Shown piece after piece: positions 1 through 46,132 of a stretch of DNA of 46,132 bases (position 1 is its first letter; each line of letters begins with the position of its first letter). The notes beneath the pieces are model-generated. The model was not told the origin of the DNA, made no database searches, and saw only the letters and a program-made list of their open reading frames with translations. The stretch lies in the NCBI GenBank assembly GCA_945897465.1, contig CAMDFK010000026.1, positions 1-46,132 on the forward strand. The letters run 5' to 3'. This stretch comes from Limnohabitans sp. Rim8 (GTDB taxonomy: Bacteria; Pseudomonadota; Gammaproteobacteria; Burkholderiales; Burkholderiaceae_C). Made by a program: the position numbers and the translations under genes.

Positions 1-157
1 TTCATGGCCATCTCCAGGTGATTGAACCCCTGGAGCATGCCTCGTGCGCAAAATCAAATTCAAATCGTGGACACCCATGAAACCTCTGAAACCCTTGCCG
101 TTACTCGCTTGCAGCGGGTTGGCCATCAAATAAACCGGACACTACTGACAACCGGTA
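1..157. other. Window-edge stretch without a recognised gene
   Basis: No recognisable protein was found here. An inverted repeat CTCCAGG/CCTGGAG with a 10-base loop lies near positions 12-35 but has no T-tract, so it is not a convincing terminator. A 48-codon open frame starts at the ATG at 37 and runs into the flavoprotein gene on the other strand; it resembles nothing I know. The segment could be the edge of a feature that continues upstream of the window. Confidence 0.3.
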
Positions 158-1495
158 TCAAATTGTTTGCGCCTTGGCGGTGAGGCCCCGCATCACCCCT
201 TGGGCCGCTCGGTGTCCGCTGGCCAAACAAGCCGTCAAGAGGTAGCCCCCCGTGGGGGCTTCCCAGTCGAGCATTTCCCCCGCGCAAAACACACCCGGGC
301 GAGCTGCCAGCATCAAGTCAGGACTCAAGGCCTGAAGCGCCACGCCCCCGGCGGTGCTGATCGCCTCGGCCACCGGGCGGGGATTTTTCAGGGGCACCGG
401 CAAGGCCTTGATGAGGGCAGCCAGAGTATTTGGCTGGGCCAAGGCATCCGGCGAGCTCAACTCAAACAACAAACCCATTTTGACGCCGTCCAGCCCCAGT
501 CGGCTCTTCAGGTGACTGCTCAGGCTGCGGCTGCCGCGGGGCCATACCACGTCTTTGAAAACCTGCTCGGGCGTTTTGTCGGGCAACAAGTCCAGCAGCA
601 AACGGGCCTGCCCATGCTCGGCCAGATCGTCGCGCAGCCAAGCCGAGGCGGCATACACCAGACTGCCTTCCAGGCCGGTCTCGGTGATCACAAACTCGCC
701 CTTGCGCTCAAAACGCGGAGGCTGCAAAGCGGCGCCTTGGGCGTCTGTGGCAGGCACGGTGAGCACCACCGACTTGAGCGGATGCCCAGCAAACTTGGCT
801 CTAAAGTGCGCCGTCCAGCCCTGTCCCTCTCGCCCCCACACATCAAAGCCACAATTGGCGGGCTTCAAAGGGGCGACCTCGACACCCTCTTGCTTCAAAT
901 GGACTTGCCAGGCACCGTCAGAGCCCAGGTGCGGCCAACTGGCTCCACCCAGGGCCAGCACAGTGGCTCCAGCTTTCACCCTCAGCGGCGGGGTGTCATC
1001 CCGACGGCCAAACGCCAGGAGATCACCTTGCCAGCCCCGCCAACGGTGGCGCATGTGGAACTGCACAGGCACACCCCTGGCGGGGTGGCGCAAGCGCTGT
1101 AACCAGGCCCGCAGCAAAGGGGCGGCTTTCATTTCGGCCGGGAACACCCGCCCCGATGTGCCTACAAAAGTAGACACACCCAAACTCTGCGCCCAGTCGC
1201 GCACGCCCTGTGCATCCAGCCCAGACAGCCACTGGCTGACCTCAGGCTCGCGTGGGCCATAACGGGTGGTGAACAGGGCCAAAGGCTCTGAGTGGGTGAG
1301 GTTCAAACCGCCCCTGCCTGCCAGCAAAAATTTACGCCCCACTGAGGGCATGGCGTCAAACAGGTGCACCGACACGCCCGCTTGTGACAACACCTCGGCC
1401 GCCATCAAGCCAGCGGGGCCGCCCCCCACAATGGCCACCTCAACCGAAAGCTCTGGTGCGTCTTGAAAATCGGAAGTGGGTTCTGAAAGGTTCAT
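158..1495 (-). CDS. BaiN/HI0933-like NAD(P)/FAD-dependent flavoprotein (PP_4765-type)
   Basis: This is a 445-residue cytosolic flavoprotein. The N-terminal dinucleotide-binding motif VAIVGGGPAGLMAAE (about residues 20-34) is followed by the family stretch GRKFLLAGRGGLNLTHSE and, later, ALGGASWPHLGSDG. The C-terminus carries FCAGEMLDWEAPTGGYLL, which closes the FAD site. This pattern belongs to the HI0933/YhiN/BaiN family, most like the subgroup first named for Pseudomonas PP_4765. The substrate is unknown; related proteins are annotated as oxidoreductases or 3-dehydro-bile-acid reductases. The gene is divergent from trxA, with about 100 bases between them. Family assignment is firm, function is not. 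Confidence 0.85.
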   Translation of the reverse strand: MNLSEPTSDFQDAPELSVEVAIVGGGPAGLMAAEVLSQAGVSVHLFDAMPSVGRKFLLAGRGGLNLTHSEPLALFTTRYGPREPEVSQWLSGLDAQGVRDWAQSLGVSTFVGTSGRVFPAEMKAAPLLRAWLQRLRHPARGVPVQFHMRHRWRGWQGDLLAFGRRDDTPPLRVKAGATVLALGGASWPHLGSDGAWQVHLKQEGVEVAPLKPANCGFDVWGREGQGWTAHFRAKFAGHPLKSVVLTVPATDAQGAALQPPRFERKGEFVITETGLEGSLVYAASAWLRDDLAEHGQARLLLDLLPDKTPEQVFKDVVWPRGSRSLSSHLKSRLGLDGVKMGLLFELSSPDALAQPNTLAALIKALPVPLKNPRPVAEAISTAGGVALQALSPDLMLAARPGVFCAGEMLDWEAPTGGYLLTACLASGHRAAQGVMRGLTAKAQTI

Positions 1496-1594
1496 GTCTT
1501 GGAGATCTGGCTAAGAGAGGGTTCGCGAATACACCGAGTTTCTGTCAAAATAGAATCACTCTAGCCGCATCTCAATGTTCACAAGGAAAAGGCC

Positions 1595-1927
1595 ATGGCC
1601 AGCGATCTGATCAAACACACCACCGACGCCACTTTCGAAGCCGATGTGCTTCAATCGAACCAGCCCGTGGTGGTGGACTTCTGGGCCGAATGGTGCGGCC
1701 CTTGCAAAATGATTGCCCCCATCTTGGACGAAGTGGCCACCGCTTACGAAGGCAAGCTGCAAATCGCCAAGATGAACGTCGACGACAACCGCGACATTCC
1801 CGCCAAGTTCGGCATTCGCGGCATCCCCACCCTCATGATCTTCAAAGGCGGCCAACTCGCGGCCACCAAAGTAGGCGCCATGAGCAAGTCCCAATTGACC
1901 GCTTTCATCGACCAGCAACTGGCCTGA
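1595..1927 (+). CDS. trxA: Thioredoxin 1
   Basis: A 110-residue classical thioredoxin, the usual length. The redox motif WCGPC places the active cysteines at residues 34 and 37, and the cis-proline loop GIPTL is at about 77-80. It reduces disulfides of cytosolic proteins such as ribonucleotide reductase, using electrons from thioredoxin reductase. The ATG is preceded by a purine-rich ribosome site (AAGGAAAAGG). A -10-like TAGAAT at 1551-1556 could belong to its promoter, but I see no good -35. The gene lies directly upstream of rho, as is common in beta- and gammaproteobacteria. Confidence 0.97.
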
Positions 1928-2172
1928 TGCCTAACTACCGTCCGTCGGTGCCGGACGTGCTACCCACAACCGGGCCCACATGGCTTGGTTTTTTGTTTTC
2001 GGGGCCGCCCGAAAACCTGTCATAATTTCTAACAGGCATCCCGAACTCGGGACAGCGCCAAGACTGCCGGATGCACCAGCCCCCAAACCCGGGCGGCATT
2101 CGGTCCAGAACATTTCCACCCGGTTATCCGAACAACGGTCCCCAGCCGACCGATTCGCCACAGGCCCATTCC
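1928..2172 (+). promoter_or_regulatory. trxA-rho intergenic region and long rho leader
   Basis: These 245 bases hold no gene. They contain several inverted repeats: CGTCCG/CGGACG near 1937-1955, a perfect 9-base palindromic stem GTTTTCGGG/CCCGAAAAC at 1995-2016, and TCCCGA/TCGGGA near 2039-2052. A -10-like CATAAT is at 2021-2026. The second half is C-rich and G-poor, the kind of RNA that Rho binds. rho is known to be autoregulated through its leader in other bacteria. An autoregulatory leader here is an inference from length and composition. Confidence 0.45.
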
Positions 2173-3435
2173 ATGCATTTGAACGAACTCAAGGCACTCC
2201 ATGTGTCCGAACTCCTGAAGCAAGCCGACACGCTCGAAATCGAGAACACCGGTCGCATGCGCAAACAGGAGCTGATGTTTGCCATCATCAAGAAACGCGC
2301 CAAAGCAGGCGAACAGGTCTTTGCCGACGGCGTGCTGGAAATCCTGCCCGATGGTTTCGGCTTTTTGCGCAGCCCCGATTCCAGCTACACGGCCAGCACG
2401 GACGACATTTACATCAGCCCCAGCCAAGTGCGGCGCTTCAACCTGCACACGGGCGATATGATCGAAGGCGAAGTGCGCATCCCCAAAGACGGCGAGCGTT
2501 ACTTTGCCCTGACCAAGTTGGACAAGGTCAACGACGACCTGCCCGAAAACAACAAACACAAGGTCATGTTCGAGAACTTGACGCCACTGTTCCCCAAAGA
2601 GCAGATGCGCCTGGAGCGTGACATCAAGGGCGAAGAAAACATCACCGCCCGTGTGATCGACATCATCGCCCCGCTCGGCCGCGGCCAGCGCGCCCTGATC
2701 GTGGCGCAGCCCAAGTCGGGCAAGACAGTCATGATGCAGCAAATCGCCCACGCCATCACCGCCAACTACCCCGATGTGCACCTGATGGTGTTGCTGGTCG
2801 ACGAGCGCCCTGAAGAAGTGACCGAAATGCAGCGCAATGTGCGCGGCGAAGTGATTTCTTCCACCTTCGACGAACCGGCCTCGCGCCACGTGCACGTGGC
2901 CGAGATGGTGATCGAGCGTGCCAAGCGTTTGGTCGAGTTGAAAAAAGACGTGGTGATCCTGCTCGACTCGATCACCCGCCTGGCCCGCGCTTACAACAAC
3001 GTGGTCCCATCCTCAGGCAAAGTGCTCTCGGGTGGTGTGGACGCCAACGCGCTGCAACGCCCCAAGCGTTTCTTTGGCGCGGCCCGCAATGTAGAAGAAG
3101 GCGGCAGCCTGACCATCATCGCCACCGCTCTGGTCGACACCGGCAGCCGCATGGACGAAGTGATCTTTGAAGAATTCAAGGGCACCGGCAACTGCGAAAT
3201 CCACCTGGAGCGCCGTTTGTACGAAAAGCGCGTGTTCCCGGCCATCAACTTGAACCGCAGTGGCACGCGTCGCGAAGAGTTGCTGCTCCAGCCCGAAGTG
3301 CTGCAAAAAACCCGCATCTTGCGTCAATTCATGTACAACATGGACGAAATCGAGGCGATGGAGATGGTCTTGAAGAGCATGAAAGCCACCAAGAACAACT
3401 CCGAGTTCTTCGACATGATGCGACGCGGCGGCTAA
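2173..3435 (+). CDS. rho: Transcription termination factor Rho
   Basis: A 420-residue hexameric RNA helicase that ends transcription at C-rich sites. The open frame begins at 2071, but the first 34 codons are proline-rich leader sequence; the start at the ATG at 2173 gives [10 protein letters not shown], the usual Rho N-terminus, and places the P-loop AQPKSGKT at residues 178-185, the same numbering as in E. coli. The RNA-binding cold-shock-like part carries GFGFLRSP (61-68). Walker B appears as [17 protein letters not shown], and the C-terminal part matches the family to the end ([10 protein letters not shown]). There is no clear Shine-Dalgarno sequence before the start. Confidence 0.97.
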
Positions 3436-3459
3436 CCGCCCCGCTTGCGTCGCCCCCAC

Positions 3460-3683
3460 CATCGCGAGGGACCAAGCGATGCAAAGATTGCCGCGTTTCG
3501 CTCGCAATGACGCCAAAGACGTCACCGCCATTCCCCCGTCATCGCGAAAAACGAAGTGATCCATGCCTGCTTCCCGCCATCACGAGGGACCAAGCGATGC
3601 AAAGATTGCCGCGCTTCGCTCGCAATGACGCCAAAGACGTCACCGCCATTCCCCCGTCATCGCGAGGAACGAAGCGATCCATG
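3460..3683. repeat. Two tandem copies of a 118-base repeat built of GTCATYGCGAG-type units
   Basis: Copy 1 starts at 3460 and copy 2 at 3578, giving a period of 118 bases. Over the 106 bases they share I count five mismatches. Each copy carries the same short motif in alternating orientation: a forward unit (ATCGCGAGGGACCAAGCGAT), an inverted unit (CGCTCGCAATGAC) and another forward unit (ATCGCGAGGAACGAAGCGAT). The units can therefore form hairpins. Motifs of this type occur in intergenic regions of many proteobacteria and resemble REP-like elements. The array fills the space after rho and may also serve as its transcription end. No coding content was seen. Confidence 0.85.
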
Positions 3684-3690
3684 AATGGGG

Positions 3691-3721
3691 TTGGGGTTTG
3701 GCACGAAAGATGGTCTACAAT
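3691..3721 (+). promoter_or_regulatory. Weak promoter candidate for rpmE2
   Basis: A -10-like TACAAT sits at 3716-3721 with a poor TTGGGG at 3691-3696, 19 bases upstream. It lies between the repeat array and rpmE2, about 75 bases before the start codon. The -35 match and spacing are suboptimal, so this is tentative. Confidence 0.3.
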
Positions 3722-3794
3722 CTACCGTTTTGCGGAAAGTGCTTACAGATAGGCTGTTAAGTGGCTGCTGCAGCGAAAATAAAAGGATTCCCCC

Positions 3795-4058
3795 ATGAAA
3801 GACGGCATTCACCCCAACTACCGTGAAGTTTGCTTCCAAGACATGTCCAATGGTTTCAAGTTCGTGACCCGTTCATGCGCCAACACCAAAGAGATGATCA
3901 AAATGGAAGACGGCCGTGAGCTGCCTTGGTACAAGCTGGACACGACCAGCGAGTCACATCCTTTCTACACAGGCACGCAAAAGTCGGTGGACAACATGGG
4001 CGGTCGCGTGGAGAAGTTCCGCAACCGTTTCGGCAAGACCACCACCATCGCCAAGTAA
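3795..4058 (+). CDS. rpmE2: Ribosomal protein L31, type B (zinc-independent)
   Basis: An 87-residue 50S subunit protein. The N-terminus [12 protein letters not shown] and the C-terminal [22 protein letters not shown] identify L31. It lacks the paired CxxC cysteines of the zinc-binding type A form and has the longer middle segment of type B (YkgM-like) proteins. Elsewhere type B copies replace the zinc form under zinc limitation, but many betaproteobacteria carry only this form, so a stress role cannot be assumed. An AAAAGGA stretch lies 6-12 bases before the ATG. A strong terminator follows. Confidence 0.95.
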
Positions 4059-4078
4059 TTCGCGCATTGGTATCACCC

Positions 4079-4112
4079 AAAGGGCAGCCCGGGCAACCGG
4101 CCTGCCCTTTTT
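4079..4112 (+). terminator. Rho-independent terminator of rpmE2
   Basis: A perfect 9-base stem AAAGGGCAG/CTGCCCTTT with a GC-rich loop is followed by a short T-run at 4108-4112, 20 bases after the rpmE2 stop codon. Confidence 0.85.
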
Positions 4113-4220
4113 GCATCTGTCCTTCATCAGTGCTTGGCCCACGGCACAAACTGGCGGGTCTTTTTAAAATAGGACACGCATCGCACCCCACTTTGCCCCT
4201 GACCTGACATCCCTGCTCCC

Positions 4221-5963
4221 GTGAACCTGCCCACCCCCGCCATCGTTGCCCAAAGTGCCGTCCGCAGACTGCCGCGCTTGGCCTTGTTGTTGCTATGCGT
4301 GTCCTATGTCTTGGCCGGTTTTTGGGGCCGTGCGCCCTGGAAATCACAAGACCTGGAGTCCTTGGGTTACATGTTGCAGCTGGCCCAGCCCGCACTGGGC
4401 GAGACGGCCAACTGGTTCAGACCCACCTTGCTGGGCCAACACGATCCGCAATTGGCATTGCTGCCTTATTGGCTGGGCGCGGGTTTTATCAAGTGGGCAC
4501 CGCAGGGCTGGGAGGACGTGTTGGCCCGCTTGCCTTTTATGGGCATGCTCGGCCTGACGCTGGCGGCCACCTGGTACGCCGTTTACGCCCTCGCCCGTCA
4601 CCCGGCTGCGCAGCCTGTGGCTTTTGCTTTTGGCGGCGAGGCCAAGCCAAGTGATTACGCCCGCGCACTGGCCGACGGCAGCCTGCTGGCCTTGCTCGCC
4701 TGTCTGGGTCTGGCCCGGCTGGCGCACGAAGCCACACCCGCGCTCAGCCAACTGTGCTTTGCATCACTGATTTTTGTGGGCCTGTCCACCTTGCCGCGCT
4801 GGCGTTTGCAAAGTGGTCTGGCCGTGGCTGCCGGCATGTTGGGCCTGACGCTTTCCGGAGCGCCCAGCGTGGCACTTTGGCTGGGCGTGGGCGGCTCGCT
4901 GATCCGTGCCCTCGCCCCGACTGACCCGGCACAAGGCCGCATGCGCATGCTCGATCTGGGGCTATTGGCTTTGCTGTGCTTGTTGTGCATCACCACCGCA
5001 GGCACACTCGATTTATGGCGCTGGCGCGTGGTGCCGCACGAGATGGCGGACGTGCACATCTTGGCCAAGCTGATGCTGTGGTTCACCTGGCCCGCTTGGC
5101 CTTTGGCGTTGTGGTCCTTGTGGCGCTGGCGGGCACAACTGAGCCAAGCCTGGCTCTACCCGCACCTGGCCTTGCCATTGTGGTTTGTGGCCGTCACGGT
5201 CGGGGCGACCTGGTTGACCGGTTTGTCAGACCGGGCTTTGCTCCTGGCGCTGCCCGGCATTGCCGCATTGGCCGCCTTTGCTCTGCCCACCTTGCGGCGC
5301 AGCCTGGGCGCCTTGATCGACTGGTTCACCCTGCTGTTTTTCAGTTTTTGTGCCCTCGCCATCTGGGTAATTTGGGTGGCCATGCAAACAGGCGCCCCAC
5401 CCAAGATTGCGGCGAATGTCACCAAACTCGCTCCGGGCTTTTTGCCTGAGTTTTCTCTTTTGGCTTTTGGCTTGAGTTTGTTGGCTACCCTGGCTTGGGT
5501 CTGGTTGGTCAAATGGCGCATTGGCCACCACCGCGCTGCGCTCTGGAAGAGCATGGTCTTGCCCGCCTCTGGCGCAGTGCTGTGTTGGCTGCTGCTCATG
5601 AGCTTGTGGATGCCCCTGCTCAACTTTGCCCGCAGCTACGGCCCCACGGTACAAAAAGTGCAGCTTGTGACGGGGACGGCCAGATGCTTGCAATACGCTG
5701 GCATCAGCCAAGCGCAAGGCGCAGCTTTGTTGTTCCATGCTCGGGTTCGCCTAAAAGCGGCCACCACGCCCAGTGCCCAGTGTCCTTGGCTCGTCATGGA
5801 CGAAAAGAACCTGCCCTTGTTGGAAGACCGCCTCCAAGACTTGGGCTGGACGCTTGAAGCGACCGCTGCCCGACTGGGGGAGCGCAGCGACCGACTGTTG
5901 ATCTTCCGACCCGCGCAGCCGATCCAAGCCACACCCGCCTTGCCAGAACCGGCCAAGAACTGA
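4221..5963 (+). CDS. Polytopic membrane protein, probably GT-C-type glycosyltransferase
   Basis: A 580-residue protein made almost entirely of hydrophobic helices, about a dozen by eye, starting at a GTG codon. The first loop reads GFWGRAPWKSQDLESLG, which resembles the DPWKPDE loop of ArnT/PMT-like (GT-C) transferases that move a sugar from a polyprenyl phosphate carrier. The acidic pair expected there is only partly kept (QDLE). The last about 100 residues are less hydrophobic and may be periplasmic. The next gene, a MATE transporter, follows after 3 bases, so the two are probably co-transcribed. Donor and acceptor are unknown. Confidence 0.5.
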   Translation: MNLPTPAIVAQSAVRRLPRLALLLLCVSYVLAGFWGRAPWKSQDLESLGYMLQLAQPALGETANWFRPTLLGQHDPQLALLPYWLGAGFIKWAPQGWEDVLARLPFMGMLGLTLAATWYAVYALARHPAAQPVAFAFGGEAKPSDYARALADGSLLALLACLGLARLAHEATPALSQLCFASLIFVGLSTLPRWRLQSGLAVAAGMLGLTLSGAPSVALWLGVGGSLIRALAPTDPAQGRMRMLDLGLLALLCLLCITTAGTLDLWRWRVVPHEMADVHILAKLMLWFTWPAWPLALWSLWRWRAQLSQAWLYPHLALPLWFVAVTVGATWLTGLSDRALLLALPGIAALAAFALPTLRRSLGALIDWFTLLFFSFCALAIWVIWVAMQTGAPPKIAANVTKLAPGFLPEFSLLAFGLSLLATLAWVWLVKWRIGHHRAALWKSMVLPASGAVLCWLLLMSLWMPLLNFARSYGPTVQKVQLVTGTARCLQYAGISQAQGAALLFHARVRLKAATTPSAQCPWLVMDEKNLPLLEDRLQDLGWTLEATAARLGERSDRLLIFRPAQPIQATPALPEPAKN

Positions 5964-5966
5964 GCC

Positions 5967-7337
5967 ATGTCTGAGTTGCGCACCATTGCCTGCCATGCAG
6001 GTACCGTGCTGGTTGGGCAACTGGCCGTCATGGCCTTTGGCGTAGCCGACACGGTCATTGCCGGACGCTACAGCCCACACGCGCTGGCCGTGCTGTCGCT
6101 GGCCTCCTCCATTTACATCAGCATTTATGTGGCGCTCAACGGCATGATGCAAGCGCTGCTGCCGGTTTGGTCCGAACTGCACGGCGGCAACCGACATGCG
6201 GAAATCGGTCGCTCGGTGCGCCAGGCGTTGTACATCTGTGCAGGCGCAGCCGCGTTGGGCATCACCGGCTTGTGGTTCCCCGATCCATGGCTGTCCTGGA
6301 CCCAAGTGCCCCCCGAACTGTGGCCCGATGTGCGGGCGTATTTGCGCGTGCTGGCCGTGGCGCTGGTGCCTTCCTTGCTGTTTCGCATGTATGGCACGCT
6401 CAACCAAAGCCTGGGCTATCCGCGCTTGGTGACCTGGCTGCAAGCGGGGGCGCTGTTGGTGAAGATTCCTTTGTCGGTGCTGCTGACCTTTGGCGCAGGC
6501 GATGTGCCCGGCATGGGCGTGGTGGGTTGCGCTTGGGCCACGCTGGCCGTCAACAGCCTGATGATGCTCACCGGGCTGTGGCTTTTGCGCACACAAGCCA
6601 TTTACCGCCCCTATCGGTTGTGGCGTCTGCCCGAAAAACCCCAGTGGTCAGTGCTGCGGCACTTTTTGCGCTTGGGCGTGCCCGCTGGGCTGTCCATCAT
6701 GGTGGAGGTCACGTCCTTTACTTTGATGGCCTTGTTCATTGCCCGCATGGGCGCTGTGGCATCGGCCAGCCACCAGATTGCGGCCAGCATGGCCGCGGTG
6801 TTGTACATGGTGCCCCTGGCCCTGGGCATCGCCAGCAGCGCCCGCACGGGTTACTGGCTGGGTGCAGGCCAGCCTCAACGCGCCCGTCAAGCGGCAGTTC
6901 TGGGCATCAGCCTCGCCATCGGCGCAGCGGCGCTGTGCGCTGCCGCCTTGCTGCTGGGCCGCGAAGCGATCGCACACGCCTTCACCAACGACCCGATGGT
7001 GGCCAAAACCGCCATGCTGTGGCTGGCCTGGGTGGCGATTTACCACCTGGCCGATGCGGTACAGGCGGTCTGTGCCTTTTTGCTGCGCTGCTACCGCATC
7101 ACCATCGCACCGCTGCTGATCTACACCGCTTTTTTGTGGGGCTTTGGTCTGTATGGCGGCTATTTGTGGGCCTACGAGGATTCTGTGCTGAGCGGCTGGC
7201 TGCAGTGGACCGGCCGCCCGGCCGTGGACACCTTCTGGATCAGCAGCAGCCTGGCCTTGGCTGCGGTGTCGGTGTTGTTTGCGGTGCTGATGTGGCGGGC
7301 CTCGCGGTCATTACCCCATCGAAGCGCAGTGGATTAG
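5967..7337 (+). CDS. MATE family efflux transporter
   Basis: A 456-residue inner-membrane protein with about 12 transmembrane segments in two similar halves, the layout of NorM-type MATE antiporters, which export cationic drugs or metabolites using Na+ or H+ gradients. The N-terminal segment VAFGVADTVIAGRYSPHALA and the second-half segment SHQIAASMAAVLYMVPLALG match the repeated MATE signature. It starts 3 bases after the preceding membrane glycosyltransferase-like gene, so the pair looks like an operon. Substrate is unknown; a role in moving a lipid-linked product is conceivable but unsupported. Confidence 0.85.
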   Translation: MSELRTIACHAGTVLVGQLAVMAFGVADTVIAGRYSPHALAVLSLASSIYISIYVALNGMMQALLPVWSELHGGNRHAEIGRSVRQALYICAGAAALGITGLWFPDPWLSWTQVPPELWPDVRAYLRVLAVALVPSLLFRMYGTLNQSLGYPRLVTWLQAGALLVKIPLSVLLTFGAGDVPGMGVVGCAWATLAVNSLMMLTGLWLLRTQAIYRPYRLWRLPEKPQWSVLRHFLRLGVPAGLSIMVEVTSFTLMALFIARMGAVASASHQIAASMAAVLYMVPLALGIASSARTGYWLGAGQPQRARQAAVLGISLAIGAAALCAAALLLGREAIAHAFTNDPMVAKTAMLWLAWVAIYHLADAVQAVCAFLLRCYRITIAPLLIYTAFLWGFGLYGGYLWAYEDSVLSGWLQWTGRPAVDTFWISSSLALAAVSVLFAVLMWRASRSLPHRSAVD

Positions 7338-7354
7338 GACGCTTGGCAAGGATG

Positions 7355-7388
7355 TGGTCATCAAGGATTCACAAAACACACTGAAAAT
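7355..7388 (+). promoter_or_regulatory. Candidate PHO box and -10 before ppk2
   Basis: Two units TGGTCAT-CAAG-GATTCAC occupy 7355-7372 (8 of 14 bases match CTGTCAT twice). Exactly 10 bases later comes a -10-like GAAAAT (7383-7388), placing the transcript start about 20 bases before the ppk2 ATG. The layout matches the stronger sites in this window, but the second unit is poor. Confidence 0.33.
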
Positions 7389-7415
7389 GGGTATTTTTTG
7401 ATGTTTTAAATTGAC

Positions 7416-8324
7416 ATGACAACCGCCAACACCATCGACGAAACCCAAATGCGCCAGCTGCGCGAAGATCTGCTGGACAGCATGGACGAAGAACTCGAGC
7501 TGGAGCTTGACGACCGCTGGGGCACCGATGCCGCCACCAATGCGGCCCAAGCCGGCGAGCGCATCCACTACTTTCGTGAACTGTTGCGCTTGCAGTCCGA
7601 GCTGGTGATGCTGCAGGACTGGGTGGTCAAAACCGGCCACCGCATGGTCATCCTGTTTGAGGGCCGCGATGCTGCGGGCAAAGGCGGCGTGATCAAACGC
7701 ATTACCCAGCGCCTGAACCCGCGTGTGTGCCGCGTGGCGGCTTTACCCGCTCCCAACGACCGCGAAAAAACCCAGTGGTACTTTCAGCGCTACATCTCGC
7801 ACCTGCCCGCTGCGGGCGAGATCGTGCTGTTTGACCGCAGCTGGTACAACCGCGCGGGTGTTGAAAAAGTCATGGGCTTTTGCAGCGAAGAGGAATACGA
7901 AGAGTTTTTCCGCTCGGTGCCCGAGTTCGAAAAAATGCTGGTGCGCAGCGGCATTCAGCTGGTCAAGTACTGGTTCTCGATCACCGACGACGAGCAACAC
8001 GCTCGCTTTTTAGGCCGCATCCACGACCCGCTCAAACAGTGGAAGCTCAGCCCCATGGACTTGGAAAGCCGCCGCCGCTGGGAGGACTACACCCGAGCCA
8101 AAGAAACCATGATCGAGCGCACCCACATCCCCGAAGCACCTTGGTGGGTGGTACAAGCCGTGGACAAGAAAAAAGCCCGCCTCAACTGCATTGACCACTT
8201 GCTCAGCCAAGTGCCCTACCACGAGGTCGAACACCCCCAAGTGGAACTGCCCGGGCGGGTGCGCAACCCGGACTATATCCGCCACCCGGTGCCTGCCGAG
8301 ATGATCGTGCCGGAGAAATACTGA
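7416..8324 (+). CDS. ppk2: Polyphosphate kinase 2 (PPK2 family)
   Basis: A 302-residue single-domain PPK2, which transfers phosphate between polyphosphate and nucleoside di- or triphosphates in the cytosol. The Walker A motif GRDAAGKGG is at residues 83-91 and the Walker B/lid region FDRSWYNRAGVEKVMGF follows about 55 residues later. The long acidic N-terminus (DEELELELDD) is usual for the family. The preference for GDP or ADP cannot be read from sequence. Its promoter region has a weak PHO-box candidate, and a strong terminator follows. Its job fits the phosphate genes in the rest of the window. Confidence 0.93.
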   Translation: MTTANTIDETQMRQLREDLLDSMDEELELELDDRWGTDAATNAAQAGERIHYFRELLRLQSELVMLQDWVVKTGHRMVILFEGRDAAGKGGVIKRITQRLNPRVCRVAALPAPNDREKTQWYFQRYISHLPAAGEIVLFDRSWYNRAGVEKVMGFCSEEEYEEFFRSVPEFEKMLVRSGIQLVKYWFSITDDEQHARFLGRIHDPLKQWKLSPMDLESRRRWEDYTRAKETMIERTHIPEAPWWVVQAVDKKKARLNCIDHLLSQVPYHEVEHPQVELPGRVRNPDYIRHPVPAEMIVPEKY

Positions 8325-8343
8325 ACGCTCGCCCCCCAGATCA

Positions 8344-8371
8344 ACAGGCCCGCATGACGGGCCTGTTTTTT
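8344..8371 (+). terminator. Rho-independent terminator of ppk2
   Basis: A perfect 9-base stem ACAGGCCCG/CGGGCCTGT with loop CATGA is followed by six T residues, 20 bases after the ppk2 stop. It separates ppk2 from the convergent psd gene. Confidence 0.92.
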
Positions 8372-8389
8372 CTTGACCGTTAGCAATCT

Positions 8390-9268
8390 TCAATTGATCT
8401 TGAGCAAGGCTTGGCCCATCCGAATTTGCTCGCCCGGCGCAATGCCCTCGGCCAAGGAAAAGCCCGGCGGTACAAACACCAAAATGGTCGAGCCATGCTC
8501 GAACCAGCCCATTTCCTGGCCCTTGACATAGGCCGCATCACAAGGCATTTCGTTCGGCCCTTGGTAGCGCAAATTCAGCAGCACATCGACCGCATGAAAA
8601 CGCATGCTGGCCACCAACACCGCTGCCACCGGCACGATCAAGAAGGGCACGCCCTCTTGCGTTTGCATGTGCAGCACCGCCCGTTCGTTTTTGCAAAACA
8701 GCTCTTGCACGCGCTTCAAGGCCACCGGGTTCACATTCCAGGTGTCGCCCGAGATGTAGGTCACATGCTGCAGCTGCACATCATGTGGTGCATGAAAGCG
8801 GTGGTACATGCTGCTGGTCAGGCGCAGGGTGATGTAAGTGCCCCCCTCCAGCGCGGCAGGCCAAAGCTGGCAGCGCTCTGAGGTGCCCAGCAAAGTCTGC
8901 AACTGGTACGGAAAACCTTTGGCCTGAAACACTTGGCCCTGCGTGATGGTGCCGCAGGCCCCCACGATGGCGTCACAAGGCGATGTCATGAACGCAGGGT
9001 CTGGGTTGACGACCCGCGCACCGGGCGCCAATTCACGGGTGAAACAAGCGTGCAAACTGTCAAATTTTTTGAGCTTGGCATCGCTCAAATCCAGATCACT
9101 GAACCAGCCCCACACCGCCATCGACGACTTCACGACCCAAGGGTGTTGGATTTGACTCCACCACCCCATGAAACGGGTCAGGGTGATGCGCGGGATGCGG
9201 TTGGTGAGCAAGAAATTCAGGTCTTCTTGCAGCATCCAATTTTGAAAAATTCGACGAATCTTCATCAT
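8390..9268 (-). CDS. psd: Phosphatidylserine decarboxylase (pyruvoyl-dependent)
   Basis: A membrane-associated enzyme making phosphatidylethanolamine from phosphatidylserine. The self-cleavage site is GST within GWFEHGSTILVF (Ser about residue 260), which yields the pyruvoyl-bearing alpha chain of about 33 residues. The other family residues are visible: SPCDAIV (Asp about 99) and MYHRFHAPHD (two His). I chose the ATG at 9268; a TTG at 9280 is also open. No phosphatidylserine synthase lies beside it. Instead it is divergent from a class-III aminotransferase, with 52 bases between the chosen starts, so it may be a second, specialised decarboxylase rather than the housekeeping one. Confidence 0.92.
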   Translation of the reverse strand: MMKIRRIFQNWMLQEDLNFLLTNRIPRITLTRFMGWWSQIQHPWVVKSSMAVWGWFSDLDLSDAKLKKFDSLHACFTRELAPGARVVNPDPAFMTSPCDAIVGACGTITQGQVFQAKGFPYQLQTLLGTSERCQLWPAALEGGTYITLRLTSSMYHRFHAPHDVQLQHVTYISGDTWNVNPVALKRVQELFCKNERAVLHMQTQEGVPFLIVPVAAVLVASMRFHAVDVLLNLRYQGPNEMPCDAAYVKGQEMGWFEHGSTILVFVPPGFSLAEGIAPGEQIRMGQALLKIN

Positions 9269-9269
9269 G

Positions 9270-9303
9270 TTGTCACTCAATTTGAATAAAAAGAAATTTT
9301 CTT
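9270..9303 (+). promoter_or_regulatory. Weak PHO-box-like site between psd and the aminotransferase gene
   Basis: TTGTCAC-TCAA-TTTGAAT at 9270-9287 matches the doubled CTGTCAT at 8 of 14 bases, with a poor -10 (TTTCTT) 10 bases later. Another TTGTCAT stands at 9302-9308. The first unit overlaps the psd start region. It is reported because both neighbouring genes could share it; on its own it is weak. Confidence 0.25.
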
Positions 9304-9320
9304 GTCATATGGAGATTGCA

Positions 9321-10952
9321 GTGAACCCCACATGGATCAGTTTGGGCGTCTTGGCCGCTTTGGCACCGGGCCTGCATCGGCGCATACAACTCTCGCGTGC
9401 CAAACACCGCTCTTTGGCAGGCCACTCGCGCATGGCCAAGCGACTGGCACGCTGGCTGCCAGGCTACAGCTTCGACGAAGCCGAGTTTTTTGGCTGCGAC
9501 GGTGCGCCGAGCGACATTCAGGCGCAGCGCCGTGCGGCATTTTTTACGTTGGCCAACACACTGCAAACGCGGCACCGCCTGAGCATCGAGGCCACCGCTG
9601 CAGCACGCGAGAACATCTCGGACATGCAGTTCATCTCGGCCTACCGCGTGCCCTTCCAATTCAGCCCCGTGGTGCGCGAGCACCTGAAGGTCGGCTCGTT
9701 CTGGCAGTCGGCCCAAGGCGTGCACGTCACCGACCTTGACGGCCAAGAGTTTTACGACCTCACCGGCTCTTATGGCGTGAACGTGTTCGGCGCTGACTTT
9801 TACAAACGCACCATGGCCGAAGGCATGGCCCGCACCCAAGCTTTGGGTCCGGTGTTGGGTTCTTACCACCCCGTGGTGGCGGGCAACGCCGAGCGCCTCA
9901 AGGCCATCTCTGGCTTGGACGAAGTATCGTTTCACATGTCGGGCACCGAAGCCGTGATGCAGGCCGTGCGCCTGGCCCGTTACCACACACGCCGCAAAAA
10001 CATTGTGCGTTTTTGCGGGGCTTACCACGGCTGGTGGGAAGACGTGCAACCCGGCCCCGGCAACCCGATGCCCCCTCGTGAGACCTACACCCTGAGCGAC
10101 ATGAGCGAGCGCAGCCTGCAAGTGTTGCGCAGCCGCAAGGACATTGCCTGTGTGCTGATCAACCCCTTGCAGGCCTTGCACACCAACGTCAACGCGCCAG
10201 GCGACTCGACCTTGGTCGACAGCAGCCGACGCGCCGCCTATGACCGAGCCGCCTACACCGCTTGGCTCCAGGCCCTGCGTCAAGTGTGTACCGAACGCGG
10301 CATTGCCCTGATTTTTGACGAAGTGTTTTTGGGCTTCCGGTTGGCCGCAGGCGGCGCACAAGCCTACTTTGGCGTGCAGGCCGATTTGGTCACCTATGGC
10401 AAAACACTGGGCGGTGGCTTTCCGGTGGGTGTGGTGTGCGGCAAGCGCGAATGGATGCGCCGCTTCAATGAAAAACGCCCTGCTGACATCTGCTTTGCAC
10501 GCGGCACCTTCAACGCGCACCCCGGCGTCATGGGTGCCATGTCGGCATTTTTGGAACAGCTGGACACCCCTGAAGTCCAGGCCATTTACGAGGGACTCGA
10601 CGAACGCTGGAACGCCCGCGCCGCGCTGTTCAACAGCACCATGCAAGCGCATCAATTGCCTTTGCAAGCGGCCAACATGTCGAGCGTCTGGACACTCTTT
10701 TACACGCAACCCAGCCGGTACAACTGGATGCTGCAGTACTACCTCAGGCTGCATGGATTGGCGCTCAGTTGGGTGGGAACAGGCCGATTGATTTTCAGTC
10801 TCAACTACAGCGATGCCGACTTTGAAGCGGTACTGCAGAAATTTGTGCTGGCGGCCCAGCAAATGCGCCAAGACGGATGGTGGTGGCATGCGCCAGAGAT
10901 CACCAACAAGTCCATCCGCCGCAGCATCCTCAAGGAGACGCTGTTTCGCTGA
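9321..10952 (+). CDS. Class-III PLP-dependent aminotransferase, glutamate-1-semialdehyde-aminomutase-like
   Basis: A 543-residue cytosolic PLP enzyme. The PLP lysine lies in VTYGKTLGGGFPVG (Lys about 361), the cofactor aspartate in LIFDEVFLGFR (Asp about 333), and the phosphate-binding segment in MSGTEAVMQAVRLAR. The core resembles glutamate-1-semialdehyde aminomutase, but an N-terminal extension of about 100 residues, beginning with a hydrophobic stretch and LAPGLHRRIQ, is not found in HemL, so I do not call it hemL. I chose the GTG at 9321, which has GGAG 6 bases upstream; ATG at 9309 is an alternative. Neighbours point to lipid headgroup or glycolipid chemistry. The substrate is unknown. 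Confidence 0.8.
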   Translation: MNPTWISLGVLAALAPGLHRRIQLSRAKHRSLAGHSRMAKRLARWLPGYSFDEAEFFGCDGAPSDIQAQRRAAFFTLANTLQTRHRLSIEATAAARENISDMQFISAYRVPFQFSPVVREHLKVGSFWQSAQGVHVTDLDGQEFYDLTGSYGVNVFGADFYKRTMAEGMARTQALGPVLGSYHPVVAGNAERLKAISGLDEVSFHMSGTEAVMQAVRLARYHTRRKNIVRFCGAYHGWWEDVQPGPGNPMPPRETYTLSDMSERSLQVLRSRKDIACVLINPLQALHTNVNAPGDSTLVDSSRRAAYDRAAYTAWLQALRQVCTERGIALIFDEVFLGFRLAAGGAQAYFGVQADLVTYGKTLGGGFPVGVVCGKREWMRRFNEKRPADICFARGTFNAHPGVMGAMSAFLEQLDTPEVQAIYEGLDERWNARAALFNSTMQAHQLPLQAANMSSVWTLFYTQPSRYNWMLQYYLRLHGLALSWVGTGRLIFSLNYSDADFEAVLQKFVLAAQQMRQDGWWWHAPEITNKSIRRSILKETLFR

Positions 10953-10959
10953 CACATCG

Positions 10960-10990
10960 ACCCGGTTCACCTCGTTGAGGTGAACCGGGT
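10960..10990. terminator. Strong hairpin between convergent genes
   Basis: A perfect 13-base inverted repeat (ACCCGGTTCACCT with its complement, loop CGTTG) lies 8 bases after the aminotransferase stop and 9 bases before the stop of the convergent membrane-protein gene. There is no T-tract on either strand, so it is either a Rho-assisted bidirectional end or an RNA-stabilising hairpin. Confidence 0.6.
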
Positions 10991-10999
10991 AGGGAACGT

Positions 11000-11608
11000 T
11001 CAGCGACCTGTTTGAAACTTGGCGTCTGCGAAGCGCTCACCACGCAGCAGCTGCCAAGGCGCCTTGTGGTACAGGTAGATGTCGTGGAAGGGATCGGTCA
11101 AGATCTTGGTCATCCACACCAAACCTGTTTGAACGTCATGCAGGAAAAACAAATGCACCGTGCGAAACAGCAAGGCTGCCACACCCAAGTACAACCACGC
11201 ATAACCCACTGCGCGTAAAAACTCGAACCAGGTTTCATGCGCAGGCAGCAATCCCAGAAGACCCGGATTCATGTAAATGATCAAAGGCAACAAGGCCCAA
11301 ACACTCAACAACACCACTTTGCGGCGCAAGTTGTAACCCACCTTGATCTCTTCTTTGAATTCATTGGTTGCCTCGTTGACGTGGTCATAACCCAAGGGCT
11401 CAAAGAAAAAGTGACCGGCTTGTCGGGAGGTCATAGAGACCATCCAGGCCAACAAAGCCGCCATGGCTGGATCGATCCACAACAAGCCATAGGCCACCAC
11501 AAAAGCCGATGCACTGAGCAAGTGCAAAGACTGGTTGATGCGGCAGTGGTGGTAGTAACGGTGATCGTCCCAACGCTGAACTTCCAAAGCTTTCAAGAAA
11601 TCTTTCAC
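11000..11608 (-). CDS. Mpo1/DUF962-like integral membrane protein
   Basis: A 202-residue protein with about four hydrophobic segments. Two histidine-rich motifs stand out: YYHHCRINQSLHLLSA near the start and SRQAGHFFFEPLGYDH about 50 residues later, with a third (HLFFLHD) near the end. The spacing resembles the YHxxxxNxxxH and QxxGHxxFE motifs of the Mpo1/DUF962 family, whose yeast member is an iron dioxygenase in fatty-acid alpha-oxidation. I chose the GTG at 11608 because GAGG lies 5 bases upstream and a start here fits the candidate promoter; TTG/ATG codons at 11647-11638 extend the frame. It is divergent from the GT4 gene. A lipid-chain-modifying role is inferred. Confidence 0.55.
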   Translation of the reverse strand: MKDFLKALEVQRWDDHRYYHHCRINQSLHLLSASAFVVAYGLLWIDPAMAALLAWMVSMTSRQAGHFFFEPLGYDHVNEATNEFKEEIKVGYNLRRKVVLLSVWALLPLIIYMNPGLLGLLPAHETWFEFLRAVGYAWLYLGVAALLFRTVHLFFLHDVQTGLVWMTKILTDPFHDIYLYHKAPWQLLRGERFADAKFQTGR

Positions 11609-11636
11609 AAGCACCTCACAAATTGAATGTGTGGAC

Positions 11637-11670
11637 ATCATCAACAATTCGTGTGAAAAAACAGTGACAA
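11637..11670 (-). promoter_or_regulatory. PHO box and -10 for the Mpo1-like gene
   Basis: On the minus strand, TTGTCAC-TGTT-TTTTCAC (11670-11653) is followed after exactly 10 bases by the -10-like GATGAT (11642-11637). Nine of 14 bases match CTGTCAT repeated. The predicted transcript starts near 11630, leaving a leader of about 22 bases with the GAGG site before the GTG at 11608. It stands back to back with the site for the GT4 gene. Confidence 0.55.
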
Positions 11671-11675
11671 GGCTT

Positions 11676-11709
11676 TTGTCATCAAACTGTTAAATCCATC
11701 GTTCAGGAT
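11676..11709 (+). promoter_or_regulatory. PHO box for the GT4 glycosyltransferase gene
   Basis: TTGTCAT-CAAA-CTGTTAA at 11676-11693 matches the doubled CTGTCAT at 11 of 14 bases, the best in the window, and the spacer is A-rich as in E. coli sites. A weak -10 candidate CAGGAT lies 10 bases further on (11704-11709), which would put the transcript start almost on the ATG at 11716; TTAAAT at 11690-11695 is another possible -10. Confidence 0.6.
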
Positions 11710-11715
11710 CGAAGC

Positions 11716-12921
11716 ATGCATGAATCAGACGATGCGACTTATTTGGTCGAGAATTTTATACCCGCCAATGCCCCACTGCGCATTGCGGTAGTGACCGAAA
11801 CCTGGCCTCCCGAGGTCAATGGTGTCGCACTGACCCTGTCGCGATTGATCCAGGAGCTCAGCCAACGCCAACATACGATTCAGCTCATCCGGCCACGCCA
11901 AGACCGCCACGAGACGGGAAGCCACCGAGAAGGCTGGAGTGAATTGCTGCTCAAAGGCATGCCGATCCCACGCTACCCCCAACTCAAACTGGGCTTTCCC
12001 AGCAAAAAATCCTTGATCCAAGCTTGGACGCTGCAACGGCCTGACTTGGTGCACATCGCCACCGAGGGGCCATTGGGCTGGTCCGCCTTGCAAGCGGCCA
12101 GGGTCTTGCGATTGCCCGTCACCTCCGACTTCAGAACCAATTTTCAAAGCTACAGCAAACACTACGGTGTCGGTTGGCTGCAAAGACCCATCGTGGCTTA
12201 CCTGCGAAAATTTCACAACCGCACCTTGTGCACCATGGTGCCCACCCAGGCCATGCACAATCAGCTCAAGCTCTTGGGTTTCAATAACCTCCAGGTGGTG
12301 GCTCGCGGTGTGGACACCCAACTTTTCACACCCAGCAAACGCAGCATCGATTTGCGCCGCCAATGGAAAGTGAATGACAACACTGTGGTCATGTTGTCGG
12401 TGGGGCGCTTGGCGGCAGAAAAGAACCTGGATTTGACCGTCAAAACCTACCAGGCCTTGAAACAGAACAACCGCCCAGTTCAGCTTGTTTTTTGCGGCGA
12501 TGGTCCCTACCGAGCCAAACTCCAAGCCGATTGCCCAGAGGCCATTTTCATGGGCATGGCCACACATTCGCAATTGGCGGTGGCCTATGCCAGTGCAGAT
12601 TTGTTTGTTTTCCCCAGCCTGACCGAAACGTTTGGCAATGTGACCTTGGAAGCACTGGCCAGTGGCACCCCTGTCCTGGCTTTTGACTGTGCTGCCGCCA
12701 AAGAAGTGATTCACGACGAACACAACGGCTGGCTGGTGGCTGGTGAGGACGCCCAGCGGTTTGTCCTGCGTGCCCTGGCGATCACCCAAAACGCATCGAC
12801 TCTGGAAGCAGCTCGGAAAAACGCCGCACCTAGCATTCAGAAATGGGAGTGGCCCAGCATTGCCTCCCAAGTCGAAAACATGTTCCGTAGGGTCTTAGCA
12901 ACTGCCTTAACCGAGCGCTGA
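11716..12921 (+). CDS. GT4-family glycosyltransferase, MgtA/SQD2-like
   Basis: A 401-residue GT-B fold retaining glycosyltransferase. The N-terminal segment RIAVVTETWPPEVNGVALTL is typical of GT4 enzymes that act on lipids or mannosides (MgtA, SQD2). The donor-site EX7E motif is in SLTETFGNVTLEALASGTP, and the segment VSVGRLAAEKNLDL begins the C-terminal domain. No signal peptide or helix is seen, so it acts on the cytosolic face of the membrane. A strong PHO-box candidate precedes it, and ugd and lplT lie next to it, which favours a phosphorus-free glycolipid as product; this is inference. The ATG at 11716 has no good ribosome site. It overlaps the convergent lplT by 15 bases. Confidence 0.85.
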   Translation: MHESDDATYLVENFIPANAPLRIAVVTETWPPEVNGVALTLSRLIQELSQRQHTIQLIRPRQDRHETGSHREGWSELLLKGMPIPRYPQLKLGFPSKKSLIQAWTLQRPDLVHIATEGPLGWSALQAARVLRLPVTSDFRTNFQSYSKHYGVGWLQRPIVAYLRKFHNRTLCTMVPTQAMHNQLKLLGFNNLQVVARGVDTQLFTPSKRSIDLRRQWKVNDNTVVMLSVGRLAAEKNLDLTVKTYQALKQNNRPVQLVFCGDGPYRAKLQADCPEAIFMGMATHSQLAVAYASADLFVFPSLTETFGNVTLEALASGTPVLAFDCAAAKEVIHDEHNGWLVAGEDAQRFVLRALAITQNASTLEAARKNAAPSIQKWEWPSIASQVENMFRRVLATALTER

Positions 12922-14148
12922 ATTGGGCAATGCCGACTTGTTTCGCCAAGGCCAAACAGCCAGCCACAAGGGCAACGACAAACACAGCATGATGGCCAAC
13001 AAGGGCCACTCCCATGCAACCAACAGACTGTAAATTCCCAACACCACCAAGACACTCAGATTCTCGTTGAAGCCCTGTACAGCAATGGATCGACCCGGGG
13101 GCATGATCTTATGACCACGGTGCTGCAGCAGCGCGTTCATGGGCACCAACAACATGCCCCCAGCCCACCCAGCAAGCAGCAGCATGGGCACGGCCAACCA
13201 AAGACTCTGCGTGAGGGCCAGTGCCGGCATCAAACAAGCCAGCACCATGGCCCACACCATCTGCTTGCGGGCGCGGAAAATTCGACTGGTGAATGCCGCC
13301 ATGGCCGCTCCACCGATGACCCCCAAAGCGACAAGGCCTTGCAAATACGCACCATGTTGAAGCGTCAAACCAGCATGGGACTGCGCCCAAACCAGCACCA
13401 CAAATTGCAGTGCAGCACCCACCCCCCAACTGAATGTGGTCACCCGCAAGGAAACACCCCCCAAGGGATCTCGCCACAATTTCAAATTGTTCGTCCAAAA
13501 GGCCGACCAACGCAGGTCTGACCATGCCCATGCCGGCTGCGCAGGTGAGCGCAAGGCGTACATGCCCGCATTGAGGATGGCTGAAAGCACATACAACAAA
13601 CAGATCACAGCCAGGCCCATACCGATTTGGGTTTCAACCAACCCACTGTTCAAGGGCAATGTCCAAACAGCTGCAGCCCCTTGCTCTGGGAATGGTCCTG
13701 CGCTCATCAACCAACCACCCAAGACCACACCCCACAAAACAGACAGCACCACAGACACTTCCAGGAAAGCATTGGCTTTGACCAAGCCTGCCGCAGGCAC
13801 GGTTTCAGTGAGCAAGCCATATTTTGCAGGGGCGTACACCGAGGCAGCAAAACCAGTCAGGGCAAAAGCCAATATGGGGTGCGCTCCAGTCCACAGCGCG
13901 ATGACCGCCAACAACTTGAGCAAGTTCATGACCAACATGACATGGCGTTTTTGAAACGCATCGGCCAATGGCCCCACCAAACTGGCCAGCACCACATAAG
14001 ACACGGTGAAGGCCATTTTCAACACCGGCGCCCACCATGCAGGATAGCCCTGCTCGTTCAAGAAAAAGATGCCCAGCAATAAAAAGGCGTTGTCTGCCAG
14101 CCCACTGAAAAACTGGGCCAGGATCAAAAAGACAAAACCCTTAGGCAT
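12907..14148 (-). CDS. lplT: Lysophospholipid transporter LplT (MFS)
   Basis: A 413-residue inner-membrane protein of the major facilitator superfamily with about 12 helices. The N-terminal [20 protein letters not shown] and the loop [17 protein letters not shown] are typical of LplT, which flips lysophospholipids inward for reacylation. The usual partner acyltransferase (Aas) is not next to it. Its ATG overlaps the 3' end of ugd by 8 bases, so the two are translationally coupled. Placement behind ugd and near psd supports a membrane-lipid context. Confidence 0.85.
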
Positions 14149-15574
14149 TCATCGATTCGGACGATGTAGCTTCTTTCACCGACACCCCGAAATCCATCAA
14201 CTGCGCCAAGTCGTTGCGACGGCCCACGCCTTGGTACGCCATGCCCAGTTCACTGAGTGCCTCGGGGTTGTAGAGGTTGCGGCCGTCCAGAATGAAGGGT
14301 TTACGCATGATCGCCTTCATGGCCTCAAAATCCGGGTTGTGAAAATTTTTCCACTCGGTCAACACCATCAAGGCATCTGCACCTTCCAAAGCTTGCATGT
14401 CTGAAGGAGCCAATTCAAATCGCTCCAACAACTGCGCCTCTTCGCTCATGTCCAGACGCAAAGCTTCGAGGGCCTGAGGACCCGCCACAGGGTCAAAGGC
14501 AGTGACGTGAGCACCGCGCAACAACAATTGACGAATCACGACTCGGCTGGGTGCCTCGCGCATGTCATCGGTGTTGGGCTTGAAGGCCAGGCCCCAAACC
14601 GCAATTTTCCGACCGGACAAATCAAGCCCCATGTGCTCGGTCAGTCGATCAACCAAAATTGTTTTCTGACGCTCATTGACCAACTCGGTGGCACTGACCA
14701 CAGCCATGCTGTGCCCATGGGCTTTGGCGGTGTTCACCAAGGCCTGTGTGTCCTTGGGGAAACAACTGCCACCATAGCCACAACCCGCATACAAAAAGCT
14801 GTGCCCAATTCGGCTGTCGGCGCCGATGCCACGGCGAATGTGGTCTACATCGGCCCCTAGCACATCGGCCAAGTTGGCCATTTCGTTCATGAAAGAGATG
14901 CGTGCGGCCAGCATGGCGTTGGCTGCGTATTTGGTCAACTCGGCACTGCGCACATCCATCCACACGGTGCGGGCGTGGTGGCGGTTGAAGCTGGCATACA
15001 AATCACCCATCATGCGACGGCTGCGGGCATGGTGCGGCCCCTCATCCACACCGACCACAATGCGGTCGGGGCGCATGAAATCATCTATGGCGGCCCCTTC
15101 TTTCAGAAACTCCGGATTGGACACAACGTCAAACAAATCAGAGGTCATTCCCCGGTGCACCAACTCGTGCGAAATCGCCGCACGCACCTTGTCGGCAGTA
15201 CCCACCGGCACGGTGGATTTGTTGACCACCAACTTGAAACCCTTCAAGTGCCGACCAATGGTGGCCGCCACAGACAAAACGTGGCCCAAGTCGGCCGAGC
15301 CGTCTTCAGCGGGAGGCGTACCCACGGCGATGAACAGAACGTCACCGTGCTCTACCGCCTCACATGCATCGGTGGTGAAACGGATGCGACCATCGGCTCG
15401 GTTGCGATTGAGCAGTTCTTTCAGGCCAGGCTCGTAAATCGGAACTTCACCCTCTTGCAAGGCACGAATTTTTTCATCATCCTTGTCCAGACAGACCACC
15501 TTGAAACCCAGGTCCGACAAGCATGCGCCTGTGACCAAACCGACATAACCCGAACCGATGACTGTGACACGCAT
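14141..15574 (-). CDS. ugd: UDP-glucose 6-dehydrogenase
   Basis: A 477-residue cytosolic enzyme oxidising UDP-glucose to UDP-glucuronate with two NAD+. Visible motifs are the NAD-binding [13 protein letters not shown] at the N-terminus, the central [20 protein letters not shown], and the catalytic cysteine in [14 protein letters not shown] site lies 7 bases before the ATG. The product feeds capsule, LPS or glucuronosyl lipids. Here it stands 137 bases behind phoR on the same strand, with its own PHO-box candidate upstream, and it is coupled to lplT. That placement suggests supply of sugar nucleotide for glycolipid synthesis under phosphate limitation (inference). Confidence 0.95.
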
Positions 15575-15636
15575 GGCAAAACTCCAAATTTACTCAACAT
15601 ATTCCACTTCAATCGTGAATCTAGCGTGTCAATTTC

Positions 15637-15654
15637 ATGAATAAATCACGACAG
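15637..15654 (-). promoter_or_regulatory. Candidate PHO box upstream of ugd
   Basis: On the minus strand CTGTCGT-GATT-TATTCAT (15654-15637) matches the doubled CTGTCAT at 10 of 14 bases. The hexamer 10 bases downstream (CGCTAG) is a poor -10, so its activity is uncertain. It is 63 bases before the ugd ATG. Confidence 0.35.
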
Positions 15655-15711
15655 AAATTGGGTCTTGGTACCAGGGCACATGGACTGTTCAGAGCGCTTA
15701 CACTCAATCCA

Positions 15712-17046
15712 TCAAGCAGCTTCAGCGCTTGCCATCACAACTCGGCTTTGAGGAAACACCAACTTGAATGTCGAGCCTTGGCCCAACACGCTCTCGATGC
15801 GCAACTCCCCACCATGGCGTTGCATGACGTGCTTGGTGATGGCCAGCCCCAAGCCTGTGCCACCTGTTTCTCGGGACCGGCTGCGGTCCACCCGGTAAAA
15901 GCGCTCGGCCAAACGCGGCAAATGTTCTGCCGCAATACCCGGGCCTGAGTCCTGGACTGCAAACTTCAAGCCTTCGGGGGTAATGGACCAATGCAGCTCA
16001 ATGCGCCCCCCTAATGGGGTGTATCGGATCGCATTGCTCACCAAGTTGGACACCGCACTCAACAACTCCGATCGTGTGCCCAGAACATGCACATCGGGCA
16101 CTGGCGCAAATTTCAATCGGTGCACAGGGCCATCGCCATTTTTGGCCATCCAATCTGAGAACGCTTGTGCTTCTGTGGTGACCTGCAGCATCAATGCCAC
16201 CAAAGACACTTTCTCTTGGGTGCTGGGCAACTGGTTGCCTTCAAGTTGCGACAGCATCAACAAATCGGCCACCAAGGACTGCATCCGATCAGATTGGACC
16301 GACATGAGTTGCAGATAGTGTTGGGTTTCCTCGGCACCCAGGGGAATGGACTGCAAGGTTTCCACAAAGCCGCTGAGCACCGTCAAAGGCGTTCGAATTT
16401 CATGCGAAACGTTGGCGACAAAATCGCGTCGCATGGCATCGGCTTGCGCAACAGCGGTGATATCACGCGTCAAAAGCAGCAATCGACCATCACCATAGGT
16501 GTGGAGCTGAACAGACAATTTTTGGCGATTCAACACTGTGCTGGCGCGACCTTCAATGATGGTCTCTGTAACGTGGCTGTCCTGCGCAAAATACTTGGCA
16601 AATGCAGGATCACGTACCAAGTGCACGATGTGCTGCAACTTGTCCCTCTGAACATCCAATCCAAGATGGGCCGCGGCGGTGTCGTTGCACCATTCAATGC
16701 GAGCTTGTTCATCGAGCAAAACAACGCCGTTGGGTGAGGCTTGAACCGCCTGCAGGAAATCCTGCAATTGTTTTTGGTGCACGGCGGCCAACTTCTCCTG
16801 CTGGCGCAACAAGCGCTGAACGCGCACCGAGATCTCACGCCAAACACCTTGCCAAGGTGGGTCTTGGCGCAAAACCGGTTCACTCAGCCAACGTTCAAGA
16901 CGGTCCAACTTCCACAACAGTGAAAGCCCGTAAATCAGCATGGCGATCAAGGCCGACAGCGCAGCTCCCAAGGCACCGCCCATGAACCAACCAGGAACTC
17001 CCGCCAAGCCCACCAAAAAGAGCATTTCGAGAATCCAAAAAAACAT
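15712..17046 (-). CDS. phoR: Phosphate regulon sensor histidine kinase PhoR
   Basis: A 444-residue inner-membrane sensor kinase. Two hydrophobic segments fill residues 1-45, followed by a linker and a PAS-like domain (about 95-195). The phosphoacceptor is His215 in FVANVSHEIRTPLTVLSGF. The ATPase part has an N-box (NLVSNAIRYTP), a G1 box (DSGPGIAAEHL) and a G2 box (GGTGLGLAI). The lack of a periplasmic sensing domain is typical of PhoR, which reads phosphate status through PstSCAB and PhoU. It lies 13 bases behind phoB in the same operon. Confidence 0.95.
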   Translation of the reverse strand: MFFWILEMLFLVGLAGVPGWFMGGALGAALSALIAMLIYGLSLLWKLDRLERWLSEPVLRQDPPWQGVWREISVRVQRLLRQQEKLAAVHQKQLQDFLQAVQASPNGVVLLDEQARIEWCNDTAAAHLGLDVQRDKLQHIVHLVRDPAFAKYFAQDSHVTETIIEGRASTVLNRQKLSVQLHTYGDGRLLLLTRDITAVAQADAMRRDFVANVSHEIRTPLTVLSGFVETLQSIPLGAEETQHYLQLMSVQSDRMQSLVADLLMLSQLEGNQLPSTQEKVSLVALMLQVTTEAQAFSDWMAKNGDGPVHRLKFAPVPDVHVLGTRSELLSAVSNLVSNAIRYTPLGGRIELHWSITPEGLKFAVQDSGPGIAAEHLPRLAERFYRVDRSRSRETGGTGLGLAITKHVMQRHGGELRIESVLGQGSTFKLVFPQSRVVMASAEAA

Positions 17047-17059
17047 GCAAATCCTGGCT

Positions 17060-17755
17060 TCAGGCAGAGGGCGTCGGCGTGAAACGGTAACCTGCGCCTC
17101 GCACGGTCTCGATCATGATGCCCGCCTCACCCAAAGACTCGCGCAGGCGTTTGACGTGCACATCCACCGTGCGCTCTTCAATGTAAACATGGTCACCCCA
17201 GACCTTGTCGAGCAAAGCACCTCGGCTGTGCACCCGCTCAGGGTGGCGCATGAGGTAATGCAAGAGCTTGAACTCGGTAGGACCCACTTTGAGCGGTTTG
17301 TCGGCCAAATTGACGCGGTGTGTGTCGGCATCGAGCTGCAATTCGCCCATTTTGACCACCCCACCAGAAGCCTCTGGCACACGGCGACGCAAAACAGCAC
17401 GTATGCGGGCCAACAACTCTCTTGGAGAGAACGGCTTCACAATGTAATCGTCCGCGCCAGCATCAAGGCCCGCGACGCGGTCAGCCTCGTCACCGCGCGC
17501 AGTCAGCATCAAAATGGGCACCGCCTTGGTCCTTGAAGAGCCACGCCACTTGCGGGCCAAAGCCAAGCCGCTCTCGCCGGGCAGCATCCAGTCCAGCAAG
17601 ATCACATCGGGCAGAACTTCGTCCAACTCACGCTGGGCTGTTTCGGCATCGATGGCCCACACAGGCTGAAAGCCGTTGTGTCGCAAATTCACCGCAATCA
17701 GCTCGGCAATGGCGGGCTCATCCTCAACAATCAGGATGCGAGGAATGGTTCTCAT
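17060..17755 (-). CDS. phoB: Phosphate regulon response regulator PhoB
   Basis: A 231-residue OmpR/PhoB-type regulator. The receiver domain shows acidic residues in VEDEP (11-13), the phosphorylation site Asp55 in VILLDWMLPG and the conserved lysine in IVKPF. The C-terminal winged-helix domain ends with RTVDVHVKRLRESL and VRGAGYRF, the DNA-recognition part. It should bind the PHO boxes listed here. Its start codon overlaps the phoU stop (ATGA), so the two are translationally coupled. Confidence 0.96.
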   Translation of the reverse strand: MRTIPRILIVEDEPAIAELIAVNLRHNGFQPVWAIDAETAQRELDEVLPDVILLDWMLPGESGLALARKWRGSSRTKAVPILMLTARGDEADRVAGLDAGADDYIVKPFSPRELLARIRAVLRRRVPEASGGVVKMGELQLDADTHRVNLADKPLKVGPTEFKLLHYLMRHPERVHSRGALLDKVWGDHVYIEERTVDVHVKRLRESLGEAGIMIETVRGAGYRFTPTPSA

Positions 17756-18450
17756 TGGACCGCTTTTTCAATCTCGGTCAAGGCGGTGTGGCGCACATCG
17801 GCCCCTTTAACCACATAAATCACAAATTCAGCGATGTTTTTGGCATGGTCACCAATGCGCTCAATGGCCTTGGCCACAAACAGCAAGTCCAAGCTGGCCG
17901 AAATGGTGCGTGGGTCTTCCATCATGTAGGTCACCAGCTTGCGCATAAAACCGTTGAATTCGGCGTCGATCAAGTCGTCCTCTTTGAGGATGACCAAGGC
18001 CATGTTCACGTCCAAGCGGGCAAAAGCATCGAGTGCTTTTCTCAACAAGCCGGTGGCCAAATCAGCGGCAATGCGCAACTCCGATGAAGGCAGGTTGCGT
18101 GGGCTGCCCTGCTCCAGAATCAGCTTGACCATGCGAGCAATGCGATCGGCCTCATCGCCTGCACGCTCCAAGTTGCCCGTGATTTTAGAGATGGCCATCA
18201 GCAAACGCAGATCGCGTGCGGTGGGTTGGCGGCGGGCGATGATTGAGGCCAATTCGGCATCGATTTCGACCTCCAGGGCATTGACCTGCCGCTCGGTGGC
18301 CACCACTTGATCGGCCACTTCAGAGCTGAACTGCGCCAAGGCATACACCGCATGGCGGGTTTGCGACTCCACCAAACCACCGAGCTCTAATACGCGAGAG
18401 GAGACGCCAGTGAGTTCGGCATCGAATTGACTTGAAATATGCTTGTCCAT
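17752..18450 (-). CDS. phoU: Phosphate transport regulator PhoU
   Basis: A 232-residue, all-helical cytosolic protein with two PhoU repeats, the normal length. The metal-binding-type stretches GDEADRIARM and ERIGDHAKNIAEFV occur once in each half. PhoU links the PstSCAB transporter to PhoR and holds the kinase in its phosphatase state when phosphate is plentiful. It sits between pstB and phoB with a 13-base gap upstream and a 4-base overlap downstream. Confidence 0.95.
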   Translation of the reverse strand: MDKHISSQFDAELTGVSSRVLELGGLVESQTRHAVYALAQFSSEVADQVVATERQVNALEVEIDAELASIIARRQPTARDLRLLMAISKITGNLERAGDEADRIARMVKLILEQGSPRNLPSSELRIAADLATGLLRKALDAFARLDVNMALVILKEDDLIDAEFNGFMRKLVTYMMEDPRTISASLDLLFVAKAIERIGDHAKNIAEFVIYVVKGADVRHTALTEIEKAVQ

Positions 18451-18463
18451 AAAGGTCTCCTGG

Positions 18464-19237
18464 TCAGCCGAAACGGCCAGTGATGTAGTCTTCGGTTTCT
18501 TGTTTGGCTGGCTTCATGAAAATCTGCTCGGTCTGACCAAATTCGACCAACTCACCCAGGTACATGTAAGCCGTGAAGTCGGACACACGCGCAGCTTGCT
18601 GCATGTTGTGTGTGACGATGGCCACGGTGTAGTCTTTCTTCAATTCGCTGACCAGCTCTTCGACTTTGGCCGTCGAGATCGGGTCCAAAGCCGATGTAGG
18701 CTCATCCAGCAAGATGACCTTAGGTTTGACGGCTACAGTGCGGGCAATGCACAGGCGCTGCTGCTGACCGCCCGAGAGCGACAGACCGCTTTGGCCAAGC
18801 TTGTCTTTGACTTCGTTCCAGATGGCCGCTTTGGTGAGGGCAGACTCGACGCGCTCATCCATGTCAGAGCGGCTCAGGTTCTCGTACAAACGCACACCAA
18901 AAGCGATGTTGTCGTAAATCGACATAGGGAACGGCGTGGGTTTTTGGAACACCATGCCAATTTGCGCACGCAGCAAGTTCAGGTCTTGGCCTTTGTCCAA
19001 GATATTCTGGCCATATAACTTGATCTCGCCTTCGGCACGCTGCCCTGGGTAGAGGCTGTACATGCGGTTGAGCGTGCGCAGCAAGGTGGACTTGCCGCAA
19101 CCGGACGGTCCAATAAAGGCCGTGACACGGTGCTCGGCGATGTCCAGGTTGACGTTTTTCAGGCCTTTGAACTTGCCGTAATAAAAGTCCAGATTGCGCA
19201 CTTCGATGGCGTTTTGAGTCGGTGTCTTGTCAGGCAT
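18464..19237 (-). CDS. pstB: Phosphate ABC transporter ATP-binding protein PstB
   Basis: A 257-residue ABC ATPase that powers high-affinity phosphate import. Walker A is GPSGCGKST (residues 43-51), the signature [13 protein letters not shown], and Walker [13 protein letters not shown]. The N-terminal [15 protein letters not shown] is typical for PstB. It follows pstA after 54 bases and is followed by phoU, the standard order. Confidence 0.97.
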
Positions 19238-19291
19238 GTGGATTCCTGTGAATTCAAAAATGATTAACGTAGGTGATCGATTTAAGCGGTC

Positions 19292-20152
19292 TCAGACCGA
19301 CTGCTTTTCTCTGAAGAACACGCGGGCCAAAATGTTGAGTAACAACACCGCCATGGTGACCAACAATGCGCCCCCCCAAGCCAGACGAATCCAGTTGTCA
19401 TAGGGGCTCATGGCAAACTGGAAAATCACCACCGGCAAATTGGCCATGGGTTTGGTCATGTCCGCATTGAAAAACTGGTTGTTCAGTGCCGTGAAAAGCA
19501 AAGGTGCGGTTTCACCACTGATACGGGCCACCGCCAACAAAACACCGGTTATCACGCCGCTCTTGGCCGCACGCAAGGTGACGGACATCGATACCTTCCA
19601 ACGAGGTGCACCCAGGGCAAATGCAGCTTCACGCAAACTGCCGGGCACCAGGCGCAGCATGTTCTCAGTGGTGCGCATCACCACCGGCACGGCGATCAGG
19701 GTCAGAGCCAAGCTGCCAGCATAGCCGGAGAAGCCACCCAAGGTCGCCACAGCGATGGCGTACACAAACAAACCAATCACAATGGACGGAGCCGACAGCA
19801 TGATGTCCGTCACAAATCGAGTGGTCTCGGCTGTTTTGCTTTGATCACCGTATTCGGTGAGGTAGATACCCGCCAAGATGCCCACCGGCGTGGCCACCAA
19901 TACAGAGAGTCCCACCATCATCAAGCTGCCCAGGATGGCGTTGCGCAAGCCACCACCCTCAGTGCCTGGCGCTGGCGTATCCTTGGTCAGAATATTCCAG
20001 TCAAGTGCTGCAAAACCATTGGAAAACAACACCACCAAAATCCACATCAGCACCGTCAGCCCTAAAGCCATGGCGATCATGGAAGTGACCATGCCCCAAG
20101 CATTGGCCAAACGACGACGGCGGTACAAGGCCAGATTCATGTTCATCGACAT
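19292..20152 (-). CDS. pstA: Phosphate ABC transporter permease PstA
   Basis: A 286-residue inner-membrane permease with about six transmembrane helices. The early motif SNGFAALDWNILTKDTP and the coupling-loop region LREAAFALGAPRWKVSMSVTL (EAA-type loop that contacts PstB) identify PstA. One base separates its ATG from the pstC stop codon. Confidence 0.95.
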   Translation of the reverse strand: MSMNMNLALYRRRRLANAWGMVTSMIAMALGLTVLMWILVVLFSNGFAALDWNILTKDTPAPGTEGGGLRNAILGSLMMVGLSVLVATPVGILAGIYLTEYGDQSKTAETTRFVTDIMLSAPSIVIGLFVYAIAVATLGGFSGYAGSLALTLIAVPVVMRTTENMLRLVPGSLREAAFALGAPRWKVSMSVTLRAAKSGVITGVLLAVARISGETAPLLFTALNNQFFNADMTKPMANLPVVIFQFAMSPYDNWIRLAWGGALLVTMAVLLLNILARVFFREKQSV

Positions 20153-20153
20153 G

Positions 20154-21143
20154 TCAGAACCCCTTGGCTTTTTCAGCGCGGTTGATCATGATCTTGGCAC
20201 TGGCCAAGACCACAAAAGTGATGACGAACAGCAAGAAGCCGAGCGCAAACAAAGAAGAAATATGGAAATCATCGGCCTCACCAAACTCGTTGGCGAGTGT
20301 GGATGCAATCGAAGTGCCTGGTGAAAAAAGCGAAGTGGGCATGCGGTTGGCATTGCCAATCACAAAGGTCACCGCCATGGTCTCGCCCAAGGCGCGACCC
20401 AAACCCAGCATGATGCCGCCAATCACGCCTTTTTGGGTGTAGGGCAACACGATTTTGCGAACCACTTCCCAGGTGGTGCAGCCCAAGCCATAAGCCGATT
20501 CGCGCAGGATGGGCGGGGTGATTTCGAACACGTCGCGCATCACCGCGGCCACAAAAGGCAAGACCATGAAGGCCAACACAATGCCGGCGGCCAAAATGCC
20601 CATGCCGTTGGGGGCGCCCCCAAACAGGAATCCAATCAGCGGCATGCCACCCAGCACCTCGCCAAGAGGCACCTGGATGTAATCGGCAAACAAAGGCGCG
20701 AACACAAAAAGACCAAACATACCGTAGATGATGGAGGGCACCGCCGCCAACAACTCAATGGCCGTTCCCAAGGGGCGACGCAACCACACAGGGCATGTCT
20801 CGGTCAGAAACACTGCAATGCCAAAGGCCAGAGGCACAGCCACCAACATGGCAATGCCAGCACTGGCCAGCGTACCGACGATCGCAATCGCGGCACCAAA
20901 TTCTTCGTTGATGATGTCCCACTCAACGTACCAAATGAAACGTGCACCAAACTTGGCAAATGTGGGCCAGGCGTTGATGAACAAAGAAACGATGATTCCG
21001 GCCAAAGCCACCAGAACCAACAATGAGAACAACTGCGTCAGCCGGTGAAACAAGACGTCTTGCAGTCGCTGGCGCTTGACCACAGCCAACATACGGCTGT
21101 TGCTGTCAGCACTGGAAAGGGGGGTTTGCATGTCTTGACCCAT
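20154..21143 (-). CDS. pstC: Phosphate ABC transporter permease PstC
   Basis: A 329-residue inner-membrane permease with about six helices that forms the channel with PstA. Recognisable parts are [14 protein letters not shown] near the first periplasmic loop and the EAA-type loop [21 protein letters not shown] chose the ATG at 21143; a TTG one codon upstream and an ATG at 21131 are alternatives. It is separated from pstS by 81 bases containing a hairpin that may reduce read-through. Confidence 0.95.
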
Positions 21144-21159
21144 CAATCAAAAAAAGCAC

Positions 21160-21206
21160 CAAATTAAACAAGAAATCCGTCGGTCACCGAATGACAACCG
21201 ACGGAT
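21160..21206 (-). terminator. Attenuator-like hairpin between pstS and pstC
   Basis: A perfect 10-base stem ATCCGTCGGT/ACCGACGGAT (21206-21197 with 21184-21175) with a 12-base loop is followed on the minus strand by a T-rich tail (TTTCTTGTTT). It lies 18 bases after the pstS stop. Partial termination here would give more PstS than PstCAB, as is usual for binding-protein operons. Confidence 0.65.
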
Positions 21207-21224
21207 GGCAGACCTGAGTCTGTA

Positions 21225-22244
21225 TTACTTCTGGATTTGTGACCAGACTTTGGCGCGGATCTGATCGGTCAAGCTGTCAGGCAAGGCCACGTAGTCGAGG
21301 TCCGAAGCCATTTTCTTGCCGTTCTTGAAAGACCAGTCGAAGAACTTCAGGGCTTCAGCAGAAGCGGCTTTGTCAGTTGGGCTCTTGTACATCAAGATGA
21401 AAGAGGCTGTGCTGATGGGCCAGCTGTCATTGCCTTTGGCATTGACCATGGATATGCCCATGCCGGGAACGCTGAACCAGTCAGCACCAGCGGCTGCAGA
21501 AGCGAAAGCCTCTTCGCTGGGGCTGACGTACTTGCCGTTGGCGTTTTGCAACTGCATGAAATTCATCTTGTTCTTCTTGACGTAGGCATACTCAACATAA
21601 CCCACAGAACCCTTGATGCGGTTGACGTTAGCGGCCACGCCTTCGTTGCCCTTGCCACCCACGGAAGAGGCGGCTGGCCACTTCACAGCGGCACCGGTAC
21701 CCACTTTTTCTTTCCACAGAGGGCTGACGGTGGTCAGGTAGTCGGTGAAGTTGAAAGTGGTGCCCGAGCCATCGGCGCGGTGCACAACGGTGATGGTCTG
21801 ATCAGGCAATTTTTTGCCTGGGTTCAACTCGGCGATTTTCTTGTCGTTCCAGTTGACGATGTAACCCGTGAACATCTCAGCCAAGACGGGACCTGTCACA
21901 CGCAGCTCGCCGGGCTTGAAGCCGTCCAAGTTCAACACAGGCACGGTGCCACCGATGATGGCTGGGAATTGAACCATGCCATCTTTGTCCAAGTCCGCAC
22001 CCTTGACTGGGGCGTCAGAGGCACCGAAAGTCACGGTCTTGGCGCGGATTTGCTTCAGGCCGCCGGACGAACCGATGGACTGGTAGTTCAAGCCAGTGCC
22101 AGTCTCTTTTTTGTAGGCTTCAGCCCACTTGGCATAGATGGGGAATGGGAAAGTAGCGCCAGCGCCAGTGATGTCGGCGGCAAAGCTGGCTGCAGCCATG
22201 GCGCTCAGGCCAATAGCAGCTACAAAAGATTTCAATTTCAACAT
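21225..22244 (-). CDS. pstS: Periplasmic phosphate-binding protein PstS
   Basis: A 339-residue exported protein. The frame is open 13 codons further upstream, but the ATG at 22244 has AAGGAG 6 bases before it and begins a clear signal peptide (MLKLKSFVAAIGLSAMAAAS, cut after SFA). Mature PstS features follow: ITGAGATFPFPIYAKWAEAY, YQSIGSSGGLKQI and VHRADGSGTTFNF, which bind phosphate. It is the first gene of pstSCAB-phoU-phoB-phoR and has the clearest PHO-box promoter layout. Confidence 0.97.
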   Translation of the reverse strand: MLKLKSFVAAIGLSAMAAASFAADITGAGATFPFPIYAKWAEAYKKETGTGLNYQSIGSSGGLKQIRAKTVTFGASDAPVKGADLDKDGMVQFPAIIGGTVPVLNLDGFKPGELRVTGPVLAEMFTGYIVNWNDKKIAELNPGKKLPDQTITVVHRADGSGTTFNFTDYLTTVSPLWKEKVGTGAAVKWPAASSVGGKGNEGVAANVNRIKGSVGYVEYAYVKKNKMNFMQLQNANGKYVSPSEEAFASAAAGADWFSVPGMGISMVNAKGNDSWPISTASFILMYKSPTDKAASAEALKFFDWSFKNGKKMASDLDYVALPDSLTDQIRAKVWSQIQK

Positions 22245-22309
22245 TAAAGCTCCTTGTTCAGGTGTAAGTTCAAGGCCGCCCAAGCAGGTTTATCTTGGGG
22301 ACTGGAATC

Positions 22310-22343
22310 AATGTAGCGGTCAATTGTGACATTACTGTGTCAA
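22310..22343 (-). promoter_or_regulatory. PHO box and -10 of pstS
   Basis: On the minus strand TTGACAC-AGTA-ATGTCAC (22343-22326) is followed after exactly 10 bases by TACATT (22315-22310). Nine of 14 bases match the doubled CTGTCAT. The spacing, in which the PHO box replaces the -35, is that of PhoB-activated sigma-70 promoters. The start codon lies about 65 bases beyond the -10. Confidence 0.75.
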
Positions 22344-22404
22344 AAATCCATTTAAAAAAAGGATACTCAAGCTGCAGAACCCATTTACATGCGTCAGGGC
22401 TGGG

Positions 22405-22442
22405 CAAACAGAAACGGCGACCACTGAACTCAGTGGCCGCCG
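22405..22442 (-). terminator. Terminator after the choice-of-anchor I gene
   Basis: On the minus strand an imperfect 13-base stem (CGGCGGCCACTGA with TCAGTGGTCGCCG, one G-U-type mismatch) is followed by TTTCTGTTTG. It lies about 25 bases after the stop codon and separates this operon from the pstS promoter. Confidence 0.65.
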
Positions 22443-22466
22443 TGCTCACTTGGGGAGGGTTTGGCG

Positions 22467-24056
22467 TCAGTACTTCAGATTGATCTGATAAATGACGGTG
22501 GTGCCGCTGACCTCATTGCCCACCACCAACAAAGGCTTGCCATTGGGCGACTTGTCTGCCGCCACAAAGTGCATGCCCTCGGGTCCCAGATCGCCCGTGG
22601 CGCCGCTGCGGGTGTTGATATAAGTCTCATAGACAGGCCGGGAGGGCTGGCTCACGTCATAGACCATGACGCCACCAATACGCTCCAAGCCAATGAAAGC
22701 GTAATGCTTTTGCCCAAACTGCGCGACGATCACACCTTCAGGCTCAGGGCCCTTGTTGTCACTGCGATCATCTTGCTTGTTGTCACTGTGGCTGGCATTG
22801 AACTTGGCTTGTGGCAGATCTTTGGTCAACTGCTCCAACTGGTCGCCAGAGTCAAACACTTGCTGGCCTTGCGCATTCCAAATGGAGAATGAACGGGTGC
22901 CGTAGGCATAGAGCTTTTCATACACGCCATTCACTGCGCCCAATGAGGTTGTGACGTTCAGACGTCCCAACTGCGCGTCGGACTTAAATGCCTCCAGCGC
23001 AGGGCTCAAAGTCAGATCCTTCACCCGCTCCTCTTCGTTGTAACCCGGCCAGTCGGCACGCGCGTCGCCTTCGTTGGCCGTGATCAAATAAGTTTGCCCC
23101 GCCACGCTGTAGCTGGCAATCGCATCGGGCAAATACATGCCCAGCACAGGCCAAGTCTTGATGTTGACCGCATTGTCTTTATCGCTGGCGTCCAGTCCAT
23201 TGCCCGCCAAGCTGTGGTCTTTGTACCCCAGTGGCTTGATCGAGGTGACTTTGGCCGTGGCCACATCAACGATGGCCAGGGCATTGTTTTCCTGCAAGGT
23301 CACATAAGCTGTTTTGCCGTCCGCAGACACCGTGATGTACTCAGGCTCCAAGTCTTGCGCCACGCTGGCGCCTGGGCCGTAAATGCGCACACCCGAAGCG
23401 ATCAAGGCATCTTTTTGGGTATTAAAAGACTTGAAATCAGCGGTTTTGGCCGCGAGGGTCACATTGGCACTGCTCAAGGTCAGGGCGCTGACGTCCACCA
23501 CACTGATGGAGCCTTCGGGGTCCACAGAGTCGGAAGCCCCATAGGAATTGGGTTCGCCTTCGTTGGCCAGCAGCAGGGTTTTACCGTCCGGCGTGAAAGT
23601 GACCATGTCAGGCAATGCGCCAACCACGGCTGTGCCCAAAATGGCGTAGTCCGATGCGCGCAAAACGATCAAGCGGCCGGGCTTGGTTTTGTCAATGGCT
23701 TGGACGGCCAAAGCCACCATGCCTTGATGCACCGCAACACTGTTGGCGGCACCCGCATCAGCCCACAAACTGGCCATGGTGATGGATTTGAGCAACTCAG
23801 GTTTCGCCGGGTTGCTCAAATTCAAGACATCCAGGCTGGCCACAGCGCCATTGACCACAAACAGCTTTTTGCTGGCCGCGTCGTAAGCCGTGATCTCAGC
23901 AGAGCCCTCTCCCCCTTGGTGGGTGAAGGCCCCCAACTTGGTCAGTCCCAAGCCACTGGGTGTTTGTTCGCCCGCGTCCGAGCCACCACATGCGGCCAAG
24001 ACCGCCACCAAGCCCAAAGTGCTGGCTCCGTAAACGATGGTTTTTTTCAAGTTCAT
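22467..24056 (-). CDS. Choice-of-anchor I beta-propeller lipoprotein
   Basis: A 529-residue secreted protein with a lipoprotein signal (LVAVLAACGG, Cys about 23). The body is made of short repeated propeller-type blades such as LPDMVTFTPDGKTLLLANEGEPNSYG and LEPEYITVSADGKTAYVTLQ, and ends with GPEPEGVIVAQFGQKHYAFIGLER. This is the choice-of-anchor I (alkaline-phosphatase-like or phytase-like) family, often found joined to 5'-nucleotidases. Here it follows the 5'-nucleotidase gene after 16 bases as a separate protein, so it probably helps with extracellular phosphate ester use. Its catalytic ability is unproven. Confidence 0.75.
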   Translation of the reverse strand: MNLKKTIVYGASTLGLVAVLAACGGSDAGEQTPSGLGLTKLGAFTHQGGEGSAEITAYDAASKKLFVVNGAVASLDVLNLSNPAKPELLKSITMASLWADAGAANSVAVHQGMVALAVQAIDKTKPGRLIVLRASDYAILGTAVVGALPDMVTFTPDGKTLLLANEGEPNSYGASDSVDPEGSISVVDVSALTLSSANVTLAAKTADFKSFNTQKDALIASGVRIYGPGASVAQDLEPEYITVSADGKTAYVTLQENNALAIVDVATAKVTSIKPLGYKDHSLAGNGLDASDKDNAVNIKTWPVLGMYLPDAIASYSVAGQTYLITANEGDARADWPGYNEEERVKDLTLSPALEAFKSDAQLGRLNVTTSLGAVNGVYEKLYAYGTRSFSIWNAQGQQVFDSGDQLEQLTKDLPQAKFNASHSDNKQDDRSDNKGPEPEGVIVAQFGQKHYAFIGLERIGGVMVYDVSQPSRPVYETYINTRSGATGDLGPEGMHFVAADKSPNGKPLLVVGNEVSGTTVIYQINLKY

Positions 24057-24072
24057 GTCAGCTCCGTTTGTT

Positions 24073-26103
24073 TCAGTTCAGCACCGTGTCCGAGCGCTGG
24101 CTCAGGTTCTGGATGCGCAGGTCTTGCGCGGCGGGGGTGTCCTTCACATTAAACGGCACCGTTGCGTGGAATTTTTTCAAGTACTCGGCCAAGGCATCCT
24201 GCTCTCCGCCGGCTGGCAGATTCACGCCGCCGCCCAAGGCCAAGGCCGCATTCGAATCAGCGGCATCGAGCTTGCGTAAATTAACAAGACCCGTACCAGC
24301 ACTGTCCGTCGAGCCGAATTTGTAGCTGTCGCCGCCTGTGGCCAAAAAGTTCAAGGTCACCAAGCGGAAGGTCCGATTGGGATCGCCCTGCACCACACCA
24401 TTGCGCACCAAAACATCGTTGCCCACTTTCAGCGAACGCACACGGCCAGGGGTGGTCGATGAGCCATCGCTGGCGAGGGTGCCCTTGGCGGCGGCTGGAT
24501 CAAAACTGAAACTGAAACCGGAGACTTGAGGGAAGCGGCCACCCGTGTTTTCGACGTCGCCCACGCCGTGTTCCAGCAAGGCGTGCAACCTGGCGGCGCT
24601 GACATCAAAAACCCACAGCTTGTTGTCAAATTTGAAAGCGGCTTCAATCATCAACCGCGAAACAGCACCTTCTGGGCGCTTGACTTCCGTGTTGGCCTGA
24701 GGTGCCAGCAATTCGGGCGCTGCGGTTGAACCTGCAAGCGCTTTGACGAAACCCAGTTCAGCACGAATGCCTCCACCGTTTTTGAAGGAAATCTGGGCCG
24801 AGGGGTCAAGCGCTTGGGCATAGGCCAAATTGGCGTCAGCCGACAAGTTGCCGAGGTTGGTTTCTTCAGTACGCACGAAAGCACGACGCCCCTCCAAAAA
24901 GACCGAGCTCAAGCCGTAAAACTCACCATCCTTGGCGGCAATCACGCCTTTGAGGCCATCACGGATTTGGATCACCTTGCCCGAAGGGGTGACATCTCCG
25001 GCTGTATCGTTGGTTTCATTGGTGGCCCAAGCACCAGACAGAGCGCGGTCAAAACGTTGTGGAATCAAAACGCCTTTGCTGTCAAAAGGCGCCATGAAAC
25101 GACCCAAATACTTGTAATCGGCATCGACGTTGACCACCACCACGGGATTGCCCGCTGCGTCTTTGGTTTGGAAGGGATAGTCACCGGCAGATACTTCACC
25201 ACTGCGCAATTTGTCGTCCGAATCCGCCAAACGCGTGTTCGAGCCACCGGCCACAATGATGTCCACGTTCTTTAACTTGGCTGCCAGGGCCTTTTCAACA
25301 GCAATAGATTGCATGTGGGCCAGCATCACGATTTTGTCGATGCCAGCGGCCGTCATGGCGTCCACACCTTGTTGCAGTTTTGCGGCAAGGGCATCCACAT
25401 TGACCTCACCAGCGGCAGACAACGAAGGCTCAATCACCAGACCGCCAGTGGAGGTGATGTTCTTGAACACAGGCGAGCTGGCACCGATCACGCCGATGGT
25501 CTGATTACCCACCTGCACGCGTGTCCAGCCAGCCACCTTGGCTTTGAGTTCATCGGCTGGAGCACCATTGGTACCTGTGATGGAAACGGTGTTGGTGTCA
25601 CTCGTAAAGTTGGTGTTGAAGGACAGGTAAGGAAACTGGGCACCGGGCCACACCACTTGCCCACCTGAAGATTGAGAGGCCACCATGTCTTTGAAAGTAC
25701 CCGTGCCCAAATCCAGCTCGTGGTTACCCAAAGCTGAAGCCTGGATACCCATGGCATTGAGCATGGCAATGTCACCTCGGCCCACAGCCTCGCGCCCCAA
25801 AATTGAACGCATCGCCGCTGAGTTGTCAGCCGCATTGAAACGTGGACCCGGAATCACGTTGTCACCCGAGCTGACCGTCAGCGTCTGCTGGGGGTACTGT
25901 GCACGAAATTTGTTGATGAGGCCGGACAAATTGGCCACGCTGTTGAGCGCGGTGCTGTCTGAGCCGTCGGCATCCGAGACGTGCAAGAGTTGCAGGGTGA
26001 ACGCCGTATCGGGTACGGCTGTACTGTTGCCGCCACATGCGCTGAGCACCAGCGCGGAAGCCATGGAAGCAAACAGAAATTTTGGAGTCCATTGTTTTTT
26101 CAT
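24073..26103 (-). CDS. Surface-anchored 5'-nucleotidase / metallophosphoesterase
   Basis: A 676-residue lipoprotein with lipobox LVLSACGG. The N-terminal metallophosphoesterase domain has motifs LLHVSDADGSD, SSGDNVIPGP, ALGNHELDLGTGTF and MLAHMQS; the C-terminal 5'-nucleotidase domain has KNGGGIRAEL and TLNFLATGGDSY. Such enzymes release phosphate from nucleotides outside the inner membrane. In the first metal motif, DxH of classical UshA enzymes is DAD, so one ligand differs. I believe this variation also occurs in relatives linked to choice-of-anchor I proteins. A PHO-box candidate lies upstream, and the gene is divergent from phoD. Confidence 0.85.
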   Translation of the reverse strand: MKKQWTPKFLFASMASALVLSACGGNSTAVPDTAFTLQLLHVSDADGSDSTALNSVANLSGLINKFRAQYPQQTLTVSSGDNVIPGPRFNAADNSAAMRSILGREAVGRGDIAMLNAMGIQASALGNHELDLGTGTFKDMVASQSSGGQVVWPGAQFPYLSFNTNFTSDTNTVSITGTNGAPADELKAKVAGWTRVQVGNQTIGVIGASSPVFKNITSTGGLVIEPSLSAAGEVNVDALAAKLQQGVDAMTAAGIDKIVMLAHMQSIAVEKALAAKLKNVDIIVAGGSNTRLADSDDKLRSGEVSAGDYPFQTKDAAGNPVVVVNVDADYKYLGRFMAPFDSKGVLIPQRFDRALSGAWATNETNDTAGDVTPSGKVIQIRDGLKGVIAAKDGEFYGLSSVFLEGRRAFVRTEETNLGNLSADANLAYAQALDPSAQISFKNGGGIRAELGFVKALAGSTAAPELLAPQANTEVKRPEGAVSRLMIEAAFKFDNKLWVFDVSAARLHALLEHGVGDVENTGGRFPQVSGFSFSFDPAAAKGTLASDGSSTTPGRVRSLKVGNDVLVRNGVVQGDPNRTFRLVTLNFLATGGDSYKFGSTDSAGTGLVNLRKLDAADSNAALALGGGVNLPAGGEQDALAEYLKKFHATVPFNVKDTPAAQDLRIQNLSQRSDTVLN

Positions 26104-26318
26104 CAGTGACTTTCAAGAGTGAATGGATAATTTGAAATTAATCTCTCTTTGTGACAAGAATAAGAAAATTCATGTCATATTTTTGACGCTCAAAAAGACC
26201 CATTTGATGTCCGCAATGGCCATCAAATTTCGCAAATTTTTAATATTTTTGTCACGACAACATCATCCAGAAACCGCAAATTGGGAAGGTTCTAACACTT
26301 AACCCACAGGAGTTTTCG
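26104..26318. promoter_or_regulatory. Divergent promoter region of the 5'-nucleotidase gene and phoD, with PHO-box candidates
   Basis: This AT-rich stretch holds several GTCA/TGAC motifs. Towards phoD: TTGTCAC-GACA-ACATCAT at 26249-26266 (9 of 14), then after 10 bases CAAATT (26277-26282). Towards the 5'-nucleotidase gene on the minus strand: TTTTCTT-ATTC-TTGTCAC at 26168-26151 (9 of 14), then after 10 bases TAATTT (26140-26135). A further ATGTCAT at 26172-26178 stands between them. The positions fit PhoB control in both directions, but each half-site is imperfect. Confidence 0.42.
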
Positions 26319-28022
26319 ATGACCACATCCCCATCACGCCGTGAATTTGTCGTACGCGTTGCCAGCCTTTCTGCGGCGCTGGCTGCAGGCGCAGGCCTTT
26401 CTGCTTGTGGCGGTAACACCCCAGCAGAATTCAATTTTGGGGTCGCCAGCGGCGATCCATTGGCCAACAAGGTGATCCTTTGGACACACGCCAAATTTCC
26501 TGGCAGCGACATCGATGTCTCTTTGCGCTACCAAGTGGCCAGCGATGCAGCTTTCACGCAAGTGGTCAGCGAGGGCACGGTGGTGGCTTCTTCGTCCACG
26601 GGCTTCACAGCCAAAGTTGACGCCAGCGGACTGCAGGCCGGCACCGCTTATTTCTACCGCTTCAGCCAAGGCAGCACCCACTCCCCCGTGGGACGCACCC
26701 GCACCCTGCCGCAAACGGCCGACAGCCTGAAACTCGCCGTCATGAGCTGTACCAATTACCCCGCAGGTTTTTTCAATGTGTACGCTGAAGTGGCCAAAAG
26801 CGATGCCGAATTTGCGCTGCACTTGGGTGACTACATCTACGAATATGCCGCCTCTGGCTATGCCTCATCGGCTGCAGCCAGCTTGGGCCGCGTCTCGGTA
26901 CCGTCTAACGAGTTGATCACTTTGGCCGATTACCGCGCCCGCCATGCCCAGTACAAGAGCGATCCAGACAGCAAGAATCTGCATGCCCTCAAGCCCATGA
27001 TCGCAGTCTGGGATGACCATGAAATTGCCAACGATGCATTCAAAGACGGTGCAGAAAACCACACCACGGCCACAGAGGGTGCTTGGGCAGACCGCAAGGC
27101 TGCGGCTTTGCAGGCTTACCACGAGTGGATGCCGATTCGCACCGGAGCGGACAAAGCCAAGATCTACCGCAGCTTCAACTTTGGCAATCTGGTGAGCCTG
27201 CACATGCTGGACACCCGCCTGATCGGCCGTGACGAGCAAATTGACATTGGTGCCTTGGCGGGCGCTGCAGGTCCGCAAGCAAGGAATGCGGCACTGGCCG
27301 CATTTTCATCACCTGCTCGGCAGATGCTGGGCGCCGAGCAAATGCAGTGGTTACAGGGCCAACTGACCGCCAGCACAGCCCGCTGGCAAGTTTTAGGTCA
27401 GCAGGTGCTCATGGGTCGCATGGAGTTTCCTGTCTCGGTTCTTTCCGCCTTGAACACCTCAGACTTGTCGGAGGCCGCACAACTGGCAGGGCAAAAGACC
27501 GTCAACGACTATTTGATTGCCAAAGCTACACCTGCCAGCGCCAGAACACCTGCCCAAGCTGATTTGATGAACACCACACTGAACCCCAAACTGGGCTACA
27601 ACCTGGACGCTTGGGACGGTTATGTGGTCGCCCGTGAAACTTTGCTCATGACGGCCTATCAATTACAAAAACGCTTGGTGGTTTTGGCGGGTGACACCCA
27701 CAACGCCTGGCACAGTGACCTGACCCTGATGGGCTTGGTCGTGCCCAGCTTGGCCAACACCAAAGTGGGTGAGGAGTTCGCCACCTCGTCGGTCAGTTCG
27801 CCAGGCATTGAAACGTACTTGGCGACATTGAATCCAGCGCAAATCAAAGGTATTTTTGAAGGCGTGGTGGATGACCTCAACTGGATGGACGCCTCCAAGC
27901 GTGGCTATTTGAAGATGAGTTTTTCTGCGACGGAAGCCAAAGGCGAATGGTTCTTTGTGGACACCATCAGCAGCAGGACTTACACCAGCGCATTGGGGCA
28001 CTCAAGGACCATGCCCGCTTGA
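26319..28022 (+). CDS. phoD: Alkaline phosphatase PhoD family
   Basis: A 567-residue exported phosphodiesterase/phosphomonoesterase. The N-terminus has a Tat-type SRREFVV motif followed by a hydrophobic stretch and a lipobox (LSACGG), suggesting export of the folded metalloenzyme and lipid anchoring. An Fn3-like segment comes next, then the metal-binding motifs SCTNYPAGFF, LHLGDYIYEYA, AVWDDHEIANDAF and LAGDTHNAWHSD. PhoD enzymes use Fe3+ and Ca2+. The ATG has AGGAG upstream. A strong terminator follows, and the next PHO box begins right after it. Confidence 0.93.
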   Translation: MTTSPSRREFVVRVASLSAALAAGAGLSACGGNTPAEFNFGVASGDPLANKVILWTHAKFPGSDIDVSLRYQVASDAAFTQVVSEGTVVASSSTGFTAKVDASGLQAGTAYFYRFSQGSTHSPVGRTRTLPQTADSLKLAVMSCTNYPAGFFNVYAEVAKSDAEFALHLGDYIYEYAASGYASSAAASLGRVSVPSNELITLADYRARHAQYKSDPDSKNLHALKPMIAVWDDHEIANDAFKDGAENHTTATEGAWADRKAAALQAYHEWMPIRTGADKAKIYRSFNFGNLVSLHMLDTRLIGRDEQIDIGALAGAAGPQARNAALAAFSSPARQMLGAEQMQWLQGQLTASTARWQVLGQQVLMGRMEFPVSVLSALNTSDLSEAAQLAGQKTVNDYLIAKATPASARTPAQADLMNTTLNPKLGYNLDAWDGYVVARETLLMTAYQLQKRLVVLAGDTHNAWHSDLTLMGLVVPSLANTKVGEEFATSSVSSPGIETYLATLNPAQIKGIFEGVVDDLNWMDASKRGYLKMSFSATEAKGEWFFVDTISSRTYTSALGHSRTMPA

Positions 28023-28040
28023 ACCTTGTGCGGTCCAATA

Positions 28041-28070
28041 AGTCAGGCGCCTTGGGGCGCCTGACTTTTT
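28041..28070 (+). terminator. Rho-independent terminator of phoD
   Basis: A perfect 11-base stem AGTCAGGCGCC/GGCGCCTGACT with loop TTGG runs into TTTTT, 18 bases after the phoD stop. The phnD PHO box starts two bases later. Confidence 0.93.
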
Positions 28071-28071
28071 A

Positions 28072-28105
28072 ATGTCACGAAAATGTCTTTTTGCGCTGCT
28101 AGCCT
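28072..28105 (+). promoter_or_regulatory. PHO box and -10 of phnD (transporter 1)
   Basis: ATGTCAC-GAAA-ATGTCTT at 28072-28089 matches the doubled CTGTCAT at 10 of 14 bases. TAGCCT follows after exactly 10 bases (28100-28105). The start codon is about 28 bases further on, with GAGG before it. Confidence 0.72.
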
Positions 28106-28133
28106 CGGTTTTTTTAACCCACTGAGGTATTTC

Positions 28134-29087
28134 ATGAAACTCCGACACAGCATTGGTTTGGCTTCTCTCATCAGCTTGGCATTGGCTGGCCCGACTTTGG
28201 CCATGGACGCCCGCTTCAAAGACGCCAACGGCGACATGGTGGCCGATGCTCCTACCGATGCCAAGCAATGGATCGACCCCGCCACTTTGGTGTTTGCTTA
28301 CACCCCCGTAGAAGACCCCGCGGTTTACGCCCCAGTGTGGGCACCCTTCCTGGATCACCTGTCCAAAGTGACCGGCAAGAAGGTTCAGTTCTTCCCCGTG
28401 CAAAGCAACGCCGCTCAGCTTGAAGCCATGCGTGCAGGCCGCTTGCACGTCTCGGGTTTCAACACCGGCTCTAACCCCATCGCTGTGAACTGCGCTGGTT
28501 TTGTGCCCTTTGCCATGATGGCCTCCAAAGACAACCGCTTCGGCTACGAGATGGAGTTCATCACCCACCCCGGCAGCGGCATCGAGAAGATCGAAGACAT
28601 CAAGGGCAAGCGCATGGCCTTCACGTCCGAGACCTCCAACTCGGGCTACAAAGCACCCTCCGCCTTGATGCGCCAGCAGTTCAAGATGGAAGCGGGCAAG
28701 GACTTCACGCCTGTGTTCAGCGGCAAGCACGACAACTCGATCTTGGGCGTGGCCAACAAAGACTACCCCGCAGCCGCGATTGCCAACTCGGTAAAACTTC
28801 GTATGGAAGCCCGTGGCGTCGTCAAGCCCGAGCAGACCAAAGTCATTTACAAGTCGGCTTCATTCCCCACCACCGGCTATGGCTATGTTTACAACCTCAA
28901 GCCTGAGTTGGCCGAGAAGATCAAACAAGCCTTCTTCAGCTTCAATTGGGAAGGCACGACCATGGCGGCTGAATTCAACAAAGCCCAACCACCACAGGAA
29001 AAGTTCATGCCCATCACCTACAAGCAGCACTGGGCTGTGGTGCGTGAGATTGACCAGGCCATGAACGTCAGCTACGCCTGCAAGTAA
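28134..29087 (+). CDS. phnD: Phosphonate ABC transporter binding protein PhnD (system 1)
   Basis: A 317-residue periplasmic binding protein. The chosen ATG has GAGG upstream and opens a signal peptide (LASLISLALAGPTLA); an earlier in-frame ATG at 28083 lies inside the PHO box. The mature part has VEDPAVYAPVWAPFLDHLSK, AMRAGRLHVSGFNTGSN and AFTSETSNSGYKAP, the ligand-binding loops of PhnD proteins. It heads phnD-phnC-phnE-phnE and, with phnX downstream, probably binds 2-aminoethylphosphonate or a close relative. Ligand identity is inferred from gene context. Confidence 0.93.
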   Translation: MKLRHSIGLASLISLALAGPTLAMDARFKDANGDMVADAPTDAKQWIDPATLVFAYTPVEDPAVYAPVWAPFLDHLSKVTGKKVQFFPVQSNAAQLEAMRAGRLHVSGFNTGSNPIAVNCAGFVPFAMMASKDNRFGYEMEFITHPGSGIEKIEDIKGKRMAFTSETSNSGYKAPSALMRQQFKMEAGKDFTPVFSGKHDNSILGVANKDYPAAAIANSVKLRMEARGVVKPEQTKVIYKSASFPTTGYGYVYNLKPELAEKIKQAFFSFNWEGTTMAAEFNKAQPPQEKFMPITYKQHWAVVREIDQAMNVSYACK

Positions 29088-29096
29088 AAGGCACCC

Positions 29097-29921
29097 ATGC
29101 TGCAGCTGCAACAGTTGGACAAGCGCTACCCCACGGGTGACCTCGCGCTGAAAAGCGTGAGTTTAGACGTGGCTTCGGGTGAGGTGTTGGGTTTGATCGG
29201 GCCTTCGGGCGCGGGCAAGTCCACCCTCATCCGGTGCGTGAATCGGCTGGTGCAGCCCACAGCAGGGCAAATCGTGCTTGACGGCCAAGACCTGGGTCAG
29301 CTCGGATCGTCTGGGCTGCGCCAGGCACGCCGTCACATCGGCATGATTTTTCAGGAATACGCCTTGGTCGAGCGCTTGACCGTGATGGAAAACTTGTTGT
29401 CGGGCCGTCTCGGCTACACCGGCTTTTGGGCCAGCTGGTTTCGCCGCTTTGAAGCCCAAGACATCGAGCAGGCCTATGCCTTGCTTGACCGTGTGGGACT
29501 GAGTGGCATGGAGAACAAACGCGCCGATGCGCTGTCGGGCGGGCAGCGCCAACGCGTGGGCATTGCACGCGCTCTGATGCAAAGCCCCAAATTGCTGTTG
29601 GTGGACGAACCCACTGCCAGCCTTGACCCCAAGACCTCGCGCCAAATCATGCGTTTGATTTTGGAGCTGTGCCAAGAGCGCGGCTTGGCCGCGATCGTCA
29701 ACATCCATGACGTGGTGTTGGCCACCGAATTTTTACCGCGCATCGTTGGTTTACGTGCGGGCAGCGTGGTGTTTGATGGACCCGCATCCCAAGTGGACCG
29801 TGAAGTGCTAACGCGTATTTATGGCGACGAAGACTGGACTGCCATTACCCAGCGCATGCAAGCCACGGCAGAAGCCAACCAAGGGCGGGCTGCCAACCAT
29901 CTGAGCCTGACAGCCGCATGA
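29097..29921 (+). CDS. phnC: Phosphonate ABC transporter ATP-binding protein PhnC (system 1)
   Basis: A 274-residue ABC ATPase. Walker A is GPSGAGKST (about 35-43), the signature is [15 protein letters not shown] and Walker [14 protein letters not shown]. The insertion [18 protein letters not shown] after the Q-loop is typical of PhnC. It begins 9 bases after phnD and overlaps the next gene by 4 bases (ATGA). Confidence 0.95.
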
Positions 29922-30739
29922 GCGCCGAGTTGCCCTCAATGGGTGCACGCTCCTTGCGCACTTGGACGCGCCCTCCTTTCATAGCCAGCACGACCACGCG
30001 TTGGGCCCTTTACATCGGTGCATTGGTTTACTTGGTACTGGCCATTGGCTCTGTAGAGATTAACTGGGCCCGCATGGTGCTGGGCTTGGAGCGCGGTTGG
30101 GCCTTTGTCCAAGGCTTCATGTACCCTGACTTTTCCAGCCGGTGGGGCGACATCCAATTGGGCTTTCAAGAAAGCCTGACCATGACGGTGACCTCCACCG
30201 CTTTGGGCGTGTTGTTGTCCATCCCCATGGCCGTGGGGGCTTCGCGCAACTTGGCCCCCACATGGATTTACCTGTTTTGTCGGGGATTCATCGCTTTGTC
30301 GCGCACCTTGAACGAAATCATTGTGGCGATCTTTTTGGTGGCCATGTTCGGCTTTGGTCCCTTTGCAGGCTTTTTGACGCTGACCTTTGCCACCATCGGT
30401 TTCATGGCCAAGCTCATGGCAGAGGACATCGAAGAAATTCAGGCCTCACAACTTGAAGCCCTGCGTGCCACCGGTGCGGGGTATTTGCAAGTGCTGGACT
30501 TTGCCGTGCTGTCACAGGTCATGCCCCGCTTGTTGGGTTTGTCTTTGTACAGACTGGACATCAATTTCCGCGAGTCGGCGGTGATCGGCATCGTGGGCGC
30601 AGGCGGCATTGGCGCCACACTCAACACCGCCATGGACCGCTACGAATTCGACTCGGCCGCTGCGATTTTGTGGGTGATCATCGTGATTGTCATGCTGGCT
30701 GAATACGCCTCAGGCCGCCTGAGAAAGTTCATCCAATGA
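29918..30739 (+). CDS. phnE: Phosphonate ABC transporter permease PhnE (first of two)
   Basis: A 273-residue inner-membrane permease with about six helices. The coupling region [23 protein letters not shown] and the later [20 protein letters not shown] are characteristic of PhnE. The gene is coupled to phnC and to the next permease by 4-base overlaps. Two permeases after one PhnC suggest a heterodimeric channel. Confidence 0.93.
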
Positions 30740-31545
30740 GCACTCCGTCCTTTTCAGCGAATTGGCGCAAGCGTTCGCCCCGGTCTGAGTTGGCCATCTT
30801 CATGCTGTGGGTTTTGCTTTTGGCGTTTGTGAGCTGGACCTTCCAGGTCATGACACAAGACACCATTTGGGCGTTTGTGACAGACGCACCAGCACAGTTC
30901 AAAGACATTGGCTCGCGGATGATGCCGCCGGCTTGGGACTCGGTGCACGAGTTGTGGTGGCCATTGTGGGAGACCATGAACATCGCCACTTTGGGCACTC
31001 TGTTGGGAATCGTGATGGCCGTGCCCGTGGCATTTTTGGCCGCCAGCAACACCACCCCCAGCAGCACCTTCATCCGCCCTGTGGCTTTGTTTGTGATCGT
31101 GGCCTCACGCTCCATCAACTCGCTCATTTGGGCTTTGTTGTTGGTGGCCATTTTGGGTCCAGGTGTGTTGGCGGGCATTTTGGCCATTGCGCTGCGCTCC
31201 ATCGGTTTCATTGGCAAATTGCTCTACGAAGCCATCGAAGAAATTGACGCCGACCAAGTCGAAGCCATCGAATCCACAGGAGCCTCCAGCGCCCAAACCA
31301 TGGCTTGGGGGGTGGTCCCACAAGTGGCGCCCACATTGGCCGGTATCAGCGTGTTCCGCTGGGACATCAACATCCGCGAATCCACCGTGCTGGGCTTGGT
31401 GGGTGCGGGTGGTATTGGCGTCAAGCTAGAAGGCGCCCTCGCCACCTTGGCTTGGCCCAAAGTGACCATGCTGCTGATCTTGATTTTGGCCACAGTCGTT
31501 TTCAGTGAATGGGTCACTGCCAAGGTCAGAGAAAAATTAATTTGA
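30736..31545 (+). CDS. phnE: Phosphonate ABC transporter permease PhnE (second of two)
   Basis: A 269-residue permease with the same overall fold as the preceding gene. It carries EAIEEIDADQVEAIESTGASSAQ (coupling loop) and NIRESTVLGLVGAGGIGVKL. It is distinct enough from its neighbour to be an old duplicate rather than a recent copy. A gap of 98 bases without a recognised gene separates it from phnX. Confidence 0.93.
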   Translation: MSTPSFSANWRKRSPRSELAIFMLWVLLLAFVSWTFQVMTQDTIWAFVTDAPAQFKDIGSRMMPPAWDSVHELWWPLWETMNIATLGTLLGIVMAVPVAFLAASNTTPSSTFIRPVALFVIVASRSINSLIWALLLVAILGPGVLAGILAIALRSIGFIGKLLYEAIEEIDADQVEAIESTGASSAQTMAWGVVPQVAPTLAGISVFRWDINIRESTVLGLVGAGGIGVKLEGALATLAWPKVTMLLILILATVVFSEWVTAKVREKLI

Positions 31546-31643
31546 ATTTTTCGGATCAGGTGGCTACACAGTTTGCTGACATACCCATTCAGAAAATCCA
31601 CCCACGCTTGGCGTGTTCGCTGAGCTCTAACCCATCATTTCAT

Positions 31644-32474
31644 ATGACGCCCATCTCGACAACAAAACCCCAGCTCGAAGCTGTCATCTTTGATTGGGCT
31701 GGCACCATGGTGGACTTTGGCTCGTTTGCCCCCACACAAATATTTGTGGATGCCTTTGCACAAGCCTATGGTTTTGACATCAGTCTCGAAGAAGCACGCA
31801 GGCCTATGGGCTTGGGTAAATGGCAGCACATTGAAGCCTTAGGTCAAGACCCTGATGTCGGTCCTCGCTGGATCACTCAATTTGGCCGTCCCCTTTCACA
31901 AGACGATGTGCGCCACATCTATGAAGCCTTTATTCCGCTCCAAGTTGAGCGTGTGGGTGCACACAGCGATTTGATCCCGGGTGCTTTGTCGCTGGTGCAA
32001 GACCTGCGCAAACAGGGACTGAAAATCGGCTCGACCACAGGCTATCCGCGAGAGGTGATGAACCGCCTCATGGCCCTGACCGCTGACAAAGGCTACCTGC
32101 CCGATTGCACCATTTGCGCAGACGATTTGGCCGCTGGGTCCAGACCAGGTCCGTGGATGGCTCTGGCCTGTGTGCAAGATTTGCATATTGGTGCTGTATC
32201 ACACTGCGTCAAAGTCGACGACACGGTACCCGGTATTGCCGAAGGCTTGAACGCAGGCATGTGGACGGTGGGTCTGGCACTGTCCGGCAGTCCTGCCGGT
32301 TGGACACTCGCTGAATTCGAGAATGCAGATGAGGATGAACGGCGCACCGTACGCGAACGCGTGACGCCCATGTTTGAAGCTGCAGGTGCGCATTTTGTGA
32401 TTGACACGGTGGCCGACCTGCCCGCCGTGTTGATCGCCATTGAAGAGCGTTTGGCCATGGGCCTGCGCCCTTGA
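31644..32474 (+). CDS. phnX: Phosphonoacetaldehyde hydrolase (phosphonatase)
   Basis: A 276-residue HAD-superfamily enzyme that splits phosphonoacetaldehyde into acetaldehyde and phosphate. The nucleophile is Asp17 in AVIFDWAGTMVDFGSFAPT, and the Schiff-base lysine that marks PhnX is Lys59 in ARRPMGLGKWQHIEAL. The third HAD motif is in VKVDDTVPGI. The frame is open upstream to 31509 inside phnE, but ATG 31644 gives the usual length. Compared with the Bacillus cereus enzyme as I recall it, one extra residue appears in AAGSRPGPWM. The usual upstream enzyme PhnW is absent; an FAD oxidoreductase follows instead. Confidence 0.94.
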   Translation: MTPISTTKPQLEAVIFDWAGTMVDFGSFAPTQIFVDAFAQAYGFDISLEEARRPMGLGKWQHIEALGQDPDVGPRWITQFGRPLSQDDVRHIYEAFIPLQVERVGAHSDLIPGALSLVQDLRKQGLKIGSTTGYPREVMNRLMALTADKGYLPDCTICADDLAAGSRPGPWMALACVQDLHIGAVSHCVKVDDTVPGIAEGLNAGMWTVGLALSGSPAGWTLAEFENADEDERRTVRERVTPMFEAAGAHFVIDTVADLPAVLIAIEERLAMGLRP

Positions 32475-32482
32475 AAGAAAAT

Positions 32483-33616
32483 ATGACCATGAACGAGACC
32501 CACACACATTACGACTTGGTGGTGGTGGGCGCAGGCATTGTGGGCCTGGCCACCGCCTGGACGGCCAGACAACGCGGCCTGCGCGTTGCTGTGGTCGAAC
32601 GCAATGCCAAAGCCATTGGTGCTTCGGTGCGCAATTTTGGCTTCATCACGGTCACTGGACAACGCCGTGGCGAACACTGGCAACGGGCGAAAGACACTGC
32701 TGCCATTTGGCGCGAGGTGGCCCCCCAGGCGGGCATTGAAGTGGTGCACGAAGGCTTGCTGATGCTGGCCCAACGCCCTGAGGCTGTAGACGTATTGGAA
32801 GCGTTGATGGCCACTGAAATGGGCCAGGGCTGTACCCTGCTGAGCCCCAAAACCGCAGCGCGAGACTGGCCTTGGTTGCAAAAGGGCCTTGCACTTTTGC
32901 ACAGCCCTCATGAATGCCGGGTCGAGTCGCGGGACGCCATTCCTCGCCTGAGCCAGTGGTTGGCCCAGAGCCTGGGTGTCGATTTTTTTTGGAACACGGC
33001 GGTTCTGAGTGTCGACTTGCCGCACATCAGCACCAGCCGAGGGCGTCTGCACGCAGAGCGCTGCGTGGTCTGCCCGGGCAACGATTTGAATGCCTTGTAC
33101 CCCGACGTGCTGGCCCAAGCCGGCATTCGCCAATGCACTTTGCAAATGATGCGGGTGTCACCGGGTCAAGCGCTGAAACTCCCCAGCGCTGTCATGTCAG
33201 ACTTGAGCTTGATCCGCTACGAAGGCTATGCCGACTTGCACGAGGCTCAAGCCCTGAAGAAACGATTGCAAGGCGAGCAAGCCAAGCACTTGGCACAGGG
33301 CATTCATTTGATCGTGGTGCAGTCAGCCGATGGGTCTTTGGTGGTGGGCGATAGCCATGTTTATGGCGATGCGGAAAAACCTTTTGCCAGCGCCCAGACC
33401 GAAGATCTGATCATGAACGAGTTCCACCATGTGCTGAATTTACCCAAGGCCAAAGTGACCGAGCGTTGGACCGGTTGCTATGCCTCGGCGCAAGACGTGG
33501 TCTTCAAAGCCACGCCCAGCACAGGGGTGGCCATCGGGGTGGTCACGGGGGGCACTGGTGCATCGACCTCATTTGCATTTGCAAGAGAGTTGCTTGACTT
33601 GGTCATGGGGGCATGA
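32483..33616 (+). CDS. FAD-dependent oxidoreductase linked to phosphonatase (TIGR03364-type)
   Basis: A 377-residue D-amino-acid-oxidase-fold protein. The FAD-binding motif is DLVVVGAGIVGLATAWTAR at the N-terminus, and AIGASVRNFGFITVTGQ follows. The end has CYASAQDVVFKATPSTGVAIGVVTGGTGAST, the second FAD-contact region. It begins 8 bases after phnX. This subfamily is repeatedly found beside phosphonate hydrolases and is thought to deaminate an aminophosphonate. Relatives have been linked to oxidation of 2-aminoethylphosphonate or its N-methyl form, as I recall. It probably makes the PhnX substrate here. ATG at 32489 is an alternative start. Confidence 0.8.
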   Translation: MTMNETHTHYDLVVVGAGIVGLATAWTARQRGLRVAVVERNAKAIGASVRNFGFITVTGQRRGEHWQRAKDTAAIWREVAPQAGIEVVHEGLLMLAQRPEAVDVLEALMATEMGQGCTLLSPKTAARDWPWLQKGLALLHSPHECRVESRDAIPRLSQWLAQSLGVDFFWNTAVLSVDLPHISTSRGRLHAERCVVCPGNDLNALYPDVLAQAGIRQCTLQMMRVSPGQALKLPSAVMSDLSLIRYEGYADLHEAQALKKRLQGEQAKHLAQGIHLIVVQSADGSLVVGDSHVYGDAEKPFASAQTEDLIMNEFHHVLNLPKAKVTERWTGCYASAQDVVFKATPSTGVAIGVVTGGTGASTSFAFARELLDLVMGA

Positions 33617-33657
33617 ATCCGTTGGGTGCATTTGAGGGTTAGCGCCCTGTAGGTGCA

Positions 33658-33975
33658 TCAAGACTTGAAATTGACCAAAGCCACGCCCAGCACGATCAAG
33701 CCCAGTCCTGTGATTTGATACATCGACAGACTTTGCTTGTGCAAAAAGTAAGCGATCACCGACACCAAAACAATACCCAAGCCTGACCAAATTCCATAAG
33801 CCACGCCAACCGGAATCACCTTGACCGCCACTGACAAAAAATAGAAGGCCATGGCATAGCCCACCACCACCAACACAGAAGGCCAAGGGCGGGTGAAACT
33901 CTCGGTGGCTTTAAGGGCGGAAGTGGCAATCACTTCGGTGGTGATGGCCAAAGCCAATGCGGTGTAGGGTGTCAT
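33658..33975 (-). CDS. Small multidrug resistance (SMR) transporter, EmrE/QacE-like
   Basis: A 105-residue protein with four transmembrane helices, the standard SMR size. The essential glutamate is in ALAITTEVIATSALK (Glu14), and VPVGVAYGIWSGLGIVLV in helix 3 is the dimer-contact motif. SMR dimers exchange protons for quaternary ammonium or guanidinium compounds. It is convergent with the FAD oxidoreductase and lies 88 bases downstream of phnM on the same strand. Whether it exports an amine from phosphonate breakdown is unknown. Confidence 0.9.
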   Translation of the reverse strand: MTPYTALALAITTEVIATSALKATESFTRPWPSVLVVVGYAMAFYFLSVAVKVIPVGVAYGIWSGLGIVLVSVIAYFLHKQSLSMYQITGLGLIVLGVALVNFKS

Positions 33976-34063
33976 GGGGCTCTTTTCGTGAATTTCCGGC
34001 GCATTTACATGCAGTCCTAACAGGCAGCAAGCTCAATGCGGAAAAATACGGCTGAGAACGCAA

Positions 34064-35233
34064 CTAGACAACACGAACACCATCTCGCCAAACTGCGCGA
34101 ACTATCGGCTGGTGGCGCCCATTGGGCAAATTCATCATTCGCACCTGCACAAAGTCAGCCCGGCAATTGGGCTCCAGCATGCCCCTGTCGTGCAGTCCGA
34201 TGGACTTGGCGGGATTCCGTGTCACAAGCGCCACAGCTTGTGGCAAGCTGAGGTGGGTGGTTTCTGTGAGTCGAACCACAGCCGACAGCAAACTGCCAGG
34301 CACATAATCTGAAGACAGAATATCGACTAGACCCAGGTTGGCCAATTCGGTGGCGGAGACATTGCCCGAGTGAGAACCGCCTCGAACCACATTGGGGCCA
34401 CCCATGATCGTCAACATGTTTCGCTCTTTTGCGGCTTGAGCGGCAACGACAGTGGTTGGAAACTCTGAGACCTTTGCACCTTCAGCAAAGGCTTGCTCCA
34501 CATGTGCAACTGTGGTGTCGTCATGGCTCGCCAGCGCGATTTGATGTTCGTGGCAATATGTCGTGAAAAAGGCTCTGTGTGGTTGAACGTACCTTGCCTG
34601 AGCAATTTGAGCCATGGCCACACGCTCATCAAACTTTTTTTGGGTCCAACCTTTTTTGCCAGAAAAATAGATCCAAGCATGCTCTAAATTTTCCCATTGA
34701 CGCTGCCCTGGCGTGTGATCCATGAGCGAAATCATTTTGACCAAGGGGTGGCCAGTGAATGGTGAAAACAAGTCCAGTGTGTTGGGTGCTGGCAATTCAC
34801 ATCGCACATGCAAAAAATGATCGGCTCGAAGCGCCCCACGGCTCACAAAATCTGACAAGCAACTGAGCACCGAATCCCATTCACTGCCCCGAACACTGTC
34901 CGGATCGGTCTCCCCCACACCCAAAGCATCCAACACAGTGGTTATGCCTGCCGCTGCGATCTCGGCATCATGGGCCAAAATTGCCGGCGCATCATCCCAT
35001 CGCACCTTGGGCCGCGGCATCATATGCCGCTCAAAGTTATCGGTATGAACCTCAACCAATCCAGGTATTAAAAAATCGCCCTCCAAGTCGAGGGCGTGGG
35101 TAACAGATGATGAACCTTGATCGAGGTGCTGAATCAAACCGTTTTGAAAAGCCAGACATCCATGGACAACTTCATTTTCCAGGACCAGTTGCGCATTTTT
35201 GAACACCAAGGGCGAAGCGGTTATGCAATTCAT
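34064..35233 (-). CDS. phnM: RPnTP hydrolase PhnM of the C-P lyase pathway
   Basis: A 389-residue amidohydrolase-fold enzyme that removes pyrophosphate from ribose-phosphonate triphosphate to give the C-P lyase substrate. Motifs are PGLVEVHTDNFERHMMPRP, the central TTYCHEHQIALASHDDTT and the C-terminal SSDYVPGSLLSAVV, which provide metal ligands. It is the last gene of phnGHIJKLM and overlaps phnL by 4 bases. Confidence 0.95.
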   Translation of the reverse strand: MNCITASPLVFKNAQLVLENEVVHGCLAFQNGLIQHLDQGSSSVTHALDLEGDFLIPGLVEVHTDNFERHMMPRPKVRWDDAPAILAHDAEIAAAGITTVLDALGVGETDPDSVRGSEWDSVLSCLSDFVSRGALRADHFLHVRCELPAPNTLDLFSPFTGHPLVKMISLMDHTPGQRQWENLEHAWIYFSGKKGWTQKKFDERVAMAQIAQARYVQPHRAFFTTYCHEHQIALASHDDTTVAHVEQAFAEGAKVSEFPTTVVAAQAAKERNMLTIMGGPNVVRGGSHSGNVSATELANLGLVDILSSDYVPGSLLSAVVRLTETTHLSLPQAVALVTRNPAKSIGLHDRGMLEPNCRADFVQVRMMNLPNGRHQPIVRAVWRDGVRVV

Positions 35234-35961
35234 AAATGTGTTCTCAGTGGCGGCATTGACACGTTTCGACTGACAACTTCGTTTGCAACGGAGTCATCGT
35301 GAAAAATTCCAAGAATGGCAATTCCCTTGTTACGGGCTTGAACAATCATGTCAACCACTGTTTCCGTATTGGCTGGGTCTAAAGAAGCCGTAGGTTCGTC
35401 AAGCAACAACAAAGGTCTGGGTTTGATAAAGCTTCGCGCTAAATTGATGCGTTGCTGTTCACCGCCAGAAAACGTAGCAGGTGGCAGATGCCAAAGGGAT
35501 TCAGGAATTCGAAGCAACTTAAGCCAATGTGCAGCCTCTTCGCGGGCATGCTCAGGCGTGATGCTGGCCATGCCGTTTTCGAGCAATGGCTCGGCCACAA
35601 TGTCAATGGCCGAGACACGCGGAATGACTCTCAGGAATTGACTGACATAAGCCATTGAGTGGCTTCGCAAATTCAATACGGAACGTGCACTGGCGTTGAC
35701 CATATCAACACACTGCTCTTTGGAGTGGCGGAGCAAAATTTCTCCCGAACTTGCACGGTAATTGCCATACGCCAATTTCAACACAGTGCTCTTGCCAGCC
35801 CCTGAAGGTCCACATAAGCGGACACATTCACCTTGATAAAGGCTTAAATCAAAATTTTGTAAAACGGTCAAAACCGTACTGTGTTGTAGGTGCAAAGTGA
35901 ATTGCTTGCTCACATTCTTCATCTGCAACGTGGGCTTTGTTTCAAGGCTTTGAAGGGTCAT
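35230..35961 (-). CDS. phnL: C-P lyase ABC-type subunit PhnL
   Basis: A 243-residue ABC-type ATPase without a membrane partner. Walker A is GPSGAGKST, the signature FSGGEQQRINLARSF and Walker [14 protein letters not shown]. As part of the C-P lyase assembly it probably works with PhnK rather than in transport. It has 4-base overlaps with phnK and phnM. Confidence 0.94.
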   Translation of the reverse strand: MTLQSLETKPTLQMKNVSKQFTLHLQHSTVLTVLQNFDLSLYQGECVRLCGPSGAGKSTVLKLAYGNYRASSGEILLRHSKEQCVDMVNASARSVLNLRSHSMAYVSQFLRVIPRVSAIDIVAEPLLENGMASITPEHAREEAAHWLKLLRIPESLWHLPPATFSGGEQQRINLARSFIKPRPLLLLDEPTASLDPANTETVVDMIVQARNKGIAILGIFHDDSVANEVVSRNVSMPPLRTHL

Positions 35962-36746
35962 GGCTGCAATACCGAGGAAACCAATAACTGGGTATACGGA
36001 TGCTGAGGGTCGTCCAATACTTGGTCGGTCAACCCAGCTTCAACCGCTTGACCGTTTTGCATGACCATCATGCGTTGAGCAATCAGCCTTGCAACAGCCA
36101 AATCGTGTGTCACGATGATCGCTGCGAGGTTCATTTGGCGCGTCAAAGTGCGCAACATGTCCAGTAATTTAGCCTGAACGGAAACATCCAAACCCGATGT
36201 GGGTTCATCCATAAATACCAAGCGGGGTTGCGTGATGAGGTTACGCGCAATCTGCAGTCTTTGGCGCATGCCGCCGGAAAAAGTATGGGGTCGATCGTCA
36301 ATTCGATCCGGGTGAATTTCTACCCGTTCTAGCCAATCGATCGCTTGCTCCCGCAATTTCCCATAATGGCGATGCCCCAATGCCATCAAGCGCTCGCATA
36401 CATTGGCACCAGCCGACACATTCATGCGAAGTCCATCCGCAGCATTTTGATGAACAAATCCCCAATCAGTCCTTGCCAACATAAGTCGTTGCGCCTCAGA
36501 CATGCCATAAACATCGTGCAAGCCATGATTGCGAAGATCAAAAAACACGTGGCCTGCACTGGGTTCATGCCGGGCAGCCAAGGCGTTCAGCAAAGTGGTT
36601 TTGCCAGATCCTGACTCCCCCACAATGGCCAAGACTTCGCCAGGCCAAAGGTCAAATGAGATGTCGCAAACCGCATTTCGCGCCCCATAAGCGCACGACA
36701 AGCCCGCGACCCGCATCAGTGGCAGGGTGGCATCTGTATCCATCAT
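35958..36746 (-). CDS. phnK: C-P lyase ABC-type subunit PhnK
   Basis: A 262-residue ABC-type ATPase with Walker A GESGSGKTTLLN, signature FSGGMRQRLQIARNL and Walker B LVFMDEPTSGLD. In E. coli PhnK docks on the PhnGHIJ core complex. The stretch WGFVHQNAADGLRMNVSAG after the Q-loop is typical for PhnK. It overlaps phnJ and phnL by 4 bases each. Confidence 0.94.
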   Translation of the reverse strand: MMDTDATLPLMRVAGLSCAYGARNAVCDISFDLWPGEVLAIVGESGSGKTTLLNALAARHEPSAGHVFFDLRNHGLHDVYGMSEAQRLMLARTDWGFVHQNAADGLRMNVSAGANVCERLMALGHRHYGKLREQAIDWLERVEIHPDRIDDRPHTFSGGMRQRLQIARNLITQPRLVFMDEPTSGLDVSVQAKLLDMLRTLTRQMNLAAIIVTHDLAVARLIAQRMMVMQNGQAVEAGLTDQVLDDPQHPYTQLLVSSVLQP

Positions 36747-37612
36747 GAGACCACCTGTCTTTTGCCGCAGTAGTCACTGTCCGAACAGACAAACATTTTT
36801 TTGCCTTGATCGTCCATGATGACTTCATCCAAGAAACTCTCACTGGAACCACAGAGTTCGCAGATCGAATGCCAACGTTGAACTTCAAAGGGGTGATCTT
36901 CAAAACCCAAGCTCTCAACATGGGTGAAAGGCGGAATGGCATAAATGCGCTTTTCGCGACCTGCGCCAAACAACTGCAAGGCAGGATTCTGATGCATCTT
37001 GGGGTTATCAAATTTTGGAATGGGCGATGGAGACATGATGTAGCGACCATTGACCAATACCGGGTAGTCGTATGTGCTCGAGATGTGCCCAAAATGCGCC
37101 AAATCTTCAAACAAATTGACGTGCATGAGTCCATACTCCTGCAGAGCATGCAGTTTTCGCGTGACCTCTTCGCGAGGCTCTAGTCGCTGCATGGGTTCTG
37201 GCACAGGTACTTGGTACACCAAAATCTGACCCTCATGCAGAGGCGTTTCAGGAATGCGGTGACGTGTTTGGATGATGCTGGCCACTGTGGTGTCGGTGGT
37301 CACTTCAACGCCGGTAGTTCTTTGGAAAAACCGCCGAATGTTCACAGCGTTCACCGTGTCGTCAGAGCCTTGGTCGATGACCTTGAGCACATCGCTTGGA
37401 CCAATGATTGAGGCTGTGACCTGAATCCCACCTGTGCCCCAGCCATAGGGCAATGGCATCTCGCGCGAGCCAAACGGCACTTGGTAGCCCGGTATGGTCA
37501 CAGCCTTCAAAATGGCGCGGCGAATCATGCGTTTTGTTCGCTCGTCCAAATAAGCAAAGTTGATGTGCGGATCACGAATTGGCGCAAGTTCACCAAGATT
37601 ATTTTGCGACAT
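36743..37612 (-). CDS. phnJ: Alpha-D-ribose 1-methylphosphonate 5-phosphate C-P lyase PhnJ
   Basis: A 289-residue radical-SAM enzyme that cuts the carbon-phosphorus bond. All four key cysteines are kept with E. coli spacing: C251-x2-C254 in ICELCGSS, then C276 and C282 in FVCSDSDYCGKR (x21 and x5 between them). The glycine thought to carry the radical corresponds to Gly42 in VTIPGYQVPFG. The ATG at 37612 has AAGGA 5 bases before it; an ATG at 37618 is closer to that site and less likely. The start overlaps the end of phnI by 14 bases. Confidence 0.97.
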   Translation of the reverse strand: MSQNNLGELAPIRDPHINFAYLDERTKRMIRRAILKAVTIPGYQVPFGSREMPLPYGWGTGGIQVTASIIGPSDVLKVIDQGSDDTVNAVNIRRFFQRTTGVEVTTDTTVASIIQTRHRIPETPLHEGQILVYQVPVPEPMQRLEPREEVTRKLHALQEYGLMHVNLFEDLAHFGHISSTYDYPVLVNGRYIMSPSPIPKFDNPKMHQNPALQLFGAGREKRIYAIPPFTHVESLGFEDHPFEVQRWHSICELCGSSESFLDEVIMDDQGKKMFVCSDSDYCGKRQVVS

Positions 37613-38693
37613 GATCATCCTTCAGCACAGCATGCGACTGCCGCATTTTTCTGACCAACTCCAATTCAGATTGGAAATCGACGTAGTGTGGCAATTTCAA
37701 GTGTTGAACAAAGCCTGAACTTTCCAAACTGTCACTGTGAGACATGACAAATTCTTGCATTTGGGCGGGCGCAATCACGTCCTCACCCAACTCGTCAGCA
37801 CGCAGTGCGCGGTCTACCAAGGCCATGGCCATGGCTTTTCTTTCACTGTGCCCAAATGCCAAGCCATAACCCCTCGTAAACTGTGGCGGCTGTGTTTGAC
37901 TGCCCTGAAATTGATTGATCATTTGACATTCAGTAATGGCCACATCGCCTGCAGAAATTTCAAAACCGAGTTCTTCAGGCACGATGAAAATTTCGACAGT
38001 ACCAAAACGAATTTCACCCACAAAAGGGTGGGATTCCGAATATCCACGCTGTGTGGAGTAAGCCATGGCCAATAAAAAACCTTCGTCTGCACGGGCTAGG
38101 TTTTGGAGTCTGGCAGAACGGTCTGCAGGAAACTTTAAAGGTTGACGAGTCAAATCAAAAGGCTCCGGATCACCCTCTTTCGCACATTGACCCTCTAGAA
38201 GACTTTCTTGATCAAGCAGATCGACCACTCTTGGGGTTGGTCCTTGGTTAACGGGCGCTTTGGACGCCGCGGGCACCAAACTGCCTGTAGCTAACAAACT
38301 GAAATCAAGCAGGCGTTGTGTGTAGTCGTGGGTGGGGCCCAAGACTTGACCACCGGGAAGGTCTTTGAATGCGGCTGAGATTCGCCTGGAAATTTGCATG
38401 TCTGCGGTGTTGAGTGGTTGGGTGTAACCCAGTCGAGGCAATGTGGCCCGATAAGCACGCAACAAAAAAATGGCCTCAACCAAATCCCCCGCACTTTGCT
38501 TGATGGCCAGCGCCGCCAACTTGGGGTCGTAAACAGCCCCTTCAGTCATCACACGGTCAACGCTCAAACGAAGTTGCTGACAAATCTGCGAAACACTCAA
38601 CTCTGGCACATCAGGATCACCACGACGTTGTTGTGCCAGTAATTTGTAACTATTGAGAATGGCAGTCTCGCCGCCTTTGACTGCAACGTACAT
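37599..38693 (-). CDS. phnI: C-P lyase subunit PhnI
   Basis: A 364-residue protein with the family start MYVAVKGGETAILNS and the histidine-bearing end SSGFVQHLKLPHYVDFQSEL. With PhnG, H and L it attaches the phosphonate to ribose by replacing the adenine of ATP; PhnI alone acts as a nucleosidase. Length is normal. It follows phnH after 4 bases. Confidence 0.96.
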   Translation of the reverse strand: MYVAVKGGETAILNSYKLLAQQRRGDPDVPELSVSQICQQLRLSVDRVMTEGAVYDPKLAALAIKQSAGDLVEAIFLLRAYRATLPRLGYTQPLNTADMQISRRISAAFKDLPGGQVLGPTHDYTQRLLDFSLLATGSLVPAASKAPVNQGPTPRVVDLLDQESLLEGQCAKEGDPEPFDLTRQPLKFPADRSARLQNLARADEGFLLAMAYSTQRGYSESHPFVGEIRFGTVEIFIVPEELGFEISAGDVAITECQMINQFQGSQTQPPQFTRGYGLAFGHSERKAMAMALVDRALRADELGEDVIAPAQMQEFVMSHSDSLESSGFVQHLKLPHYVDFQSELELVRKMRQSHAVLKDDHVAK

Positions 38694-38697
38694 GTGT

Positions 38698-39324
38698 TCA
38701 GTCCTTCACTTGAGTTGAACGAGGCAAACCAATCAAGGTGTCGCTCAGGGTAAAGAAGAAGTCCAAGCCGCAGGGTGTGTGAACCTGACTGAGTCTGCGC
38801 ATGTGAACAAAATTTTCAGAAAGGCCCACCAATTTCAAATGCTTGCTGCCCTTGATGCCTGGACCGGTAAGAGTCCACGCATCATCGCTGGGCGAGGTGG
38901 CAAAGTCCTGCACTTGCACCACGCAAATAGCAGACTGATCTGGATACTGGGCAGTGCCTTGGGATAAATTTTCAAAGGAAGGTAGCTCATGGGCATGGGC
39001 CACCCATACAAAATCAGCCAGTCCGGAATCGGTGACCAAGCTACAACCTGTGTGGAATCTGAGCCAAGCAGCAGCGTCACTGCCAGTAAAACCAGCAGAA
39101 AGCCATACCTTGCAGTCTTGGTCCAGCAAAGCCAACAACAAAGCTGCAGCTGCAGCATGCGCTTGTTGAGGAATGTGCATGCTGGGATTTGACAAACTCA
39201 AATCAAGGGTCTGAGGTTGTCCCGGCAAACACAATGCCTCCAAGGATTGCCGAAAAACGGCTTGACTGCAACGCGAAGGATCGGAAAACCCGCGCCCCAT
39301 ATCTTTCAATGATGGCGCATTCAT
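38698..39324 (-). CDS. phnH: C-P lyase subunit PhnH
   Basis: A 208-residue structural subunit of the PhnGHIJ core complex. The N-terminus GFSDPSRCSQAVFRQSLEAL and LCLPGQPQTLD match the PhnH start, and the end reads CGLDFFFTLSDTLIGLPRSTQ. No catalytic motif is expected. It overlaps phnG by 4 bases. Confidence 0.93.
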   Translation of the reverse strand: MNAPSLKDMGRGFSDPSRCSQAVFRQSLEALCLPGQPQTLDLSLSNPSMHIPQQAHAAAAALLLALLDQDCKVWLSAGFTGSDAAAWLRFHTGCSLVTDSGLADFVWVAHAHELPSFENLSQGTAQYPDQSAICVVQVQDFATSPSDDAWTLTGPGIKGSKHLKLVGLSENFVHMRRLSQVHTPCGLDFFFTLSDTLIGLPRSTQVKD

Positions 39325-39848
39325 GCGTCTTCTCCTTGGTCTTGAGAGCTTTGCCCCGATTCACGTGCTACTGTGAAAAAATCCACTTTGGTGGCTTGCG
39401 CTTGTGCATTTTTTTCCAGCGTTTGCTCAGACAAAAATTCACTGATAGGCTTCAACAACAAGTGATCCCAATGCTCGTGCAAAGCGGGTTCTTGCAATAA
39501 CGCATCAGCAATCGCTGCAAGCTGTGCATGACGATGGGAGCCGCCCAAAACATAAGCTACACCGACCTGATGACATCCCGTTAAATGAGGATCGGGCTTC
39601 AAAACACATCGTGTCAAGCTCACTTCGCCCAAATTAAAGCGTTGACCTGTTCCACCAGCCCGGCCCTGCACCATCATGAGACCTGTCTCGGCAGGGCGGA
39701 GCCACTCCAAATTGCCCAAGCTTTGATCAGCGAGAAATTTTTCCAACATCTCCTCCGGCGCTCTCGCCAAAAGAGCCATCCATTTTTGTCTGGCCAACAC
39801 CGGAGACTGCAAATTGCTGTTGGTTTCCCTGTAATCTTTATGCAACAT
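39321..39848 (-). CDS. phnG: C-P lyase subunit PhnG
   Basis: A 175-residue subunit of the core complex. The family motif ARQKWMALLARAPEEMLE lies near the N-terminus and GRAGGTGQRFNLGEVSLTRC in the middle, followed by the histidine-containing GCHQVGVAYVLGGSHRHA. The frame is open to 39896, but the ATG at 39848 fits the family and the promoter, leaving a leader of roughly 20 bases. It is the first gene of phnGHIJKLM. Confidence 0.93.
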   Translation of the reverse strand: MLHKDYRETNSNLQSPVLARQKWMALLARAPEEMLEKFLADQSLGNLEWLRPAETGLMMVQGRAGGTGQRFNLGEVSLTRCVLKPDPHLTGCHQVGVAYVLGGSHRHAQLAAIADALLQEPALHEHWDHLLLKPISEFLSEQTLEKNAQAQATKVDFFTVARESGQSSQDQGEDA

Positions 39849-39873
39849 TGTTTCGATAAAGTAGAAAAATACA

Positions 39874-39907
39874 ACGGTAAATAAATTGCATTTCAACTTT
39901 ATGACTT
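39874..39907 (-). promoter_or_regulatory. PHO box and -10 of the phnGHIJKLM operon, possibly bidirectional
   Basis: On the minus strand AAGTCAT-AAAG-TTGAAAT (39907-39890), 9 of 14 bases, resembles the E. coli phoA box in its centre (GTCATAAAGTTG). After exactly 10 bases comes TACCGT (39879-39874). Read on the plus strand, the same 18 bases are ATTTCAA-CTTT-ATGACTT, which resembles the second phnC box, with TATCTA (39918-39923) 10 bases later. That direction would start the transcript only about 6 bases before the DUF1045 start codon, so it is less certain. Confidence 0.65.
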
Positions 39908-39935
39908 TTCAAAAAAATATCTAAGGGCCATTTCA

Positions 39936-40658
39936 TTGCTGCACTCAACATATCGTCATGCGGCTTATTTTTCGCCAGCTTTGGATTCCCAGGCTTGGCA
40001 ACTTGGGTCGCATTGGCTTGGACGAAATGCACACCAATTGGTAGCTATCAAGCAGCCTGAATTTAAAGGCTTGAGTGCTCAATTCTTTGAGCAAGTCACG
40101 CGTGCACCCAGACTCTATGGCTGGCATGCCACTCTCAAGGCGCCATTTGAATTGAATTCCAATGTCAGTCTTGAAGATCTTCGCAATGCATTTAAGAATC
40201 TTTCATTCGATTCGGTCAATGCATTTCACGTGCCTATGAAATTAGACGATATGGGTGATTTTCTCGCCTTGGTTCCATCTCATTACAGTCAAGAATTGCA
40301 AGCCTTGGCCGATCTTTGTGTTCATGCCTTACACCCACTTGCCCTGCCCCTTTCAGAGGCAGAAATTCAACGCAGGTCCAGTTCAGGTTTAACGGGCAGA
40401 CAACATGAGTTGCTGGCGCAATGGGCGTACCCTTTTGTTATGGATCAATTCCAATTTCACATGACCCTTACGGGATCATTGAAAGACTGCGACCCCCAAC
40501 ACAAGGACGGCTTGAAAGCGGCTGCCATCGAATGGTTCGCTCCAATTTTGGAAAACGGCATGAACATTGATGCTGTCACTTGGTTTTCGCAAGATCAAAA
40601 GCATGGCGATTTCAGGTGGGTTGAACGCTTTGAATTGGGCCCATCAAATTGCGCTTGA
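39936..40658 (+). CDS. DUF1045 phosphonate-operon protein (2H phosphoesterase-like)
   Basis: A 240-residue protein of the family found in many C-P lyase operons (TIGR03223 type), related to 2'-5' RNA ligase-like 2H phosphoesterases. The expected start YRHAAYFSPALDSQAW is present, one histidine motif is in GWHATLKAPF and the other in FHMTLTGSL; together they make the H-x-T/S-L pair of a 2H site. No ATG is available at the right place. The TTG at 39936 has AAGGG 8 bases before it and is my choice. A role in processing cyclic ribose phosphates has been suggested by gene context, not proven. It overlaps phnN by 10 bases. Confidence 0.85.
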   Translation: MLHSTYRHAAYFSPALDSQAWQLGSHWLGRNAHQLVAIKQPEFKGLSAQFFEQVTRAPRLYGWHATLKAPFELNSNVSLEDLRNAFKNLSFDSVNAFHVPMKLDDMGDFLALVPSHYSQELQALADLCVHALHPLALPLSEAEIQRRSSSGLTGRQHELLAQWAYPFVMDQFQFHMTLTGSLKDCDPQHKDGLKAAAIEWFAPILENGMNIDAVTWFSQDQKHGDFRWVERFELGPSNCA

Positions 40659-41218
40659 TTTACGTGATTGGACCCTCTGGCGCAGGCAAGGACAGCTTAC
40701 TCAATGGCTTGGCAGGCATGGATACCCCTTTGCCTTTGTATTTCGCTAAACGCACCATCACAAGAAGCCACCACCAAAGCAACGAAAACCACGAGTCCGT
40801 GGACGAATCAACATTTGAGTCCATGTTGCACAACAATGCATTTGCATTGAACTGGTTTGCCAACGGCTTGCACTATGGCATACGGCACTCCGAACTGAGC
40901 CAGATGCATGCGGGCATGTGGGTCATGGTGAATGGTTCACGCGCATATTTGGAAGAAGCCAAAAAGCGTTTTCCCGGCCTCACTGTGTTGCACATTACCG
41001 CCCCAAAAGAAGTTTTGCGCACCAGGCTGTTGATGAGGGGGAGAGAATCTGCGCAGGACATTGAAGCCAGGCTGAACCGACCCCAAAGCTTAGCGCCGGA
41101 ACCTCCAGATTTATGTTTGTTGAACGAGGGCAGTTTGGAAGTAAGCTTTGGCACGTTAAAAAAATTATTACATCAACACACATCAACATATTCGCACAAC
41201 ACTGGGCATATTGACTAA
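40649..41218 (+). CDS. phnN: Ribose 1,5-bisphosphate phosphokinase PhnN
   Basis: A 189-residue kinase of the guanylate-kinase fold. Walker A is GPSGAGKDS at about residues 8-16, and the typical FAKRTITR follows. It makes PRPP from ribose 1,5-bisphosphate and ATP, the last step of the E. coli-type C-P lyase route. The start is a TTG inside the end of the DUF1045 gene, so expression is probably coupled. The gene stands opposite to phnG-M. Confidence 0.92.
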   Translation: MRLIYVIGPSGAGKDSLLNGLAGMDTPLPLYFAKRTITRSHHQSNENHESVDESTFESMLHNNAFALNWFANGLHYGIRHSELSQMHAGMWVMVNGSRAYLEEAKKRFPGLTVLHITAPKEVLRTRLLMRGRESAQDIEARLNRPQSLAPEPPDLCLLNEGSLEVSFGTLKKLLHQHTSTYSHNTGHID

Positions 41219-41269
41219 TGGTCAAAATCAATATTTAAGACTTGTTTTTAAATTAATTTTGTAAAGAAA

Positions 41270-41686
41270 ATGCAAGAAATTCGCACATATAACGATACAA
41301 CAGATAAAATTATGGTCGTTGAACTTTGGCAAAAGATTTTTGGTTATGACACAGCTCACAATGACCCCTATTTGACGATCACAAAAAAATTGGCTGTTCA
41401 TGATGGTCTTTTTTTTGTAGCTGTAGAAAAATTTCAAATTGTGGGCACCATTATGGCGGGTTATGATGGTCACCGTGGTTGGCTTTACTCTGTCGCTGTG
41501 GATCCAATAATGCGCCATCAAGGCTTAGGTAGTCTTCTCGTTCACCACGCCGAATCAGCGCTGAAGAGTTTAGGCTGCTTAAAAGTCAAGTTGCAAATAT
41601 TAAATACAAATATACCTGTTACTTCATTTTATAAAAGACTAGGTTATGAAATTGAGCCCACTGTAAGTATGGGAAAAATACTTTAA
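41270..41686 (+). CDS. GNAT family N-acetyltransferase, YpeA-like
   Basis: A 138-residue acetyltransferase. The acetyl-CoA motif is VDPIMRHQGLGSLL, preceded by GTIMAGYDGHRGWLYSVA, which resembles E. coli YpeA closely. The end, TSFYKRLGYEIEPTVSMGK, is the GNAT C-terminal part. The gene is markedly AT-rich. In other phn clusters an acetyltransferase (PhnO) acetylates aminoalkylphosphonates; this one is not obviously PhnO, so that role is only suggested by position, 51 bases behind phnN. Confidence 0.85.
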   Translation: MQEIRTYNDTTDKIMVVELWQKIFGYDTAHNDPYLTITKKLAVHDGLFFVAVEKFQIVGTIMAGYDGHRGWLYSVAVDPIMRHQGLGSLLVHHAESALKSLGCLKVKLQILNTNIPVTSFYKRLGYEIEPTVSMGKIL

Positions 41687-41705
41687 ATCACAATACTCAC
41701 CAACG

Positions 41706-42554
41706 ATGACTTCAAAATCACACAATCATGGAAATGTAGCCTTGATCACTGGGGCAAATATCGGCATTGGTCGAATTACGGCAATTGAATTGGCTAAAAA
41801 TGGCTTTAAGGTTGTCATTGCTGGACGCTCTCTTGAAAGAACGCAACCTGTTTTGGATCAAATTAACTCACTGGAAGTTCATCAAAAGCCCATTTTTATA
41901 CCCTTGGAATTGGCAAGTCTTGCCTCCGTGAGAGAATGCGCCCGACTCTTTTTAGAACTTAACTTACCATTACATTTACTTATCAACAATGCAGGTGTCG
42001 CCGGCCAAAGAGGTTTGACACAAGACGGATTTGAGATGGCCTTTGGAATTAATCATTTAGGCCATTTTTTATTGACACAATTGTTGCTTGAAAAATTACA
42101 ATCATCTCGACTTTCACGTGTTATCACTGTTTCGAGTCGTGCACACAAAAGGGCTTCGGGTTTTGATTGGGAGGCTTTGCGTCAACCCACAAAATCTTGG
42201 ACCGGCATTCAAGAATACGCCAATTCAAAACTGGCCAATGTTCTTTTCAGCTCTGAATTGGCAAAAAGAACACATGGAAGCGAAATTTCAACTTACTCCT
42301 TGCATCCTGGCGTTGTGGATACAGAGATTTGGCGTGCTGCTCCACATTGGGCACGCAAATTATTGAGGCTTCGCGGATTTCTTACACCAGAGGAAGGGGC
42401 GCTCACAACTTTGCACTGTGCGATTCATGCCCCCCATCAAGAAACAGGCTTGTACTATGCTGATCGTCAGCCAATGCCAACCTCTGCACTAGGTTGCAAT
42501 GCCAAATTGGCAGCAGACTTGTGGGAGCGGAGTGAGGTTTGGGTTAATCAATAA
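41706..42554 (+). CDS. Short-chain dehydrogenase/reductase, retinol-dehydrogenase-like
   Basis: A 282-residue oxidoreductase. The NAD(P)-binding motif is TGANIGIG, the structural NNAG is in LLINNAGVAG, and the catalytic YxxxK is YANSK in GIQEYANSKLANVLF; a serine precedes it in TVSSRAHK. The C-terminal LHPGVVDTEIW is usual in the retinol dehydrogenase-like group. The arginine after TGANIGIGR and AGRS suggest NADP preference. It lies 19 bases behind the GNAT gene. A substrate among ribose or phosphonate intermediates is conceivable but unsupported. Confidence 0.85.
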   Translation: MTSKSHNHGNVALITGANIGIGRITAIELAKNGFKVVIAGRSLERTQPVLDQINSLEVHQKPIFIPLELASLASVRECARLFLELNLPLHLLINNAGVAGQRGLTQDGFEMAFGINHLGHFLLTQLLLEKLQSSRLSRVITVSSRAHKRASGFDWEALRQPTKSWTGIQEYANSKLANVLFSSELAKRTHGSEISTYSLHPGVVDTEIWRAAPHWARKLLRLRGFLTPEEGALTTLHCAIHAPHQETGLYYADRQPMPTSALGCNAKLAADLWERSEVWVNQ

Positions 42555-42613
42555 CCCAATTTTGCCAACCGAATTTTAATTCAATATTTATCGTCATTTA
42601 TTGGAACCAAACC

Positions 42614-43516
42614 ATGCAAAACAACCCATTTGATAAACCCGGAAAATTCTTCAAGGGTAACCTCCATACACACTCGAATATTTCAGATGGCAAATTGTCT
42701 CCTGAAGAGGTTTGTTTAAAATATAAAGAAAAAAACTACGACTTTATATGTTTGTCTGACCACTTCTTACCCAAATACGACTTTCCTGTGACTGATACCC
42801 GTGCATTCAGGTCTAAGGACTTTACAACCATCTTGGGCGCGGAGGTTCACTTGCCCTCAACCATGATTGGGGAAAAATGGCACATCTTGGCGAACGGGTT
42901 ACCACTGGATTTTGAACCTCCGCAAAATCATGAACGAGCGCCAGAATTGGCCGCAAGATGTGCATCTGCCGGTGCTTTTGTAACGATTGTTCATCCCGAA
43001 TGGTATGGCGTTGGTGTTGAAGATGCTCTAACCATTCAATCGGCTCACGCCATTGAAGTCTATAACCATACCTCTGAACTAAGGGCAGCACGTGGATTTG
43101 GATGGGGTCTTCTAGACCAATTGCTTTCTAGGGGGCATCACCTCAATGCATTGGCCACGGACGATGCGCACTTTGAAATCGATGATGCTTTTGGCGGCTG
43201 GGTCATGGTCAAAGCAGATGAGCGCGATCCTGACGCTTTACTCGCTGCACTTAAATCTGGCCATTATTATTCCTCTCAGGGTCCTGAGATCTACGATATT
43301 CGTTTTGAAGCCGACGAAGTTGTTGTTGATTGCTCACCCGCATATGGTGTCTACTTGTTGGGCAAAGGATCCCGCGCTGTTCAAAGTGAAAATCGCGGGC
43401 AAACGACCGCAAGACTTGACGCATCACGCATGGGTAAAGCTGGGGTGATGCGCGTGACAGTTGTCGATGAACAAGGACGAGCTGCGTGGAGCAATCCCAT
43501 GTGGCGGCCAATGTAA
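42614..43516 (+). CDS. PHP-domain metallohydrolase in the C-P lyase cluster
   Basis: A 300-residue PHP-superfamily protein. All expected metal ligands are visible in order: HTH in GNLHTHSNISDG, DH in CLSDHFLP, ExH in GAEVHLPS, H in TIVHPEWYG and DxH in ATDDAHFEID. A C-terminal domain of about 90 residues follows. No PhnP (beta-lactamase fold) is seen in the window. A PHP enzyme named PhnPP has been described, as I recall, as hydrolysing both ester bonds of 5-phosphoribosyl 1,2-cyclic phosphate, and this gene is in the right place to act similarly. It is 59 bases behind the SDR gene. Confidence 0.8.
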   Translation: MQNNPFDKPGKFFKGNLHTHSNISDGKLSPEEVCLKYKEKNYDFICLSDHFLPKYDFPVTDTRAFRSKDFTTILGAEVHLPSTMIGEKWHILANGLPLDFEPPQNHERAPELAARCASAGAFVTIVHPEWYGVGVEDALTIQSAHAIEVYNHTSELRAARGFGWGLLDQLLSRGHHLNALATDDAHFEIDDAFGGWVMVKADERDPDALLAALKSGHYYSSQGPEIYDIRFEADEVVVDCSPAYGVYLLGKGSRAVQSENRGQTTARLDASRMGKAGVMRVTVVDEQGRAAWSNPMWRPM

Positions 43517-43592
43517 GACTCTGATCCGATCAGCGCAAGGAACAGGCTTGAAATGCGTTGTGCACAGTCAAGCAAAGTTTAGAGCGCGTGAA

Positions 43593-44111
43593 TCAATTGA
43601 GCTCCTGCCAGCCTTGAGCGTCTACTTGATCCGCCGCCCAATCAAACTGCACACGCCGCTCGATTGCACCTTCGCGAACCGCTCGCACCTGAATCAACGC
43701 TTGAGCGGGACTCACACCACGCTCCACCAGCAAACGCATGGCCACCATGCCAGAGCGTCCGCGACCGGCATAACAATGGACCAAGATGCGCTGATCTTGA
43801 TCCAGCAGCCCATGCAGGTGCTTGGCCAATCGCTGCCAATGAGGTGTTTGGTTGGATGAAGGCGCATCGAAATCCGTCACCGGAAAGTGGTGCCACGCCA
43901 TGCCTCGCTGGGCCAGCAAAGTAGGCAAGCCCAAGCTTCCGGCTTTGTGAAGCTCATTCAATGGTGTCAAAGTCACCACACAAGCAATGCCCAAGTGGGC
44001 CATGGCTTGAACATCGCCTGCTAAATCGCCGTGTGTCCCCGGCATGCGACATAAAGCGACTTCACCGCCTTGAGGCAAGACCAATCTCGAAATGTTCAGT
44101 GTTGGGGTCAT
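43593..44111 (-). CDS. Dual-specificity/tyrosine phosphatase-like protein
   Basis: A 172-residue cysteine phosphatase. The CX5R active site is HCYAGRGRS (Cys113, Arg119), with a possible general acid in HHFPVTDFDAPSSN. There is no signal peptide, so it is cytosolic. It is divergent from the second phnC gene and close to its PHO box. Small phosphatases of this type occur beside phosphonate or phosphite transport genes in some proteobacteria (from memory), but the substrate is unknown and need not be a protein. Confidence 0.8.
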   Translation of the reverse strand: MTPTLNISRLVLPQGGEVALCRMPGTHGDLAGDVQAMAHLGIACVVTLTPLNELHKAGSLGLPTLLAQRGMAWHHFPVTDFDAPSSNQTPHWQRLAKHLHGLLDQDQRILVHCYAGRGRSGMVAMRLLVERGVSPAQALIQVRAVREGAIERRVQFDWAADQVDAQGWQELN

Positions 44112-44162
44112 GTTGGACTTCTGTGGGTCTGAATAAAACCAACAAAATCATCTCGAATCAGA

Positions 44163-44196
44163 GTTTCACGAAAATGACACTTTAGGAACACATGAT
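44163..44196 (+). promoter_or_regulatory. PHO box and -10 of the second phnC operon
   Basis: GTTTCAC-GAAA-ATGACAC at 44163-44180 (8 of 14) shares the core TCACGAAAATG with the phnD site at 28072. CATGAT follows after exactly 10 bases (44191-44196). The transcript would start about 26 bases before the ATG at 44229. The divergent phosphatase gene could share the site. Confidence 0.65.
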
Positions 44197-44228
44197 CAGG
44201 CATTGTCAACCAAACGATGGGGCTGAAC

Positions 44229-45017
44229 ATGTTACAGATCGACAATCTGGTCAAGCGATACGGAAACCAAAACGCGGTGAACGGCGTCAGCCTCTCTGTG
44301 CCAGCAGGCAGTTTTGTCGGTGTGATTGGACGCTCTGGTGCAGGCAAATCCACTTTACTCCGCATGATCAACCGATTGGAAGACCCCACCTCGGGCAGCA
44401 TCAAGATGGATTTGGTTTCGGTATCAGATCTGACTGGAGCGCCTTTGCGCGAGTGGCGTCGTCATTGCGCGATGGTGTTCCAGCAGTTCAATCTCGTGGG
44501 CCGCTTGGATGTATTGACCAACGTATTGATGGGCCGCCTCACCACGGTTCCCACATGGCGCTCACTGCTTCAATTGTGGTCAGACGAAGACAAGGCCCGC
44601 GCCTTGGCTGCTCTTGATCGTTTTGACATGGCCGAGTTTGCTGCCAAGCGCTGTGACCAACTTTCAGGGGGCCAGCAGCAACGTGTGGCCATTTGCCGAG
44701 CCCTGATTCAGGAACCCAAAATCATTTTGGCTGATGAGCCGATCGCCTCCCTTGATCCCCGCAACACCAAAGCGGTGATGGATGCGCTCAAAACCATCAA
44801 CCAAGAGTTCGGTATCACAGTTTTGTGCAACTTGCACTCTTTGGACATTGCACGCGAATATTGCGACCGCTTGGTCGGCTTGACTGCTGGCCAAGTCGTA
44901 TTTGACGGTCCACCCGTCCAACTGACTGAGTCTTTTGTGCGCCAGCTCTATGGCGTGGAGGCCTCCCAAGTCAGCGATACCGAAATGGCCAGCGTCGAAG
45001 TTCTGGTCCGTGCCTAA
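44229..45017 (+). CDS. phnC: Phosphonate-type ABC transporter ATP-binding protein (system 2)
   Basis: A 262-residue ABC ATPase. Walker A is GRSGAGKST, the signature [15 protein letters not shown] and Walker [14 protein letters not shown]. The insertion [19 protein letters not shown] marks the PhnC family. I chose the ATG at 44229 with GGGG upstream; an ATG 12 bases earlier is also open. It differs clearly from the first PhnC, so system 2 is not a recent copy. Confidence 0.92.
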
Positions 45018-45071
45018 GCTCACATTTTTTCTCCCCTCTCGCCAATTTGGCTTTTTTTCTAAGGACTTTTT

Positions 45072-45962
45072 ATGTTGAACCGTCGCAACTTGATCGCCAT
45101 TGCTGCTGCCGTGCTCGCCACAGGCGCACAAGCCCAAAACGCCGCCCCCAAAGAGCTGGTGTTTGCCGTCGTTCCGGCTGAAAACGCTGGCATGGTGGCA
45201 GACCGTTACAAAGAATTCTTGGATTACCTGTCCAAAGAAACTGGTGTGAAAGTGACTTTGCGCATTGCTGCTGACTACGCAGCTGTGATCGAAGGCCAGC
45301 GTGCCGGCCAAATTCACATTGGTTACTACGGTCCCACCGCTTACGCCCGTGCTCGCATGAACGGCGCCCAAATTACCCCCTTTGTGACCGAAACTGCCAA
45401 AGGTGGGGTGCGTGGTTACTACGCTGTGGTTTATGTCAAAGCCAACTCGCCGTTCAACAAAATCGAAGACCTGAAGGGCAAAAACTTCGGTCTGGTCGAT
45501 CCCAACTCCACATCTGGCAACGTGGTGCCACGTTTCGCCCTGGACAAAATGGGCATCAACCCTGACAACTATTTCGGCAAAGTGGTCTACACCGGCAGCC
45601 ACGTGAATGCTGTGATGGCCTTGAACCAGGGCACTGTAGATGCCGCTGCAAACTGGTGGAACAACGACGAAGACTCTGAACTCATGCGCATGGTTAGCAA
45701 GGGTATGGTCAAGAAAAATGACTTCCGCATGATCTTCAAGTCGGACCTGATCCCCGCTTCGCCAGTGGCTTATTTGGACAGCTTGCCTGCCGATCTGAAA
45801 GTCAAAATTGAGCAAGCCTTCTTGCAAGCCCACACGAAAAACAAACCTGCCTTTGACAAGCTGTCTAATGGCAAAAACGATCCCTTTGTCAAAGTAACCC
45901 ACGCCGAATTTGAGCCTGTGGTGGCCATGAACAAGTTTGTGGACAACCTGCGCAAGAAGTAA
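45072..45962 (+). CDS. phnD: Phosphonate-type periplasmic binding protein (system 2)
   Basis: A 296-residue exported binding protein with a signal peptide (MLNRRNLIAIAAAVLATGAQA) and an AAGGA ribosome site. The mature protein has VPAENAGMVADRYKEFLDYL, GQRAGQIHIGYYGPTAYARA and LVDPNSTSGNVVPRF, the ligand loops of the PhnD/PtxB/HtxB group. It is only distantly like the first PhnD, so a different ligand (another phosphonate, phosphite or hypophosphite) is likely but cannot be read from sequence. Confidence 0.92.
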   Translation: MLNRRNLIAIAAAVLATGAQAQNAAPKELVFAVVPAENAGMVADRYKEFLDYLSKETGVKVTLRIAADYAAVIEGQRAGQIHIGYYGPTAYARARMNGAQITPFVTETAKGGVRGYYAVVYVKANSPFNKIEDLKGKNFGLVDPNSTSGNVVPRFALDKMGINPDNYFGKVVYTGSHVNAVMALNQGTVDAAANWWNNDEDSELMRMVSKGMVKKNDFRMIFKSDLIPASPVAYLDSLPADLKVKIEQAFLQAHTKNKPAFDKLSNGKNDPFVKVTHAEFEPVVAMNKFVDNLRKK

Positions 45963-45986
45963 TTTTTGCAAGACAAAAGCACACCA

Positions 45987-46132
45987 TGGTCAATCACACC
46001 GAAAAAATCAGCTTGTTGCAGAGTTACGAACTGGCAACACAGCGTGGTCGATGGCAATTCATCGGTGGGTTGGCTTTGGTGTGGGTGCTTGCCATGCTGG
46101 CCGGATGGTTGGCTGAAGTCGACTTGGTGAAG
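45987..46132 (+). CDS. phnE: Phosphonate-type ABC transporter permease PhnE, 5' part
   Basis: The first 48 codons of a membrane protein, cut off by the window end. After a polar N-terminus (MVNHTEKISLLQSYE) a hydrophobic helix begins (FIGGLALVWVLAMLAGWL) and is followed by AEVDLVK, as in PhnE N-termini. It starts 24 bases after the phnD stop, which fits a phnC-phnD-phnE operon. Confidence 0.75.

Follow-up and report, generated by a model that had tools for sequence, protein, structure and literature searches.

Results

Organization of the locus

The analyzed stretch of DNA (46,132 nucleotides; hereafter, the window) makes up one of the 48 contigs of a 3.0 Mb Limnohabitans genome. It contains a leftward gene for an Mpo1-like membrane protein (11000..11608, minus strand) and, divergent from it, a rightward gene for a GT4 glycosyltransferase (11716..12921, plus strand). 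Sequence and coordinates bear out the first-pass annotation in that two PHO boxes stand back to back in the intergenic region with a gap of 5 bases, i.e. TTGTCAC-TGTT-TTTTCAC for the Mpo1-like gene (11653..11670, minus strand) and TTGTCAT-CAAA-CTGTTAA for GT4 (11676..11693, plus strand), and that a -10-like hexamer, GATGAT (11637..11642, minus strand), is located exactly 10 bases past the minus box. The plus box has an equivalent -10 hexamer, CAGGAT (11704..11709, plus strand), 10 bases past the box, that was absent from the earlier annotation. All four elements were assigned from the sequence together with relatives. Both boxes consist of two 7-base direct repeats 4 bases apart, and in both the second repeat is degenerate (TTTTCAC and CTGTTAA, respectively).

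We place the start of the Mpo1-like protein (202 aa) at a GTG at 11608, which is kept in most rows of the orthologue alignment and lies behind a Shine-Dalgarno-like GAGGTG (11612..11617, minus strand). The start at 11647 of the 215-aa open reading frame listed for this gene is disfavoured because it lies upstream of the promoter's own -10 hexamer. GT4 is an ordinary two-domain enzyme by domain search (PF00534, 107.9 bits; PF13439, 75.4 bits).

The gene pair is embedded in a cluster of phosphate- and lipid-related genes. To its right are lplT, of the lysophospholipid transporter family (12907..14148, minus strand; NF008397, 369.4 bits, cut-off 297), and ugd, encoding a UDP-glucose/nucleotide-sugar dehydrogenase (14141..15574, minus strand; TIGR03026, 432.3 bits, cut-off 189.8), which scores 474 bits against the TuaD model, below the cut-off of 700, and which we propose as a source of UDP-glucuronate. 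They are followed by phoR, phoB, phoU, pstB, pstA, pstC, and pstS (15712..22283, minus strand; named from their Pfam domains and order), and right of pstS by phosphatase-type genes, a phosphonate transporter, and C-P lyase genes. To the left of the Mpo1-like gene are genes for a class III aminotransferase, phosphatidylserine decarboxylase (psd), and PPK2. Because lplT and ugd (12907-15574) overlap by 8 bases, they probably share a promoter with the tandem PHO-like heptamers TATTCAT-GAAA-TTGACAC-GCTA-GATTCAC found before ugd by scan and sequence (15615..15643, minus strand); GAATAT (15599-15604) lies 10 bases past these heptamers, which were also seen, by eye and unscored, in approximately 10 of 19 relatives. 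A PHO-like site before the aminotransferase gene (9259..9276, plus strand; scan and sequence) overlaps the psd start and was recognized, again by eye and unscored, in all 12 relatives displayed.

Elsewhere in the window, several PHO-like sites lie at 26151-26266 between a divergent 5'-nucleotidase-domain gene and phoD, a triple heptamer repeat (28061-28089) lies just before a phosphonate-binding protein gene (phnD-like), and a further site, GTTTCAC-GAAA-ATGACAC (44163-44180), lies ahead of open reading frames at 44192/44217. A PHO-like site inside psd (8972-8989, minus strand), second in the pstS matrix scan described below, was taken as chance, as it lies within a coding part.

Gene order was compared in hand-picked regions of Limnohabitans and of other genera. 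In 21 of 22 Limnohabitans regions, the genes follow one another as psd, aminotransferase, Mpo1-like, GT4, lplT, ugd, and one Limnohabitans region has a phoD gene interposed in this six-gene order. In other genera, the Mpo1-like gene lies beside GT4 in 14/14 regions and psd and the aminotransferase gene are present in 13/14, and the complete six-gene order is found in only 5/14. We also note that a metagenome-assembled genome titled Akkermansia muciniphila (L063) holds a GT4 79% identical to that of the window and is probably mislabelled or contaminated.

Conservation of the two PHO boxes

Within the window, the strength of each box depends on the measure used. Scored against the E. coli consensus, the plus box matches at 11/14 positions, a score reached by 45 of 2000 shuffled intergenic regions; sites with this score are expected approximately 4.1 times per shuffled window. 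Thus, the earlier score of 11/14 holds, but the box is not the closest consensus match in the window, as it ties with seven other sites for the best score. The minus box matches at 9/14 positions (rank 32; 1069/2000 shuffled intergenic regions). A matrix scan with a shuffled control had been suggested as a check; trained on pstS sites, it gave the reverse picture. With this matrix, built from 20 distinct sites out of 29 of 30 pstS loci (the locus L040, for which a wrong start was chosen, contributed no box), the minus box takes third place over the whole 46 kb and its score is reached by 22/2000 shuffled intergenic regions, and with a pooled-heptamer matrix it ranks second (7/2000); the plus box ranks only 27th (440/2000) and 19th (254/2000), respectively. 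We conclude that no single measure secures either box within the window: the pstS matrix favours the minus box only and the E. coli consensus the plus box only.

We therefore rely on orthologous loci, where both boxes are conserved as the first-pass annotation had asked to see. The promoter set comprises 32 Limnohabitans loci, including the window, out of 40 GT4-bearing genomes among 60 searched. A search of the family matched in 65 of 200 genomes, including that of the window, and supplied 32 loci outside the genus (the 29 best and three hand-picked); the near-copies L010/L011 and L083/L086 were counted separately. Using relaxed box patterns that were written after the first loci had been viewed, at least 13/14 positions of the minus box are matched in 32/32 Limnohabitans loci, and the pattern is also present in 23/32 loci of other genera; in the relaxed pattern for the minus and pstS boxes the first box base is free, and the box was chosen independently of the start codon. 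The plus box, with at least 12/14 relaxed positions and a phased start codon, is present in 31/32 Limnohabitans loci (L024 fails) and in 24/32 other family loci. Among the loci outside the genus, L069, L074, L092, L095, and L138 lack the plus-box geometry, and L087, L091, and L094 fall short only through a box score of 11.

The hexamers are conserved in phase with the boxes. The hexamer 10 bases past the minus box has A2, A5, and T6 in 32/32 Limnohabitans loci, and that of the plus box has A2 and T6 in all qualifying loci (31/31 in Limnohabitans, 24/24 in the rest of the family), with A5 in addition in the 31 from Limnohabitans. As an internal yardstick, all 29 pstS boxes found in Limnohabitans have a hexamer with A2, A4, and T6 at the same 10-base step that separates the minus and the plus box from their hexamers. 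The distance between the two boxes varies from 5 bases to several tens of bases in other species while each box keeps its own phasing; therefore, they represent two separate promoters and not one palindromic block. In a more distant Limnohabitans group (L025-L029), a third PHO-like box, e.g. TTGTCAC-TGAA-TCTTCAT, lies between the two, 91–109 bases before the start of the GT4 alignment.

Because both boxes are conserved in the Limnohabitans loci, although the distance between them varies, we regard both as secure and conclude that the two PHO boxes are real. A chance resemblance is rejected on the strength of this conservation. That the boxes bind a different OmpR-family regulator, or resemble PHO boxes by chance, would accord with the tie of the plus box with seven other sites and its unremarkable pstS matrix score and with the unremarkable consensus score of the minus box; we nevertheless consider this highly improbable in view of the conservation, the phasing, the 10-base step shared with pstS, and the neighbouring Pho genes. 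The earlier proposal that both genes are under PhoB control and respond to phosphate starvation thus gains support as a prediction from the conserved boxes with phased -10 hexamers, and further support from the location beside pstSCAB-phoU-phoBR and the PHO-like heptamers before ugd-lplT. Very probably, depletion of phosphate would activate GT4 and the Mpo1-like gene through the two boxes.

A fixed distance between the PHO box and the GT4 start codon

In the rightward promoter, the box is followed by 10 bases, the -10 hexamer, 6–8 bases, and the GT4 start codon. Consequently, an in-frame ATG or GTG lies 22–24 bases after the plus box in 31/32 Limnohabitans loci and in 24/32 family loci of other genera, and in 27/32 of the latter if any box score is allowed. 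In shuffled upstream regions, the same geometry arose in 0.2% (Limnohabitans) and 0.1% (other family loci) of trials. The pstS boxes of Limnohabitans lie 74–93 bases from the ATG. Outside the family, 28 of 29 matches were examined; in this set of GT4 homologues from elsewhere in the class, the geometry is present in 5/28, and an Mpo1-like gene within approximately 1.5 kb flanking GT4 is absent from all 28 loci.

Transcription typically starts approximately 7 bases after a -10 hexamer. Because the ATG of GT4 lies 6–8 bases past its -10 hexamer, the GT4 mRNA would begin at the ATG; from the -10 spacing, we predict that transcription begins with the A of this ATG (11716, plus strand). Consistent with a leaderless mRNA, a Shine-Dalgarno core precedes only 5 of the 55 phased GT4 starts (out of 64 loci overall) versus 22 of 30 divergent Mpo1-like starts, the latter count being approximate because three of the 30 (L130, L133, L140) lack a usual start codon. 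We infer that GT4 is expressed from a conserved, PhoB-dependent, leaderless mRNA with a predicted start site. Alternatively, the mRNA may not be leaderless but arise from another upstream promoter, or translation may begin at a start codon further in. The poorly conserved N-terminus of GT4, where alignments with relatives frequently do not start before residues 8-21, and the predicted nature of the start site leave room for this, yet the positional conservation of the start codon and the scarcity of Shine-Dalgarno cores relative to the Mpo1-like arm make it unlikely.

Leaderless mRNAs have precedents in the order. In Burkholderia cenocepacia, transcription of 72 genes begins precisely at the start codon and that of a further 42 at most 10 bases away, 24 of these transcripts being tRNAs (PMC4603805), and leaderless genes were predicted in 9 of 71 beta-proteobacterial genomes in the portion of PMC3160421 that addresses them. 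Among the open-access literature matches listed, as far as their excerpts go, none describes a leaderless PhoB-controlled gene in proteobacteria.

Co-inheritance of GT4 and ugd

GT4 was detected in 40 of the 60 Limnohabitans genomes. The Mpo1-like gene, ugd, and the aminotransferase gene are each present in 39 of these 40 genomes and in none of the 20 genomes without GT4. The exceptions are fragments: in G011, GT4 is cut by a contig end and contains a stop, and G005 is 73% complete. Restricting the comparison to genomes at least 90% complete, ugd is present in 27/27 with GT4 and 0/10 without. The aminotransferase, Mpo1-like, GT4, and ugd genes are neighbours that are present or absent together, as a block. 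This weakens the case for a single pathway from co-inheritance, as the aminotransferase gene is lost with the block too. In a pstS tree of 30 genomes, the contrasts have the same direction in nearly all pairings, but only four are well supported and independent (sign test, p = 0.125).

By sequence, GT4 exceeds no specific NCBIfam cut-off. Its two best NCBIfam neighbours, both far below cut-off, are GlcNAc-phosphatidylglycerol synthase and glucosyl-DAG synthase, and its solved relatives include PimA among sugar and phosphate glycosyltransferases. A second GT4-type enzyme (Agt) is 31–40% identical to the window GT4. It lies directly behind a PlcP-type metallophosphatase gene in the two relatives opened, with abutting coordinates in others, and this appears from the sequence to be the canonical PlcP–Agt arrangement. 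The nine genomes with Agt and no GT4 have no ugd (0/9; E up to 1e-100). The PlcP-type gene, a putative assignment based on context and a Metallophos match, is present in 46 of 49 genomes with GT4 or Agt and in 1 of 11 with neither.

The window genome keeps a PlcP-type gene (L144:3890-4951, G000:C22; PF00149 over cut-off) that shares 85% identity with the gene directly adjoining Agt in G033. Here, it is directly followed by ppk1 with no Agt between them; Agt is absent from the genome in searches with E up to 1e-80 and, thus, there is no canonical PlcP–Agt operon. GT4 appears to stand in for Agt in this genome. We also observed, before ppk1, the PHO-like box TTGTCAT-CGAA-CTGTCGC, followed after 10 bases by TAAAAT.

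In P. aeruginosa (PMC8528852), MGDG is the product of Agt1, whose donor is UDP-glucose. Agt2 has a Pho box of its own and produces GADG from UDP-glucuronate, also taking UDP-glucose to some extent. Because GT4 and ugd co-occur while Agt-only genomes are without ugd, the pattern fits GT4 as an Agt2 counterpart fed by ugd, and the best reading of the data is that GT4 is a predicted Agt2-like glucuronosyl-diacylglycerol synthase with substrates deduced from this context. The proposed likeness of GT4 to Agt2 (PA0842) is drawn from its PHO box, its linkage to ugd, and its gene context.

We also considered that PhoB control is the same while GT4 uses another donor or acceptor, transferring glucose from UDP-glucose to diacylglycerol or acting on a cell-surface glycan, with ugd serving another function of the block. 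The partial use of UDP-glucose by P. aeruginosa Agt2 (PMC8528852, as excerpted), the identity of the distant NCBIfam neighbours of GT4, the inheritance of the genes as a block, and the absence of ugd from 6/14 other-genus regions agree with such a scheme; against it, the Agt-only genomes are without this ugd, and ugd lies near GT4, within the fetched region, in 21/22 Limnohabitans and 8/14 other-genus regions. On balance, we consider a different donor or acceptor rather unlikely and retain glucuronosyl transfer to diacylglycerol as the preferred reading.

The Mpo1-like protein

The window protein matches PF06127 weakly, over the family's first part, at 15.4–15.5 bits and, thus, below the curated cut-off of 24. 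Nevertheless, PF06127 is matched by 31/31 orthologues scanned (E up to 10; best E 9.7e-5), and any other family by at most three of the 31. Therefore, the Mpo1-like identity made earlier recurs throughout the orthologues while being sub-threshold for the window protein itself (15.5 versus 24 bits). The alignment has invariant H20, N25, and H29 in one stretch and Q63, H66, and E70 in a second, a pattern which we take to resemble the PF06127 motif. The window protein also differs from this family in its length (approximately 200 aa) and in a further conserved stretch, DPFHD, at the C-terminus. AlphaFold2 models of five Mpo1-like sequences had a mean pLDDT of 52.7, too poor for a fold search.

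Yeast Mpo1 is a 2-hydroxy fatty acid dioxygenase. An open-access search found no paper that mentions both DUF962 and Mpo1 and, among the matches listed for Mpo1 with 2-hydroxy fatty acid dioxygenase, none by title on bacterial lipid renovation. The genomic link of the Mpo1-like gene to GT4 is firm and its chemistry is not; as a guess, the protein might modify acyl chains, either in the glycolipid or in the phospholipids being degraded. This partner provides an entry point to an uncharacterised family of proteins associated with lipid genes.

Discussion

We suggest that the locus is a divergent PhoB promoter pair in a Pho-linked lipid cluster, in which a leaderless GT4 would make glucuronosyl-diacylglycerol. 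Taken as a whole, we give this explanation a probability of roughly two in three, slightly lowered because no more than 8 of the 14 other-genus regions have ugd close to GT4. At low phosphate, phosphorylated PhoB would bind both back-to-back PHO boxes and replace the -35 contact at each, and RNA polymerase would start from the -10 hexamers 10 bases past the boxes. Leftward transcription would yield a leadered mRNA for the Mpo1-like membrane protein, and rightward transcription, starting at or 1–2 bases before the GT4 start codon, a leaderless mRNA. The neighbouring dehydrogenase Ugd, its gene itself behind PHO-like heptamers, would make UDP-glucuronate, while the PlcP-type enzyme would free diacylglycerol from phospholipids. 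Most likely, GT4 would then transfer glucuronate to diacylglycerol, giving glucuronosyl-diacylglycerol, an acidic lipid free of phosphorus.

The first-pass annotation had proposed that an unstudied pair of genes probably alters membrane lipids. For GT4, the effect on lipids is supported by its lipid-glycosyltransferase neighbours, the co-inheritance with ugd, and the PlcP-type gene without Agt; for the Mpo1-like protein it is a guess. Likewise, the pair as such may be unstudied, and among the open-access matches for Limnohabitans with phosphate and the Pho regulon none concerns this locus by title, but the likely function of GT4 is known from P. aeruginosa Agt2. The lipid pathway is, then, a variant of the known PlcP–Agt lipid renovation, and three features look new: a predicted leaderless PhoB promoter across the family, the partnership with an Mpo1-like protein, and the apparent substitution of GT4 for Agt in one genome.

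Limnohabitans abounds in lakes, which are often limited by phosphorus. If true, a PhoB switch to phosphorus-free lipids would mean that a mechanism shown for marine bacteria and for Pseudomonas also operates in a major group of freshwater bacteria, and the GT4 locus would supply a gene marker for such switching. Moreover, the fixed box-to-start-codon geometry across many genera suggests a directly testable locking of transcription start to translation start, which would sit in a proteobacterial stress regulon. It is a doubtful extension that leaderless PhoB promoters are hard-wired across the family, that translation of GT4 free of Shine-Dalgarno sequences suits starved cells, and that acyl oxidation by the Mpo1-like protein would lead to an undescribed, modified phosphorus-free glucuronolipid in Limnohabitans and the rest of the family.

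The closest known system, as far as its available description goes, is PlcP–Agt1/Agt2 of P. aeruginosa (PA3219, PA3218, PA0842; PMC8528852), which likewise has a glycosyltransferase gene behind a Pho box, another enzyme in addition to the PlcP-linked Agt (here, in relatives), a PlcP-type gene, and a UDP-glucuronate logic. Unlike that system, GT4 belongs to a cluster that is linked to pst-phoBR and also contains the Mpo1-like partner, ugd, and lplT; it is predicted to be leaderless, and the window genome has no PlcP-linked Agt. With the E. coli-type Pho regulon, as summarized in the accessible part of PMC4415409, the locus shares two 7-base direct repeats 4 bases apart, and the same contact of PhoB with sigma70 is predicted here; it differs in its degenerate second repeats, in -10 hexamers that mostly begin with C or G, and in that one arm is predicted to be leaderless. 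Finally, Streptomyces phoR is reported to be a Pho-related gene with a leaderless mRNA (PMC6283541), which begins with the A of its ATG, as predicted for GT4. Whereas phoR belongs to an actinobacterial PhoP system and has its own -10 and -35, GT4 is a lipid gene of a beta-proteobacterium and has a PHO box where a -35 would otherwise stand.
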